A stretch of DNA of 64,000 nt from an uncultured Paracoccaceae bacterium. Its GTDB lineage: Bacteria; Pseudomonadota; Alphaproteobacteria; Rhodobacterales; Rhodobacteraceae. Within the stretch, counting starts at the first letter, position 1; each line of letters begins with the position of its first letter. The stretch spans positions 1 to 64,000 of the forward strand of contig CANNFQ010000004.1 in the NCBI GenBank assembly GCA_947503925.1. Reading direction: 5' to 3'. The translations under genes and the position numbers were made by a program. Below the pieces are notes generated by a model. The model was given only the letters and a program-made list of their open reading frames with translations. It was not told the origin of the DNA and made no database searches. Below, one piece after another: positions 1 to 64,000 of the stretch.

Positions 1-60
1 GATCAGACATGTTAACCGCTCGTTTTTCGAACTGTGAATCACGCAGACAAACGGAAATCA

Positions 61-77
61 ATGGGTCCTGACCCTAG
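61..77 (+). repeat. Solo terminal inverted repeat end of the GGGTCCTGACCCTA element family
   Basis: ATGGGTCCTGACCCTAG is identical to the right end of the 266-bp element at 37393-37658. Confidence 0.6.
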
Positions 78-121
78 AATACTCCCGACAACGGTGGATA
101 CGAAAAAATTCCGAAAGAGAT

Positions 122-520
122 GTGAGAAATCACTTCTTTGCGCGAACTCTCGACCAGTGCCGAGACGACAATGCCGTCGCGCGGCTTTGGTGGAACGGAC
201 ACATTGCCTCCCAGATCGATCCTTCGGACCCTAGGCGCGTTCTTAAACAGTTTCTGGCACGCGCGAATATTCGTCTGCAATTTTTAGATCGATCGAACGC
301 TTCGTTTCGCTTGCCGATAGCTCGGGGTGTTATTCGCATGCTTGAAAGTGAAGAATGGCTTCATGAGCATGATCGAGCCTTTCAGGCCTATATGGAGGTA
401 ATGGACAAAAATGCCGGTGGTTTGCTCTTTGAAAGCCTTGGCGAAAGCGACATAGATGCGAAACTAGAGTCTTATATGCTAGCCGCAAAAGCGAGGTTTC
501 TAGAAAGGTACGCCAGTTGA
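122..520 (+). pseudogene. Hypothetical protein, possible C-terminal remnant of a DUF6339-like protein truncated by the element end at 61-77
   Basis: 132 aa ORF with GTG start; the frame stays open upstream through the repeat end (..QWVLTLEYSRQRWIRKNSERDVRNHFFART..), suggesting a broken N-terminus. Family assignment is from memory. Confidence 0.35.
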
Positions 521-692
521 ATTTCTCCTGCAGGTAGCCTGCCAAAACGGATTCGAGTAGTTCGACTTTCTGAACACTCCAACAAAGCTCTAGCGTAGCA
601 CTCCTCTACACTTACGGCCAATCGCACGAGATCGTCTGTGCCGCTTCCGTGGACAAAAAAGACTAAGCCTCGCAAGAGGTAGAAGAGTGAAC

Positions 693-768
693 TGGTGCCG
701 CTGAAGGGACTCGAACCCCCGACCCCATCATTACGAATGACGTGCTCTACCATCTGAGCTACAGCGGC
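693..768 (-). tRNA. tRNA-Thr (anticodon CGT)
   Basis: Reverse complement GCCGCTGTAGCTCAGATGGTAGAGCACGTCATTCGTAATGATGGGGTCGGGGGTTCGAGTCCCTTCAGCGGCACCA folds as a cloverleaf; loop TTCGTAA; encoded CCA. Confidence 0.95.
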
Positions 769-805
769 TTTTGGGACCCTACAATGACCCTACTAGTTCT
801 ACTTC

Positions 806-894
806 TGTGCCTCGAACCCTTTGGTTTCGCAAGTCATTCTCGCGGGGACCCGCTAATTACGAAGGACCTGCTCTACCAGCTGAGCTATTGAGGC
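806..894 (-). pseudogene. Decayed tRNA (tRNA-Thr CGT-like)
   Basis: Reverse complement GCCTCAATAGCTCAGCTGGTAGAGCAGGTCCTTCGTAATTAG...GGGTTCGAGGCAC keeps the D-arm, a TTCGTAA loop and pairable acceptor ends GCCTC/GAGGC, but the anticodon stem and T-arm are disrupted. Confidence 0.6.
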
Positions 895-996
895 CTATTT
901 CTTTTTCGTGGCCCTGCGGATCAATGGCGCGGTTGCCATCAATGTCATAACGGCCCGCCACCGCCTGTTAGCATCTGAAATTTTCGGCGAAAAGAG

Positions 997-2445
997 TTAT
1001 TTTTCGGTCACCTCTTCCAGCACTTCGGCTTCGACAACTTCAGTTGTTGCGGGCAATGGTTCTTCTTTTTCCTGACCGACGATCAGGGGCAGCATTTCGG
1101 TCCCGGCGGGCATGGCTACCTCGGTCGCCGGTGGTGTTTTCCATGCCAGCGTGTCGAAGGATTTACAGTTGTCGCATGTTGCCGACCACGTGGCATGGAT
1201 GTGCTGACAATTGTCGCAGATCCACTGGGGGCCGCGTGGGGCGGTCAGTGCGCGGGTCAGCCAGCCGCGGATCACGGAATCATCTGCCCCTTCGCCGCGC
1301 TCTATTGCCGCCATCAATGTCAGGTTGCGTGCTGTCGGTTCGGTCTCGACCAGATCGCCAAGCGCGCGTTTTGCCGCTGGGAAATCCTCGGCAGAGATAT
1401 TCAACTCTGCTATCAGCATCTTGGTCTCGGGGTGATCAGGTTGTGGTTTGATCAAGGCGCGGAAGCGCTTCAGCCGTGCCTCTGCATTTTCGTCTGGTAC
1501 GATCTCGGCAAAGGTTGCGGCAAGGTCGGGATGCGGTTGCGCGCTCCACGCTTTTGTCAGCACACGGCTGGCGTAACGGGCATTGCCATCAGCGATATAG
1601 CCGCGTGCCGCCATGACCGCCGCCGGGATCAGGTCAGGTGACAGGCGGTTGGCCTCAATCGCGGCCTCGCGCGCCTCGACCGACTTCCCCTCATCCAGAA
1701 CGTCGCGCGCCGCTGACAAGGCCAGCACCGCATCGCGCCGTTTATGCACGTCGCGTGGCAGGCTGCCGGATTTCAGTTTTGCGCCAAGCGTGTCGCGGGC
1801 ACCGGCCCAATCCGCCTTCTCTGCCTGCAACTTAAGCAGCACATCTTGTGTTTCTTCATGGCGGGGTTTCAATGCAAAGGCCTTTTTGGCCAATGCCAGC
1901 GCGGTATCCGTATCCCCATCCGACAGTTTCTGTTTCATGATGCCGCGCACGCCCACGAACCGGGTTTTTTCATCCGAGAGAAGCTGTTTATAGGTCTCTT
2001 CTGCCTTGCGCCTGTCCCCGGTCAATTCGGCCGCCTGCGCGGTCAGCAGGTTCGTAAGTTGCGGCTGCTTCAGATATTTTTCCGCGCGGGCGGCCTTGGT
2101 CATAGCCAGGTGGCCTTCGCCAGAGGCCAAGGCCATCATGCCTTCGGATAATGCCTCATACCCTTTGCGCTCACGATTCCGGTCGAGATAGCGGGAAATC
2201 GCAGTTTCATCCCCGTTCAACACTTTGAATGTGGCGACCATCAGTCCCAGCAGTTTTAACCCCAGCCAGACCGCAACGACAAGCGCCAGCAAGGCAAAGA
2301 CGATTTCAATCGGGCTTAGTGTGAAGGAAATGCCGGCAACCGCGATGGTTGCACCGCCATCGACATCCATCAACATTGTGCCGCCATATGTCAGAGCTGT
2401 AACAGCGGCGACAAAAAACAGAATTTTGATCAAAGACCAGAGCAT
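997..2445 (-). CDS. hemY: Heme biosynthesis protein HemY (TPR)
   Basis: 482 aa, N-terminal TM segments plus TPR region, adjacent to hemD. Confidence 0.85.
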   Translation of the reverse strand: MLWSLIKILFFVAAVTALTYGGTMLMDVDGGATIAVAGISFTLSPIEIVFALLALVVAVWLGLKLLGLMVATFKVLNGDETAISRYLDRNRERKGYEALSEGMMALASGEGHLAMTKAARAEKYLKQPQLTNLLTAQAAELTGDRRKAEETYKQLLSDEKTRFVGVRGIMKQKLSDGDTDTALALAKKAFALKPRHEETQDVLLKLQAEKADWAGARDTLGAKLKSGSLPRDVHKRRDAVLALSAARDVLDEGKSVEAREAAIEANRLSPDLIPAAVMAARGYIADGNARYASRVLTKAWSAQPHPDLAATFAEIVPDENAEARLKRFRALIKPQPDHPETKMLIAELNISAEDFPAAKRALGDLVETEPTARNLTLMAAIERGEGADDSVIRGWLTRALTAPRGPQWICDNCQHIHATWSATCDNCKSFDTLAWKTPPATEVAMPAGTEMLPLIVGQEKEEPLPATTEVVEAEVLEEVTEK

Positions 2446-2456
2446 ATGTGTCGCCT

Positions 2457-3674
2457 TTAGCTATCGTTAAGAGAAGTTGACAAAACATCGATGGCGGCCA
2501 CCGCGGCGGCGCGGCTTTCAGCCATGCCCAGCCAGTCGGTCATTTCGACCCGGGCTTCTTCGGGCAGGGCTGCAATCTCGGCCAGACTGTCGGACAGGCG
2601 TCCAGCTTTCAGCGCGGCTTCGGCACGGGATAGGATGGCGTCGGTATTGTTCCCTTCGCGCGGCGTAGTTGAACGCACCTCAAACTGGTTCTTCAGAAAT
2701 GCGCCAAGGCCAGATGTTTCCTCACCCGCGACGCCCGCATCGCGGGCTGCCGCCAAGGCAGCTGGTGCCACATCAAGAAAGCCTTCCTGTAATGCGGCTA
2801 GCGTGGGCACGCCGTCCTGTGCTGCCAAAAGTGCGTCAGGGGCCGCCTCGCCAATCGCGGCCTCCAGATCACCCAGCGCGGCGCCCAGCGGTTCGCCATT
2901 GTCCAGCGATGTCTGGATCCGGGCCAGCGCCGCCCGCCCTGCGGCTGCGCGTGCTGCGGCAGCAGCGTTTTCCTCTATGGCGGCTGCTTCGGCACGTGCT
3001 TCGTCCAGTTGGGCCCGGGCGCTGCCCGTCATTTGGGCCATTTCGGCGCGCAGGGCTTCCAAATCAGCCTCATAGGCTGCAATCGCCCGGTCCGACATAG
3101 TGCCGTCACCGACCGGCAAGCTTTCCAAATCGGCCATCCGCGCATCAAGCGCATCAATCTGGCCCCGTAGTTCTGTTTGCAGCCTATCGATGTTTTCATG
3201 CAGCGCTGCCTGCGTTTCTTCGATGCCGCTCAGGTCAACCGTAGGCAGTTCGGCAACCTGGTCTTGCAGCGCAGTCAGGCTTTCGGACTGCGCTGCCAGC
3301 GCTTCAGAGAGTTCCACATTTTGGTCAGTCGCTGACAAGGTGGCGATCCCGTAGCCGATGACCCCCGCCAGAAGCCCACCCAGCAGCAGCGGGAAGAACC
3401 CACCCTTGCGTTGTGGCGTTGGTGGCGGCGTGACAGATTTCGGCGGTTCGGGTGCTGGCGCGGGTTCCGACGGCACTGGTGCCAGATCGGTCAACTCTTC
3501 GGCAGCGGGGGTTGGATGAGCCGGCGTTTCGGCGGTCGGTGCGGTGTGAACCTCAGGGGGAATCGCATCGATCACAGTTTCTACCTTGATCGATTCGTCA
3601 GACTTTGCCGTTTTTACCGGCGTTTTTCGTGATTTAGCCGGTGATTTCCCACCCTTGGCTGGCTGTTTTGCCAC
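2457..3674 (-). CDS. Mitofilin/Mic60-family inner membrane protein (COG4223-like)
   Basis: Pro-rich N-terminus, single TM (GGFFPLLLGGLLAGVIGYGIATL), coiled coil, conserved C-terminal region; located between hemD and hemY. Confidence 0.75.
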   Translation of the reverse strand: MAKQPAKGGKSPAKSRKTPVKTAKSDESIKVETVIDAIPPEVHTAPTAETPAHPTPAAEELTDLAPVPSEPAPAPEPPKSVTPPPTPQRKGGFFPLLLGGLLAGVIGYGIATLSATDQNVELSEALAAQSESLTALQDQVAELPTVDLSGIEETQAALHENIDRLQTELRGQIDALDARMADLESLPVGDGTMSDRAIAAYEADLEALRAEMAQMTGSARAQLDEARAEAAAIEENAAAAARAAAGRAALARIQTSLDNGEPLGAALGDLEAAIGEAAPDALLAAQDGVPTLAALQEGFLDVAPAALAAARDAGVAGEETSGLGAFLKNQFEVRSTTPREGNNTDAILSRAEAALKAGRLSDSLAEIAALPEEARVEMTDWLGMAESRAAAVAAIDVLSTSLNDS

Positions 3675-3765
3675 GTTTTCACCCTTTCAGCGCCCCCACC
3701 TGCAAAACGTACAGGTGATAGACCACGTTACCCTTCCTGCACCCGACCCTCAAGCGTGGCGCGGA

Positions 3766-4467
3766 CTATCCCGCAGCTTGGGTTGCCATTCGCAAACACG
3801 CGATGGTTGCGTCGATCATTGCATCCTCATCCGGCTGCATTGCGATTTCGAGCTGCGCCGTCGCCAGATCAGGCTGTGCCGCCTGGCTGATGGCTGCGAT
3901 ATGCAGCGGGGCCGTAAATGGCCCTTGCCCTGACAATATGGTGCCAGTTCGCGGAGAGAACAGGGGGAGAACTACAGGAAATTTCCCGGCGAGCGCTTTG
4001 ACTGCGGTATCAGGCAGCGTACGGGGCCTTTGCGCATATGCCACGACATCATGGCAAGCGATGCCTGCCTTTTCCAACATTTCAGCTGCGGCGCCCCGCG
4101 CATATTCGCCGCGAATATGCGCCAATGGTTCGCGCGGGCGGTCCTTTATGATGGCAGCAATCAACCCATCCGCATCCCCCGGCCCGACCCGTGGTACGAA
4201 ACCGGCCGCCTGCGCCGCATCGGCGGTCTTTTGTCCAACGCAAAAAGCGGGCAACCCGCGCGGCGCGCCGAGGCGTCCGGCCTGTGCAACGCCATTGGCT
4301 GATGTGAAGATAAGCCCAGCAACCTCCGGCAGATTGGCCGCCATCGGTTGAATATCCAAAAGCGGGGCATGAATGACGCAAACATCATCCGGCCACCGGT
4401 TCATAAGGCGCTGGACGAAAGCCGCGCCCTGAGGCTCTGGCCGGGTCATGATCAGTGTCGGTTTCAT
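3766..4467 (-). CDS. hemD: Uroporphyrinogen-III synthase
   Basis: [17 protein letters not shown] start; HemD-like sequence; ORF track start is upstream at 4716. Confidence 0.8.
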
Positions 4468-4536
4468 CTGCCTGCCATTGTTTGCACCGATCCGCAGTGT
4501 TACCTGCGATGCGATGACAAGCAACCGGATCGGCAG

Positions 4537-5619
4537 ATGGCTGATGACCTGACAGTATTGGGGATCGAAAGCAGCTGCGATGATACGGCGGCGGCAGTGG
4601 TGCGGGATACGCATATTCTGTCCTCTGTTGTTTATGGCCAGACCGATCTGCACAAGGATTTCGGTGGCGTGGTTCCAGAGATTGCAGCCCGCGCGCATGC
4701 CGAGAAACTGGATCATTGCGTTGAGGAGGCTTTGACACAGGCGGGCATTGGCTTGTCCGATTTGGATGGTATCGCTGTCACCGCAGGCCCCGGCCTGATC
4801 GGCGGTGTTCTGTCCGGTGTCATGTGTGCCAAGGGGCTGTCAGCGGCGACCAACCTACCCTTAATCGGGGTGAACCATCTGGCGGGCCACGCGCTGACCC
4901 CGCGCCTAACCGATCAGGTTGCGTTTCCCTATCTGATGCTTCTCGTCTCGGGCGGTCATTGCCAGTTTTTGATCGTTGAGGCGTATGACCGCTACCGCCG
5001 GATCGGCGGGACGATTGATGATGCGCCGGGGGAGGCGTTTGACAAAACCGCCCGTATCCTTGGCCTGCCACAACCGGGCGGGCCATCGGTGGAACAGGTG
5101 GCACGGCTGGGTGATCCGAAACGGTTTCCAATGCCACGTCCCCTGTTGAACCAGCCAGGCTGCGACATGTCTTTCTCCGGTCTGAAAACGGCTATCTTGC
5201 GCGCCCGCGATACCGTGATTGCGGACCGTGGTGGATTGACGGCGCAGGATCAGGCGGATCTGGGCGCTGGTTTCCAGGCTGCTGTGACCGACATGCTCAC
5301 CGAAAAGACGCAGCGCGCGCTGGACATCTATCTGGCGGATGCGCCTTCGCAGAAATCCTTTGCCATCGCTGGCGGCGTTGCGGCAAACGGACCGATCCGG
5401 GCCGGCCTGCAAACGCTTTGCTCGGATCATAAGACCGCATTTATCGCGCCGCCTTTGGCGCTTTGTACCGATAATGCGGCGATGATCGCCTATGCTGGGA
5501 TGGCGAAACTGGCTGTTGGAGCCATCGACGATCTGACATTATCCGCGCGACCGCGCTGGCCATTGGATGATCGGGCGGCACCGATGTTGGGATCGGGAAA
5601 GAAAGGAGCCAAGGCATGA
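4537..5619 (+). CDS. tsaD: tRNA N6-adenosine threonylcarbamoyltransferase
   Basis: [43 protein letters not shown] motifs. Confidence 0.96.
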
Positions 5620-6578
5620 GGATTGGTGTTGCGGGCGGCGGCGCGTTTGGTACTGCACTGGGTGTCGCGCTGGCGATGGATGGCAATGGCATCACCCTGT
5701 GGGCCCGTAATCCCGGGGCTGTCGATGACATGACCCGAACCCGCCTAAACCCGAAACTGCCGGGCGTGACGCTGCCAGCCAATATGGATTTCGCTGCAGA
5801 TACGTCAGTACTTTTTGCCTGCGATATCATCCTGCTGGCGATCCCGGCGCAGACCTTGCGTGCATTTCTGGATCAGCATGCCGGACAACTGACCGGCAAA
5901 CACCTTGTTGCCTGTTGCAAGGGGATCGACTTGACGCGTATGACTGGCCCAGCCAGTACGATCAACGCGCTTGCGCCGGATGCGACAGCCGCGGTTCTGA
6001 CCGGCCCGAGCTTTGCTGCTGACATTGCGCGCGGGTTGCCAACGGCGCTGACGCTGGCCTGTGCTGATGATGAAATTGGGGCGATCCTGCAAACCGCACT
6101 TTCGACAACCGCACTGCGGCTTTACCGATCAACCGACACGATTGGTGCTGAACTGGGTGGCGCGCTCAAGAACGTGATGGCGATTGCATCTGGCGTCGCT
6201 ATCGGCGCCGGTCTGGGCGACAGTGCCCGCGCGGCGCTGATCACACGCGGGTTTCCTGAAATGCAGCGGCTTGCGACAGAACTGGGCGCTGCGCCTGAAA
6301 CACTGTCAGGCCTGTCCGGGTTTGGCGATCTGGTTCTGACCTGTACATCCGACCAGTCGCGCAACTACCGCTACGGCCTCGCGTTGGGTCAAGGGCAGGA
6401 TTTTGACAGCGGCACCACCGTCGAAGGAGCCGCCACGGCGCGGGCGGTCAGGCAACTGGCCGTTGATCTGGACATTGACTTGCCGATCTGCACGGTGGTG
6501 GCGGACATGATCGAAGGAAAAACCGACGTGGCGGCGGCACTGAACGCGCTGCTGTCACGCCCATTAAAGGAAGAATAG
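5616..6578 (+). CDS. gpsA: NAD(P)-dependent glycerol-3-phosphate dehydrogenase
   Basis: [12 protein letters not shown]-type Rossmann motif, [23 protein letters not shown]. Confidence 0.96.
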
Positions 6579-6851
6579 ATGCGTTTTGCCCTGATGACCA
6601 AAGACAAGCCTGGTGCCCTGCAAACCCGCATGGATAATCGAGAGGCGCATCTGGCCTATATTGAGAAGACCGGCGTTGTCGAAATGGCAGGCCCGGTTCT
6701 TGATGAAGCCGGACAAATGTGCGGATCGCTGATTATCCTCGAGGTCGATGATCTGGCCGCAGCCCAGACTTGGGCTGATAACGACCCTTACGCAAAGGCG
6801 GAGTTGTTCGAAAGCGTCTCGCTCCAGGCCTGGAAAAAGGTGATTGGCTGA
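6579..6851 (+). CDS. YciI family protein
   Basis: 90 aa; DNREAHLAYI...AGPVLDE..GSLIILEVDD..A..W..NDPYAKA. Confidence 0.85.
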   Translation: MRFALMTKDKPGALQTRMDNREAHLAYIEKTGVVEMAGPVLDEAGQMCGSLIILEVDDLAAAQTWADNDPYAKAELFESVSLQAWKKVIG

Positions 6852-7270
6852 TGGCTTACTGGTTGTTCAAGTCCGAACCGGATGTCTGGGGCTGGGACGC
6901 GCAGGTCGCCAAGGGTGACGTGGGCGAAGAATGGGACGGGGTGCGCAACTATCAGGCGCGCAACAACATGCGGGCGATGAAAAAGGGCGACCTTGGGTTC
7001 TTTTACCATTCTCGCACGGGGCTGGAGGTTGTGGGCATTGTCGAAGTCTGTGCCGAAGCGCATCAAGATAGCACAACCGATGACGAACGCTGGGACTGCG
7101 TTGATATCAAGGCAGTGCGACCCTTCACCAGACCTGTCACGATGAAAGAAATCAAGGCCGACCCGCGATTGAAAGACATGGTACTGGCCAACAATTCCCG
7201 CCTGTCCGTGCAGCCCGTGACGGCGGAAGAATGGAAAATCGTCTGTGAACTGGGCGAGACAAAGCCCTAG
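6851..7270 (+). CDS. EVE domain-containing protein
   Basis: MAYWLFKSEPDVWGWDAQ...WDGVRNYQARNNMRAMKKGDLGFFYHS. Confidence 0.92.
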   Translation: MAYWLFKSEPDVWGWDAQVAKGDVGEEWDGVRNYQARNNMRAMKKGDLGFFYHSRTGLEVVGIVEVCAEAHQDSTTDDERWDCVDIKAVRPFTRPVTMKEIKADPRLKDMVLANNSRLSVQPVTAEEWKIVCELGETKP

Positions 7271-7328
7271 CTTGCGACAAACTGACACGGCATAATCCCT
7301 GAATAAAACTTAGGGGAGAGATCAGAAA

Positions 7329-7724
7329 ATGGAATTTCTGGCCGTGATCGTTGCGACAATCGCAAGCTTTGCCTTCGGGGCATTCTACTATGGGGCCCTG
7401 TCTAGGCCGTGGATGGAGGCGTCTGGCGTGCCGGTGGACGCGGATGGAAAGCCTGTTGGTGCCAACAACCCGGTTCCTTACATTGTCTCCTTCGTTTGTA
7501 TTCTGTTGGTGGCCGGGATGATGCGGCACAGTTTTGCCCTGTCGGGGATTGATACGGTGGGCAAAGGGCTTGTCGCAGGCCTGGGCATCGGGTTGTTTTT
7601 CATCGCGCCTTGGATTTTCCTGAACACAGGCTATTCCGCGCGACCTTGGAAACTGGCGGTGATTGACAGCGGATATGCAATTGCAACTGGTGCGATCTGC
7701 GGCACCATTCTGACATTGCTCTAA
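7329..7724 (+). CDS. DUF1761 family membrane protein
   Basis: 131 aa, four hydrophobic segments, FGAFYYGALSRPWMEASG. Confidence 0.75.
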   Translation: MEFLAVIVATIASFAFGAFYYGALSRPWMEASGVPVDADGKPVGANNPVPYIVSFVCILLVAGMMRHSFALSGIDTVGKGLVAGLGIGLFFIAPWIFLNTGYSARPWKLAVIDSGYAIATGAICGTILTLL

Positions 7725-7729
7725 AACAG

Positions 7730-7764
7730 AAAAGAGGGTTCAGACATAGTCCAAACCCTCTTTT
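7730..7764. terminator. Bidirectional-type intrinsic terminator
   Basis: Perfect 11-bp stem AAAAGAGGGTT ... AACCCTCTTTT with A/T tracts. Confidence 0.8.
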
Positions 7765-7846
7765 CACCCCGCGTGCTCCCAAGTCCACCACACGCTATGA
7801 ATATCTCGGTTCAGACCATACTGGTCTTGCATTGTTGCTACCGCAT

Positions 7847-7866
7847 ATTTGCGTCGCGACGCAAAT
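7847..7866. repeat. Perfect 20-bp palindrome
   Basis: ATTTGCGTCGCGACGCAAAT, self-complementary over its full length. Confidence 0.9.
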
Positions 7867-7919
7867 GAATTGCCTTGAAAAAACGATGCAAAAAAACTCG
7901 GAAATGATGGAACAAAATG

Positions 7920-7946
7920 CAAAACGCCCGCGTTGCATTGCGGGCG
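7920..7946 (-). terminator. Rho-independent terminator of the DUF2853 gene
   Basis: Minus strand CGCCCGC-AATGCAAC-GCGGGCG-TTTT. Confidence 0.75.
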
Positions 7947-7971
7947 CGTCACAAAACCTGGTTCGGATGAC

Positions 7972-8313
7972 TTAGCCGTAGACGGCTTCTTTTTTGAAAT
8001 GCTTGGTCAGCATATAATAGACAACGGCGCGATATTTGTTGCGCTCTGACTTGCCATATGTGTCCAGCACAGACGCAATCGCCGAGTCGAGCTCTGCACC
8101 ATCTTTCAGGCCCAGTTTCTTGATCAGGAAGTTCTGCTTGACGGTTTCGATTTCCGAGGGCTGGCTGGCGGCCACGGTAGAGGCGTCTGCGTTATAGATC
8201 GCGGGACCACACCCAATCGTCACTTTTGTCAGCAGATCCATATCTGGCGTCATGCCGCATTTGTTCTTCAGGTCGTCCGCATACTTTGCGATCAAATCGT
8301 CTCTCTTACCCAT
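7972..8313 (-). CDS. DUF2853 family protein
   Basis: MGKRDDLIAKYADDLKNKCG...NKYRAVVYYMLTKHF. Confidence 0.85.
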   Translation of the reverse strand: MGKRDDLIAKYADDLKNKCGMTPDMDLLTKVTIGCGPAIYNADASTVAASQPSEIETVKQNFLIKKLGLKDGAELDSAIASVLDTYGKSERNKYRAVVYYMLTKHFKKEAVYG

Positions 8314-8491
8314 AGGAATTGTCCCCGTTCATTATGTTATGACATATTTGCCCACCACCGTGTTGGACGGCGATGGCGGCACGTTAAATGGACGAGTCGC
8401 AATTCGTAAAGAAAAAAGCCGGGTACGCGGCAATGTTTTGCCGTGTGAGATCACAGAACTGCCGCATTGACGTAAGGTAAGCAAACAAGAG

Positions 8492-9274
8492 CTATCGGCA
8501 AAAACCCCAACCGCGCGACTGCAGATGGAAATGATCAGCGTGCAGGCTGTTATAATCCGGTGACAAGGTCAGGTTAAACCAATCACAAGCCCCATCGCGC
8601 GCAGCGCGTAGAAATGCCGATTTCGCACTGTCCCCGCTCCAATCGTCAATCAAACGGATGCGCGTTCCATCTGCAAACCCGAACCCAGCGATATCGATTG
8701 CCTCCGCCGACGCATGGGTGCTCATCCTTGAAGAGGCGCCGGCTGATGTTCGCATGGTCCGGCAGCTGTAACTGCCGAAATGGTCAATGCGGGTCAGCGC
8801 GCTGCCCAAATGGGCGACGGCGGCCGGTTGCAGGCTGTGCGTTTCCCACATGGCCATACGCAGCGCGATGGCGCAGCGTGTCTCAACCGAGGCAAGGCGT
8901 GCATCACCAACCGAGGACAGGCTGACGCGGTTGCGAATATGGCATTGATCAGATGTGTTCAGATCGGGCAGTTGCTGCAACACTGCAAATCCTGCCAGTG
9001 CAGCCTGACAGGCCAGCGGGTTTGCCGTGGCGCGATTAAGCTTCCAAGAGGTGATCGGTGTCACAGGATCATTGACGCGCAGGGGCATGGTTGGGTTCCA
9101 CGCGACAGGCAGCGGCGTGTCCGGATGGCGCAGCAACTGGTATCCACCGACGGCCACCAACCCTGTAAAAAGCAGCGTGGCCGCCCCTTGCACCAAGGGA
9201 CGGCCGCGCGATTTCGTCTGCTGTTTCTTCTTTGCGGCGTCTTGCGCCATGGCCTGACGTTTGGCGTGCCGCAT
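8492..9274 (-). CDS. Extensin-like C-terminal domain protein
   Basis: SYSCR..STHASAEAIDIAGF...LHADHFHLQ (D-Ala-D-Ala peptidase-like). Confidence 0.88.
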   Translation of the reverse strand: MRHAKRQAMAQDAAKKKQQTKSRGRPLVQGAATLLFTGLVAVGGYQLLRHPDTPLPVAWNPTMPLRVNDPVTPITSWKLNRATANPLACQAALAGFAVLQQLPDLNTSDQCHIRNRVSLSSVGDARLASVETRCAIALRMAMWETHSLQPAAVAHLGSALTRIDHFGSYSCRTMRTSAGASSRMSTHASAEAIDIAGFGFADGTRIRLIDDWSGDSAKSAFLRAARDGACDWFNLTLSPDYNSLHADHFHLQSRGWGFCR

Positions 9275-9279
9275 GAAGG

Positions 9280-10668
9280 TCAGTAACGGTAGTGTTCAGG
9301 CTTGAACGGCCCGTCCACGGTCACACCGATATAGTCGGCCTGTTCTTTCTTCAGCTCGGTCAGCTTCACGCCGATCCGGGCCAGATGCAGGCGGGCGACC
9401 TTTTCATCCAGATGCTTGGGCAGGATATGCACGCCGATTTCGTAGTTGCTGCCATTGTTCCACAGCTCCATCTGCGCCAGCACCTGATTGGTGAAGGATG
9501 CAGACATCACAAACGACGGGTGGCCCGTGGCATTGCCCAGGTTCAACAGGCGGCCTTCGGACAACAGGATCAGGCGATTGCCTGACGGCATCTCGATCAT
9601 GTCGACCTGTTCTTTGATGTTGGTCCATTTGTGGTTTTTCAGGGCGGCGACCTGAATTTCATTATCGAAATGGCCGATATTACCGACGATCGCCATATCC
9701 TTCATCTCGCGCATATGCTCGATTCGGATGACATCCTTGTTGCCTGTGGTGGTGATAAAGACGTCAGCGCTGTCCAGCACATCCTCCAGCACGACAACCT
9801 CAAACCCGTCCATAGCTGCCTGCAAGGCGCAGATCGGGTCAACTTCGGTCACTTTCACACGTGCACCGGCGCCAGCCAGCGATGCAGCCGAACCTTTGCC
9901 CACATCGCCATATCCGCACACAACTGCGACCTTACCGGCCATCATCGTGTCGGTGGCGCGGCGAATACCGTCGACCAGCGACTCCTTACAGCCGTATTTA
10001 TTGTCGAATTTCGACTTGGTCACACTATCGTTCACATTGATCGCAGGGAATGGCAACTGGCCATTCTTGTGCAGATCATAAAGGCGATGCACGCCTGTTG
10101 TTGTTTCCTCGGATACGCCCTTGATCTGGTCGCGCATCTTGGTGAACCAGCCAGGGCTTGCCGCCATCCGCTTCTTGATCTGGGCTTTGATGACCTCTTC
10201 CTCTTCCGAGGTAGGAACCGCCAAAATGCCCTCGCCCGCTTCCATCCGTGCACCAAACAAGATGTAGAGCGTCGCGTCGCCGCCATCGTCCAGAATCATG
10301 TTCGGGCCGTCCGGGAACATGAAGGATTTGTCGAGGTAGTCCCAATGCTCTTCCAAGCTTTGGCCTTTGACCGCAAAAACTGGCGTGCCACCGGCGGCAA
10401 TGGCTGCCGCGGCGTGGTCTTGCGTTGAAAAGATGTTGCAGGATGCCCAGCGTACATCGGCACCCAGTTCAACCAGCGTTTCGATCAGGACAGCGGTTTG
10501 GATCGTCATATGAAGCGAACCAACGATGCGGGCGCCTTTCAGCGGTTTGCTTTCGCTGTATTCTTCGCGCAGGGACATCAGGCCCGGCATTTCGGTTTCC
10601 GCGATGTCCAGCTCCTTGCGGCCGAACGCGGCGAGTTCGATATCCTTGACGGCATAATCTTTTGGCAT
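9280..10668 (-). CDS. ahcY: Adenosylhomocysteinase
   Basis: [31 protein letters not shown] ... [10 protein letters not shown]. Confidence 0.97.
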
Positions 10669-10777
10669 TGGAATAATCTCCTGAATTCTGTTGCGGCCCC
10701 ATAACATTGCACTTGTCTTGCCACAATCCGCTTGCTCGTATTAATTGGAATGCTCAAGAATGATTTAAGGCGGCAAA

Positions 10778-11368
10778 ATGAAGCAACCACGGGCATGGCA
10801 ACGGATGTTGTCGGGACGCAGGCTTGATCTGCTTGATCCAACACCGGTGGATATCGAGATTGCCGATATCGCCCACGGGCTGGCGTTTGTGGCGCGCTGG
10901 AACGGGCAAACGAAGGGCGATTTTGCTTATTCGGTGGCCGAACATTCCCTGTTAGTGGTGGATATCTTTGCCCGATTGCACCCCAAGGCACCGGCCAAAT
11001 GGCAGCTGGCCGCCCTGCTACATGATGCGCCCGAATACGTGATTGGTGACATGATCAGCCCGGTCAAGGCAGCGGTGGGTTCCGGATATGGCGCGTTGGA
11101 TGACCGGTTAACGGCGGCAATCCACCTACGCTTTGGCTTGCCTGCTCAGATCCCTGCGACCATTAAACGCCAGATAAAAAAGGCTGATAAGGTCTCTGCC
11201 TGGCTGGAGGCGGTGCAGATTGCCGGCTTCACCAAAGCCGAGGCTGACAAATTCTTTGGCAAACATGACACAGCGCTGTGCCAATCCCTGACCATCCGCC
11301 TGCGCCCGCCAACAGAGGTGCGCGATGAATTCACCCGCACCCACGCCAAACTGATGGAGGCCTTATGA
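10778..11368 (+). CDS. HD domain phosphohydrolase (YfbR-like)
   Basis: AEHSLLVVD...ALLHDAPEYVIGDMISPVK. Confidence 0.85.
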   Translation: MKQPRAWQRMLSGRRLDLLDPTPVDIEIADIAHGLAFVARWNGQTKGDFAYSVAEHSLLVVDIFARLHPKAPAKWQLAALLHDAPEYVIGDMISPVKAAVGSGYGALDDRLTAAIHLRFGLPAQIPATIKRQIKKADKVSAWLEAVQIAGFTKAEADKFFGKHDTALCQSLTIRLRPPTEVRDEFTRTHAKLMEAL

Positions 11369-11856
11369 TCATCCGGCCAGCGACCTTGCACGATGCGCCC
11401 GATATGGTCGCGGTATTGAACCCGATCATCGTGGCAGGCGGTACAACCGCGCATCAGCGTCCGTTCGAAGTGGAGCGGATACAAAGCCACTATATCGCGC
11501 CCAAGAGAAAAGTCAGTTGCATGGTGGCGGAGGACGCAGGCCGGGTGATTGGTTTTCAATCATTGAACTGGCCACAGGATAATGATGACAGTGTCCCCGG
11601 CGGGTGGGCCATCATCGCCAGTTTCGTCGCCCCGGACGCGGCGGGCAAAGGGGTTGGCCCACAACTTTTCGATGCAACCAAGGCAACCGCCCGTGCCGCA
11701 GGCGTGCAGGTGATTGATGCCACGATCCGGGCCGATAATGTGCCCGGCTTGCGCTACTATAGCGGGTTGGGATTTGTGGATTACGACCTGCTTGAAGATG
11801 TGCCGCTTAGCGACGGGTCATTGGTGGACCGGGTCCGCAAAAGATATGATTTGTAA
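11365..11856 (+). CDS. GNAT family N-acetyltransferase
   Basis: MIIRPATLHDAPDMVAVLNPII... overlaps previous stop by 4 bp. Confidence 0.88.
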   Translation: MIIRPATLHDAPDMVAVLNPIIVAGGTTAHQRPFEVERIQSHYIAPKRKVSCMVAEDAGRVIGFQSLNWPQDNDDSVPGGWAIIASFVAPDAAGKGVGPQLFDATKATARAAGVQVIDATIRADNVPGLRYYSGLGFVDYDLLEDVPLSDGSLVDRVRKRYDL

Positions 11857-11862
11857 GCATCG

Positions 11863-12777
11863 ATGATTGGCAATGCGTTCAACCTCAAACAGCTGGAAGC
11901 ATTGGTCTGGGTGGCCGATCTGGGCAGTTTCCGCAAAGCCGCGCAGCATCTGAACACCAGCCAGCCCAATATCTCTGCCCGGATTGCCGCACTGGAATCG
12001 TCGCTGAACGTCACGCTGATGCAGCGCGACAGTGGAACGATCCGGCTAACCGAAAAGGGGCAGGAAATCCTGCTCGCCGCGCGGCAGGTCTTGCGCGATG
12101 CGGAAAGCCTGGTTGAGGTCGCGGACAGGCGCGACCTGATCGATGACAGGCTGCGACTGGGTGTCACCGAACTTGTCGCCTGCACGTGGCTGCATTCCTA
12201 TTTACGGGCGATCAAGCAGGCCTATCCCGGCATCGTCGTGGAATTGACAGTCGATTTGTCCCGCAACCTTGATAAGGAACTCAGCAGCGGCGCGCTTGAC
12301 CTGACGATCCAGACCGCTCCTTTTGGGGTGATCGCCAGCGGTGTGGTTGAGCTGGGCGTGTTTGAATATGTCTGGGTTGGGACCCCGGCAAAGTTATTTG
12401 ATTTGCCAGACAAACCGGGGCTACAGCACCTGCTGCCACTGACCATTCTGACCCATGCCCGTCACACACAAGCCTATAATGAATTGATCCAATGGGCAGA
12501 CGCCAACACCCTGTCAACCGCCCGCATCGCGCCATCCAGTAGCATGGCGTCCTGCGTACAGATGGCAGCTGATGGGTTGGGGGTTGCGCTCTTGCCCCGC
12601 GCATTGGTTGAGAAGGAAGTGGCAACGGGTGTTTTGGACCTCGCACGGGTTGACTGGCACCCGTCTCCACTCCGCTTTGCCGCGCGGTATCATGCTGAAC
12701 GTGCGGCGCACTACGTGGCAGAACTTGCCGATCAGGCGAAGGATGTCGTGGACAAATACCGGGCCAGCGGGCGATAG
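11863..12777 (+). CDS. LysR family transcriptional regulator
   Basis: FNLKQLEALVWVADLGSFRKAAQHLNTSQPNISARIAALE HTH. Confidence 0.95.
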   Translation: MIGNAFNLKQLEALVWVADLGSFRKAAQHLNTSQPNISARIAALESSLNVTLMQRDSGTIRLTEKGQEILLAARQVLRDAESLVEVADRRDLIDDRLRLGVTELVACTWLHSYLRAIKQAYPGIVVELTVDLSRNLDKELSSGALDLTIQTAPFGVIASGVVELGVFEYVWVGTPAKLFDLPDKPGLQHLLPLTILTHARHTQAYNELIQWADANTLSTARIAPSSSMASCVQMAADGLGVALLPRALVEKEVATGVLDLARVDWHPSPLRFAARYHAERAAHYVAELADQAKDVVDKYRASGR

Positions 12778-12858
12778 CAAAAGGTGATCGCTCATATTGA
12801 AAACAATTATTTGCAGCTATCATCATAACACGGCAAACTCCGCCAATCTTTCTTTTAG

Positions 12859-14952
12859 GTGGACCCGATGAAATCTCAGGCAATCAGACTTGGCGTCGAT
12901 ATCGGCGGAACCTTTACCGATGTGGTGCTTGAAACGGACGAGGCATCGTTTTCCACCAAGGTGCTGACAACCTATAGCGCCCCGGAAGATGCGATTATTG
13001 ATGGGATGCACCAGGTCTGCGCCGATGCCGGGATCACGCCTGCGCAGATTGGCCAGATCATCCACGGCACCACATTGGCCACCAACGCGCTGATCGAACG
13101 GCGCGGGGCAAAGACCGCCCTGATCACCACCCAGGGCTTTCGCGATGTTATCGAAATGCGCACCGAAAGCCGGTTTGAACAATATGATCTGAACCTTAGT
13201 CTGCCCGAGCCGCTTCTGCCCCGGCAAATGCGCTACACCGTGGCCGAAAGGGTGGATGCCAAGGGCAATGTGCTGATCCCGCTGGATCGGGCAGAGGTTG
13301 AAGCCGTCGTCGATCAGATCGCGACCGCCGGTTACACCAGTGTCGCCATCGGCCTGATCCATGCCTATCTGAACGACGCCCATGAGGTGATGATCCGGGA
13401 CGTGCTGACCGAAAAACTGCCCGATATGATGGTGTCACTCTCCTCCGAAGTTTCTCCGCAGATGCGCGAATATGAGCGGTTCAACACGGTTGTGGCGAAC
13501 GCCTATATCAAACCCCTGATGAAATCCTATCTGGGGCGGCTGGAAGGGCGGCTGCGGGATGAGGGGGTGACCTGCAAAATCTTCCTGATGCATTCGGGTG
13601 GCGGGATCATCTCAATCGAAAGTGCGGCGGAATTCCCGGTGCGGCTGGTTGAATCCGGGCCAGCCGGTGGTGCGGTTTTTGCGGCAAATATCGCCGCTCG
13701 CTACGGCCTTGATAAGGTGCTGTCCTTCGACATGGGCGGCACCACTGCCAAAATCTGTTTGATCAAAAACCAGACCCCGAAAACATCCCGCGTGTTCGAG
13801 GTGGCCCGCACCTACCGGTTCAAGAAGGGGTCGGGCATGCCGATTTCGATCCCTGTAATCGACATGGTGGAAATCGGGGCCGGGGGTGGGTCACTGGCCC
13901 ATGTGGATGCGATGCGCCAGATCCGGGTTGGGCCGGAGAGTGCCGGATCGGAACCCGGGCCCGCCTGTTACGGCCGAGGCGGGGACAAGCCAGCGGTGAC
14001 AGATGCGGACCTTGTGCTGGGCAAGCTCGACCCGACCAATTTCGCTGGTGGATCGATCACGCTGGATAAATCCAACTCCGAAACAGCCCTTGCCACGGTG
14101 CTGGGTGATCCTTTGGAGATGGATGTGGCGACCTCTGCCTTTGGTCTGGCCGAGGTTGTGGATGAAAACATGGCCAACGCGGCCCGGGTCCACGCAGTAG
14201 AGAATGGTGAGGACCTATCCGACTACACCATGATCGCCTTTGGCGGCGCGGCCCCGCTCCATGCCGGGCGGCTTTGCGAAAAGCTGGGGGTGGAACGGCT
14301 GCTTGTTCCGCCGGGGGCGGGCGTTGGATCAGCCATCGGCTTCCTGCGCGCGCCATTCAGTTTTGAGGCGAACAGGTCCGTCTATATGAAGCTATCCGAT
14401 TTCGATGCGGATGAGATCAGGACATTGTTGGATGACCTGCAGCAAGAGGCGACAGGCTTCGTCAGGAATTGCGACGCGGACAGCCCGATCCTGTCCGAAT
14501 TCAAGGTCTATATGCGCTATACCGGGCAGGGTTGGGAAATTCCGATCAGTTTGACGGAGGATCAGGCCATGCAGCCTGATGCAGCGACTTTTCAGACCCG
14601 GTTTGAGGAGGATTACACAAAGCTTTTCGGGCGGCCCGTTGCGGGTATGGATATCGAAATCACGGTTTGGGCGGTCAATGCCACGACACCCCCAGAAAAG
14701 GTTGAGACGGTGACGCAGGTGGAGGTCCCGGGTCAGGCCCGGGACGGTAGCGGCCTCGTACGGGACCTGTTTGACCCGGCAGAGGCGAGCTATGTCACCG
14801 CAACCGTCCAACAGCGCGACCAGATGCAAACCGGTGAACAGATCAGCGGCCCGGCGATCATTACCGAAGATGAAACAACCATCATCGTGCCCAGCAGCCG
14901 CCAAGCCATGCGCCAGCCTGATGGTTGCATCGACGTGAAAGCGAAAGGTTAG
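12859..14952 (+). CDS. hyuA: Hydantoinase/oxoprolinase family protein, HyuA-type
   Basis: RLGVDIGGTFTDVVLE, IIHGTTLATNALIERRGAKTALITTQGFRDV. Confidence 0.93.
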   Translation: MDPMKSQAIRLGVDIGGTFTDVVLETDEASFSTKVLTTYSAPEDAIIDGMHQVCADAGITPAQIGQIIHGTTLATNALIERRGAKTALITTQGFRDVIEMRTESRFEQYDLNLSLPEPLLPRQMRYTVAERVDAKGNVLIPLDRAEVEAVVDQIATAGYTSVAIGLIHAYLNDAHEVMIRDVLTEKLPDMMVSLSSEVSPQMREYERFNTVVANAYIKPLMKSYLGRLEGRLRDEGVTCKIFLMHSGGGIISIESAAEFPVRLVESGPAGGAVFAANIAARYGLDKVLSFDMGGTTAKICLIKNQTPKTSRVFEVARTYRFKKGSGMPISIPVIDMVEIGAGGGSLAHVDAMRQIRVGPESAGSEPGPACYGRGGDKPAVTDADLVLGKLDPTNFAGGSITLDKSNSETALATVLGDPLEMDVATSAFGLAEVVDENMANAARVHAVENGEDLSDYTMIAFGGAAPLHAGRLCEKLGVERLLVPPGAGVGSAIGFLRAPFSFEANRSVYMKLSDFDADEIRTLLDDLQQEATGFVRNCDADSPILSEFKVYMRYTGQGWEIPISLTEDQAMQPDAATFQTRFEEDYTKLFGRPVAGMDIEITVWAVNATTPPEKVETVTQVEVPGQARDGSGLVRDLFDPAEASYVTATVQQRDQMQTGEQISGPAIITEDETTIIVPSSRQAMRQPDGCIDVKAKG
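14725..14745. repeat. Intragenic palindrome in hyuA
   Basis: GTCCCGGG-TCAGG-CCCGGGAC, 8-bp perfect arms, read in frame as VPGQARD. Confidence 0.7.
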
Positions 14953-14955
14953 GTC

Positions 14956-16650
14956 ATGAACGTACAGTCCAATGTATCCTATCAGGTGATGTGGAACCGG
15001 CTGATTTCAGTGGTTGAGGAACAGGCGCAGGCACTGGTACGCACGGCCTTTTCGACTTCAGTCCGCGAGGCGGGCGATCTGTCTGCCGGGGTCTATGACG
15101 TCAAGGGGCAGATGCTTGCGCAGGCCGTAACCGGAACGCCTGGCCATGTGAACGCCATGGCGGATGCGGTCGCCCATTTCATCCGGCGGATCGGGCGGCA
15201 GAACATCTTTGAAGGTGACGTCTATATCACCAATGACCCTTGGGAAGGCACGGGCCATCTGCATGACATCACCATGGTCACCCCATCCTTCAAAAACGGC
15301 CTTCTGGTCGGCTTTTTCGCCTGCACGGCCCATGTCACAGATATAGGAGGGCGCGGGTTTGGGGCAGACGCGGCGAGCGTCTATGAAGAAGGCCTTTATC
15401 TGCCGATCATGAAATTCGCGGTGAGGGGCGAGGTTGATCAGACGCTTGTGCAAATCGTACGCGGCAATGTGCGCGAACCTGATCAGCTGATCGGCGATAT
15501 ATATGCGCTGGCGACCTGCAATGAAATTGGGCACCGCCGCCTGATCGACATGATGGATGAATTTGGGCTGGATGATCTGGGGGGGATCGCTGGCTTTATC
15601 CTCGACAATTCACGCCGCGCCACGTTGGAGCGGATCAAGGCATTGCCAAATGCCGAAGCTGATGGCGAAATGACGGTGGACGGGTTTGATACGCCGATCA
15701 CGCTACGCGTCAAACTCTCGGTGCAGGATGATCGGATCGTCACCGATTTTGCGGGCACGTCCGGCGTGGACAGGAAGGGGATCAACTGCCCGCTTGTCTA
15801 TGCCAAGGCCTATGCATGTTACGCGCTGAAGGTCGCGATTGCTCCGGAAATTCCCAACAACGCGGCCTCTCTCGCCCCGTTTGAGGTGACGGCCCCCGAA
15901 AATACCATCGTCAACGCACCACATCCAGCGCCTGTGGCGCTGCGTCACGTCATCGGGCATCTGATCCCCGATACGGTTTATGACGCGTTCGACAAGATGA
16001 TGCCCGGGATCGTGCCAGCCGAAGGGGCCGGATGTCTGTGCAATTTTCAGGTCTCCCTACGCCCCGCCCCGGGACATCAGGGGGTACGGTCCGAGGTGCT
16101 GACCTTCAATTCCGGCGGCTCAGGTGCGCGGCCCAAACATGACGGGCTGAACGCAACGGCGTTTCCATCGGGGGTTATGACCATGCCGATTGAAGCAACC
16201 GAACAGGTCGGCCCGGTCATTATCTGGCGCAAGGAGTTGCGACCCGACTCTGGCGGTGCCGGGCAACAACGCGGCGGGTTGGGGCAGTATATGGAGGTGG
16301 GGGCCACCGACGGGTACGAATTCGATTTTCAGGCGATGTTCGACCGCGTTGATCATCCCGCACGCGGGCGACGCGGCGGCGACCAGGGGGCGCCGACGAC
16401 AATTGCGCAGGATGATGGCGCTGCGATGCGGGGCAAGGGCAAGCAATTCGTGCCCGCAGGGCGGAAGGTGATGCTCGGGTTTCCCGGTGGTGCAGGCTAT
16501 GGCAACCCGGAAGCGCGCGATCCTGCATCGGTCAAACGCGATCTGGCGCGAGGCTATATCACGTCGCAGACAGCCGCCGCCGATTATGGCATGACCGCAC
16601 AAGATATTGCGGCCGTGCAGGCCGCCGTAGAAGCGGGGGAGGATATTTGA
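14956..16650 (+). CDS. hyuB: Hydantoinase B/oxoprolinase family protein, HyuB-type
   Basis: FSTSVREAGDLSAGVYDVKGQMLAQAVTGTPGHVNAM; 3-bp gap to hyuA. Confidence 0.93.
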   Translation: MNVQSNVSYQVMWNRLISVVEEQAQALVRTAFSTSVREAGDLSAGVYDVKGQMLAQAVTGTPGHVNAMADAVAHFIRRIGRQNIFEGDVYITNDPWEGTGHLHDITMVTPSFKNGLLVGFFACTAHVTDIGGRGFGADAASVYEEGLYLPIMKFAVRGEVDQTLVQIVRGNVREPDQLIGDIYALATCNEIGHRRLIDMMDEFGLDDLGGIAGFILDNSRRATLERIKALPNAEADGEMTVDGFDTPITLRVKLSVQDDRIVTDFAGTSGVDRKGINCPLVYAKAYACYALKVAIAPEIPNNAASLAPFEVTAPENTIVNAPHPAPVALRHVIGHLIPDTVYDAFDKMMPGIVPAEGAGCLCNFQVSLRPAPGHQGVRSEVLTFNSGGSGARPKHDGLNATAFPSGVMTMPIEATEQVGPVIIWRKELRPDSGGAGQQRGGLGQYMEVGATDGYEFDFQAMFDRVDHPARGRRGGDQGAPTTIAQDDGAAMRGKGKQFVPAGRKVMLGFPGGAGYGNPEARDPASVKRDLARGYITSQTAAADYGMTAQDIAAVQAAVEAGEDI

Positions 16651-17861
16651 TGAACACACAAACACCGACCCATGACAGCTATGACGTGATCATCGTCGGC
16701 GGCGGAATCATGGGGGCGTCCACCGCGTGGTTCCTGACCGATAACCCCGATTTTGATGGGCGGGTGCTGGTTGTGGAACGGGACCCGACTTACGAATTCG
16801 CCTCAACCACCCACACCAATAGCTGTATGCGGCAGCAGTTTTCCGAAGAACTGAACGTGCGGATTTCGCAATTCGCGGCTGATTTTGTGAAAAACCTGCG
16901 CGATTATATGGGCGGGGATGACCGAGTGCCGGAGTTGGCGATCCGGCCGTTTGGTTACATGTATCTCGCTGATACGGACAGTTTCGCCAATGTCTTGCGC
17001 GAAAACATCAAAGTGCAGCACGCCGCTGGGGCCGCGACCGAGTTGATGACCCGGGATCAGATCAAGATGGCCTATCCGTTCTATAATGTCGACGATATCG
17101 TGCTGGGCTCTATCAACCGGGTTGACGAAGGATACTGGGACGGTGGCGCGGTCTTTGATTGGTGGCGGCGGCAATCGCGTGAGCGTGGGGTGGAATATCT
17201 GAGCAACGAAGTCATCGCGATGAACCGCAATGCGGCGGGCACAAAAGTGGAAAGCGTAATCCTGCAATCGGGTGAGGTGGTGGCTTGCGGGCAGGTTGTG
17301 AACGCCTCTGGTCCACGAGCCGTTCTGACGTCGCGCATGGCGGGGATTGAGATTCCGGTTGAGCCGCGCAAGCGGTATTCCTGGGTGTTTTCCGCGGAAA
17401 AACCACTGGATCGTGATCTGCCCCTGACCATTGATCCTTCGGGCGTTCATGTACGCGAAAATGGTGGCGGGACCTATCAGGCGGGTGGGCATCCCGACAT
17501 TGATCCGGCGGCAGATTACGATGATTTCGCCATGGATCACAGCCTGTGGGAAAATCACATCTGGCCCGTGCTGGCGACGCGCATTCCGCAGTTTGAGGCG
17601 ATCAAGGTACAGTCGGAATGGGTCGGGCATTATGCCTACAATACCTTTGATCACAACGCGATCATGGGGCCGCATGAGAAGGTCGAAAACTTCTTCTTTC
17701 TCAATGGCTTCTCGGGTCATGGATTGCAACAATCCCCCGCTATGGGACGCGGTACAGCCGAGATGCTGACCTATGGCGCATATCGCAGCCTCGACATGCG
17801 CCGCTTTCATTTCGACCGGATTACACAGAACCGGCAGATCATCGAGAAGGCCGTGATCTGA
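16647..17861 (+). CDS. FAD-dependent oxidoreductase (DAO family)
   Basis: DVIIVGGGIMGASTAWFLTD; overlaps hyuB stop. Confidence 0.92.
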   Translation: MMNTQTPTHDSYDVIIVGGGIMGASTAWFLTDNPDFDGRVLVVERDPTYEFASTTHTNSCMRQQFSEELNVRISQFAADFVKNLRDYMGGDDRVPELAIRPFGYMYLADTDSFANVLRENIKVQHAAGAATELMTRDQIKMAYPFYNVDDIVLGSINRVDEGYWDGGAVFDWWRRQSRERGVEYLSNEVIAMNRNAAGTKVESVILQSGEVVACGQVVNASGPRAVLTSRMAGIEIPVEPRKRYSWVFSAEKPLDRDLPLTIDPSGVHVRENGGGTYQAGGHPDIDPAADYDDFAMDHSLWENHIWPVLATRIPQFEAIKVQSEWVGHYAYNTFDHNAIMGPHEKVENFFFLNGFSGHGLQQSPAMGRGTAEMLTYGAYRSLDMRRFHFDRITQNRQIIEKAVI

Positions 17862-17941
17862 TGGATAAATGCTGTGGTTTCACCACTGATGACACGCAAA
17901 CTTTCTGACCCGTCACCGACGGAAGTCAAAGGAGAACTGAC

Positions 17942-18778
17942 ATGAAGAAAATCGTCCTGACAGGGGCCGCCGGGCGGCTGGGATCTTACCTGCGCGAACC
18001 GCTTTCGAAGATGTGCGACGAACTGGTTTCGACCGATATCACCGATGACATCGGCACGCTGTACCCCGGCGAACGCTATGCCAAGGCCGATCTGGCGAGC
18101 ATGGAACAGATGTCAGAGGTCATCCAAGGTGCTGAAATGGTTCTACATTTTGGCGCAATCGTTGATGAGGCGCCGTTTGAGGAGTTGCTGGGGCCGAATT
18201 ACATTGGGTCCTATAATGTCTGGGAGGCGGCTTACAAAACAGGTGCACGGCGGGTGGTTTATGCAAGCTCGATCCACGCGGTTGGCATGTATCCGAAGAA
18301 CGAATGTATCGACACCGAAGTGCCGCACAGGCCGGATACATTTTATGGTCTCGCCAAATGCTTTACCGAGGATCTGGGGCGCATGTACTGGGAAAAGCGC
18401 GGGTTGGAATCGGTGCATCTGCGCATCCTGTCCTGCGCCCAGGTGAATAACGCCCGTGCCCTGGGGTCCTACTTATCTTACAATGACTTGATCCAATTGG
18501 TGCAACGCGCAGTTGATACGCCAGTGACTGGGTTTTCCGTGGTCTACGGGGTGTCCAACAATGACCGTTCCCCGGTTGATAACAGCAAGGCCCGCTTTCT
18601 TGGATATCGCCCGCAGGACAATGCCGAAATGTTCGCCGAACAGGTCCTCGCCGAGACCGACCCCTTGGACCCGCAAGATCCTGGCCATATGTGCCATGGC
18701 GGGCCGTTTGCCTCGGTTGATCTGGGCAAGAGCGGGCTGGCGGGCATGAACGTCGTTGATGACCGCAAAAAGGCCTGA
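17942..18778 (+). CDS. NAD(P)-dependent SDR, uronate-dehydrogenase-like
   Basis: VLTGAAGRLGSYLRE...YASSIHAVGMYP...FYGLAKCFTEDLGRMY. Confidence 0.85.
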   Translation: MKKIVLTGAAGRLGSYLREPLSKMCDELVSTDITDDIGTLYPGERYAKADLASMEQMSEVIQGAEMVLHFGAIVDEAPFEELLGPNYIGSYNVWEAAYKTGARRVVYASSIHAVGMYPKNECIDTEVPHRPDTFYGLAKCFTEDLGRMYWEKRGLESVHLRILSCAQVNNARALGSYLSYNDLIQLVQRAVDTPVTGFSVVYGVSNNDRSPVDNSKARFLGYRPQDNAEMFAEQVLAETDPLDPQDPGHMCHGGPFASVDLGKSGLAGMNVVDDRKKA

Positions 18779-18786
18779 AAATTGCT

Positions 18787-18824
18787 GTCGGCAAAGCGTC
18801 GGCGCAACGTCGGCAAAGCGTCGG
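18787..18824. repeat. Two-copy 22-bp-period tandem repeat
   Basis: GTCGGCAAAGCGTCGG at 18787-18802 and 18809-18824. Confidence 0.85.
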
Positions 18825-19136
18825 ACACTCTCGTTCGGCGCAATGACGTGGCGTTAAGGTTTGGACCGTCGTGTGGTATCGATTTGATGGGGATTCTGGG
18901 TGTTCCAATTGCGCTGGTAAGGTCGTGCGGATAATTTTCGCTACCCATTGACGACGAATGCGCAACAATCTGCCACTTTTTCGAGAATGACTGCAAACCG
19001 TAGAAATTAACGCTTTGTTTATGTTTCGATAAATATACTGATTCTAGTAAGGGTTTGGTGTCTTGTATGTAACACAACCACTGCGTGACTCTACCAAGGG
19101 CTGGATTCGACTCGGAAATGCTGGGAATTGAACTGA

Positions 19137-19385
19137 ATGCAGTCAAATGAACACATGACAGATCATTCCGACCACCGTCGCGCGCCGGGCAGCCCGATGC
19201 TGTATCACGCGTTAATTTGCGGTGTGATCAGTGGCACTGCCTCCAACATCACGGCCCTACTGTTGGGCTATTCCTTTTGGGCTGGCCTACTTTGCCACAG
19301 CCTTGTTGGCATGCTGGGCATGCTTCTGGTGATTGCAGCCTATTCAATGCGGTCCGAAAAGCCCGAGGGTAACAGCGCGCCCTAG
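19137..19385 (+). CDS. Small hypothetical membrane protein
   Basis: 82 aa ORF with two hydrophobic segments. Confidence 0.45.
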   Translation: MQSNEHMTDHSDHRRAPGSPMLYHALICGVISGTASNITALLLGYSFWAGLLCHSLVGMLGMLLVIAAYSMRSEKPEGNSAP

Positions 19386-19431
19386 TCCTGAATACGCGAT
19401 GCCCCTGACGGGCGAACCAACAACACTGCTC

Positions 19432-21834
19432 CTACAATTCTGAAAGCAATCGGCGTGCATTTGCAATTTGCGGCAGATCGCTGTCTTGCCCGATGGTAAT
19501 AGCACGCGTAAGCACATCAATCGCATCTGCATTCCGTTCCAGCGCGATATAGGTCAGGCCAAGATGGTATTGGGTCAGCGCATCTTCGGGCAGGCCGCGT
19601 GCGGCGGGTTCGAGGTTTAGCAGTGCCTCTTGATAATCGCCGCGTCGATAGGCGATCCAGCCAATCGTATCCTGAAAAGCGGGCACATCCGTGCCGCGCA
19701 GCCGGGCAGCGATCCCGTAGGCGCGATCCAGATTTGCGTCATCATCACGATGGGTGGTGATCAGGCTGGCCAGATTATTGGCCACGATCAGGCTGCTGCT
19801 ATCACGCGCATAAAGCTGTTCAAGAATGGCGATGGCGCCTTCAAAATCGCCCTTTGCTTCCAAACGCCCCGATTTGATCAGATTGGCCATCATTGCATCG
19901 GGTGCCTGTGCCAGCACCTGTTCAAGCAGCGCATCGCCATCAGCTTGACGGTCTTGCGACAGGAGCAGGCCATAAAGCCGCCCAAGCGTTTGTTCATTGG
20001 TTGGGTGGCTATCCAGCAGGTCGCGATAAATCGCCTCGCCCACAGGGGCATTATCCAGCAGGACCAGAATATCGGCCTGTAGAAAGCGCAAGGTTGCGTC
20101 ATCCGGGGCCGCTTCCAGTTCTTTGGCGACAAATGCCTGCGCCTCACCCAGACGCCCGGCCCTGATCTGTGCTTCGACCAGCCGCGCCTTTGCGGCGGAT
20201 GTGCTTTCGCCACCCGCCACGATGTTTTCCAGAAACGCCTGCGTGTCGTCATAGCGTTCCTGTCGGTTCAGCAGGGCCACCTCGATCTGGTCAGCGACAC
20301 CTGTGGCGGCTGGCGTATCGATGGTGCGCAGTTTCCAGATCGTGCGGGTGACCTTGTTCCACTCACCCAGCCGCAGATGGATTTCGGCCAGCTTGGCCAG
20401 AAGTTCAGGGTTTTCGGGGTTCACGGCCAAGGCGCTGTTGATCACCGTTTCGGCGGCGTTCACCCAATCCTGTTGCAGCAGGTAATTGGCGTGGCGCAGT
20501 GATGGGTTGACTGCCTGATTGGATACTTCGACCGCGACGGCATAGCGTTCAGCAGCCAGATTGTGATCGCCCGCCCGTTCATGTGCGCGAGCCAGCATGG
20601 TGATCAGCCCGATATCGCGCGGTGCTTCTGTCAGGGCCTGCCGCAGGATGATGACGGCTTGACCCGGGTCATCATCATCAATGGCCCAGGCCGCCTGCAT
20701 CCGCAGCGCTTCGACATGGCCTGCGTTTGATGCCAGCACATTGGTGACTTGTGTCTTGGCGTCGTCCACTTCGCCTTGCGCGTTTTTCATCTGGGCCAGG
20801 AGGATCTTGAAATCAAGCGCCTGTTCGGATGTCGCATCTGCGTCGATGATCGCCTCAAGTTCGGCGACGGCAGCATCTTGATCACCGCGGGCAAAAAGGA
20901 TGCTGGCGCGCAAGGCGCGATATCTGGCGTTCTGTTCTTCGGTCGCAATCAGTGTTTCCAATTCGGCGCGTGCGGCATCAACCCCTTGGGTCTGGCGTAG
21001 GAAATCGACAACGACGATCTTTTCGGCCTCGCCTGCGGTAGGTGCCGCAGCAAGGGTGCGCAGATAACCTTCGGCGGCAGGCAGATCATCCTGCTGGATG
21101 TACCAGCCGAACAGTTCGCGTTGCACATCCAGGTTTTCGGGGAACTGGCCTGCCATCGCCTCTAGTGCGGATTGGGTACGGGAAGTGTCATTCCCTTCGC
21201 TGAGCAGGGCGACACGTGCGGCGTGAAAATCCAGCCGGGTCGGGTGTAATTTCAAGCCGTCCTCGACCACGGTAAGGGCGCCCGGCAAATCCCCACGCAG
21301 GATTGCATGGTCGATCACGATCTTGCGAGCGATGATGCTGTCGGGTGTTTTATCCAACGCCGCCTTGGCAACAGCCGCCGGTCCGGACGCATCGCCAGAG
21401 CTGATGACTGCATCGCGGTAGTCCAGCATCGCGGTCACGATTGTGACCCGTTCATCATCCGGGGCAATGGTCGCGGCACTGCGCCCGTAAGTTTCGGCCT
21501 CTTCCCAGCCGTCAGCGAGGATCGAGATTTCAGCGAGCGAGATCAGACCTTCCTTGTTGTCGGGATCAAATTCGACCACTTGCACATATTGGCCGTAAGC
21601 ATCCGCAACCTCGCCGCGCGAGCGCTGTGTCTTTGCATAGATCAGTCGCCCGTCCAGATGGTGCGGGTTGTTGGCAAACACATTCCGGAACTGAACCAGT
21701 GCCCGGTCAACATCACCTTCTTCCAACAGGGTGAGCCCGGATTGATAAAACCGTTCTGCCCGTTCTTCGGCGCTTTCGCAGGCGGCGAGCGCCAGAAAGA
21801 AGAGCAGGAATAGTTTGGGGAACATGCGTGGCAT
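19432..21834 (-). CDS. TPR-repeat lipoprotein
   Basis: MPRMFPKLFLLFFLALAACES lipobox, then many TPRs; ORF track start (22065) is likely too long. Confidence 0.8.
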   Translation of the reverse strand: MPRMFPKLFLLFFLALAACESAEERAERFYQSGLTLLEEGDVDRALVQFRNVFANNPHHLDGRLIYAKTQRSRGEVADAYGQYVQVVEFDPDNKEGLISLAEISILADGWEEAETYGRSAATIAPDDERVTIVTAMLDYRDAVISSGDASGPAAVAKAALDKTPDSIIARKIVIDHAILRGDLPGALTVVEDGLKLHPTRLDFHAARVALLSEGNDTSRTQSALEAMAGQFPENLDVQRELFGWYIQQDDLPAAEGYLRTLAAAPTAGEAEKIVVVDFLRQTQGVDAARAELETLIATEEQNARYRALRASILFARGDQDAAVAELEAIIDADATSEQALDFKILLAQMKNAQGEVDDAKTQVTNVLASNAGHVEALRMQAAWAIDDDDPGQAVIILRQALTEAPRDIGLITMLARAHERAGDHNLAAERYAVAVEVSNQAVNPSLRHANYLLQQDWVNAAETVINSALAVNPENPELLAKLAEIHLRLGEWNKVTRTIWKLRTIDTPAATGVADQIEVALLNRQERYDDTQAFLENIVAGGESTSAAKARLVEAQIRAGRLGEAQAFVAKELEAAPDDATLRFLQADILVLLDNAPVGEAIYRDLLDSHPTNEQTLGRLYGLLLSQDRQADGDALLEQVLAQAPDAMMANLIKSGRLEAKGDFEGAIAILEQLYARDSSSLIVANNLASLITTHRDDDANLDRAYGIAARLRGTDVPAFQDTIGWIAYRRGDYQEALLNLEPAARGLPEDALTQYHLGLTYIALERNADAIDVLTRAITIGQDSDLPQIANARRLLSEL

Positions 21835-21952
21835 AACGAAGGGTCGGTCCTGATGAGGCCAGGTTGCGCGTATGCGCAGCCCCGGCAAAGGTAACGGCAC
21901 CAAAGGTATCGTGCCCTTTGGTGCCATCAAGATGTCAAAACTAGGTCTATTC

Positions 21953-22645
21953 TTAGCAGCCAGTGCCGCGCACAACCACCCCAGCCGTTGCCGCAAGAAT
22001 ACGGCAGTCTGTCGCAAGTGACATCTGCTGGTAATAGGCCGTGTCAAACGATGCCCGCGCCGCAAAGGTGGAGTTGTTCCGGTCGGAAACCTGCCACAGC
22101 CCCGTCAGGCCCGGACGCATCGCGAAGTAAGCCTTGCCGGGATACATCGCGCGCTGATCAACCATCATCGGCCGTGGGCCAACAAGGCTCATATCGCCTT
22201 TCAGCACGTTCAGCAGCTGTGGCAATTCATCAATGGATGTCTTGCGCAGCAGATGCCCGATCTTGGTGATGCGTGGATCGTGCTTCAGCTTTTGATGCTC
22301 GCGCCATTCTCTGGCCAATTCAGGATCAGATGCGACCAGTTCCTGCAGCTTGCGCTCCGCATTGGGCACCATGGTCCGGAATTTCCAGATCCGAAAGACG
22401 CGGCCACCGCGCCCCAGCCGTTCCTGCGTATAGATTGGCGATTTGCCGTCCAAAGCCACCAAAACGGTCACCAACAGCAAAAAAGGCAGCAGGAATGGCA
22501 ACGACAACACAATAAGTGCCGTATCCATCAGCCGCTTGGTGAATTCTTTGTAGATCGGAGAGGGCTGGGCCGAGAAAACATGTTGGCTGGCAACCATCAC
22601 CAACTTAGAGCGCCCGTGTTCACGAGCCGTAAAATTATCAAACAT
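21953..22645 (-). CDS. Polyprenyl-phosphate sugar transferase
   Basis: [67 protein letters not shown]. Confidence 0.93.
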
Positions 22646-23101
22646 TATTAAACTCTCATAAAATTTTAAACACTATGGCAAAATCGCCATCACTCTTATC
22701 AACTCGCAACAGTGTACACGAACCTACGTCACTGTTTCAATAGCCTTCGAAACTGGTCGTACACATCGTCTTCTCATTAACAGTAAGTTAACAGTTGGGT
22801 CCGGAACGCGGCAAGTGAAATTGATGTGAGTGATCAATATTTCACCGCCATGTGTATTTATTGGTTCTGTTGCGGATGGAATGCTTACCCCCTTGGCTTA
22901 TTGATCATTCTTTTTGGACAATGATTGCGTAGACGCGAATCGGGCGGCCATGGCTGTGGCCAGTTCGCATCACACGCCACAAGGCGGACGATACGTCATT
23001 ATATTGTCATTTTTCGACAGCTACGGACTCGCCCCGGCCGTACTGATCGCCTTGTGATATTGGCAAAAACAGATTTTGGACGCCCTGCTGGCCTGCAATA
23101 A

Positions 23102-23115
23102 TGCAACCGGTTGCA
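23102..23115. promoter_or_regulatory. Candidate LacI-family operator
   Basis: TGCAACCGGTTGCA perfect palindrome, same core as 31683-31698. Confidence 0.75.
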
Positions 23116-23431
23116 AAATAGTTTTTTCAGTTCTAAGGTGATTCTGCTGATGGTTCGCATGGTGAGGAGGGGAGCGCGGCGCATGTTGCAAGTTGCACAA
23201 TTTCGCATTGGTGGCGCGACCGGCGGGCAGGTCTGCTTGCCCCTCTTCGGGTCAATACCGTGCAATCCACAGCATATGAGCTTGCCGACCCAAAAACACT
23301 TTTGCGGTCGCGTAATTTCATCGAAACGGCATGCGCGGCCAAGGCCGTGTGGCGCGATGAGGTGAATGTAGCCCCGATAAGGGGCCCCGGTTGATTTTGA
23401 CGTGTCCGGGCACGATTTCTGGGAGGAAACC

Positions 23432-24367
23432 ATGAAGAAACTTCTACTGACTGCTGGTTTGGCAACATTGATGGGTACATCTGCAATGGCGCAAACCATC
23501 GGTGCATCCATTGCCCGCTTTGACGACAATGGTTTGACGATCATGCGTAACGGTATGACCGATCACATCGCCACGCTTGATGGTGTTGAGTTGCAGATGG
23601 AAGACGCGCAGGACGACGTTGCCCGCCAGCTTGACCAGATCAACAACTTTATCGCCGCGGGCGTCGACGCGATTATCGTCAATGCCGTTGACACCAACGC
23701 GACCGAAGCAATGTCACAGGCCGCAGCCGCGGCTGGCGTCCCACTTGTTTACGTCAACCGTCAGCCGATCAACATGGACACGCTGCCAGAAAATCAGGCC
23801 TTCGTTGCGTCCAATGAGATCGAATCCGGTACGCTTGAGGCGTTCCAGATCTGCCGCAATCTGCGTGCTGCTGGCAAATCCGGCGGCGCAACCGGCTATC
23901 TGATGAATGGTCAGTTGTCCAATCAGGCCGCTGTTCAGCGCTCAAAGGACGTGCATGACGTTATCGGCATGGACATGTGTAGCTTCATGACCCTGATCGA
24001 TGAGCAGACTGCAAACTGGTCGCGCGACGAAGCACAGGATCTGATGACCAACTGGATGTCCTCGGGCGAGCCTTTTGACTTTGTCATCGCCAATAATGAC
24101 GAAATGGCCGTCGGCGCCATTCAGGCGATGAAAGCTGGCGGCATCGATATGGCTGACGTCGAGGTTGGCGGTGTTGACGCGACACCTGATGCGCTGGTGG
24201 CGATGGCTGCCGGTGATCTGGACGTCACCGTGTTCCAGGACCTTGCAGGCCAGGGCGCCGGTTCCATCGATACCGCATTGGCGCTGGCAGCCGGTGATGA
24301 TGTCGACAAGACGGTCTTCATCCCGTTCATTCTGGTGACACCAGAGAACGCGGCAGAGTTCCAGTAA
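23432..24367 (+). CDS. Sugar/inositol ABC transporter substrate-binding protein
   Basis: Signal peptide MKKLLLTAGLATLMGTSAMA; periplasmic binding fold; GGAGG SD before ATG at 23432. Confidence 0.9.
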   Translation: MKKLLLTAGLATLMGTSAMAQTIGASIARFDDNGLTIMRNGMTDHIATLDGVELQMEDAQDDVARQLDQINNFIAAGVDAIIVNAVDTNATEAMSQAAAAAGVPLVYVNRQPINMDTLPENQAFVASNEIESGTLEAFQICRNLRAAGKSGGATGYLMNGQLSNQAAVQRSKDVHDVIGMDMCSFMTLIDEQTANWSRDEAQDLMTNWMSSGEPFDFVIANNDEMAVGAIQAMKAGGIDMADVEVGGVDATPDALVAMAAGDLDVTVFQDLAGQGAGSIDTALALAAGDDVDKTVFIPFILVTPENAAEFQ

Positions 24368-24465
24368 CGCCTGACGCAATCCGAGAAAATGGGGGCGGCG
24401 CTTTGACGCCGTCCCTGACCACTACCATACGCCCGCAATGATCTGCGGGGCCAAAGGAGCAACTG

Positions 24466-25548
24466 ATGGCTGACACGTCGCACGGAACCGGGGGACTACC
24501 CTTCGACGAAAAGAAGCGATCTATTCCCGGTGAGGTGAACATCTTTTTCGCCCTCATCCTGATCGTGGTGATCTTTGAGGTTCTGGGCCAAGTCCTGCCT
24601 TACATGGATAACCAAAGCTTCCTGTTTGATACGCGGGACCGTTTTGACAGCATCTTTAACGAAGCGCGCCTGCGCATCATTATCTTGCAGGTCTCCATCA
24701 TCGGGATCATCGCGCTGGGGGTGACCCAGGTGATTATCTCGGGCGGGATCGACCTGTCATCGGGGCCACTTGTCGGGGCCACGGCGATGATCGTGATGTC
24801 ATTCGCGCAGACCGAATTCGTTAACGGCAACCCCAACCCCAAGGCGGTTTTCGGCGAATGGGCATTTGATCTGCCAGTTCTGATACCCGTGCTTGTCGGG
24901 CTGGCCTTTGGTGCCTTTATCGGGGCCATTAACGGTAGCCTGATTGCCTATACACGTATTCCGCCCTTTATTGCGACGCTTGGCATGTTCCTGATCTGCC
25001 GGGGCATCGCGCAGGCCTGGACACGGGGTAAGCCGGTATCGTTCCCAACCGAAGGCTACGCCGCATTGGGGAAAGGGATGATGCCTGTCTTCTGGTTTAT
25101 CGGGCTGGCCTTCGTGCTGCATATCATCATGCGATATACCATCCACGGCAAACACACCTATGCCGTCGGATCGAACGAGGATGCCGCACGGATGTCGGGC
25201 ATCAATGTCCAGCGGCACAAGGTGCGGGTGTACATGATCGCGTCCATGCTGGCCGCATTCGCCGCCGTTATCCTGAGTTCAAAGAACCTGACCGCGCAAT
25301 CAGGTATGGGAATTTTCTATGAACTTTACGCCATCGCCATGGCCGTGATCGGCGGGGTCAGCCTGACAGGCGGGCGGGGGTCGATCATCGGCACAGTGCT
25401 GGGGGCGATGGTTTTCGGGGTGATCCAATCGGGGTTCACCTATGTCAAACTTGATGCCTTCTTCCAGTTGATGGCGATGGGCGCGATTATCATCTCGGCG
25501 GTTGTGCTGGATAAGTACCGGCAAGAACGCGCCGCGACGCGTAGCTAG
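24466..25548 (+). CDS. ABC transporter permease (ribose/inositol type)
   Basis: Polytopic; GGIDLSSGPLVG, YAVGSNEDAARMSGI, IGGVSLTGGRGSIIGTVLGA. Confidence 0.92.
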   Translation: MADTSHGTGGLPFDEKKRSIPGEVNIFFALILIVVIFEVLGQVLPYMDNQSFLFDTRDRFDSIFNEARLRIIILQVSIIGIIALGVTQVIISGGIDLSSGPLVGATAMIVMSFAQTEFVNGNPNPKAVFGEWAFDLPVLIPVLVGLAFGAFIGAINGSLIAYTRIPPFIATLGMFLICRGIAQAWTRGKPVSFPTEGYAALGKGMMPVFWFIGLAFVLHIIMRYTIHGKHTYAVGSNEDAARMSGINVQRHKVRVYMIASMLAAFAAVILSSKNLTAQSGMGIFYELYAIAMAVIGGVSLTGGRGSIIGTVLGAMVFGVIQSGFTYVKLDAFFQLMAMGAIIISAVVLDKYRQERAATRS

Positions 25549-25562
25549 GGAAGGGCAAGGAT

Positions 25563-26336
25563 ATGAGCGATATCATCTTAGAAACCAAAGGCCTTACCAA
25601 GCATTACGGCGGCGTACACGCCCTCAACGATGCTGATTTCGTGCTGCAAAAAGGCGAACATGTGGCGATCATGGGCGATAACGGGGCTGGCAAATCCACC
25701 TTCGTGCGCCAGATCACCGGGGTCGAACAGCGCACCAGCGGCGAGGTCATTTTTGACGGCCAGCCAGTGCATTTTTCGGGACCCATCGATGCCCGGGAAG
25801 CGGGGATCGAAACGGTTTTCCAAACCCTCGCCCTGGCGGACCACCTGGATGTGCCCGACAACCTGTTTCTGGGCCGCGAAAAGACCAAATTCGACTGGCT
25901 TGGCCCATTTCGGTTTCTTGATTACAAGGCGATGCGCAAAGACACGATGGGTGCGCTTGAAAAGACCGGCGTGAAAATTCCCAATATCAGAAATACGATT
26001 GAGCGGATGTCCGGTGGTCAGCGGCAATGTGTGGCGATTGCCCGCACCGCCAGCTTTGCGTCAAAGCTGACGATCATGGATGAACCGACCGCCGCGCTGG
26101 GCGTGCAGGAAACCGCGCAGGTCGAAAACATCATCCGGTCGTTGAAGGAGCAAGGCGAACCTCTGATCCTGATCAGCCACAATATGCGGCAGGTGATGGA
26201 CCTTGTTGATCGCATCATTGTCTTCCGCCGTGGCCGCATCGTCGCCAACCTGCGCAAGGAAGAAACCGATGGGCAGGACGTTGTGGCCTACATCACTGGC
26301 GCCAAAACCGGGGCCGAATATGAAGGGGCAGCCTGA
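25563..26336 (+). CDS. ABC transporter ATP-binding protein
   Basis: GDNGAGKST, MSGGQRQ, LTIMDEPTAALG. Confidence 0.95.
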   Translation: MSDIILETKGLTKHYGGVHALNDADFVLQKGEHVAIMGDNGAGKSTFVRQITGVEQRTSGEVIFDGQPVHFSGPIDAREAGIETVFQTLALADHLDVPDNLFLGREKTKFDWLGPFRFLDYKAMRKDTMGALEKTGVKIPNIRNTIERMSGGQRQCVAIARTASFASKLTIMDEPTAALGVQETAQVENIIRSLKEQGEPLILISHNMRQVMDLVDRIIVFRRGRIVANLRKEETDGQDVVAYITGAKTGAEYEGAA

Positions 26337-26409
26337 CATATTTGCCCGACTCTGGCCGTACCGATACAAACCGGATAACCATGTCTGAAACCGGGCAGGG
26401 GGGCTGGAA

Positions 26410-27408
26410 TTGGCGGTTACACTGAAAGATGTAGCAGAAAAGGCGGGTGTGTCCCGCTCTGCGGTGTCGCGGACCTATACCGAAGGCGCGTCAGTTTCTG
26501 AAAAAACCCGGGCCAAAGTGCGCAAGGCAGCGGAGGCGCTGGGTTACAGCCCCAATGCGCTTGCCTCGTCGCTGACCACAGGCCGGACGAAATTGATTGG
26601 CTTGGTATCCAACAACTTTCACAACCCGATTTTCCTAGAGGTGTTTGACCGTTTCACCAAGGGCTTGCAGGATCGTGGCCTGCGCCCGCTGCTGGTTAAT
26701 CTGACAGATGAGGTGGACCCCGCCAATTCGATCCGCATGCTGCGTGCCTATTCGGTGGACGGGGTGATTGTTGCGTCCTCTACCCTGCCGGTCAGTTTCG
26801 CCGAAGGGTTCCGCGAGGCGGGAGTGCCCATCGTGCATTCCTTTGGCCGCCATTCGGCCAATCCGCAGGTGCATGTGCTGGGCATCGACAATATTGCTGC
26901 GGGGCGTTTGGCGGCGACCACATTGCTTGATCGCGGCTACCGGCGCATCGCCTTTTTGGGCGGGCCGGAAAGTGCCACATCAACGCAGGACCGTCTGAAA
27001 GGCTTTGCAGAGGTCTTGCAGGACCGGCCGGATGTAGAGTTGAGCATCAGCTTTGCCACCCAATATGCGTTTGACGCGGGCCGTGATGAAATGACCCGCC
27101 TCTTGCAAGGCCGCCCGGCAGAGGCGTATTTCTGCGGCGATGATGTTTTGTCGATCGGGGCCTTGTCGGCAGTGCAAACGGCGGGGTTACGGGTGCCGGA
27201 TGATATCGGCATCCTCGGGCTGAACGACATGGAAATGGCTGGGTGGCAAAACATCAACCTGACCACAATTCACAACCCCATCGGCCCGATCATCAACGCA
27301 TCCGTGGAACTGATTGCGGACGCGTTGAAAGTGGATGAAACCCGGCCCGAAGCCCGGCTATTTGACTGCCATATCGTTGAACGGGGGACGTTGCGGCCGC
27401 TGATATAG
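26410..27408 (+). CDS. LacI family transcriptional regulator
   Basis: TTG start; VTLKDVAEKAGVSRSAVSRTYTEGASVSEKTRAKV HTH. Confidence 0.93.
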   Translation: MAVTLKDVAEKAGVSRSAVSRTYTEGASVSEKTRAKVRKAAEALGYSPNALASSLTTGRTKLIGLVSNNFHNPIFLEVFDRFTKGLQDRGLRPLLVNLTDEVDPANSIRMLRAYSVDGVIVASSTLPVSFAEGFREAGVPIVHSFGRHSANPQVHVLGIDNIAAGRLAATTLLDRGYRRIAFLGGPESATSTQDRLKGFAEVLQDRPDVELSISFATQYAFDAGRDEMTRLLQGRPAEAYFCGDDVLSIGALSAVQTAGLRVPDDIGILGLNDMEMAGWQNINLTTIHNPIGPIINASVELIADALKVDETRPEARLFDCHIVERGTLRPLI

Positions 27409-27516
27409 GATCGTTGGTGCACATCTAGAGGGTTTGTCAGATGAACCATTCATTTGCAGTGATTTTCCAAGCGACTCTACTGGCAGCCATTTTCTATTGT
27501 GCATCCGGATTGATTC

Positions 27517-28491
27517 TTGGGCGGGTCAGATGTCATCGCTGACGTTGCGCTGTTGACCCCAACAGGGTCGCCACTGCTGCTACCACATCAGGCAGGCGCT
27601 GTGACACTGTTGGCCTTGACGTTACTCGTCGCCGTACTACCGGTTTTTGTGCCCACGGATCAAGCCATCTTCCGCCGATTAACGATGCGTTTTGGCCCGC
27701 TCGTCGGACTCCTACTAATTTTTCTTACAGCGGCACTTATGTCCACCACCTTACTGGTAGCGGACTTTCTGACAGCGGGCGCACCGCTAACCCGCAACCT
27801 ACCGCTCATCGCTTTTTCAGCTGCCATCTCCGGCGGGTTCTTGCAGGTGATGGCCGCCGCAACGGACCCCAACAGCCCGAGAGCTTTGCGGCAAGAACAG
27901 CAACAGGTTGACGCGGCAAGGCAGAATGCCATCAGCAATGGTTTAGACCCGGACGAAGCGGAACAGTTTACTCGGGAAGTGTGGCAGGCTACCGGGCGCC
28001 CAATACAGACGTTGATGAACGGGTTGTTTGGTTTCACCGTCGCTTTTGCGGGTGGCGGTTTTCACAACGCAGCGCTTTTTGTCGTGGGGGCTTCGTATCT
28101 CGTGGGACTTGGCTTTGGCGTGAATAGCGCAACGATGCTGTTACTTTATGTGTTACCGGTGGCTGCTGGCCTCGCTGATGCGGTGGTTCTGCATGCTTTC
28201 ACGAGGTTAGGTAGGGCAACACCAGACGGGTATTGGGCTTTCACATTCATTGCTGTCGGAACTATATCAATCGGTGGGTTTGGATTGGCGCTTAAAGCGG
28301 CGTGCACGGCGGTCGCCGTCTGGATTGTAAGCCTGTTGGGCGGACCTTACGCTGACTTATCCCCATGGCTAGAAACAATGCTTGCTGACCCAGCAGGAAA
28401 GGGCCTTGCCGGATCGTTTGTTATCGGTTCCACGATAACCTGGTGTATATTTTCGGGTCTGGCATTGGCTCTAACTGTGCCAAAAACTTAA
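27517..28491 (+). CDS. Hypothetical polytopic membrane protein
   Basis: 324 aa ORF, multiple TM segments; family not recognised; start uncertain. Confidence 0.6.
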   Translation: MGGSDVIADVALLTPTGSPLLLPHQAGAVTLLALTLLVAVLPVFVPTDQAIFRRLTMRFGPLVGLLLIFLTAALMSTTLLVADFLTAGAPLTRNLPLIAFSAAISGGFLQVMAAATDPNSPRALRQEQQQVDAARQNAISNGLDPDEAEQFTREVWQATGRPIQTLMNGLFGFTVAFAGGGFHNAALFVVGASYLVGLGFGVNSATMLLLYVLPVAAGLADAVVLHAFTRLGRATPDGYWAFTFIAVGTISIGGFGLALKAACTAVAVWIVSLLGGPYADLSPWLETMLADPAGKGLAGSFVIGSTITWCIFSGLALALTVPKT

Positions 28492-29642
28492 CGCATCGAC
28501 GGTGGCCGCGCGTCCAGCCATGTGCCGTTCTGCTTGCCGGACTCGGCCACCGCATAGACCGCCGCCATGGACCGCAGCCCATCCTCTGCCCTTGGATAGA
28601 GGTTCGCCGCCGGATCCATCTTGCGCCCTTCTTTGCGCGCGGTGATCGCCTCGGCTAGATCGGTGTAGATATTGGCAAAGGCCAGTGGCATCCCCTCGGC
28701 ATGGCCGATGGTCACCCGTGTGGTGCGGTCCGCCTCGGGCGACAGGTTCGCCTCACCGCGTTCGATGACCTGCAAACGTTCGCCCAGCGGCATGTAATAA
28801 AGCTGGTTGGGCTGTTCCTGTGACCAGCGCAGCCCGCCGGTTTCGCCAAAGACCTGAATGCCCAGCCCGTGCTGTCGCCCAATGGCGATGGAGGATGTCC
28901 AAAGCCGCCCGACGGCGCCGCCATCCATGCGGAAATTGACCATCGCGTCATCTTCCAGCACCCGCACATCGATGCAGGACACTGTATCGGCCGACAGTTT
29001 TTCAACCTCCTGCCCGGTGACAAAGCTGGCCATGTGCAGGGCATGTATCCCGCAATCAGCGAATTGGGCTGAGACCCCGGCCTGCGCGGGGTCATAGCGC
29101 CAGCGCACGCGGGGGTTGTCGGCATCTGCCGCGTCGGCATGGTGACCATGGGCAAACTCGGCATTCACCAGCCGCACCTTGCCGATATCGCCACGGGCGA
29201 TCATGGCCTTCATATGGCGCACCAGTGAATAGCCGGTATAGCCGTAATTCACCGCACAGATATTGCCGGTCTGCCGGGCGATCTTGACGATCGCTTCGCC
29301 CTCTTCCACGGTCATCGTCATCGGCTTTTCGCATAGTACGTTAAACCCGGCCTCAAGGAACGCTTTGGTAATCTCGAAATGCGTCGCATTCGGCGTGGCC
29401 ACAGTGACCAGATCAACCCGGTCGTCGCGCCCTCGCTCACCTTCCAGCATGTCCTGCCAACTGCCATAGGCCCGGTCGCCCAGTCCCAGACGCCGCCCAT
29501 AATCGATCCCTTCGGCGGCACGGTGATCCAGCGCGCCAGCCGCAAAGGTAAACAGGCCGTCCAGCCCGGCACCCAGCCGGTGCGCAGGTCCGATCTGGCT
29601 GCCTTCGCCGCCACCAATCATACCCCAATTCAATTTTGCCAT
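28488..29642 (-). CDS. Gfo/Idh/MocA family oxidoreductase
   Basis: NWGMIGGGEGSQIGPAHR..VLCEKPMTMTVEEGE. Confidence 0.93.
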   Translation of the reverse strand: MAKLNWGMIGGGEGSQIGPAHRLGAGLDGLFTFAAGALDHRAAEGIDYGRRLGLGDRAYGSWQDMLEGERGRDDRVDLVTVATPNATHFEITKAFLEAGFNVLCEKPMTMTVEEGEAIVKIARQTGNICAVNYGYTGYSLVRHMKAMIARGDIGKVRLVNAEFAHGHHADAADADNPRVRWRYDPAQAGVSAQFADCGIHALHMASFVTGQEVEKLSADTVSCIDVRVLEDDAMVNFRMDGGAVGRLWTSSIAIGRQHGLGIQVFGETGGLRWSQEQPNQLYYMPLGERLQVIERGEANLSPEADRTTRVTIGHAEGMPLAFANIYTDLAEAITARKEGRKMDPAANLYPRAEDGLRSMAAVYAVAESGKQNGTWLDARPPSMR

Positions 29643-29645
29643 GGC

Positions 29646-30542
29646 TCAGTTCCCTTCAAAACCGATGGATTGCAAATAGGCGCGGTTCAGCTTTGCGTCA
29701 TCAATCGGCGATGTGTCGCCGGCCGGGTCGCAATCCTGCTCCACAGTACACCAGCCCTCGAAACCCGCATCCAATAGCACCTGGCGGACGGCGGGGAAAT
29801 CCACATCGCCATCACCCAGGTTGCAGAAAATCCCCTGCGCGCAGGCATCGTAGAAATCGGTGCGGTTGGCCACGACCTCTGCTTTCACCTTGGGGTCGAT
29901 ATCCTTGAAATGCATATAGCTGATCCGGTCGATATGCCGTTTCATGAACGCCACCGGATCAAAGCCCGCATAGGAATGATGCCCGGTGTCAAAGCAGATT
30001 TTCAGGATGTTTTCATCGACCTCTGCCAAAAGCCGCTCCAGCTCGGGTTCGAAATCCATGAATCCCGCCGCATGGGCGTGAATGCCGACGGTCAACCCGT
30101 ATTCTTCCGCCCCCATCGTGGCGATTGTGGCGATCCGGTCACGAAATCCGGCCCATTCGGCATTGCCCATCTGTTCGGCCTCGTCAGCACGGCCCGCTGT
30201 GGGCGCGCGGCGGGGCGAAATGCTGTCGATCAGCACCAGATGCTGCGCGCCATGCGCCTGAAGTGCCTTGCAGGTGCGCACAGAGGCATCCATCACCTCA
30301 TCCCATTTTACGGCATCATGGAAGGGGCGGAACACGACCCCGCCAACCAGTTCCTGGCCGTATTCTTCCAGCGCGTCACCAAGGATCGCGGGGTCTTCGG
30401 GCATGAACCCAACGGGACCAAGCTCGATCCCGGTGTAGCCCGCATCGGCGTTTTCCTGCAGCACTTTGCGCCAACTTGGGTTGCGCGGGTCATCTGCAAA
30501 TTCAACGCCCCATGAACAGGGCGCATTGCCTATTTTGATCAT
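29646..30542 (-). CDS. Sugar phosphate isomerase/epimerase (IolE/IolI-like TIM barrel)
   Basis: MIKIGNAPCSWGVEF...DTGHHSYAGFDP. Confidence 0.88.
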   Translation of the reverse strand: MIKIGNAPCSWGVEFADDPRNPSWRKVLQENADAGYTGIELGPVGFMPEDPAILGDALEEYGQELVGGVVFRPFHDAVKWDEVMDASVRTCKALQAHGAQHLVLIDSISPRRAPTAGRADEAEQMGNAEWAGFRDRIATIATMGAEEYGLTVGIHAHAAGFMDFEPELERLLAEVDENILKICFDTGHHSYAGFDPVAFMKRHIDRISYMHFKDIDPKVKAEVVANRTDFYDACAQGIFCNLGDGDVDFPAVRQVLLDAGFEGWCTVEQDCDPAGDTSPIDDAKLNRAYLQSIGFEGN

Positions 30543-30556
30543 TTCCTTGTCCTTTG

Positions 30557-31657
30557 TCAGTAATCGGCGACGTTGACCCAGGTGCCCTGCGCACTGGAAT
30601 CCATCACGGCGGCGACGATGCGGTTGACCTCCATGCCTTCGGCAAATGTGGGCCAGATATTGCGTTTTTCGGCGATGGCGGTCAGGAAATCCTTCGCCTC
30701 GATGATGATCTGGTCCTGATAGCCGGTGCCATGCCCTGGCCCCTGACAGAATTCGACGTAATCGGGGTGTTCCGGCCCGGTCAGGATCTTGCGAAAGCCG
30801 CGCTCGGCCTCGTGCCCTTCGGTCGTGTAAAGATGCAGGGCGTTCTGATCTTCCTGATCAAACCGGATATGCCCCTTGGTCCCGTGGATTTCATAGGCGT
30901 AGCCCATCTTGCGCCCGGTCGCGACACGGCTGAAGAACATATGCCCCTGCACCCCGTTTTCAAACCGGCACATCATCTGCGCCTGATCGTCATTGGTCAC
31001 GGCCTCGCCCGCCCGTTCGGCATGCACCGTTTCGACCGATGCGCAAAGTGATGTGATCGACCCGATTAGGGCCCGCGCGGCATTGATCATATGCGGGGCG
31101 AGGTCCCCCATGCAGCCATTGGCCGCCCCTTGCCCACGCCAGCCACCGATGGCGGGGTCTGCAAAGAAATCCTCGGTCATTTCGCCACGAAACCATGTCA
31201 GCTTGCCGATGCGGCCATCGGCGATCAGTTTCCGGGCGTATTGGGATGCGGGCGTGCGGATATAGTTGAAACCGACCATATGGACGGCACCGGATGCCTC
31301 TGCCGCGGCCAGCATTGCCCGGCTATCATCCAGCGTTGCACCCAGCGGCTTTTCACACAGGACAGGTTTGCCAAGGGCGAATGCGGCCTCGGCAATCGCC
31401 CGGTGCGTTGCCTGGGGCGACGCAATGACCACGGCGTCTATATCGGGATCGTTTACAAGGGTCTGCCAATCACTGGTCGCCCGCGAGAATCCATATGTCT
31501 TGCGGTAACGTTCAGCCGATTCATCTGACGTCGCACAAACCATTTCCAGTTTGGGTCGCAGGGCAGTGTCAAAGACGGCACCAACCGACCCAAAAGCCAC
31601 CGCATGCGCCTTGCCCATATAGCCGCCACCAACAATGCCGATCCGAATTTCCGTCAT
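30557..31657 (-). CDS. Gfo/Idh/MocA family oxidoreductase
   Basis: IRIGIVGGGYMGKAHAVAF...VLCEKPLGATLDDS. Confidence 0.94.
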   Translation of the reverse strand: MTEIRIGIVGGGYMGKAHAVAFGSVGAVFDTALRPKLEMVCATSDESAERYRKTYGFSRATSDWQTLVNDPDIDAVVIASPQATHRAIAEAAFALGKPVLCEKPLGATLDDSRAMLAAAEASGAVHMVGFNYIRTPASQYARKLIADGRIGKLTWFRGEMTEDFFADPAIGGWRGQGAANGCMGDLAPHMINAARALIGSITSLCASVETVHAERAGEAVTNDDQAQMMCRFENGVQGHMFFSRVATGRKMGYAYEIHGTKGHIRFDQEDQNALHLYTTEGHEAERGFRKILTGPEHPDYVEFCQGPGHGTGYQDQIIIEAKDFLTAIAEKRNIWPTFAEGMEVNRIVAAVMDSSAQGTWVNVADY

Positions 31658-31682
31658 CGTGCGGGTCCTCCCAAAAAACCAA

Positions 31683-31698
31683 TTGCAACCGGTTGCAA
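31683..31698. promoter_or_regulatory. Candidate LacI-family operator in divergent promoter region
   Basis: TTGCAACCGGTTGCAA perfect 16-bp palindrome between divergent operons. Confidence 0.8.
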
Positions 31699-31783
31699 AA
31701 TGGGTATCCTTGTTTTGCAGTGGCGGTCAACTGGAAATGTTGTGCGCCATCAATTCTGATCTGCCTGAGGGGGGGAAGATGTC

Positions 31784-33649
31784 TTGGGACAGTCAACCGT
31801 GACATTGACGGTGGCGCAGGCCATCACGCGCTATCTGACAGCGCAATATATCGAGATTGACGGCGTCAAAACCCGTTTCTGCGGTGGTGGCTTTGGCATC
31901 TTCGGCCATGGCAATGTGACCTGTCTGGGCGAGGCGCTGTATAACGCGCAGGACGCGCTGCCCCTTTACCGTGGCCAGAACGAACAGGGGATGGGTTTTG
32001 CCGCTGCGGCCTATGCCAAGGCGCATCTGCGCCGTCGTTTCATGTTCTGCACCGCTTCCGCCGGGCCGGGCACGGCGAACCTGCTGACCGCTGCGGCGCT
32101 TGCCCATGCCAACCGGTTGCCGATACTGATGCTCTGTGGTGATACGTTTATCACCCGCCTGCCGGACCCGGTGTTGCAGCAATTGGAACATTACGGTGAC
32201 CCGACATTTGGCGTAAACGATGCGTTCAAGGCCGTTACCCGTTTCTGGGATCGGATCACACATCCCGCCCAGATCATCCAATCCTTGCCTGCGGCGCTGA
32301 GCACCGTGCTGGACCCGGCCGATTGCGGGCCTGCCTTTATCGGCCTGCCGCAGGATGTGCAGGGCTGGACCTATGATTACCCGGAAAGCTTTTTTGCCGA
32401 AAAGGTGCATCGCATTCGCCGCCAATCCCCGGATATGGCCGAGGTTGCCGATGCCGCTGCCCTGTTGAAATCCGCCAAGCGCCCGATCATCATCGCAGGC
32501 GGTGGCGTGCAATATTCCGGTGCCGTGGATGAACTCACCCGCTTTGCCGAAGCGCATCAGATCCCCGTTGTTGAAACCATCGCAGGCCGGGCCAATCTGC
32601 TGGATACCCATCCGCTGAATACCGGGCCGGTTGGGGTGACTGGGTCCGATTGCGCCAATTGGGTCGCCGAACGGGCCGATGTGATCCTGGCCGTGGGGAC
32701 GCGGTTGCAGGATTTCACGACCGGATCATGGACGGCCTTTGCCCATGACGCCCAGATCATCGGGCTGAACGCCGCCCGCCATGACGCGGCCAAGCATATG
32801 TCGATGACAGTCGTGGGTGATGCCAAGCTGGGTCTGACCGCACTTGATGACGCGCTGGGCGATCATCAGGCTCCTGCGGCTTGGGTCAGTGATGCGCAGG
32901 CAGAACGGGCGAAATGGCAGGAATACGTGGCCGAAAACACGCGGGTCGGCAATGGCCCCGCGTCCTATGCACAGGCCATCGGCGCGGTAAATGCCGCCTG
33001 CGATCCCCGCGACCGGGTTGTCGCGGCAGCGGGTGGTCTGCCTGCCGAGGTCACCGCCAACTGGCGCACCCTTGATATCGGAACGGTTGATGTCGAATTC
33101 GGCTTTTCCTGCATGGGGTATGAGATCGCGGGCGGCTGGGGCGCCCGTATCGCCCAGTCGGAAAAGGAACCGGATAAGGATACGATCGTCTTTACCGGGG
33201 ACGGATCCTACCTGTTAATGAATTCGGATATCTATTCCTCGGTCCTGACCGAGAAAAAGATGATCATCCTCGTGCTCGACAATGGCGGGTTTGCCGTGAT
33301 CAACAAGCTGCAAAACAATACGGGCAACGAAAGCTTCAATAACCTGATCGCGGACACACCCACGGCGACCCATCAGGTGGGGGTCGATTTTGAGGCGCAT
33401 GCCCGGTCACTGGGGGCATTGGCTGAAACGGTGGAAAACCCCGCCGGGCTGGCCGATGCATTCGCACGGGCCAAGGCGGCGGACCGTACCTATGTCATCT
33501 GCATGAAGGTTGACCCCTATGAAGGCTGGACCACCGAAGGCCATGCCTGGTGGGAAGTCGGCACGCCGCATGTGTCAGGCAGCGCCAAGGTGACCAACGC
33601 CCATAAGGACTGGGAAAGCAGCCGCAGCAAACAACGCAAGGGGGTCTGA
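31784..33649 (+). CDS. iolD: 3D-(3,5/4)-trihydroxycyclohexane-1,2-dione acylhydrolase
   Basis: ThPP-dependent enzyme; TRFCGGGFGIFGHGNVTCLGEAL, ENQ-rich active-site region; TTG start. Confidence 0.93.
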   Translation: MGQSTVTLTVAQAITRYLTAQYIEIDGVKTRFCGGGFGIFGHGNVTCLGEALYNAQDALPLYRGQNEQGMGFAAAAYAKAHLRRRFMFCTASAGPGTANLLTAAALAHANRLPILMLCGDTFITRLPDPVLQQLEHYGDPTFGVNDAFKAVTRFWDRITHPAQIIQSLPAALSTVLDPADCGPAFIGLPQDVQGWTYDYPESFFAEKVHRIRRQSPDMAEVADAAALLKSAKRPIIIAGGGVQYSGAVDELTRFAEAHQIPVVETIAGRANLLDTHPLNTGPVGVTGSDCANWVAERADVILAVGTRLQDFTTGSWTAFAHDAQIIGLNAARHDAAKHMSMTVVGDAKLGLTALDDALGDHQAPAAWVSDAQAERAKWQEYVAENTRVGNGPASYAQAIGAVNAACDPRDRVVAAAGGLPAEVTANWRTLDIGTVDVEFGFSCMGYEIAGGWGARIAQSEKEPDKDTIVFTGDGSYLLMNSDIYSSVLTEKKMIILVLDNGGFAVINKLQNNTGNESFNNLIADTPTATHQVGVDFEAHARSLGALAETVENPAGLADAFARAKAADRTYVICMKVDPYEGWTTEGHAWWEVGTPHVSGSAKVTNAHKDWESSRSKQRKGV

Positions 33650-33677
33650 TGTCAGATTTCTGTTGCGAGGGGCGGGC

Positions 33678-34655
33678 ATGAAACATCTGCTGGATGGCAT
33701 CAAAGCCAACAATTTCGTCATTGTGGGCCGGGCGGGTATGGATTTCTTCCCCGATCCGCCGGGCACCAAGACCGAAGATGGGCTGATGTTCACTGCCAGC
33801 CTTGGCGGGTCGTCGGCGAATATCGGGGCGGGGATTTGCAAGCTGGGCGGCAAGGCGGCTTTGGTTACCCGGGTCAGTGATGACAGTATCGGGCGGTACT
33901 GCGTGAACCAGTTGCGCCACTACGGGGTGGATACCACCCATGTGACACCGGTCGGCGGCGAATATCGCAATTCGCTGGCTGTCTATGAAAGCCGGGTGGA
34001 GGATCATCAATCGGTGATCTACCGCAACGGGGCCGCAGATTTTCAGATGGATGATGCGGATGTCGCGGCGGTGGATTACAGCCGCTACGGCGCGTTGATC
34101 ACCGCTGGCACGGTTTTCGCGGCCGAGCCATCGCGCAGTGCGACGTTCAAGGCGTTTGAACTGGCCAAGGCCGCCGGTTTGCCGATCATCTTTGATGTCG
34201 ACTACCGGCCCTACTCATGGCCCAGCCCGCAAGTGGCCGAAGATGTGCTGAGCCGGGCCGCAGCAGAAAGCGATATGATCGTCGGCAATGATGAGGAGTT
34301 CGGCTTCATGGCCGGACATATCGACAAGGGCCTTGATAAGGCGCGCGCATTGTCGGAAACCAGCGCCGCCATCGTCGTCTACAAGATGGGCCATAAAGGC
34401 GCGATCACCTTTGCTGACGGGGTGCAAATCCATACCGGCATTTACCCGGTCAACGCGCTGAAACCCACCGGCGCGGGCGACAGTTTCATGGCCGGGCTGA
34501 TGACATCGCTGGCTGCAGGGCATGGCTTGGAAACCGCGATCTTGCGCGGATCTGCCTGCGCCTCCATTACCGTATCCAAACCCGGCTGCGCGCCTGCCAT
34601 GGCCGACACTGCCGAACTTGACCAATTCCTGGCTGACCATCCCGGTCCCACCTGA
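33678..34655 (+). CDS. iolC: 5-dehydro-2-deoxygluconokinase (PfkB family)
   Basis: FVIVGRAGMDFFPDPPGTK...LKPTGAGDSFMAGLM. Confidence 0.92.
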   Translation: MKHLLDGIKANNFVIVGRAGMDFFPDPPGTKTEDGLMFTASLGGSSANIGAGICKLGGKAALVTRVSDDSIGRYCVNQLRHYGVDTTHVTPVGGEYRNSLAVYESRVEDHQSVIYRNGAADFQMDDADVAAVDYSRYGALITAGTVFAAEPSRSATFKAFELAKAAGLPIIFDVDYRPYSWPSPQVAEDVLSRAAAESDMIVGNDEEFGFMAGHIDKGLDKARALSETSAAIVVYKMGHKGAITFADGVQIHTGIYPVNALKPTGAGDSFMAGLMTSLAAGHGLETAILRGSACASITVSKPGCAPAMADTAELDQFLADHPGPT

Positions 34656-34667
34656 AGGAGAGCCCAC

Positions 34668-35510
34668 ATGCATATCCCCCCGTTTGACAATCAGAACAAA
34701 CCCATCGTGGATGTGGACGATCCCACCGTGCCGCTGAACTATTTCAACATCGTGAAGCTGAAAAAGGGGCAGGCATTCGAATATGCGGTGCCGGGCTATG
34801 AAACCTGCATCGTGCCCGCCACCGGTACGGTTGATATCGATATCGAAGGGTTCAAAGCAGATGCATTGGGCCAGCGGGTCGAAGATGTCTGGGATGGCGA
34901 ACCCGAAGGTGTTTACGTGCCCACGGCAGCCAAGGCGACAATGGTTTGTCAATCAGATGAGGCAGAGGTGTTCGTCTGCGGTGCACGCTATGACAAGGTG
35001 CTGGATGCGTTTGCGGTCCGCTCTGATGAACTGGATCTCGTGCAATATGGATCCGACGACACGAAAACACATCGCAAGATTAAACATATCCTTGGCACGA
35101 AATATCGTGACAAGGTGGGCCGACTGCTGGTCTCTGAGCTTTTCACCGTTGGCGAAGGCGGTTGGTCCGGTTTCCCCAGCCACAAACACGACACCGACCG
35201 GCTGCCCGACGAAACGCGGCATGACGAAACCTATAATTTCCGGTTCAAGCCGAACCACGGCTCCGGCGTGCAAATGCTGCAACGCGAGGATGGCAAGGCG
35301 GGCGACGCCTATCACATCGTCGATGGGTCCACGATCTGCCTCGATAGCGGCTACCACCCCTGCGCCGTGCTGCCTGGCTACCAGATGTATTACTTCACGA
35401 TCCTTGGCGGGCTGTCCCAGCGGTCACTGATCCAGTATTTCCAGCCATCCCATGCCTATCAGATCGAAACGATCCCCGGCATCAAGGACATGATCGCCAA
35501 GTTCAAATAG
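34668..35510 (+). CDS. iolB: 5-deoxy-glucuronate isomerase
   Basis: WSGFPSHKHDTDRLPDETRHDETYNFRF, context between iolC and aldolase. Confidence 0.88.
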   Translation: MHIPPFDNQNKPIVDVDDPTVPLNYFNIVKLKKGQAFEYAVPGYETCIVPATGTVDIDIEGFKADALGQRVEDVWDGEPEGVYVPTAAKATMVCQSDEAEVFVCGARYDKVLDAFAVRSDELDLVQYGSDDTKTHRKIKHILGTKYRDKVGRLLVSELFTVGEGGWSGFPSHKHDTDRLPDETRHDETYNFRFKPNHGSGVQMLQREDGKAGDAYHIVDGSTICLDSGYHPCAVLPGYQMYYFTILGGLSQRSLIQYFQPSHAYQIETIPGIKDMIAKFK

Positions 35511-35576
35511 GCTTATCATTTTGCCAAAAATACTCCCGCCGGAGGCATCCGCCCTCCCAACCAGACCGGAGCTTTC

Positions 35577-36404
35577 ATGCCTCTCGTGACGCTTAAAGAT
35601 GTCCTGCAACCCGCATTGAAGCAGGGTCATGCCGTGGGCGGACTTGTGACCCTTGGCTGGGAAGACATGCGCGCCTTTGTGGCCGCGGCAGAGGCCGAAA
35701 ACTGCCCCGTTATCCTGCAAGCCGGGCCATCCTGCCGGGCGCATACGCCGTTGCCCGTGTTAGGGCAAATGTTCCGACATCTGGCCGAAAATGCCAGCGT
35801 GCCGGTCGTGGCGCATCTCGACCACGGATACACGTTTGAGGAATGCAAAGAGGCGCTGGAAAGCGGCTTCACCTCCCTGATGTTCGACGGGTCACGCAAA
35901 TCGCTGGCCGACAATATCGCCGAAACCAAAGCTATTGCTGACATGGCCCATGCCGCCGGTATTTCCTGCGAGGGCGAGATCGGGTTTGTAGGCTACGCAG
36001 ACGGCGAAAGCTCTGCCGGGACGGACCCTGCGGAGGCCGCGCAATTTGCGGCGGAAACCGGTGTGGACGCTATGGCGATCTCGGTCGGCAATGTCCATCT
36101 GCAACAGGATAAGGAAGGTGGGCTGGATGAAGACCGGATCGCCGCCATTCAGGCCCTGACCGACGTGCCGCTGGTGATCCATGGCGGCTCCGGCGTGCCG
36201 GTGGAACAGCGCCAGCGCCTCGCCCGGACGACCAATATCTGCAAGTTCAACATAGGCACTGAACTACGCATGGCCTTTGGGGCGGCCATGCGCATGGCTG
36301 TAAATGCCGACCCCGATCGCTTTGACCGGGTGACCATCCTGAAAGAAACCCATGAACCCACCGTCGCCGCCGCGCGGCAAGTTCTGGCAGCATTGAAAGG
36401 CTGA
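35577..36404 (+). CDS. Class II fructose-bisphosphate-type aldolase (IolJ-like)
   Basis: HLDHGYTFEECKEALESGFTSLMFDGSRKSLADNI...IHGGSGVP. Confidence 0.88.
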   Translation: MPLVTLKDVLQPALKQGHAVGGLVTLGWEDMRAFVAAAEAENCPVILQAGPSCRAHTPLPVLGQMFRHLAENASVPVVAHLDHGYTFEECKEALESGFTSLMFDGSRKSLADNIAETKAIADMAHAAGISCEGEIGFVGYADGESSAGTDPAEAAQFAAETGVDAMAISVGNVHLQQDKEGGLDEDRIAAIQALTDVPLVIHGGSGVPVEQRQRLARTTNICKFNIGTELRMAFGAAMRMAVNADPDRFDRVTILKETHEPTVAAARQVLAALKG

Positions 36405-36408
36405 CATC

Positions 36409-37395
36409 ATGCTGAATATCGGACTTCTGGGCTGTGGCCGGATCGGGCAGGTGCATGGCGCAACCTTACGGGGGATGACGACCGCCCGCGCTGCCGCCGT
36501 GTCCGACGCGCTGCCCGCAGCGGCAGAGGCGCTGGCGCTGACCTTGAATGCAAGGGTCATGACCAGCGACGACTTACTGCATGATTCTGACATCGACGCG
36601 GTTGTTATCGGCACCCCTACAACCACGCATTACGACCTGATCCACCAGGCCGCCGCCAATGGCAAAGCGATCTTCTGCGAAAAGCCCGTTGATCTGTCTG
36701 TCGACCGGATCAGGGAATGTCTGGCGGCTGTGGACAGGGCGGGCGTGCCGTTCATGACCGCCTTCAACCGGCGGTTCGACCCCAGCTTTGCCCATTTGCA
36801 GCGCCAGATTGCTGATGGTGTGATCGGCAATGTCGAACTGGTCACGATCTTGTCGCGCGACCCTTCCCCACCGCCCTTGGGCTATATCAAAACTTCCGGC
36901 GGGATTTTCCGCGACATGATGATCCACGATCTGGATATGGCGCGTTTCCTGTTGGGCGAAGACCCGGTTGAACTGCATGCCGCGGGGTCCTGCCTTGTTG
37001 ACCCCGCCATCGGTGAAGCGGGTGATTTCGATACCGCGACGGTCACGCTGAAGACTGCAAGCGGCAAGCTTTGCCAAATATCCAATTCGCGCCGCGCCAC
37101 CTATGGCTATGATCAACGGATCGAGGTGCATGGGCAAAAGGGCTTGCTGCGCGCGGAAAATCAGCTGCAAAATACGGTTGAGCTGGCCAATGATGCCGGG
37201 TTCCGGCGCGCCGCGACAGAGCCGTTTTTTCTCGAACGCTACGCTGCCGCCTACCGGGCTGAGATGGAACATTTCGTGGATGTGATCGTGGCGGGTGGTC
37301 AGATGACACCCAGCGGTCAGGACGGGCTGAAGGCGCAAATACTGGCGGATGCGGCCACACAATCGGCGCAGGATGGGCAGCTGAAACGGCTCTAG
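36409..37395 (+). CDS. iolG: Inositol 2-dehydrogenase
   Basis: NIGLLGCGRIGQVHGATL...IFCEKPVDLSVDRI...FNRRFDPSF; stop codon lies in the repeat element end. Confidence 0.92.
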   Translation: MLNIGLLGCGRIGQVHGATLRGMTTARAAAVSDALPAAAEALALTLNARVMTSDDLLHDSDIDAVVIGTPTTTHYDLIHQAAANGKAIFCEKPVDLSVDRIRECLAAVDRAGVPFMTAFNRRFDPSFAHLQRQIADGVIGNVELVTILSRDPSPPPLGYIKTSGGIFRDMMIHDLDMARFLLGEDPVELHAAGSCLVDPAIGEAGDFDTATVTLKTASGKLCQISNSRRATYGYDQRIEVHGQKGLLRAENQLQNTVELANDAGFRRAATEPFFLERYAAAYRAEMEHFVDVIVAGGQMTPSGQDGLKAQILADAATQSAQDGQLKRL

Positions 37396-37658
37396 GGTCA
37401 GGACCCATTCATCTGACACCTTTGGCGTCAAAACCGCGAAATATCAGGGGTTTGCGACAAGCAGCACATAACGGGTTATGTGCAAATGGCGCACGCCGCT
37501 GAGATGAAGCGGTTTTGACGTCCTGCGGATTTGGCGGATTTTCCGCGTGAGCTGCGTTGCATCTGCTTGAAATTCAACCAGAGTTCCCGCGCAGATACGC
37601 CTTGTCACACGAAAAATCTGTCAAACCAACGGCGTCAGATGAATGGGTCCTGACCCTA
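37393..37658. mobile_element. MITE-like non-autonomous element, 266 bp
   Basis: TAGGGTCAGGACCCATTCATCTGACACCTTTGG at the left and the inverse of TAGGGTCAGGACCCATTCATCTGACGCCGTTGG at the right (33-bp TIR, 2 mismatches); CTAG overlaps both outer borders; no ORF of its own. Confidence 0.8.
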
Positions 37659-37697
37659 GGCACTTGTCATGAAGACGGATTGCGGCAATCAATCCTG

Positions 37698-39428
37698 ATG
37701 CGCCTTTTGTCTTACATCCTGCCTTTGTTGTTCACATTGCTGATCGCATTTGGCGTGTTCAAAGGTGCATATGGCTATTTCCAGTCAGAGGAACTGTCCA
37801 AGGCCGAAGGGCGGCTGTCGCTTTATCAAAGCTCGGTCACGGCTGAATTCGAACGGTTCGCGCATCTGACCTATGTGCTGGCCCGCGATCCATTTGTCAT
37901 CGAAACCGCCAACGGCGCGGGGACGGCGGTGCTGAACGCGCGGCTGGCGGCTTTTGCGGATCGTGCCGGATTGGACGCGATTTACCTGATGGATGCGGCG
38001 GGGCAAACCATCGCCGCCTCCAACCACGCGGAGCCGACGAGCTTTGTCGGGCAAAACTACGCGTTTCGCCCTTATTTCAGCGATGCATTGGCAGGCGGGC
38101 AGGGGCGGTTTTACGCTATCGGGGCGACCACCGGGCGGCCTGGTTATTTTATCGCCGACCCGGTGCGCGATGCTGCAGATGACATCATCGGTGTTATTGC
38201 GATCAAGATCGACTTCTCCACGCTGGAACAAAGCTGGCGCACATCCGGTGAACAGGTGCTGCTGGCCAATCGGGATGGCGTTGTTCTGCTTGCTTCTGAT
38301 CAGGCGTGGCGCTACCGGACATTGACTGCCCTGACCGATGACCAAAAGACGCAGATCATCGCCGCCCGGCAGTTTCCGGGGCAGGAATTGGATATGCTGG
38401 ACTGGACGCCAACCGCCGACCAGCGTGCGCAAATCGGCGGGGCGGAATTACTGCATCTGATCAGCGATGACCTGCCGCAGGGTTGGGCGCTGCATTATTT
38501 CACCAGCGATGATCGCGCTGTTGCGCAAAGCTGGCTGGTCACAGCTTTGGTTGGGTTTGTGGCCGGGTTGGCGCTGATCCTGTTTCAGGTGCAGCGCGCG
38601 CGCCGGGTCAGCGCGGCACTGGCCCGGTCTGAAAAAGAAGAGGCGCAGTTGCGACAGGCGAATGCCCGATTGGCCGTCGAAATCGAAGACCGGCGACGCG
38701 CTGAACGCCGCCTGCAACGCACCCAGAACGAGTTGGAGCGCGCGAGCCGTTTGGCTGCACTTGGCCAGCTTGCCGCCTCTGTCACCCATGAATTGGGCCA
38801 GCCCATTGCCGCGATGCGCAACCACCTGACCGCCGCAGAGATGACAGCAAAGCCGAGTGCGACGCTGACTCAGGATGTCAGCAGTCTGGTTGACCGGATG
38901 GAAGGGATCACCCGGCAGTTGAAGTTCTTTGCCCGATCCGCGCCCGAACCATTTGTAGAGCTTGATTTGCGCGATGCGGTGCAGACCGCACTGGCCCTCG
39001 TGCAGCCGAATTTTGAGGCCGCAGGTGTTATATGTGATGTGCAGCCCGGCCCGGTCCCGATCATGATGCGCGGTATCCGGCTGCACCTTGAACAGGTGCT
39101 GACCAATATCCTACGCAATGCCGCCGATGCCGTGGAAGGCACCACCGATCCAACTGTTACGATTACCCTTGGTCAGTCGGATGCGGATGTCTGGGTGGCG
39201 TGTGCTGATAACGGGCACGGGCTGGGGCAGGCGACATTGGCGGAATTGCAGGAACCTTTCGTCACAACCCGCGAAAGCGGGCAGGGCATGGGGTTGGGTC
39301 TTGCGATATCCGCCAGTATTGTCAGCGATCTGGGGGGGCAGATGACGGCAGAAAATGGGCTGGTAGAGGGGGCGATTTTCCGGGTCAGCTTTCCATCGCT
39401 CGCAGCGTTGCAGGAGGCAGCTGAATGA
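37698..39428 (+). CDS. dctB: C4-dicarboxylate-type sensor histidine kinase (DctB-like)
   Basis: Two TM, Cache-like periplasmic domain, LASVTHELGQPIAAMRNHL H-box; ORF extension into the element is likely spurious. Confidence 0.88.
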   Translation: MRLLSYILPLLFTLLIAFGVFKGAYGYFQSEELSKAEGRLSLYQSSVTAEFERFAHLTYVLARDPFVIETANGAGTAVLNARLAAFADRAGLDAIYLMDAAGQTIAASNHAEPTSFVGQNYAFRPYFSDALAGGQGRFYAIGATTGRPGYFIADPVRDAADDIIGVIAIKIDFSTLEQSWRTSGEQVLLANRDGVVLLASDQAWRYRTLTALTDDQKTQIIAARQFPGQELDMLDWTPTADQRAQIGGAELLHLISDDLPQGWALHYFTSDDRAVAQSWLVTALVGFVAGLALILFQVQRARRVSAALARSEKEEAQLRQANARLAVEIEDRRRAERRLQRTQNELERASRLAALGQLAASVTHELGQPIAAMRNHLTAAEMTAKPSATLTQDVSSLVDRMEGITRQLKFFARSAPEPFVELDLRDAVQTALALVQPNFEAAGVICDVQPGPVPIMMRGIRLHLEQVLTNILRNAADAVEGTTDPTVTITLGQSDADVWVACADNGHGLGQATLAELQEPFVTTRESGQGMGLGLAISASIVSDLGGQMTAENGLVEGAIFRVSFPSLAALQEAAE

Positions 39429-40765
39429 CCGATACGCCGCGTTTCAGCATTCTGGTTGTCGATGATGACAAGGGCATGCGCAAATCGCTGATTGATCTGT
39501 TGCAGGCCGCCGATTGGGACGTGCAGGCCTTGTCGCGCGCCAGCGAGGTGGCGGGCCAGTTGGGCAAATCCATGCCCGATGTGATCCTGTCGGATGTGCG
39601 TATGCCGGGTATGTCCGGTATGGAATTGCTGGCCAGTCTGGACAGCGCGACCGCCCCGCCGCTGGTCCTGATCTCTGCCCATGGTGACATCCCGATGGCG
39701 GTGGAGGCGATACAGGGCGGCGCTTATAGTTTTGTTGAAAAACCCTATGAACCGCGACGGTTGCTCACCATCCTGCGCAATGCCGCTGAACGCAGCCGGA
39801 TGCAGCGCAGCAATGCCCGGTTGCAGGAACGGCTTTTGGCGCTGTCCGGACTTGATCGCATCCTTCTGGGGCAAACGCCCGATATCCGCGATCTGCGGCA
39901 AGAGATTATCGACATCGCCCCCACCACGGCCCCGGTGATGATCCTTGGTGAGACGGGCACAGGCAAGGAACTGGTCGCCCGCGCCCTGCATGATCTGGGC
40001 GGCAAGCCTGACCGCCCATTTTTGGCGCTGAACTGTGCCGGATTGTCGCCTGACACCTTCGCGGCAGAGATGTTCGGAACCGAAGGTGGCGCTGGCGGGC
40101 TGTTGCAGGCGACCTCTGGCGGGACGTTATTTCTGGATGAGTTATGCGCCTGCCCGCTGCCGGTGCAGGCCAAATTGCTGCGGGTGATTGAGGACAAACA
40201 GGTGCTGCCCGTGGGTGCGACAACACCGGTGCCGGTGCGCCTGCGGGTCATCAGCGCCACCAATCAGGATGTGCGGACGGCAATTGCCGACGGGCGGTTG
40301 CGGTCCGACCTGCTGTTTCGGATCAACACGGTTGTGCTGACCCTGCCGGCTCTGCGCCAGCGGCAGGATGATCTGAAGATCCTGATGGCGCATTTTCTGG
40401 AAAAATTCGGGCGGGTTTACGAAGTTCCGCCACCCGTTATCGAACCGGATGACATGGCGGTGTTGCTGGCCCATGACTGGCCGGGCAATGTGCGCGAGCT
40501 GCGCAATGTGGCCGAGCGGCGGATTCTGGCGGCCCGGCGCGGCGGTGGCAGCGTGGCCGAGGCCGTGGCCGGTGACCGCCCGGCAGAGGTGATGCCGACA
40601 ACGTTGCGCGAGGCAGTGGCCGCATTCGAACGCGCGATGATCGGCAAGGCCATCAAGGCGCATGAGGGCCGTATGGAAGACGCCGCCACCGCGCTGGGCA
40701 TCGGACGCCGGACCCTGAATGAAAAGATCGTCAAGCTGGGGCTGGAAAAGGACACATTGTTGTAG
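39425..40765 (+). CDS. dctD: Sigma54-dependent response regulator (DctD-like)
   Basis: Receiver VVDDDKGMRKSL, AAA+ GETGTGKELVARALHDLG, C-terminal Fis-type HTH. Confidence 0.92.
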   Translation: MTDTPRFSILVVDDDKGMRKSLIDLLQAADWDVQALSRASEVAGQLGKSMPDVILSDVRMPGMSGMELLASLDSATAPPLVLISAHGDIPMAVEAIQGGAYSFVEKPYEPRRLLTILRNAAERSRMQRSNARLQERLLALSGLDRILLGQTPDIRDLRQEIIDIAPTTAPVMILGETGTGKELVARALHDLGGKPDRPFLALNCAGLSPDTFAAEMFGTEGGAGGLLQATSGGTLFLDELCACPLPVQAKLLRVIEDKQVLPVGATTPVPVRLRVISATNQDVRTAIADGRLRSDLLFRINTVVLTLPALRQRQDDLKILMAHFLEKFGRVYEVPPPVIEPDDMAVLLAHDWPGNVRELRNVAERRILAARRGGGSVAEAVAGDRPAEVMPTTLREAVAAFERAMIGKAIKAHEGRMEDAATALGIGRRTLNEKIVKLGLEKDTLL

Positions 40766-40786
40766 GGTTTCATAGCCGCACTTCCG

Positions 40787-40830
40787 CCCGGCCGATAGGC
40801 CGGGCTGCCCCCGACCCTCCTCACGGGAGG
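40787..40830. repeat. Two adjacent hairpins downstream of dctD (terminator or REP-like)
   Basis: CCCGGCC-gata-GGCCGGG (40787-40804) and CCCTCC-tcac-GGGAGG (40815-40830). Confidence 0.6.
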
Positions 40831-41022
40831 GGGCTTCACCCCCACCCAGGGTCAGGGGCTGCCCTGCGCGTTCCGTATGCAAGTTGCAAGAGAGTGCTAC
40901 ACGCTTGCGGAAATCCGCAGGGCAGCCGGCACGACCTCGGCGATTTTGCTCATATACACCCGCCCGTTTTCGTTGAATGATACACCCCATCATATCTGCA
41001 TGCATTTTTTGGGAGGAAGACC

Positions 41023-42036
41023 ATGCGCAAGCTACTCAGCCGCACTGCAATTGCCACATTGACCCTTGCCTTTGCCACCGAAGGGATGGCCGAGGAATGG
41101 AATGTCTCTGTCTGGGGCAAACGCCGTGCCTTTACCGAACATGTTGAAAAACTGGCCGAGCTGGTCGCTGACAAGACGGGTGGCGAATTCACCCTCAATA
41201 TCAGCTATGGCGGCCTGTCCAATAACCGCGAAAATCTGGATGGTATCTCTATCGGCGCATTTGAAATGGCGCAGTTCTGTGCCGGTTACCACGCTGATAA
41301 GAACCCATCGATTACCGTTCTTGAACTGCCATTCCTCGGGGTGTCATCGCTGGAACAAGAGGTCGAGATTTCCATGGCGGTCTATCAGCACCCCGCCACC
41401 CAGGAGGACCTGGCCCGCTGGAACGCGACCTTGCTGATGCCCTCGCCGCTGCCGCAATATAACCTCGCCGGTGTCGGCGATGCACCGGCGACCCTTGCCG
41501 ATTTCGAGGGCCTCAGCGTGCGCGCCACCGGTGGGATCGGCGCTGCGATGGAAACCGTTGGCGCCGTGCCCACATCCATGTCCGCAACCGAAGTGCGTCA
41601 GGCGATGGATAGCGGTGTGGTCAAGGCCGTGGCCTTTGCCCCCCATGCGCATATGTCATTCGGCACGATCGAAAACGCCACATGGTGGACGACAAACCTG
41701 AACCCCGGCACGGTGAACTGCCCCGTGGTCGTGAATACAGACGCGCTGGACGGGTTGTCCGATGAACACCGCGCCGCACTGCTGGGTTCCGTAGACGAAG
41801 CGTTGGACCACTATGTGGAATTCTACAATTCCAACACGATGACAGCGTGGGGTCCTGCTTTGGCGGAACGCGGGATCACAGAAGTCGCATTCAGCGATGA
41901 GGAACTCGCCGCGTTCAAAGAGGCCGCCGCAGCACCTGCCGCTGCCGCGTGGATTTCGGACAACACGGCAAAAGGGCTGCCCGCGCAAGAACTTTATGAT
42001 CTTGTCACAGGCATGATCGCCGAAGGCGGATCCTAA
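41023..42036 (+). CDS. dctP: TRAP transporter substrate-binding protein
   Basis: Signal peptide, ADKTGGEFTLNISYGGL, MSATEVRQAMDSGVVKA. Confidence 0.9.
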   Translation: MRKLLSRTAIATLTLAFATEGMAEEWNVSVWGKRRAFTEHVEKLAELVADKTGGEFTLNISYGGLSNNRENLDGISIGAFEMAQFCAGYHADKNPSITVLELPFLGVSSLEQEVEISMAVYQHPATQEDLARWNATLLMPSPLPQYNLAGVGDAPATLADFEGLSVRATGGIGAAMETVGAVPTSMSATEVRQAMDSGVVKAVAFAPHAHMSFGTIENATWWTTNLNPGTVNCPVVVNTDALDGLSDEHRAALLGSVDEALDHYVEFYNSNTMTAWGPALAERGITEVAFSDEELAAFKEAAAAPAAAAWISDNTAKGLPAQELYDLVTGMIAEGGS

Positions 42037-42105
42037 GCCAAATCTGCGCGGTCCGGGTAACGGGCCGCGCAAACTGTTTTCTGGCATGAATAGAGGACTT
42101 TTGGC

Positions 42106-42750
42106 ATGGCGGGCGCATCGCTTGTGCTGTCGGATGACAGCCGTCTGAGCAAAATAGATCATCTGCTGTTACGGGCCGAGCTAAAGCTGGCCCTGCTCAG
42201 CGGCTTGGCGGTATTCGGGCTGATGCTGCTGGCGGTCGTCTCTGTCAGCGGACGCAATTTCTTCAATCAACCCTTGCCGGGCTATGTCGACTGGATCGAA
42301 CAGGCCATGCCGCTGATCGCGTTTATGGGCGTTTCTTTCACCCAGCGCGAAGGCGGTCATATCCGCATGGATATGGTAGTGGGTGCCCTCAAAGGTCGGG
42401 CGCTCTATCTGGTTGAGATTATCACAACGCTGGCGATCCTGATCCTGATGCTGCTGCTTGTCTGGGGCAGCTGGGCGCATTTCCAGCGCAGCTTTGATTT
42501 TGGTTCCCCGATGTGGAGCCGGGACAGTTCGATGGATATTGCCCTGCCAATCTGGCCCGCAAAACTGCTGGTCCCCGTGGCCTTTGGGGTGCTGTGTCTG
42601 CGGCTGATCCTGCAACTATGGGCCTATATCCGGGCCTTTGTGCAGAATGCGCCGCGCCCGGTTGCCGTCCCGTTGGTCGTGGATGCCGCAACGCAGGCCG
42701 CGATGGAGGCTGAACATGTTTCGGCCAATGAACCTGGCGAAGGGCGCTGA
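42106..42750 (+). CDS. dctQ: TRAP transporter small permease
   Basis: Four TM, GRNFFNQPLPGYVDWIEQAMPLIAFMGVSFTQREGGHIRMDM. Confidence 0.9.
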   Translation: MAGASLVLSDDSRLSKIDHLLLRAELKLALLSGLAVFGLMLLAVVSVSGRNFFNQPLPGYVDWIEQAMPLIAFMGVSFTQREGGHIRMDMVVGALKGRALYLVEIITTLAILILMLLLVWGSWAHFQRSFDFGSPMWSRDSSMDIALPIWPAKLLVPVAFGVLCLRLILQLWAYIRAFVQNAPRPVAVPLVVDAATQAAMEAEHVSANEPGEGR

Positions 42751-42752
42751 TC

Positions 42753-44153
42753 ATGGAACCAACCGATATTGGATTGATCGTCTCTGGCGGAATGCTGTTT
42801 CTTGTCGTTTTTGGTATGCGGGTGGCCTTTGCTGCCGGGCTGGCCGGACTGGTCGGGCTGATCTGGATTTTCTGGGAGAAAAAAGACTACGACCCGGCGG
42901 ATTTCGCATGGGCCTTGTCTGTCGCCGTCAAAACCGCCGGTCAGGTTCCGCATTCGAAGGTATCGTCTCAGGCGCTCAGCCTGATCCCGACCTTTATCCT
43001 GATCGGTTATCTGGCCTATTATGCCGGGCTGACCAAAGCCTTGTTTGAAGCGGCAAAGCGCTGGCTGGCCTGGGTGCCGGGCGGGTTGGCCGTATCCACG
43101 GTATTTGCCACGGCGGGATTTGCGGCCGTGTCCGGTGCGTCGGTTGCGACCTCTGCCGTCTTTGCACGCATCGCAATCCCTGAAATGCTCAAGATCGGCT
43201 ACGACAAACGGTTCGCCGCCGGGGTCGTTGCAGCCGGGGGCACGCTGGCCTCCCTCATCCCGCCGTCTGCGATCCTTGTGATTTATGCGATCATCGTAGA
43301 GCAGGATGTGGGCAAGCTGCTTTTGGCCGGGTTCATTCCGGGGGCTTTTTCCGCGCTGATCTACGCGCTCTTGATCATCGGCATGGCGGTCACGATCAAA
43401 GGGTTCGGGCCGCCGGTGACTGGTTTCACGTGGCGGGAACGCTTCGCCTCTCTGCCGCCTGCACTGCCCATTGTCTTTGTCGTCATGACGATCATCCTGT
43501 TTGTCTATAATCCGTTCGGCGGGGATGCCTGGGGCACGCCAACCGAAGGCGGGGCGATTGGCGCGTTTGTGGTGTTCCTGATGGCGCTTTATCAGGGCAT
43601 GCGCTGGTCCCAGCTGCGCGATGCATTGCTGGAAACGGCAAAGCTCAGCGTGATGATCTTTACGATCATCTGGGGTGTGCTGATCTATGTGCGGTTTCTG
43701 GGTTTTGCGGACCTGCCGGGGGTCTTCGCCGACTGGATCACATCGCTGACAATGTCGCCAATGCTGATCCTTGTTTGCATCCTGCTGGCCTATGCGGTGC
43801 TGGGCATGTTTATGGATGCAATTGGCATGCTGCTGTTGACCCTGCCGGTGGTCTACCCGGCGGTCATGGCGCTGAATGGGGGGGAGGCCGTATCCGCCGC
43901 CGACAGTACCTTCGGCATGTCAGGACCGATGTGCGCGATCTGGTTCGGGATATTGGTGGTGAAGATGGCAGAGTTCTGTTTGATTACACCACCCATTGGC
44001 TTGAACTGTTTCGTGGTGGCTGGGGTGCGCGATGATCTGAGCGTGCAGGACGTGTTCAAAGGGGTGACGCCGTTCTTTATCGCGGATGGGATTACGATCG
44101 CGCTGCTTGTGACCTTCCCGATGATTGTCTTATGGTTACCAAGTCTCGCCTGA
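42753..44153 (+). CDS. dctM: TRAP transporter large permease
   Basis: Polytopic, VAAGGTLASLIPPSAILVIYAIIVEQDVGKLLLAGFIPG. Confidence 0.94.
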   Translation: MEPTDIGLIVSGGMLFLVVFGMRVAFAAGLAGLVGLIWIFWEKKDYDPADFAWALSVAVKTAGQVPHSKVSSQALSLIPTFILIGYLAYYAGLTKALFEAAKRWLAWVPGGLAVSTVFATAGFAAVSGASVATSAVFARIAIPEMLKIGYDKRFAAGVVAAGGTLASLIPPSAILVIYAIIVEQDVGKLLLAGFIPGAFSALIYALLIIGMAVTIKGFGPPVTGFTWRERFASLPPALPIVFVVMTIILFVYNPFGGDAWGTPTEGGAIGAFVVFLMALYQGMRWSQLRDALLETAKLSVMIFTIIWGVLIYVRFLGFADLPGVFADWITSLTMSPMLILVCILLAYAVLGMFMDAIGMLLLTLPVVYPAVMALNGGEAVSAADSTFGMSGPMCAIWFGILVVKMAEFCLITPPIGLNCFVVAGVRDDLSVQDVFKGVTPFFIADGITIALLVTFPMIVLWLPSLA

Positions 44154-44194
44154 CGGTGAAAAAATCTGTGGACACAGATCTTCCCATCTCCACG

Positions 44195-45406
44195 CTAAGC
44201 GACAGCCAGCCCTGCGTTTGTATTCAGCAGATATTGCGCAAGGATCGGACCACAGGCGGCCCCAATGGCGCGGGCATTGCCGCCAATGGTTCCTTCGGCA
44301 ATCACGGGCGGGATCAGGCCGCGCGTATCCTGATTGACGATGTAGCGTTGAACACGTTCAACCAGTTGCGTGCGGATTTCGGGTGGGAATCCGCCATCAA
44401 TCAGGATTGCTTCGAAATCGATCACCGAACAGGTGGACAGGCTGGCCTTGGCCAGTTCCTGGGCCGTTTGCCCCAGCCAAGGCTCCACATAACGTTCGAT
44501 ACCCGACCAATCCTGCGGCGATTGCCAGATCACTGACGGGTCCAGATCAACCTCCCGCAGGCGGCGTTCCAACAGGTGGATCGAGGCCGTATCGACCAAT
44601 TGCATGCTTTCACCGTTGGGGCCGATACTGCGCAATGATCCCAGCGCACCCGCATTGCCCTGACGGCCTTCAAACACCGAATGGTTCAGAACGATGCCGC
44701 CGCCGACAAAGGCTCCGACAAAGAAATAAGCGTAATCGCGATAGGCCTTGCCACGGCCATAGATATGTTCGGCCCGGCAGGCGGCGGTGGCGTCATTCAC
44801 CACCAGCACCGGAAGGGTGGTGAATTTTGCGATCTCGTCGGTGATATGGATGTCTTTCCACGCCGCGAAATGCCCGGTCGCAGTATCGACAAGGCCTTGC
44901 CAGTTCCACATCTCGAAAGGGGCGGCGACGCCGATCCCGCAAATCCGTTTCACCTCTGCCTCGGTTAATGTTGCCTTGATGGCCGCGACCTCATCTGCCA
45001 AAAAGGCAAAGACAGCTGCGGGTTGTGGACTGTCATAGGTCAGCCTGCGCTGCTGACGCACATCACCTTTGAAATCCATCAAAAGCAGATCGGCCGACCG
45101 GCGCCCGATCTTGAGCCCAAAGGACAAGACGCCTCCGGGGGCAAGGCGCATCGGCACAGATGGCTTGCCCACCTTGCCGCGTACCGGTTCGCCCCGTTGC
45201 AACAAACCATCGCCCTCAAGCCGTTTCAGGATGGCGGATACCGCTGGCGGTGACAGGCCCGACAACCGCGCCAGATCACTGCCGGGCATGTCGCCATGCC
45301 GCTGCAACAGGGACAAAAGCAGGCGCTCATTATGATTGCGCACACCTTTTTGGCTCAGCCCTGTGCTGATTGATCGGACGACTGACGGTTCCATCTCAGC
45401 GTTCAT
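44195..45406 (-). CDS. ROK family transcriptional regulator
   Basis: N-terminal wHTH (ERLLLSLLQRHGDMPGSDLARLSGLSPPAVSAIL) plus ROK domain. Confidence 0.93.
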   Translation of the reverse strand: MNAEMEPSVVRSISTGLSQKGVRNHNERLLLSLLQRHGDMPGSDLARLSGLSPPAVSAILKRLEGDGLLQRGEPVRGKVGKPSVPMRLAPGGVLSFGLKIGRRSADLLLMDFKGDVRQQRRLTYDSPQPAAVFAFLADEVAAIKATLTEAEVKRICGIGVAAPFEMWNWQGLVDTATGHFAAWKDIHITDEIAKFTTLPVLVVNDATAACRAEHIYGRGKAYRDYAYFFVGAFVGGGIVLNHSVFEGRQGNAGALGSLRSIGPNGESMQLVDTASIHLLERRLREVDLDPSVIWQSPQDWSGIERYVEPWLGQTAQELAKASLSTCSVIDFEAILIDGGFPPEIRTQLVERVQRYIVNQDTRGLIPPVIAEGTIGGNARAIGAACGPILAQYLLNTNAGLAVA

Positions 45407-45577
45407 AAATGGCTCTGCTCCCACGCTCAAGATACACTGGATCAATTAATAAAGAAAGTTAATTAACTAATTGACACCTGCCAGAGAATCGCGTTGTTTA
45501 AGAGCATTCGCTGCAGAACTCTGCGGGAAGTGGGGGGCATTAAACCCCGAAAATCATAGTGTTTCTGGGAGGAAATC

Positions 45578-46597
45578 ATGAAAAAGCTACTCATCGGTAC
45601 GGCCCTCGTGGCAGTGACAAGTGCAGGTTCAGCCATGGCTGACGGCCACGGTACGTCGGCCTGCCTGATCACCAAAACAGATACCAACCCGTTCTTCGTC
45701 AAGATGCGTGAAGGCGCGCAGGCCAAGGCCGAAGAATTGGGCATCACACTTAACGCCTATGCCGGACAGATCGACGGTGACAACGAAGCACAGGTTGCTG
45801 CCATCGAAACCTGCATCGCAAATGGTGCTTCGGGTATCCTGCTGACCGCATCCGACACCGCAGCGATCGTGCCATCGGTCGAGGCCGCGCGCGACGCAGG
45901 CCTGCTGGTCATCGCACTCGACACACCGCTGTCACCCATTGATGCCGCAAACGCGACCTTCGCCACTGACAACTTTCTGGCGGGTGAGTTGATCGGCCAA
46001 TGGGCGGCTGCGTCCCTTGGCGATGAGGCCGCAAATGCCAAGATTGCCATGCTGGATCTGGCGATCAGCCAGCCCACCGTCGGCGTGTTGCGCGATCAGG
46101 GGTTCCTGACCGGCTTTGGCATCGACACTGTTGATGTAAACAAATGGGGCGATGAGACAGACGAACGGATCATCTGCAACGAAGTCACAGCCGGCAACGA
46201 AGAAGGCGGGCGGACAGCTATGGAAAACTGCCTGGCTGTCGATCCTGATATCAACGTGGTCTACACGATCAACGAACCGGCCGCCGCTGGCGCTTATGAG
46301 GCGCTTTCCGCAATCGGGCGTCAGGATGATGTGCTGATCGTATCGGTCGATGGCGGCTGCCCGGGCGTGCAGAACGTGGCCGATGGCGTGATCGGTGCGA
46401 CATCGCAGCAATACCCGCTGCTGATGGCATCACTGGGGGTCGAGGCGATTGCCCAGTTTGCAAAGGACGGCACGTTGCCCGCCAATACCGAAGGCAAGGA
46501 TTTCCTTGATACCGGTGTTGCCTTGGTCACAGACCAGCCCGCTGATGGGGTCGAAAGCATCTCGGTCGCCGAAGGCACCGACCTCTGCTGGGGCTAA
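45578..46597 (+). CDS. frcB: Sugar ABC transporter substrate-binding protein (FrcB-like)
   Basis: [46 protein letters not shown]. Confidence 0.88.
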
Positions 46598-46718
46598 ACG
46601 TCAAAGTTCTGGCCAAACAGGCCAGATAGCGTGAATACTGAAATGGGGCGGGCCAAATGCCCGCCCCATTTCCAAGCGGTCTTAAGGGGCGCTGGATACG
46701 AAAAGGGGGCAGGGTCCT

Positions 46719-47792
46719 ATGACCACCGACAATGACAGCTACGAAGATGTGGTCAAGACGCAAGGGCAGGAAAGCGTGGCCCATTTTGAGGATGAGCATG
46801 AAACGCTGTTGGGGCGCATTCAGCACACGCTTCATGTGAACCCGGCCTTGGTGCCGCTGATCATTCTGGTCTTTGCGATTGCCCTGTTCGGCCTGCTTCT
46901 GGGCCAGCGTTTCTTTTCGCCCAGCACACTGACGCTAATCCTGCAACAGGTGCAGATCGTCGGGGTTCTGGCGGCCGCGCAGACGTTGGTGATCCTGACG
47001 GCGGGCATTGACCTGTCGGTCGGGGCGATTGCCGTGCTGAGTTCGGTCATCATGGGGCAATTCACCTTTCGATACGGTGTGCCACCGACGATCAGCATCG
47101 CGATTGGGATGGCTTTCGGGGCCGGGGTCGGTGCGATCAGCGGATATCTGGTCAGCCGGGTGAAAATCCCGCCCTTTATCGTCACGCTTGGGGTCTGGCA
47201 GATCGTGCTGGCGGCGAATTATCTGTATTCGCGCAACGAAACGATCCGGTCCTCCGACATCCGTGAAAACGCGGCTGCCCTGCAATTTCTGGGCAACAAG
47301 ATTCAGATTGGCGGGGCGAATTTCACCTATGGGGTGATCCTGATGATCCTGCTGGTCGTGGTGCTGGCCTATGCGCTGCGATCCACGGCCTGGGGACGGC
47401 ATGTCTATGCCGTTGGCGATGATCCAGAGGCGGCGCAACTGGCCGGTGTAAACGTGCATCGCACATTGATGAGCGTCTATATGTTGACGGGTCTGATCTG
47501 CGCGGTTGCAGGCTGGGTGATGATCGGGCGGTTTTCATCCGTATCGCCATCGGCCTCGACCGGGGTGGTCGGCAATATCCAATCAATTACGGCTGTGGTG
47601 ATCGGGGGCATATCGCTATTCGGGGGGCGCGGTTCGATCTATGGGGCGTTCTTTGGGGCGATGATCGTTGGGGTCTTTGAAATGGGGCTGCGCATGGCCG
47701 GGGCCGACCCGCAATGGACATTCCTGTTGATCGGCATGCTGATTATTGCAGCCGTTGGCGCAGACCAGTGGATCAGAAAGGTATCAGGATGA
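46719..47792 (+). CDS. frcC: Sugar ABC transporter permease (FrcC-like)
   Basis: AGIDLSVGAIAVLSSVIMG, YAVGDDPEAAQLAGVNVHR. Confidence 0.9.
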   Translation: MTTDNDSYEDVVKTQGQESVAHFEDEHETLLGRIQHTLHVNPALVPLIILVFAIALFGLLLGQRFFSPSTLTLILQQVQIVGVLAAAQTLVILTAGIDLSVGAIAVLSSVIMGQFTFRYGVPPTISIAIGMAFGAGVGAISGYLVSRVKIPPFIVTLGVWQIVLAANYLYSRNETIRSSDIRENAAALQFLGNKIQIGGANFTYGVILMILLVVVLAYALRSTAWGRHVYAVGDDPEAAQLAGVNVHRTLMSVYMLTGLICAVAGWVMIGRFSSVSPSASTGVVGNIQSITAVVIGGISLFGGRGSIYGAFFGAMIVGVFEMGLRMAGADPQWTFLLIGMLIIAAVGADQWIRKVSG

Positions 47793-48559
47793 TGGAACCT
47801 ATTCTTGCAGGTAAAAATCTGGTCAAACGCTATGGCAAGGTGACAGCACTCGACCATTGCGATTTTGAGCTGTACCCCGGCGAAATCTTGGCCGTGATCG
47901 GTGACAACGGGGCGGGCAAATCATCCTTGATCAAGGCGCTGTCAGGTGCGGTCACCCCCGACGCGGGCGAGGTGTATCTGGAAGGCCAGCAGGTCAATTT
48001 CCGGTCACCCATTGATGCGCGGGCGGCGGGTATCGAAACGGTCTATCAGACGCTGGCGATGTCACCGGCCCTGTCGATTGCAGATAACATGTTCATGGGG
48101 CGCGAATTGCGCAAACCCGGATTCATGGGCACGGTGCTTGGCCAGTTGGACAAGAAACGGATGCAGGATTTCGCCCGCGACAAACTGTCTGAACTGGGGC
48201 TGATGACGATCCAGAATATTAATCAAGCGGTCGAAACCCTGTCAGGCGGGCAGCGCCAAGGCGTCGCTGTGGCCCGGGCTGCGGCATTCGGGTCCAAGGT
48301 GATCATTTTAGATGAACCGACTGCGGCGCTGGGCGTCAAGGAATCCCGGCGCGTGCTGGAACTGATCCAGGATGTGCGGTCGCGCGGCATTCCGATCATC
48401 CTGATCAGCCACAATATGCCACATGTGTTTGAATTGGCCGACCGGATTCATGTGCATCGGCTGGGCAAACGGCTGTGCGTGATTGATCCCAAGGATTACA
48501 CCATGTCCGATGCCGTGGCCTTCATGACCGGCGCGAAAGAGGCGCCATTGGCGGCCTAG
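47789..48559 (+). CDS. frcA: Sugar ABC transporter ATP-binding protein (FrcA-like)
   Basis: GDNGAGKSSLIKAL, LSGGQRQGVAVARA, ILDEPTAALG; starts over the frcC stop. Confidence 0.92.
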   Translation: MMEPILAGKNLVKRYGKVTALDHCDFELYPGEILAVIGDNGAGKSSLIKALSGAVTPDAGEVYLEGQQVNFRSPIDARAAGIETVYQTLAMSPALSIADNMFMGRELRKPGFMGTVLGQLDKKRMQDFARDKLSELGLMTIQNINQAVETLSGGQRQGVAVARAAAFGSKVIILDEPTAALGVKESRRVLELIQDVRSRGIPIILISHNMPHVFELADRIHVHRLGKRLCVIDPKDYTMSDAVAFMTGAKEAPLAA

Positions 48560-48562
48560 GCG

Positions 48563-49471
48563 ATGCTGCGGAGAACGCTCATGACGCTTGCCCTGATCGT
48601 ATTGGCGCTTGTGGCGGTCGTGGGCTGCCAGACGATCCGGCATTCGGGCAAGATTGCATTGCCTGACCCGGATGCCGGTGCATTGCGCATCGCCACCTAT
48701 AACGTCCATTACATCATTCTGGGGCAGGCGACTGGCCCTTGGTCGGTGGGTGATTGGGACCGGCGCAAGGATCCGCTTGATCAGGCGTTCAAGGTGGTCG
48801 GTGCGGATGTCATCGGGTTTCAGGAGATGGAAAGTTTCGGCAGGGGCAACGGTGGTCAGGTGAACCTGACGCTGGATTGGCTGCTGGAAAACAACCCGGG
48901 CTATGCGGCAGCAGCAGCCGGGGACCCGCAGGTCTTCCCATCCACCCAGCCGATCCTTTATCGGACGGACAGGCTGGACCTGTTGGATCAGGGGTGGTTT
49001 TTCTTTTCGGACACGCCGGATGTGATCTATGCCCGGACGTTCAACGGGTCCTACCCCGCCTTCACCTCATGGGCGCAGTTTCGGGACCGGGACAGTGGGC
49101 AAGTGTTTCGGGTCGTCAACATACATACTGATTACGCCAGCCGGTCGAACCGGTTGCAGTCGATGGAACTGGCCGCAGCACGCATCGCGCCATGGATCAA
49201 TGCAGGTGAAACCGTGTTCGCCATCGGCGACCTAAACGCGCGGATCGGCGATCGCCCGGTCGCGATATTGCAAGAGGTCGGTCTGACATTCCTGCCAATT
49301 CCGGGGGCAACATATCATTTCAATCGGGGCATCAACCTGTTTGGGGCGATTGACCATATCGCGCATGCGGGGGCGGCGCAGCCACAGGGAACGCCGGTTG
49401 TGCTACGCCAGAAATTCGATGGGGAATGGCCGACAGACCATTATCCGGTGATTGCTGATTTCACCTTCTAG
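48563..49471 (+). CDS. Endonuclease/exonuclease/phosphatase family protein
   Basis: LRIATYNVHYI...GFQEMESFG...IGDLNARIGD..DHYPVIADF; lipobox-like N-terminus. Confidence 0.88.
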   Translation: MLRRTLMTLALIVLALVAVVGCQTIRHSGKIALPDPDAGALRIATYNVHYIILGQATGPWSVGDWDRRKDPLDQAFKVVGADVIGFQEMESFGRGNGGQVNLTLDWLLENNPGYAAAAAGDPQVFPSTQPILYRTDRLDLLDQGWFFFSDTPDVIYARTFNGSYPAFTSWAQFRDRDSGQVFRVVNIHTDYASRSNRLQSMELAAARIAPWINAGETVFAIGDLNARIGDRPVAILQEVGLTFLPIPGATYHFNRGINLFGAIDHIAHAGAAQPQGTPVVLRQKFDGEWPTDHYPVIADFTF

Positions 49472-49474
49472 GAC

Positions 49475-50260
49475 CTAAATATCGACAGCCGCTGCTGCAG
49501 CAATCGCCGTCAGATCGGGCTGTCCCCCGGGGCCGATGACAACGTAATCGGCACCGTCAGACGACCAGGACACGAAATCAAAACCATTGATAGTCTGTTC
49601 GCGGAAGGCAGGCGCACCCTGCACATCACGATTGCTGTCCTGCAAACACAAGGCCACGACCGTGCCATCGGGTAGGCGATACATCAGCTGCGCCACTGGT
49701 TTGCCGTTGGCCACCAGCAAACGACCGCCTTCAAAGGTCAGGTCGAATTCGGACAGATCAGGAATGGTAAAGTTGGCACCAATCGTGTTGCCCAACCATG
49801 TCTGAATATGGTCAGCCTCATCCGCGCCAACCTCAACCAGATGACGGCCCTGGCTGGCATAAACGGCATGGTAATCGGCAATATCGGCAAGCCACCCGGC
49901 CGTCTGCACCGGCGGGGCCAATCGGTCGTTCAACACGTATCCACCCGCACCACCAATGACAAAGACCATCAAACTGGCGGCAAGCGTACCCCAGATCTGG
50001 CGCGACCGGGGGGCGGCAGGGATGTTGGCGGGGCGGTCCGGCAACGGGGTATCCCTGATGGTCTGCGCCAGCGCAAAGGGAACGGGATCATCCAACTGGG
50101 CGGCAAAATCATCCTGCGCAAACCCATCGGCCAGCATCAGGGCATCCAGTTCGGCCTGCGCTGCGGCATCTGTGGCCAGACGCTCTTCGACCTCGGCAGC
50201 GGCGGCGGCATCCAATTCGCCATCCAGATAGGCGCTCAACTGTTCGGAAAACGCGGTCAT
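49475..50260 (-). CDS. Anti-sigma factor, single TM
   Basis: FSEQLSAYLDGELDAAAAAEVEERLATDAAAQAELDAL; adjacent to ECF sigma factor with 4-bp overlap. Confidence 0.85.
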   Translation of the reverse strand: MTAFSEQLSAYLDGELDAAAAAEVEERLATDAAAQAELDALMLADGFAQDDFAAQLDDPVPFALAQTIRDTPLPDRPANIPAAPRSRQIWGTLAASLMVFVIGGAGGYVLNDRLAPPVQTAGWLADIADYHAVYASQGRHLVEVGADEADHIQTWLGNTIGANFTIPDLSEFDLTFEGGRLLVANGKPVAQLMYRLPDGTVVALCLQDSNRDVQGAPAFREQTINGFDFVSWSSDGADYVVIGPGGQPDLTAIAAAAAVDI

Positions 50261-50769
50261 GACGGAACAACCCCCTCTGAAGACAAGGAGGACATAAGCT
50301 GTTTGCGTGCCCTGTGTATGCGACTCATCACCGTACCAATGGGAATCCCCAGTAATTCCGAGGCTTCACGATAACTGTAGCCCTCGGCACAGACCAGCAT
50401 CAGCGGCTGTGCAAGATCCTGATCAAGGTCATCAACCTTGCGGCGGACCTGCTTGGCGGTCAGCACCTCATCAGCCTGGTCTTCGACCCGCAGCTCTGTC
50501 GCCTCTTCGGCAGGGACCTGGCCCGCACCCTGACGGACATTGCGCTTGCGGATTTCGCTGATCCACAGATTGCGCAGGACGCGGAACAACCAACGATCCA
50601 GCGGTTGGGCGGGGTCATATTGCTGCCATTTCTGCAAGGCCGCGGCACAGGCATCCTGCAACAGGTCATCTGCATCCGGACCAGACCGGGTCAAAGACAA
50701 GGCAAACCGCCGCAATCGGGGCAGCAGGCTGATCATCTCGGATTTGAATTGGTCAGGTGTCATGGCCAT
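50257..50769 (-). CDS. ECF-type RNA polymerase sigma factor
   Basis: RRFALSLTRSGPDADDLLQDACAAALQ...GYSYREASELLGIPIGTVMSRIHRARKQL; ORF track start (50952) likely too long. Confidence 0.9.
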   Translation of the reverse strand: MAMTPDQFKSEMISLLPRLRRFALSLTRSGPDADDLLQDACAAALQKWQQYDPAQPLDRWLFRVLRNLWISEIRKRNVRQGAGQVPAEEATELRVEDQADEVLTAKQVRRKVDDLDQDLAQPLMLVCAEGYSYREASELLGIPIGTVMSRIHRARKQLMSSLSSEGVVPS

Positions 50770-51014
50770 CGCGGTTGCTTGCATCAGGCAGCCGGGCCAC
50801 CCTTTGCCACTATTCGCGATATTGGGCCGGGCATCAATGCACTGATCGCGCCATATCGGCAATCCGGCGGTATTTAGCACCCGGATGCCCAACGCTGCCT
50901 GTTCAACAGGCGATATGTAAGTGACTGTCATCGCCATTTTTCCCGCTTTCATAAGTGTTACGCATGAACGGAGCGGTTTATTCTGCCATGGCGCAGATTT
51001 GCGTGATATGAACT

Positions 51015-51028
51015 GGGTCCTGACCCTA
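51015..51028. repeat. Solo end of the GGGTCCTGACCCTA element family
   Basis: GGGTCCTGACCCTA identical to the core of the 37393-37658 TIR; supplies the stop codon of the adjacent regulator gene. Confidence 0.55.
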
Positions 51029-52042
51029 CGGGATATTTTCCGGGGTCAGGACTTGAACCGTTGAAATCGGGGCCGATACCGGCGCGCCAAGCAACTGGTG
51101 ATAGGCAAGGAAGGCGTTGAAGGCGTTTTTCATATCCGATTGCAAATCGTGATGCAGGATAAAATCCAGCCTGTGATTCAGGGCCAGATTGCGATTTTCC
51201 TGATCCAGATCATGGGCCACAAACACCGCGGGACGCTGCCCATGATGTGCCAGCGTATCAAGGATGGACCGATTGCCCCCGCCCATCGAATAGACCGCGC
51301 GCAATTCGTGAATGTTGCCCATGATTCCTGATAGCAGTTTGGCGGTTTCAAAATGCACGCCACTGCCACCTTGCAGATTCACAATCCGTAAATGCGGGCA
51401 GCGGTCTGTCAGGGTCCGGGTAAAGGCTGTCTCGCGCTCTTCTTCGCCCAGAAAACGTTCGTGGCTACGGGTCGCCAATACCGTGCCTTTGGCATCCCCA
51501 ACCACCTTGGCGATCAGATAGGCGGCGGTGCGGCCTGCCCCGGCATTGTCCAGCCCCACATAGCAAAGCCGCGCCGGGGCAGAGATATCCGTGACAAGCG
51601 TCACAACGGGTATCCTCGCCTCTGAAAGCCTATTGACCGCGTCCCTGACCTTGGCGGTATCCCGCGCCTTGAGGCAGACACCATGGCTGCCGCGTTTCAG
51701 GATACGGATCAAGGTTGCGACAACCTCCTCCTCTGTCATGATCTCTTGACTGATGAACCGGGGACGGCAGACCGCCGTTCCGATTTTAGGCAGAACGGCC
51801 TCTGCCGCTGCTTTGACTTCGCGGCTGAAACGGGTGGGGGCCTCGATCACGAAATCAAAGAACAGACGCCTGCCACGCGCGGCAAGTTGCGCCTCTTGGC
51901 CGGTCAGTTCTTCGATTGCCATCGCCACGCGCCGCTTTGTCTGTTGGCTGACATGGGCGCGATTGTTCAGAACCCGATCAACCGTCGCTGGCCCCAAACC
52001 GGCCTGACGGGCAATCTCTTTGATTGGAAAGCGATGAGTCAT
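51026..52042 (-). CDS. LacI family transcriptional regulator
   Basis: RFPIKEIARQAGLGPATVDRVLNNRAHVSQQTKRRV HTH and sugar-binding domain. Confidence 0.92.
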   Translation of the reverse strand: MTHRFPIKEIARQAGLGPATVDRVLNNRAHVSQQTKRRVAMAIEELTGQEAQLAARGRRLFFDFVIEAPTRFSREVKAAAEAVLPKIGTAVCRPRFISQEIMTEEEVVATLIRILKRGSHGVCLKARDTAKVRDAVNRLSEARIPVVTLVTDISAPARLCYVGLDNAGAGRTAAYLIAKVVGDAKGTVLATRSHERFLGEEERETAFTRTLTDRCPHLRIVNLQGGSGVHFETAKLLSGIMGNIHELRAVYSMGGGNRSILDTLAHHGQRPAVFVAHDLDQENRNLALNHRLDFILHHDLQSDMKNAFNAFLAYHQLLGAPVSAPISTVQVLTPENIP

Positions 52043-52123
52043 TTGATGTGTTTTTGATGTGTTTTGCAACGTAACGCAATCACTGCTGCGCTATCCTTGG
52101 GGGTAACAAGGGAAGGATATCTG

Positions 52124-53305
52124 ATGAAAGATGCTGTTGAACCGCTGACCGGCTATTACGATCCGGAGGCCTGCGATTTGCAGGAGTTTCTGCCGCTTGT
52201 TGATCAAAGCACACGGGCCGCGGACGTGCCGCATGCCGCCGCAATCGAAAAGAATACACCAATCTACGATATGGATGATCTGCGGCCAGCGCTGGAGGAT
52301 CATGAAAGTCGCAGGCAGCTGATGGCGGAATGGGCGCGCGTGTTGCGCCTTGGGGCCGGTGTTGTCGCGCTCAGGAACAGCTACGCGGATACAACGGTGC
52401 TGGATGACGCGACCGATATCTACACACGGATCATTGCAGAGGAAAAACAACAAAGCGGCGGTGGTGCCGATCACTTTGCCGCGTCAGGTGCGAATGACCG
52501 CGTCTGGAATGCGCTGCAAAAATTATGCGAAGCCGCGCCGGATGTTTTCCTGAACTACTTTGCCAATACCACCATCGCCGCGATCTGTGAGGCATGGCTG
52601 GGGCCAAACTATCAGATGACAGCGCAGGTAAACCTTGTGCATCCGGGCGGGGCGGCGCAACAGGCGCATCGCGACTATCACCTTGGGTTTCAGACCGCAG
52701 ATGTCAGCGCGTCCTACCCCGCACATGTCCATGATGTATCGCCCATTCTGACGCTTCAGGGGGCGGTTGCCCATTGCGACATGTCGCTGGAAAGCGGCCC
52801 GACCAAATTACTGCCATTCTCGCAGGCCTATCGCCCGGGCTATGCGGCGTGGCGTCGGGATGATTTCCGGATCTGTTTCGAAGAACGCTATGTGCAACTG
52901 CCGCTGAACAAGGGCGATACTGTCTTCTTTAACCCTGCGCTGTTTCATGCGGCTGGCGCCAATACAACTGCGGATATTCACCGGTTCGTCAATCTGTTGC
53001 AGGTCTCATCGGCATTTGGCCGCGCGATGGAAACGGTTGATCGGGACAAAATGTGCAGGATCTTGTTTCCACAGGCGATGCGAGCCAGCGCCGAAAGCCG
53101 GTTAAGCGACGCTGAACTGTCCGCCCTGATCGCGGCGACTGCGGAAGGATATTCCTTTCCAACGAACCTTGACCGTGATCCGCCCATCGGTGGGCTTGCC
53201 CCCGAAAGCCAGGCGGCATTCTTTCACCGTGCCCTGTCAGAGGGCATGAGCGAAGCGGATTTTGGCAAACATTTGGATAAGATGAACGGCGTGAAAAGGG
53301 CCTGA
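52124..53305 (+). CDS. Phytanoyl-CoA dioxygenase family protein
   Basis: Fe(II)/2OG-type HRDYH...D motif region (AHRDYHLGFQTAD), NKGDTVFFNPALFHAAGANTT. Confidence 0.85.
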   Translation: MKDAVEPLTGYYDPEACDLQEFLPLVDQSTRAADVPHAAAIEKNTPIYDMDDLRPALEDHESRRQLMAEWARVLRLGAGVVALRNSYADTTVLDDATDIYTRIIAEEKQQSGGGADHFAASGANDRVWNALQKLCEAAPDVFLNYFANTTIAAICEAWLGPNYQMTAQVNLVHPGGAAQQAHRDYHLGFQTADVSASYPAHVHDVSPILTLQGAVAHCDMSLESGPTKLLPFSQAYRPGYAAWRRDDFRICFEERYVQLPLNKGDTVFFNPALFHAAGANTTADIHRFVNLLQVSSAFGRAMETVDRDKMCRILFPQAMRASAESRLSDAELSALIAATAEGYSFPTNLDRDPPIGGLAPESQAAFFHRALSEGMSEADFGKHLDKMNGVKRA

Positions 53306-53308
53306 CCG

Positions 53309-53722
53309 TCAATCCTCGACCTTGCCCCGCAGTGCCTTGACCGTGCTGCGGGCCTTCTTGGCATCCAATCGCCTGCGAATGGACCCTTTGGTCGGGCGGG
53401 TCGGGATGCGTCGCTTGGGTTTTTCACAGGCTTTGCTGATCAGTTCGGCCAGCCTTTCGCGGGCAATCTCGCGGTTTCGGGCCTGGCTGCGGGTGTCCTG
53501 TACAAACAGAACCAGTGCCCCATCCTGCGTCCAGCGGCGCCCGGCGAGGCGCTTTAGCCGGGCTTTCACGGGTTGGGGCAGGTTGGGGGACCGCTCGGCC
53601 TCAAACCGCAGTTCAACAGCCGTGGACACTTTGTTCACGTTCTGCCCGCCAGGGCCGGATGACCGGGTAAAGTTTTCGGTCAGTTCCCAATCGGCGATTT
53701 CTATCTGGTCATTGATCCGCAT
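53309..53722 (-). CDS. arfB: Peptidyl-tRNA hydrolase ArfB (ribosome rescue)
   Basis: FTRSSGPGGQNVNKVSTAVELRF; basic C-terminal tail. Confidence 0.95.
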   Translation of the reverse strand: MRINDQIEIADWELTENFTRSSGPGGQNVNKVSTAVELRFEAERSPNLPQPVKARLKRLAGRRWTQDGALVLFVQDTRSQARNREIARERLAELISKACEKPKRRIPTRPTKGSIRRRLDAKKARSTVKALRGKVED

Positions 53723-53791
53723 CGTTCATTCCGCCCGCTCGCCCGCGTGATGTAACCCGTTTTGCCGCAAAACACACGGGGCAAGCCCGGA

Positions 53792-54688
53792 TCAGCCTGC
53801 AACCAGATGCAGGTGTTGCGGCGCGATGTTCACATACGCCTCCATTCCCCAGTCAAATCCCAGAAAATCCTGTTCGATCCCATCGGCAAAGATCACGCCG
53901 CCTTCATTGATTTGCGACAGGATGCGTACGGGATGGGTCGGGTCAATCTCACCTGCGGCAATCTCGGTCCCGGAAATCTGACTGGGCCAGGGTTCGCGGG
54001 CGAAAAAGGCGGCGCGCGGGGCGTCAGGCGCGATGGCAAAGCTGCGGCCTGTGGCCGTCATGATTGATTTGGCCCAGCCGGTCAGGCCGGTGCCGGTTGC
54101 TACGATCAAACCGCTGGAGGATTGGAATTCCTCTGCCTTGCCGGTCTTGATGATGTAACGGGCGGATTGGTGCGACCTGTGCCCGATGAACAATTCGTTC
54201 AACGCAAGGATCGTCTGGCCGTCGCCAAGTGCGGCCTGTACCATGACCCGGTTTTCGACCGTGGCTTCCTTGGCGGCGACGGCTTGCAGTAATGCGGGCA
54301 ACAGACCGGTCGTGGCGCGGGTCAGCACGCCCTCTGTCCTGTTGGGGTCCGGGCTGACGCCGATCACCGGCTGACCGTCCAGGTATTTGGCAAGATTGGC
54401 GACCAGTCCATCCTGCCCGACGGCCACAACGATATCATTGGCGGAAAACAGAAATCGGTTCAGGTCTTTGCGCAGGACATGTGCAAAGGACCAGTCGGCA
54501 GGCACGGCGGTCTTTGCGTGACCAAGTGCAGTTGCCTGCACCTGATCACGATCAACGACCGCCGCAATGTCCTGGCCGCGACGTTCAAGGAAAAACGCCG
54601 CTTGCCCGTGCGTCCCGTGGGCGGCCAACAGGCTGGCATATTCCGTTTCGCGGCTGACCAGCACAACGCGGGGACGCAGGCTACTCAT
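53792..54688 (-). CDS. Divergent NAD-kinase-fold protein
   Basis: Motifs aligned by eye to NAD kinase: VAVGQDGLV (for GGDGT), LALNELFIG (NE motif), SSGLIVATGTGLTGW (for DGLIVATPTGSTAY). Confidence 0.7.
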   Translation of the reverse strand: MSSLRPRVVLVSRETEYASLLAAHGTHGQAAFFLERRGQDIAAVVDRDQVQATALGHAKTAVPADWSFAHVLRKDLNRFLFSANDIVVAVGQDGLVANLAKYLDGQPVIGVSPDPNRTEGVLTRATTGLLPALLQAVAAKEATVENRVMVQAALGDGQTILALNELFIGHRSHQSARYIIKTGKAEEFQSSSGLIVATGTGLTGWAKSIMTATGRSFAIAPDAPRAAFFAREPWPSQISGTEIAAGEIDPTHPVRILSQINEGGVIFADGIEQDFLGFDWGMEAYVNIAPQHLHLVAG

Positions 54689-55710
54689 CTGTCTGGACCC
54701 GCGTTAGGGGCTGCCAGCAATCCGCCCATCTGCTGGACAAGGCTGGCCAGCATATCGGGGTTGATGGTCAGGCTGTCGACCTGTTTCAGCTTGCCCGCAA
54801 ATTCCTGCGCCGCGATGGCAAACAGCACGGCCGGTGGCACATTGCGCACCGCATCCATACGGGCCTGTTCCATATCTGCGGCGGCCTGTTCGACCGACCG
54901 GATGCGCTGGGCCTCTGCATCGGCGCCGATGATCGTGGCCTCGGCAGCCGCTTGGGCTGACAGACGCTGTGCCTCTGCCTTGGCCTCGGCTTCCGCCCGC
55001 GCGTTTTCGTTTTCACGCGCGATCAGGTCCTTGCGACGGCTGGCCAGTTCTGTCTGGTTGGACAGCTCGTTTTCGGCAATCGCGCGTTCCTTATCAACGG
55101 CCAGCGCGCGGCGGCTGAATGTCGCCTCATCCGCCTTTTGTTGCAGGCTTTCGAATGTCGGAGCCTGCAAAGCGCGGGACAGTTCCGAACTGGGGGTCAG
55201 GGCCGCGACACGCATGGTCACGATTTCCAACCCCATGGCGGCCAAAGTCGAATCCTCGGCAAAGCCCGCACTGATCGCGGCCTGCAACGGGGATAGACCG
55301 GCCTCCAACAATGTGCGGACATCCTTGCCCTTCAGGTAGCTATCGGCAAACTGGCGAACCAGCCCGCTCAGCACCGAACGGATTTGATCTTCGGGCTTGC
55401 CGTTATACTGGCCCTTTTTCAGGTCAATCGTGTAATCGACCCGCTGGCTCAGGGCCTCTGCCGCGACAACGCGCCATGTGACAGAGCCCTGGACCGCCAA
55501 ATCCTGATAGTCGGAAGACTGGCCCTTGATCATGAATGGCATCTCGCGGTCATCCATAGGGATTTCGGTGATCGACGCCCTGTGCGGATCAAACCAGAAT
55601 GACAGGCCGCGCCCAGCTTTTCTGAGTTTGCCGCGGCGGAAATACTGGATATGGCTGGACGCCTCGGCGCGCAGCAGGTTGTAGACGGGGTAACGTTTGA
55701 TCTGAGCCAT
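54685..55710 (-). CDS. SPFH/Band7 domain-containing protein
   Basis: Band-7-like N-terminus, EAEAKAEAQRLSAQAAAEATIIGADAEAQRI coiled coil; 4-bp overlap with next gene. Confidence 0.85.
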   Translation of the reverse strand: MAQIKRYPVYNLLRAEASSHIQYFRRGKLRKAGRGLSFWFDPHRASITEIPMDDREMPFMIKGQSSDYQDLAVQGSVTWRVVAAEALSQRVDYTIDLKKGQYNGKPEDQIRSVLSGLVRQFADSYLKGKDVRTLLEAGLSPLQAAISAGFAEDSTLAAMGLEIVTMRVAALTPSSELSRALQAPTFESLQQKADEATFSRRALAVDKERAIAENELSNQTELASRRKDLIARENENARAEAEAKAEAQRLSAQAAAEATIIGADAEAQRIRSVEQAAADMEQARMDAVRNVPPAVLFAIAAQEFAGKLKQVDSLTINPDMLASLVQQMGGLLAAPNAGPDR

Positions 55711-55719
55711 GTCTTGGCC

Positions 55720-56382
55720 TCACTTTTCTGTCTTCACTTGGTATAATTCGGCGGGGCGGTAGGCCCGGCCTTTTTCGAATGTGCCGGTGGGCGCGATCAG
55801 CCCTCGATCCATCAGCTTGCGGCGAAATGCCGGTTTGGTGAGCGGATGACCCAAAATCGCCTCATGCACGATCTGCGCATCACGTAGGGTGAAAAGATCG
55901 GGCAAGAGGGCGAACCCGATGGCGGAATAATCCAGTTTGCCCCGCAATCGTGTCACCACATCACCCAGGATCATCTGGTGATCAAAGGCGAGCGTCAGAG
56001 GGCCATCCGGTCCGGTTGCAGGACCATCAGGGCCAGACAAGCTGGCCAGCACCTGATCCGCGTCACCATTGATTGAGGCGAGCAACTTTTCAGCAGGGCA
56101 CAGCGCCATGTAAACGATGCTGATCACGCGTTCACGTGGGTCGCGGTCCACCGCGCCATAGGTGGCCAGCTGTTCGAAATGAACATCCGCCAGCCGGGTC
56201 TTTTCGTGCAGGACCCGCGCCACCGTTTCATCCAGCGAGGCATCAATATGCACGAAACCACCGGGCATCGCCCAGCCTTGAACCGGGGCATCATCACGGC
56301 GCATCAAAAGGACCTTCAGGGCACCTTCAACGACGCTTAGCACGGCCAGATCGACGGCGACATTCGGGCGTTGATATTCCAC
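55720..56382 (-). CDS. NrtR-like regulator: Nudix domain plus C-terminal winged helix
   Basis: GTG start with AAGGAG SD; LKVLLMRRDDAPVQGWAMPGGFVHIDASLDETVARVLHEKTRL; C-terminal FTLRDAQIVHEAILGHPLTKPAFRRKLMDRGLI. Confidence 0.82.
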   Translation of the reverse strand: MEYQRPNVAVDLAVLSVVEGALKVLLMRRDDAPVQGWAMPGGFVHIDASLDETVARVLHEKTRLADVHFEQLATYGAVDRDPRERVISIVYMALCPAEKLLASINGDADQVLASLSGPDGPATGPDGPLTLAFDHQMILGDVVTRLRGKLDYSAIGFALLPDLFTLRDAQIVHEAILGHPLTKPAFRRKLMDRGLIAPTGTFEKGRAYRPAELYQVKTEK

Positions 56383-56555
56383 AGTGATGCTCCTTTTCCT
56401 GCGTTCGGAACATACATAGTAATACAATAGTTATATGTAAAGTGATAATATCATAAATAGACGTACAAAAGGCTTTCGGCCCCAATGATGCAATGGAGGA
56501 CGGTCATAAAATCCGATGCCTCCCGGACATCGTCAAACACGATGGCTGGGGGCGA

Positions 56556-57233
56556 CTACCGCTTACCGTAGAAGTAACCGCCAAGTTCAGTGTTGTTGAA
56601 ACCAGCTGCAACCTCATCAGCGTTGCTGCCATAAATACCACCTTCGATATCCATCTCTGTCCCGTCGAAATCAACCCTGCCAGAGACGACACCGTTATTA
56701 TCCACGACGCCATAAACGTCGAGACGGGTATCCTCTGACGTACCAATCAACGTGTTATTGAAGAAGGCATATTGCAGATCCAGCGCACTGTGACCCGCGA
56801 TCGCGTTGTTTGCAGCCACGGTATAATGCCCCTGATAGGTGACATTGCCCGTTGGCAGGGCTTCTGTGGTGCCGTCGATGATTGAAAACGCATCTGCAAG
56901 GTTACCATCACCGCCGGCGGCTGCGACCATGACATCATCGCCAGTAAACAAAGCACCTGTGAATCCGGAGCTTCCCGTCAAAACCTGTTCTTCCCCGGCG
57001 ATGTTCCCCGCGGTTGGAACGTCGAGGTTGTCAAAAAAAGAACCGCTCTTCGTAAGACGGTATCCATCCCCGATAGTATAAGGGATGATCTCTCCACCAC
57101 TCACCGCCACTTCAACCGCGCGGCTGGACGCAGAGGTAACATTATCCGTGGCACTATCGGCAGCACCGTCGGAGCCGCCACCTGCACAAGCGGAAAGCAG
57201 GGACAGGACGGCGAGGAATGTCAGTTTCTTCAT
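56556..57233 (-). CDS. Transferrin-binding-like (TbpB-type beta-barrel) surface lipoprotein
   Basis: Lipobox LSLLSACAGGG; C-terminal GTEMDIEGGIYGSNADEVAAGFNNTELGGYFYGKR. Confidence 0.7.
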   Translation of the reverse strand: MKKLTFLAVLSLLSACAGGGSDGAADSATDNVTSASSRAVEVAVSGGEIIPYTIGDGYRLTKSGSFFDNLDVPTAGNIAGEEQVLTGSSGFTGALFTGDDVMVAAAGGDGNLADAFSIIDGTTEALPTGNVTYQGHYTVAANNAIAGHSALDLQYAFFNNTLIGTSEDTRLDVYGVVDNNGVVSGRVDFDGTEMDIEGGIYGSNADEVAAGFNNTELGGYFYGKR

Positions 57234-57454
57234 TGTAATATCGTCTCTTTGGCTGGTGTTGGCACAATCGCCAGTTGAACAGGGTTAGCGGCGTTCAATA
57301 CGCTATCCGTGTCCAATTTGCGGCGGGTTTGAGACGATTTTGAATTAGTTTGTTGGCATGTCCTACGGCCTTCGACGTCCGGCAACGTAACAGGCAGTCT
57401 GCGTGCCGTATCATAGTCAAAGCAGTTCGGGCCTTTGCAAGCTGACTTACAATG

Positions 57455-57485
57455 AAAAAGGGCCACCCCGGCGATGGGATGGCCC
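57455..57485 (-). terminator. Strong Rho-independent terminator of a small transcript
   Basis: Minus strand GGGCCATCCC-ATCGCC-GGGGTGGCCC-TTTTT. Confidence 0.85.
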
Positions 57486-57537
57486 TCTCCTGAATTTCGG
57501 AGGCGGGTCGGTTAGGGTTGCCCACCTTATGGTGTTC

Positions 57538-57603
57538 TCAGCCAAGGGCTGCCTTAGCTTTGACCCCCATAAGTTGTCCCGACACACTTCTCCAATACCT
57601 CAT
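57538..57603 (-). CDS. Candidate leader/small peptide MRYWRSVSGQLMGVKAKAALG (overlaps alternate GTG frame 57554-57610, MHHEVLEKCVGTTYGGQS)
   Basis: Preceded by GAAAGGAGGTGATCCAG (57626-57610) and followed by the terminator. Confidence 0.4.
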   Translation of the reverse strand: MRYWRSVSGQLMGVKAKAALG

Positions 57604-57699
57604 GATGCACTGGATCACCTCCTTTCAAAATGTTTCGCCTGATAGGGAGGTTGGCACAGATTTGGTATATTTCAAGTAAAAATATCGTACATTTCGTGT

Positions 57700-58341
57700 T
57701 TATGCGGTCTTGCGCTGCAAGCGCCCAACAATGATACGAAACGGGACTAGCGCAATCAAAGCGATTGACAGTTTCACACCCCAATCGGCCACGGCCAGCG
57801 ATACCCAAAGCGGGGCAATGGGTCCGGTGGTCAGAAACGGTATCGGGTCCTGGGCCCAGATCACCTCTTCCGCTGCCGCTGCGCTCAAGCCGTTGAACGC
57901 GGCCGCGAATGCGATTGAGAAGAAGATCACCGTATCAACTGTTGAACTGATCAGGGTGCTGCCGAGCGGCGCGGTCCACCAGGACCCGTCGCGCAGCCGG
58001 TTGAACACGGCGATATCCAGCAATTGTGCCACCAGAAATGCCGTGGCGGATGCAATCGCGATACGCAGTGCCACCGCCGGATAGGTGAACCCGTCGCCCT
58101 GCAACATGATCTGCGACCCGATCAGGGAACAGATGATCCCGACGACCAGACCGGCGAACACGACCTTCCGTGCGGCCGACACGCCGTAAACCCGGTTCAT
58201 GATATCGGTGACCAGAAAGGCCAGCGGATAGGTGAACGCCCCCCAGGTCAGTAACCCATCAAGGATCAGGAATTGCACAAGGATATTGGACGCCACAACA
58301 ATGGTGGTCATGGCGAGAACGCCGGGAAGGATACGTGTCAT
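57700..58341 (-). CDS. Queuosine precursor transporter (YhhQ family)
   Basis: FLILDGLLTWGAFTYPLAFLVTDIMNRVYG...VDTVIFFSIAF. Confidence 0.92.
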   Translation of the reverse strand: MTRILPGVLAMTTIVVASNILVQFLILDGLLTWGAFTYPLAFLVTDIMNRVYGVSAARKVVFAGLVVGIICSLIGSQIMLQGDGFTYPAVALRIAIASATAFLVAQLLDIAVFNRLRDGSWWTAPLGSTLISSTVDTVIFFSIAFAAAFNGLSAAAAEEVIWAQDPIPFLTTGPIAPLWVSLAVADWGVKLSIALIALVPFRIIVGRLQRKTA

Positions 58342-58416
58342 CAGAGTTTCCGTTTTGACAAGGGTGCGGCACTTGGCCCCCGATCATCGGGGACAGGGGC
58401 AACTACCGCTCACCGT

Positions 58417-59268
58417 TTAATCCGTCAATCGGTATTCAACGAAGAGTGTTTCCTGAAAGGGCTGAAAATTGTTATCTGAAATCAGGGTCAGGCGCAGCCC
58501 CGTGCCATCATGCCAGACGCTGATCCCTTCCAGATTGTCAAACATGCCAAGCCGGGTTTGCAGGATATGTTCCTCTGTCCCACCCGACAGGTCAAACCTG
58601 CGGATCCTGTTGCGAAAGCCAACCCCCAGAAAATCGCGTTCCAGCAGATAGAACCGGCCATCCGGTCCGATATCTGCGCCCACAGGGAGAAATGGCCCCA
58701 ATCGGGAAATGTCAAAGGGTTGATCCCAGACACCATCCTTCAGCCGGGTCACCGCGAATGGCCAATTGGCACGGCCCGACCGTTCCGGCAGGGTGTAAAG
58801 CGCGCCGTCCGGGCCAATCGCCAACGCCTCCAGCGATGCATTTGGCGGGATATCTGCGTGATCCGGGTGAAGGATCGCACGGGATGTCGGCGCGCCGATG
58901 GCCTCCAGCATGCGCAGGCTATGGGTACGCTCAAAGGATATGATAATCGTGCCGTCCGGGGCGATGGCCAGACCTTCGCTGTCGTTCCTGTCGCGGCGAA
59001 ACTGGCTGCCGATACTGTCGGTCAGGCGGGTCAGGGGGCCAGCATCGATGCCCGTGATCACCCCATCAGTGCGGATGAACCGACCAGCAACAATCCCGCC
59101 CCGGTCCGTGATGGCAGTGAAATCCATACCATCGGCAGACACCTCAAGCCCGGAAAACCCGCCAAACCCCTTTTCATCCCGATCCCAGGCGTAAGCGCTG
59201 AGCAATACCGGCTCGGCACTCGTAAAGGAGGCCCAGAGCAGGGCAATCAGTGACACGAACAGGCGCAC
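58417..59268 (-). CDS. Esterase-like activity of phytase family protein
   Basis: Signal peptide; GGFSGLEVSADGMDFTAITDRGG, NDSEGLAIAPDGTIIISFER. Confidence 0.85.
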   Translation of the reverse strand: MRLFVSLIALLWASFTSAEPVLLSAYAWDRDEKGFGGFSGLEVSADGMDFTAITDRGGIVAGRFIRTDGVITGIDAGPLTRLTDSIGSQFRRDRNDSEGLAIAPDGTIIISFERTHSLRMLEAIGAPTSRAILHPDHADIPPNASLEALAIGPDGALYTLPERSGRANWPFAVTRLKDGVWDQPFDISRLGPFLPVGADIGPDGRFYLLERDFLGVGFRNRIRRFDLSGGTEEHILQTRLGMFDNLEGISVWHDGTGLRLTLISDNNFQPFQETLFVEYRLTD

Positions 59269-60174
59269 TTAGTTGGCGTTCAGCACACCCAGGCATTGGC
59301 CGGGCAGATTGGCCATGGTCAGCTCCGCACGCGGTCTGGACGGCGTCGGATTGGGGTCGGGCGGTGGCGGGTTCAGGATACGATCCACCCAGCCCTGCGC
59401 CTCTGCACAGCCATCACCGGGTGGGGGCGGGGCCTGATTGGTGCAACCGGCATCGCCCGCCGGGCAATTCAGCCGGACATGGAAATGGTAATGATGGCCC
59501 CACCACGGGCGGATCTTGTTCAGCCAGGACCGGTCCCCGGTGGCCGAATTGCACATCGCCACCTTGGCTCCTGGAAAGACAAAGATACGGGCGACACGCG
59601 GGTCCGACGCGGCGGCGCGCAAAATCGCCTCATGCTGCGGGGTCCAGCGATCATTGGTAAAGGCCCCGCTACTGCGGCGCATCGAGATGGAAGAGATGTT
59701 TTCGCGTTCAGCAGGCGTCAGGTTCAGGCGCTTGGGCGGCAGCATCCAGATGTCGGCATCCAGGCCGGTCTGATGGCTGCGATGTCCGGTCAGCATCGGG
59801 CCACCACGCGGCTGGGACATATCCCCGACATAAAGCCCCTCCCATCCCGATTGGGTGGCGGCAAACCGGCTGAGGTCTTGGACGAAATCCACCGTTTCAG
59901 GCTGCGCCCAGTTGCGATTGCGCGACAGGCGCATCGCCTGCCAGGTGGGGCCGGTTTCCGGCAATTGGGTCGCTCCTGCCTGACAGCCACGGGCATAACC
60001 GCCCACAGCCTCCGGTCGCTGGGCGGACCCGGTGGGCGTCGCCCCGAACAGGGTCTTGGCGACACGGGTGTCATTGCTGTTTTGCGTGGCGACACTGATA
60101 TCCGGGGCAGGGGGTTCTGACTGGCAGGCGGCCAGCCCCAGGGTGATACATACTGCTGCGATTAAGCGGACCAT
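59269..60174 (-). CDS. mepA: Penicillin-insensitive murein endopeptidase
   Basis: SQPRGGPMLTGHRSHQTGLDADIWM, HHYHFHVRL. Confidence 0.94.
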   Translation of the reverse strand: MVRLIAAVCITLGLAACQSEPPAPDISVATQNSNDTRVAKTLFGATPTGSAQRPEAVGGYARGCQAGATQLPETGPTWQAMRLSRNRNWAQPETVDFVQDLSRFAATQSGWEGLYVGDMSQPRGGPMLTGHRSHQTGLDADIWMLPPKRLNLTPAERENISSISMRRSSGAFTNDRWTPQHEAILRAAASDPRVARIFVFPGAKVAMCNSATGDRSWLNKIRPWWGHHYHFHVRLNCPAGDAGCTNQAPPPPGDGCAEAQGWVDRILNPPPPDPNPTPSRPRAELTMANLPGQCLGVLNAN

Positions 60175-61535
60175 TCTGCGCGATCTCCGTCTTTATTGAC
60201 CCATCGTAGCAAGAAAAGACCCATCAAGAAAAGGATGATCACAGGTAAAAAGCCCAATTGCACATTGCCGGTCATATAAGTGAAGAGGCTGATCGATGCC
60301 GGGGCCAGAAATGCGGTGGCCTTGCCGGATAGGGCGAACAGGCCAAACGCCTCTGCTGGACGGTCAGGATGGGTGTGGCGGACCATCATGGACCGTGACG
60401 CGGTGTAAACCGACCCACCCGCACCACCGATCAGGACCCCGCAGGTGTAAAAGATGATATCAGGCAGTGCTGATCCTTCGGCCAATGGGATGCCAAAAAT
60501 CTGTTCGCGGGACATGCCAACAATGACAGTGGACACCAGGATCAGGACCCAAACCATGGCGCGGATCACCGGTTTCGGGCCAAAGCGTTGGTCCGCCATG
60601 CCAGACAGCCATGTGGTGATGGCAGCGGCAATTGCAGCGACAATGCCAAAAACGCCGATTTCAACCGTACTCCAATCCAGCACCAGCCGGGCGTAAATCC
60701 CGCCAAAAGCATAAAGGGCGTTCAGCGCATCGCGGTAAAACATCGACCCGACCAGAAAATTCAGCAGGCTCTTGCGGTGGGCAACACCTTTTAGCGTGGT
60801 CCACAATTCGCCAGTTACAGCGCGCAGCTTGGTGGATTTGCCCTTGTTCTTGGGATCGTCACGGACCCACATAAAGAATGGGATGATGAAAATCACATAC
60901 CAGATGCCGATAAAGGGGCCGACTGACCGAGTGCCTTCGCGCATCTCGGGGTCAAGGCTGAACAGCGGCGGATTGCCCAACAGGGTCACGCCCTGATCAT
61001 TCTCGGCCATCAAAAGCAGCATGAAAAACAGGGCCAACACGCCGCCCCAATACCCAAACGCTGCGCCGGAGCCCGAAATCCGACCGACATCCTCATCATC
61101 GCCCAGCGATGGCAGGATCGCATTCACGAAATTCAAGGCGCTCTCGGCAGCGAAGAACCCCACATAGAAGACGATCAGCATCAAAAACAGGGACGAGCCA
61201 TCCGGCGTCAGCCCCCATAACATGCAGGCGGCGGCGACATAGATGATCGAAAAGAACGCGATCCATGGGATTTTGCGACCTGAATTATCAGCAAACGCAC
61301 CCAGAAACGGGGCGGTAAAGGCAATCATCAACCCCGCAACTGTCTGCCCGGCGGACCAGATCGATTGCGCCTGCGCCTTGGCCGCATTGCTTTCCATGCC
61401 CAAACCCAGATAATACTCAGCCGCGACAGCTGCGAAATAAGGGCCAAAAATGAAGGTCAGGCCAAGCGTGTAAAAGGGCTGCGACGCCCAATCAAAGGCC
61501 ATCCAGCCCCAAACCCGTTTCTTGCTGACTGCCAT
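60162..61535 (-). CDS. MFS transporter, UMF1-type
   Basis: WGWMAFDWASQPFYTLGLTFIFGPYFA; 12 TM-like. Confidence 0.9.
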   Translation of the reverse strand: MAVSKKRVWGWMAFDWASQPFYTLGLTFIFGPYFAAVAAEYYLGLGMESNAAKAQAQSIWSAGQTVAGLMIAFTAPFLGAFADNSGRKIPWIAFFSIIYVAAACMLWGLTPDGSSLFLMLIVFYVGFFAAESALNFVNAILPSLGDDEDVGRISGSGAAFGYWGGVLALFFMLLLMAENDQGVTLLGNPPLFSLDPEMREGTRSVGPFIGIWYVIFIIPFFMWVRDDPKNKGKSTKLRAVTGELWTTLKGVAHRKSLLNFLVGSMFYRDALNALYAFGGIYARLVLDWSTVEIGVFGIVAAIAAAITTWLSGMADQRFGPKPVIRAMVWVLILVSTVIVGMSREQIFGIPLAEGSALPDIIFYTCGVLIGGAGGSVYTASRSMMVRHTHPDRPAEAFGLFALSGKATAFLAPASISLFTYMTGNVQLGFLPVIILFLMGLFLLRWVNKDGDRAEWSA

Positions 61536-61601
61536 TTGCCTGTCCCTGCTTTTCTTTGGACTGATCAAACACTGTGAAGGCAGGGGATGGCAAGCGGTGG
61601 T

Positions 61602-62144
61602 TTAGGCGGCGCCGTGATCCAGCGGCGGCCATGGCCGCGTTGCATCAGCGTCAATCCATTCTCGAACCCAGTCGGGCAGGGTTGGTTGGGGCACATCCTG
61701 ATCAATCGCGGCGAGCAGGCGATCAGGCCGCACAAGGCCGTTCTTATCCGTCAACGCGGAGCGATAAAGCGCCTGCACCGCGCAGTCCTCTCCAATCCAG
61801 ATCGACTGATCAAGATACATGAACTTGTCGTCCCAGCCGACTGATTTGCTGACGACCCGGAATTTCACAAATGGGCGGATGCGTTTGCGATAACGCACCG
61901 ACACGCCCGCCATGGTCAGACCCCAGCTCTGTTTTCGCAGAACTGCCATCAGCCCAACCCGATAGGCCAGCGCGGTGCGGCCCAGATCAAGGATGGTCAG
62001 GATGCGGCCATTGTTCATCTCCATGAACAGGTCGATATCCTGTGGCCAGCAACGGTGATACGACACATGCGTGCCAAGCAAGGGTATTGGGTCTGCCTTG
62101 CGTGACAAAACAATTTCCTTGGCCAGTCGGATCAGCGGATACAT
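61602..62144 (-). CDS. Acyl-CoA thioesterase family protein (hotdog fold)
   Basis: CWPQDIDLFMEMNNGRILTILDLGR. Confidence 0.82.
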   Translation of the reverse strand: MYPLIRLAKEIVLSRKADPIPLLGTHVSYHRCWPQDIDLFMEMNNGRILTILDLGRTALAYRVGLMAVLRKQSWGLTMAGVSVRYRKRIRPFVKFRVVSKSVGWDDKFMYLDQSIWIGEDCAVQALYRSALTDKNGLVRPDRLLAAIDQDVPQPTLPDWVREWIDADATRPWPPLDHGAA

Positions 62145-62281
62145 CAGGGCTGCCTTTTATCGTTCCCGCGCTAGTTGAGAGAAGTTGACGTGAACGTCAA
62201 TCTTTACCTCACGGAAAGGCGGGGCTTGCCCGTACGGGTCAGAACACCTAGGTGATATGGGACGAAATAATAGGCGCGACC

Positions 62282-62569
62282 ATGGCATCCATCATTCAAA
62301 TCTTGTTGCTGATCATCGGTGTAGTCCGGTTTTTTGTGATTGCCCATTTCATCATGAGCTGGCTGATCCGGTTCGAAGTGCTGAACGTGCGGCAGGAATT
62401 CGTGGGGCAGGTCTGGTACATGCTGCAACGCATTCTGGAACCCATCTATAGCCGTGTCCGCCGCGTCATGCCTGATCTGGGCGGGATCGACCTGTCGCCA
62501 ATTGTTGTGCTGATCGGTTTGGAAATCCTGCGCATCCTGATCCTCAACAATCTGGGTGCTTTCGCCTAG
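62282..62569 (+). CDS. YggT family protein
   Basis: Two TM; SWLIRFEVLN..ILEPIYSRVRRVMPDLGGIDLSPIVVLIGLEILR. Confidence 0.9.
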   Translation: MASIIQILLLIIGVVRFFVIAHFIMSWLIRFEVLNVRQEFVGQVWYMLQRILEPIYSRVRRVMPDLGGIDLSPIVVLIGLEILRILILNNLGAFA

Positions 62570-62704
62570 GGCCTCGTGATCCTGTTTTTGCCGATCTGAA
62601 ATTCAGTTTCTGCCAAATGGTTGCGGCGTCGCGGAAATTCCTCAAAACTAGCCTTAACGGGGCAACAGGCGGTTCATAAACCGCCAGAAAGAAGGAGTTT
62701 ACCC

Positions 62705-63106
62705 ATGGGCCTATTCAACCTGACCAAAACAGGCATCGCTGTCGTGCTCTGTGCGCAACTGGTTCTGGCCACCACGGCTGTCACCATGGCGCAGGCCGAA
62801 ATGCTGGGTACGGATGTCGCGATATCAAAATATGCGCAGCATCAGGACCGGGCATTCCTGATGGACGAATTGCAGCGCGCGGATATCCAGGCCGAAATCA
62901 CACGCCTTGGCGTTGACCCGGCAGAGGCAGAGGCCCGGCTGGCTGCCCTGACCGATGCAGAGGTCGCCAGCATCATGGTGCAGATGGAAAAGGACAACGT
63001 CGGGGCTGACATCGTCGGTACATTGTTCACCATCTTTGTGATCCTTCTGGTGACGGATATCCTGTGCCTGACGCGGATCTTCAACTTTACCCGTTGCGTG
63101 CGCTAA
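62705..63106 (+). CDS. PA2779 family protein
   Basis: LLVTDILCLTRIFNFTRCVR C-terminal motif; signal peptide; precedes PA2778-type peptidase. Confidence 0.8.
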   Translation: MGLFNLTKTGIAVVLCAQLVLATTAVTMAQAEMLGTDVAISKYAQHQDRAFLMDELQRADIQAEITRLGVDPAEAEARLAALTDAEVASIMVQMEKDNVGADIVGTLFTIFVILLVTDILCLTRIFNFTRCVR

Positions 63107-63909
63107 TTGTCATATTGGCGCTGGGCTGGCTGACAGCCTGCGCCGCACCGTTTGATCCTGATGAACGGCTGATCGTCGACGTACCCACACGGGCGGCCGT
63201 GGTCGGCGTGCCGCTGATCCAGCAAGAGGCTTTTTATTGCGGCCCGACATCTATCGCTATGGTCATGCAATGGTCGGGGCATGATGTGACGCAAGAGGAC
63301 ATCGCCACACTCGCCTTCAGCCCCGGGGCGGGCGGTACCTATCTGGCCGACATGATTGGCAGCGCGCGGCGACAAGGGCAGTTGGCGGTCGAGATCAACA
63401 ATTTTGACGCGCTCTTGGGTGAACTGACGGCAGGCCATCCGGTGATTGTCTTCCAGAACCTCGGCTTGGGCATCGCGCCCGTGTGGCACTATGGCGTCGT
63501 GACCGGCTACGATCTGCAAAAGGATGAGGTTTACCTGAATTCCGGGCAATTGAAACAAATGGTCATGCCCTTTGCCTTGTTCGAACGGACATGGCGACGG
63601 GGGGATTTCTGGGGTCTCGTGGTGCTGCCACCTGACGATCTGCCCGCAACGGCAACTGAAACGGCGGTCCTGAACGCGGCAGCGGCGCTTGAACGGGTGG
63701 AGCAATACCAAGCGGCGGAAACGCTTTATGAAACCGGAGCGGCGCGGTGGCCGGAAAACTGGCTATGGCAGTTCGGATTAGGGAACGCACGCTACGCGCA
63801 AGGGGACCTGCTTGGCGCGCGCTGGGCGCTGAGGCAAGCCAGACGCACGGCACCGAACATCCCCGAAATCAGGGCAAATCTGGAACATGTCGAAAATGAA
63901 CTGTCCTAG
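63064..63909 (+). CDS. PA2778 family cysteine peptidase (C39-like, with TPR tail)
   Basis: VPLIQQEAFYCGPTSIAMVMQWSG...WHYGVVTGYD..VYLNSG; lipobox LTAC; GTG or later TTG start. Confidence 0.85.
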   Translation: MPDADLQLYPLRALIVILALGWLTACAAPFDPDERLIVDVPTRAAVVGVPLIQQEAFYCGPTSIAMVMQWSGHDVTQEDIATLAFSPGAGGTYLADMIGSARRQGQLAVEINNFDALLGELTAGHPVIVFQNLGLGIAPVWHYGVVTGYDLQKDEVYLNSGQLKQMVMPFALFERTWRRGDFWGLVVLPPDDLPATATETAVLNAAAALERVEQYQAAETLYETGAARWPENWLWQFGLGNARYAQGDLLGARWALRQARRTAPNIPEIRANLEHVENELS

Positions 63910-64000
63910 TTCCTCGAAGGGGGCTGATAATCCAAACTCGGCATCTGCCGTCGGTGCGGCAAGACGGTTGTCTTTGGCTCAACGGCCTTCTCCGGATTGA

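Follow-up and report, generated by a model that had tools for sequence, protein, structure and literature searches.

What is the short element that lies on the minus strand of an uncultured Paracoccaceae bacterium between two ordinary genes, and what might it do? Within the 64,000-nt stretch of DNA that we analysed (contig CANNFQ010000004.1 of assembly GCA_947503925.1; hereafter the window), it occupies about 187 nt, and all of the features given below lie on the minus strand. Read in that direction, the order is vut (57700–58341), a promoter-like block, GAAAGGAGGTGATCCAGTG, an 18-codon open reading frame (ORF) starting from GTG at 57610, a series of helices and an intrinsic terminator (GGGCCATCCC...GGGGTGGCCCTTTTT, 57485–57455). 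The upstream neighbour vut, coding for a Vut_1 transporter (Pfam PF02592), is found in this position in 151 of 157 relatives. Downstream, a lipoprotein-like ORF of 225 aa (56556–57233) separates the element from the genes that lead to arfB; a Pfam search with this ORF was without match, and a search of viral contigs with it gave no matches. A preliminary description had left the function between a ribosome-titrating RNA, a leader-peptide switch and the mRNA of a small protein.

That description had drawn attention to the 17-nt sequence GAAAGGAGGTGATCCAG (57626–57610) as the complement of the usual 3′ tail of 16S rRNA. It proved to complement the 16S 3′ end of its own genome exactly, and a whole-genome search found copies only in 16S and in the element, where simple arithmetic gives an expectation of about 0.0006 chance copies in 4.75 Mb, both strands included. 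The predicted energy of pairing with the 16S tail was −29.7 kcal/mol, an ordinary strong Shine–Dalgarno sequence (SD) giving −10.7. The idea that the plus strand represents a 16S fragment was rejected, as identity to 16S stops at the end of the 17-mer. The weight placed on all 17 nt is too strong: in the alignment of the Rhodobacteraceae the strictly kept and best conserved part of the element is GAAAGGAGGTG, GATCCAG varies, and in several clades the complementarity is down to about 11 nt (GGAGGTGCTC, GGAGGTGCCA).

Anchoring the Rhodobacteraceae set upstream of this super-SD gave the consensus TTTTGACA.acaC.aaatcTGTG.CA.ccT, in which TTGACA is followed after 16 nt by CANNNT. The window has a −35-like hexamer TTGAAA (57670–57675), which a consensus promoter scanner did not itself list, and a −10-like hexamer CAACCT (57648–57653) preceded by the extended −10 sequence TGTGC. 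Transcription would accordingly start at about 57641, some 15 nt 5′ of the super-SD. Upstream, a CCTCCC at 57650–57645 had been put forward as a possible partner of GGAGG, and the sequence is indeed there, but since it overlaps the putative −10 it probably lies 5′ of the start of the RNA and would not be transcribed.

The preliminary description had also made its reading depend on conservation in close relatives and had recommended a covariance search. Such conservation was found, so that this ground for refutation falls away: by blastn the element was present in 67 of 101 genera, and a covariance model built from 28 sequences matched 264 of 299 Rhodobacteraceae genomes, nearly all of them of different genera and usually with one copy per genome. 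Among 20 model-negative genera, a diverged copy was found directly upstream of arfB in five. These loci (L310, L312, L313, L314 and L315) have the head GAAAGGAGGTGCC(A/T)ATG and a peptide resembling MIIGKQEQLVKVTSG, again 18 codons long, with the stop in a hairpin of the GGGGGCAGCCCC type and, in some, two copies of CACCTCC.

An Rfam scan of the element gave no match at gathering level. At a relaxed threshold, RF01867 (CC2171) aligned over its full length (positions 1–159) with 35.9 bits and an E value of 2.6e-6; this score, like the 43.4 bits obtained for the relative L004, does not reach the gathering cut-off of 75 bits. Scores above the cut-off were obtained outside the family, in Rhizobium (91.5 bits), Brevundimonas (91.2) and Bosea (88.5), and in each of five family genomes scanned with RF01867 the sole match was the element. 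Across the wider class, the RF01867 model matched 68 of 291 genomes, 10 of them above the cut-off, and the head pattern GAAAGGAGGTGNTCNNRTGTC was present in 55 of 290 genomes, almost always once; G317 was the only genome in these pattern scans with two heads (C1:805112 and C1:2922049). The reversed control pattern had no matches in the 290 genomes, and the head was found in none of 136 sampled genomes of other proteobacteria. The covariance model of the element itself gave weak matches across the class, some of them real relatives and many near noise, and was not used alone as evidence.

As far as the start codon, the element in the window is identical to the CC2171 type, sharing the head GAAAGGAGGTGATCC; codon 2 is CAT in the window and TCN in 146 of 157 relatives, the CC2171 type usually having TCT. 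The element further resembles CC2171 in being a single locus per genome, with a mini-ORF inside a long-range stem and a terminator directly after it. It differs in that the 5′ strand of the closing stem (the lock described below) is in Rhodobacteraceae the SD itself and not codons 2–6, that an anti-SD mimic stands in place of GACAATGG, that the ORF is fixed at 18 codons, and that the locus lies between vut and arfB. Judged by sequence comparison, the element is a sub-threshold, rearranged relative of CC2171, the Rhodobacteraceae form of an alphaproteobacterial CC2171-type RNA, and is not a member of the family by the Rfam criterion. This link is added here and had no part in the earlier interpretation. 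No function for CC2171 was found in the literature searched; the search returned the Rfam 15 paper, in which one covarying pair is added for CC2171 (PMC11701678), and a Mesorhizobium sRNA list in which it appears (PMC5596092), and found nothing further on it.

Two overlapping mini-ORFs had been described, one from GTG at 57610 and the other from ATG at 57603. Both are present in the window, but only the GTG frame (57610–57554, 18 codons and TAA; VHHEVLEKCVGTTYGGQS) is kept by relatives, stops falling within the 18-codon span in frame +1 in 55 and in frame +2 in 80 of 157 elements. The counts for the ORF come from 157 distinct Rhodobacteraceae elements, which are not phylogenetically independent, and are thus strong but inexact. 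The start codon was GTG in 152 and TTG in five, the length was 18 codons in 154, and the stop was TAG in 73, TGA in 55 and TAA in 29. In the remaining three (L048, L277 and L282) codon 19 is not a stop, and the ORFs have 24, 22 and 17 codons, respectively. When alignment columns were shuffled, a stop at codon 19 was obtained in 127 ± 3 elements (maximum 135), against the 154 observed, and in-frame stops numbered 14.7 ± 2.8, against one observed, although such shuffles overstate significance because the sequences are related. The stop lies in a stem of the form CT-RR-GG, where RR was AG in 51 elements, GA in 50 and AA in 23; GG, which would pair equally well and replace the stop by Trp, was never seen. 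Entropy at codon positions 1, 2 and 3 was 0.82, 0.86 and 0.84, and this equal variation does not point to selection on the peptide. A subclade with an unlike peptide (MIIGKQEQLVKVTSG...) retains the 18 codons, the stop in its hairpin and the CACCTCC. Of 30 relatives outside the family that were found by the Rfam model, not by the head pattern, 16 have GTG and 14 ATG as start codon, and the ORF is 18–26 codons long in 29; in a wider set, 106 of 109 have 14–27 codons. These comparisons indicate that the length of the ORF and its stop are under selection and the peptide is not.

The minimum free energy (MFE) of the window element gave z = −4.8 against shuffles. In the predicted structure, helix P1 joins GGAGGTG (57616–57622), in the super-SD, to CGCCTCC (57499–57505), an anti-SD mimic that reads CACCTCC in most relatives; this helix, the lock, comes from MFE folds and pair counts. 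P2 is a hairpin (TCCAGTGC / GTATTGGA, 57591–57614) that contains the start codon (helix 2, 95.4% of cells paired). P3 is a long-range helix (57507–57583) between GTCGG (57583–57579) and CCGAC (57511–57507), with two-sided changes at four of five pairs, and P4 (57526–57573) pairs CTTATGG (57573–57567) with CCATAAG (57532–57526), with such changes at seven of nine. The P5 hairpin GCTAAGG-CAG-CCCTTGGC (57541–57558; helix 5) contains the stop codon (57556–57554), which is the one kept against structure-neutral alternatives, and the terminator, present as first described, showed two-sided changes at nine of 10 pairs (helix 6). Over 100 sequences, 95.1% of pair cells were standard, against 88.2% after shuffling, 29 of 46 pairs had two-sided changes and the structure score was 0.323, against 0.06–0.08 for slid controls, part of this support leaning on a model-fitted alignment. 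The covariation is carried by P3, P4, P5 and the terminator. In P1 the changes are mostly one-sided, from GC to GU, because the SD strand is nearly invariant, and the covariation backing for P1 by itself is weak.

Pairing of the 3′ motif CCGCCTCC with GGAGG had been suggested before; the motif is present, at 57506–57499 rather than 57507–57499, and in predicted folds the anti-SD mimic closes the SD in 143 of 153 Rhodobacteraceae, codons 2–6 being closed in eight. Outside the family the predicted folds have the SD closed in three of 98 relatives; in 59 of the 98, codons 2–6 are closed by the segment preceding the terminator, a number that falls to 15–16 when this segment is shuffled. The partner of the lock is thus predicted to have moved between the two groups, and in both of them closure and initiation would exclude each other. 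That the predicted lock excludes initiation in both groups is our main ground for regarding the RNA as translation-gated, and from it we infer switching in the cell.

Taken together, the sequence evidence supports a small RNA gene in which a super-strong SD precedes a single mini-ORF that looks translated, and which ends in a terminator. The best explanation that we can offer for it, and the most likely reading, is a translation-gated small RNA, to which we would give an even chance of being correct. A ribosome could take the SD during transcription, before the 3′ anti-SD mimic exists, and in translating as far as the stop codon it would open P2 to P5 and leave the 3′ strand unpaired. Without a ribosome, or after its departure, the 3′ strand would close on the SD to form P1 and the RNA would be shut. 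What the gene delivers would be not the peptide but an RNA state, either open with a ribosome loaded or closed, and this state would set the stability of the RNA or the binding partners of its free strands. The switch in such an RNA is probably the binding of the ribosome itself; the RNA's transcription, translation, switching and output are what we infer from the features described. A point against a translated mini-ORF comes from ribosome profiling in Caulobacter, in which intergenic ncRNAs were reported as untranslated, CC2171 not being singled out in the main text (PMC4117421).

The genomic position of the element suggested a different role. An arfB-type release factor gene, identified in the window (53309–53722) by its GPGGQNV motif and tblastn matches, lies downstream on the same strand in 139 of 157 loci and starts within 350 nt in 131 of them; in most genera its start lies 222 nt (median) from the start of the element and about 46 nt after the U-run. 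This adjacency made attenuation our first favourite: translation of the mini-ORF would govern read-through of the terminator, and ArfB would rise when ribosomes are in short supply or stalled. The diverged copies retained just upstream of arfB in five further genera are in keeping with this, as is the lack of arfB in 10 of the 20 model-negative genomes, although this shared absence could reflect joint loss of the neighbourhood. However, arfB usually has no SD, and TANNNT is found at −12/−13 in 25 of 131 loci and over −22 to −12 in 33, against 12.3 ± 3.5 expected, and so the gene appears to give a leaderless mRNA from a −10 of its own directly before the ATG. Nor does the 5′ half of the element influence the terminator in folding, which formed in 136 of 151 full folds and 138 of 151 folds without that half, with no antiterminator seen. 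Finally, all 15 genomes tested that lack arfB at the locus carry the gene at some other place, some of them on a different contig, and their element is intact. In the window, too, arfB is 3.7 kb away with four genes between.

Outside Rhodobacteraceae the relatives are likewise not located near arfB, and their neighbours (named by eye) vary, including genes for RNase R and RF3, a DUF188-like gene and others. RNase R is encoded downstream at L091 and L108, and the DUF188-like gene lies downstream at L096, L103 and L206; the RF3 gene is upstream and divergent at L128, L142 and L185. Several of these neighbours function in RNA decay or in the termination of translation, which may be a coincidence. 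The leaderless-type −10, the outcome of the fold test and the arfB copies at other places demoted attenuation to a rival: the element is probably not the attenuator of arfB, and this explanation, along with the leader switch suggested earlier, if taken to act in cis on the following gene, is now unlikely. Known leader-peptide attenuators and dual-function sRNAs such as rnTrpL/peTrpL of Sinorhizobium (PMC10117765) likewise combine a small RNA, a short ORF, translation-tied folds and a terminator, but as a class the element is without a conserved downstream gene, antiterminator or conserved peptide, and arfB has its own promoter-like −10. The promoter-like block of the element, its retention without an adjacent arfB and the varied neighbours outside the family instead point to a free-standing small RNA gene, its transcription being part of the translation-gated model, which as a whole seems to us equally balanced between right and wrong. 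The strong association with arfB is not explained by that model.

A second rival is a 30S decoy, the super-SD binding the 16S tail, lowering the pool of SD-competent 30S subunits and favouring leaderless mRNAs such as that of the SD-less, leaderless-like arfB. The strength of the predicted 16S pairing and the conservation of GAAAGGAGGTG above all else fit this idea, which nevertheless is improbable and ranks below attenuation: clades with GGAGGTGCTC or GGAGGTGCCA manage with about 11 nt of complementarity, the exact 18-codon frame and its kept stop are not needed, and the element's own lock shuts the SD. Titration would, moreover, need the RNA in numbers near those of ribosomes. Lower again we place an sRNA that acts through its 3′ CACCUCC on the SDs of other mRNAs, its own SD being only a lock. 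The motif is kept in Rhodobacteraceae as CACCUCC, CAUCUCC or CGCCUCC, and alphaproteobacterial precedents with a CCUCC-type motif are known in SisA–D of Caulobacter (PMC12559287); unlike in those RNAs, the motif here is paired intramolecularly, in 143 of 153 Rhodobacteraceae, and so is not free. Most relatives from other families also lack it at this position, and a kept ORF would serve no need. Least likely is an ordinary small-protein mRNA with the 18-aa peptide as its product, since, for all that frame, start and stop are kept and the residues LE..VGT recur, there is no excess of synonymous changes, entropy is equal at the three codon positions, the peptide is wholly replaced at the same length in one subclade and replaced in other families too, and the residues that recur are encoded where the RNA is base-paired or invariant.

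Returning to the translation-gated RNA, it is possible, if somewhat doubtful, that CC2171-type RNAs form an alphaproteobacterial class of ribosome sensors, in which the act of translation is kept and the peptide is not. The lock would always exclude initiation, its partner having moved (codons 2–6 in most orders, the SD in Rhodobacteraceae), and the RNA would report the availability of initiation-competent ribosomes. The exact positions of start, stop and lock are now available for mutation. CC2171, long listed as a non-coding sRNA of Caulobacter, appears to be widespread in Alphaproteobacteria as a ribosome landing site followed by a mini-ORF of kept length and free sequence. Should the lock function as proposed, this would be a compact RNA that converts the loading of ribosomes into a state of its own, within a bacterial class rich in leaderless mRNAs and, in most Rhodobacteraceae, beside a gene for ribosome rescue.
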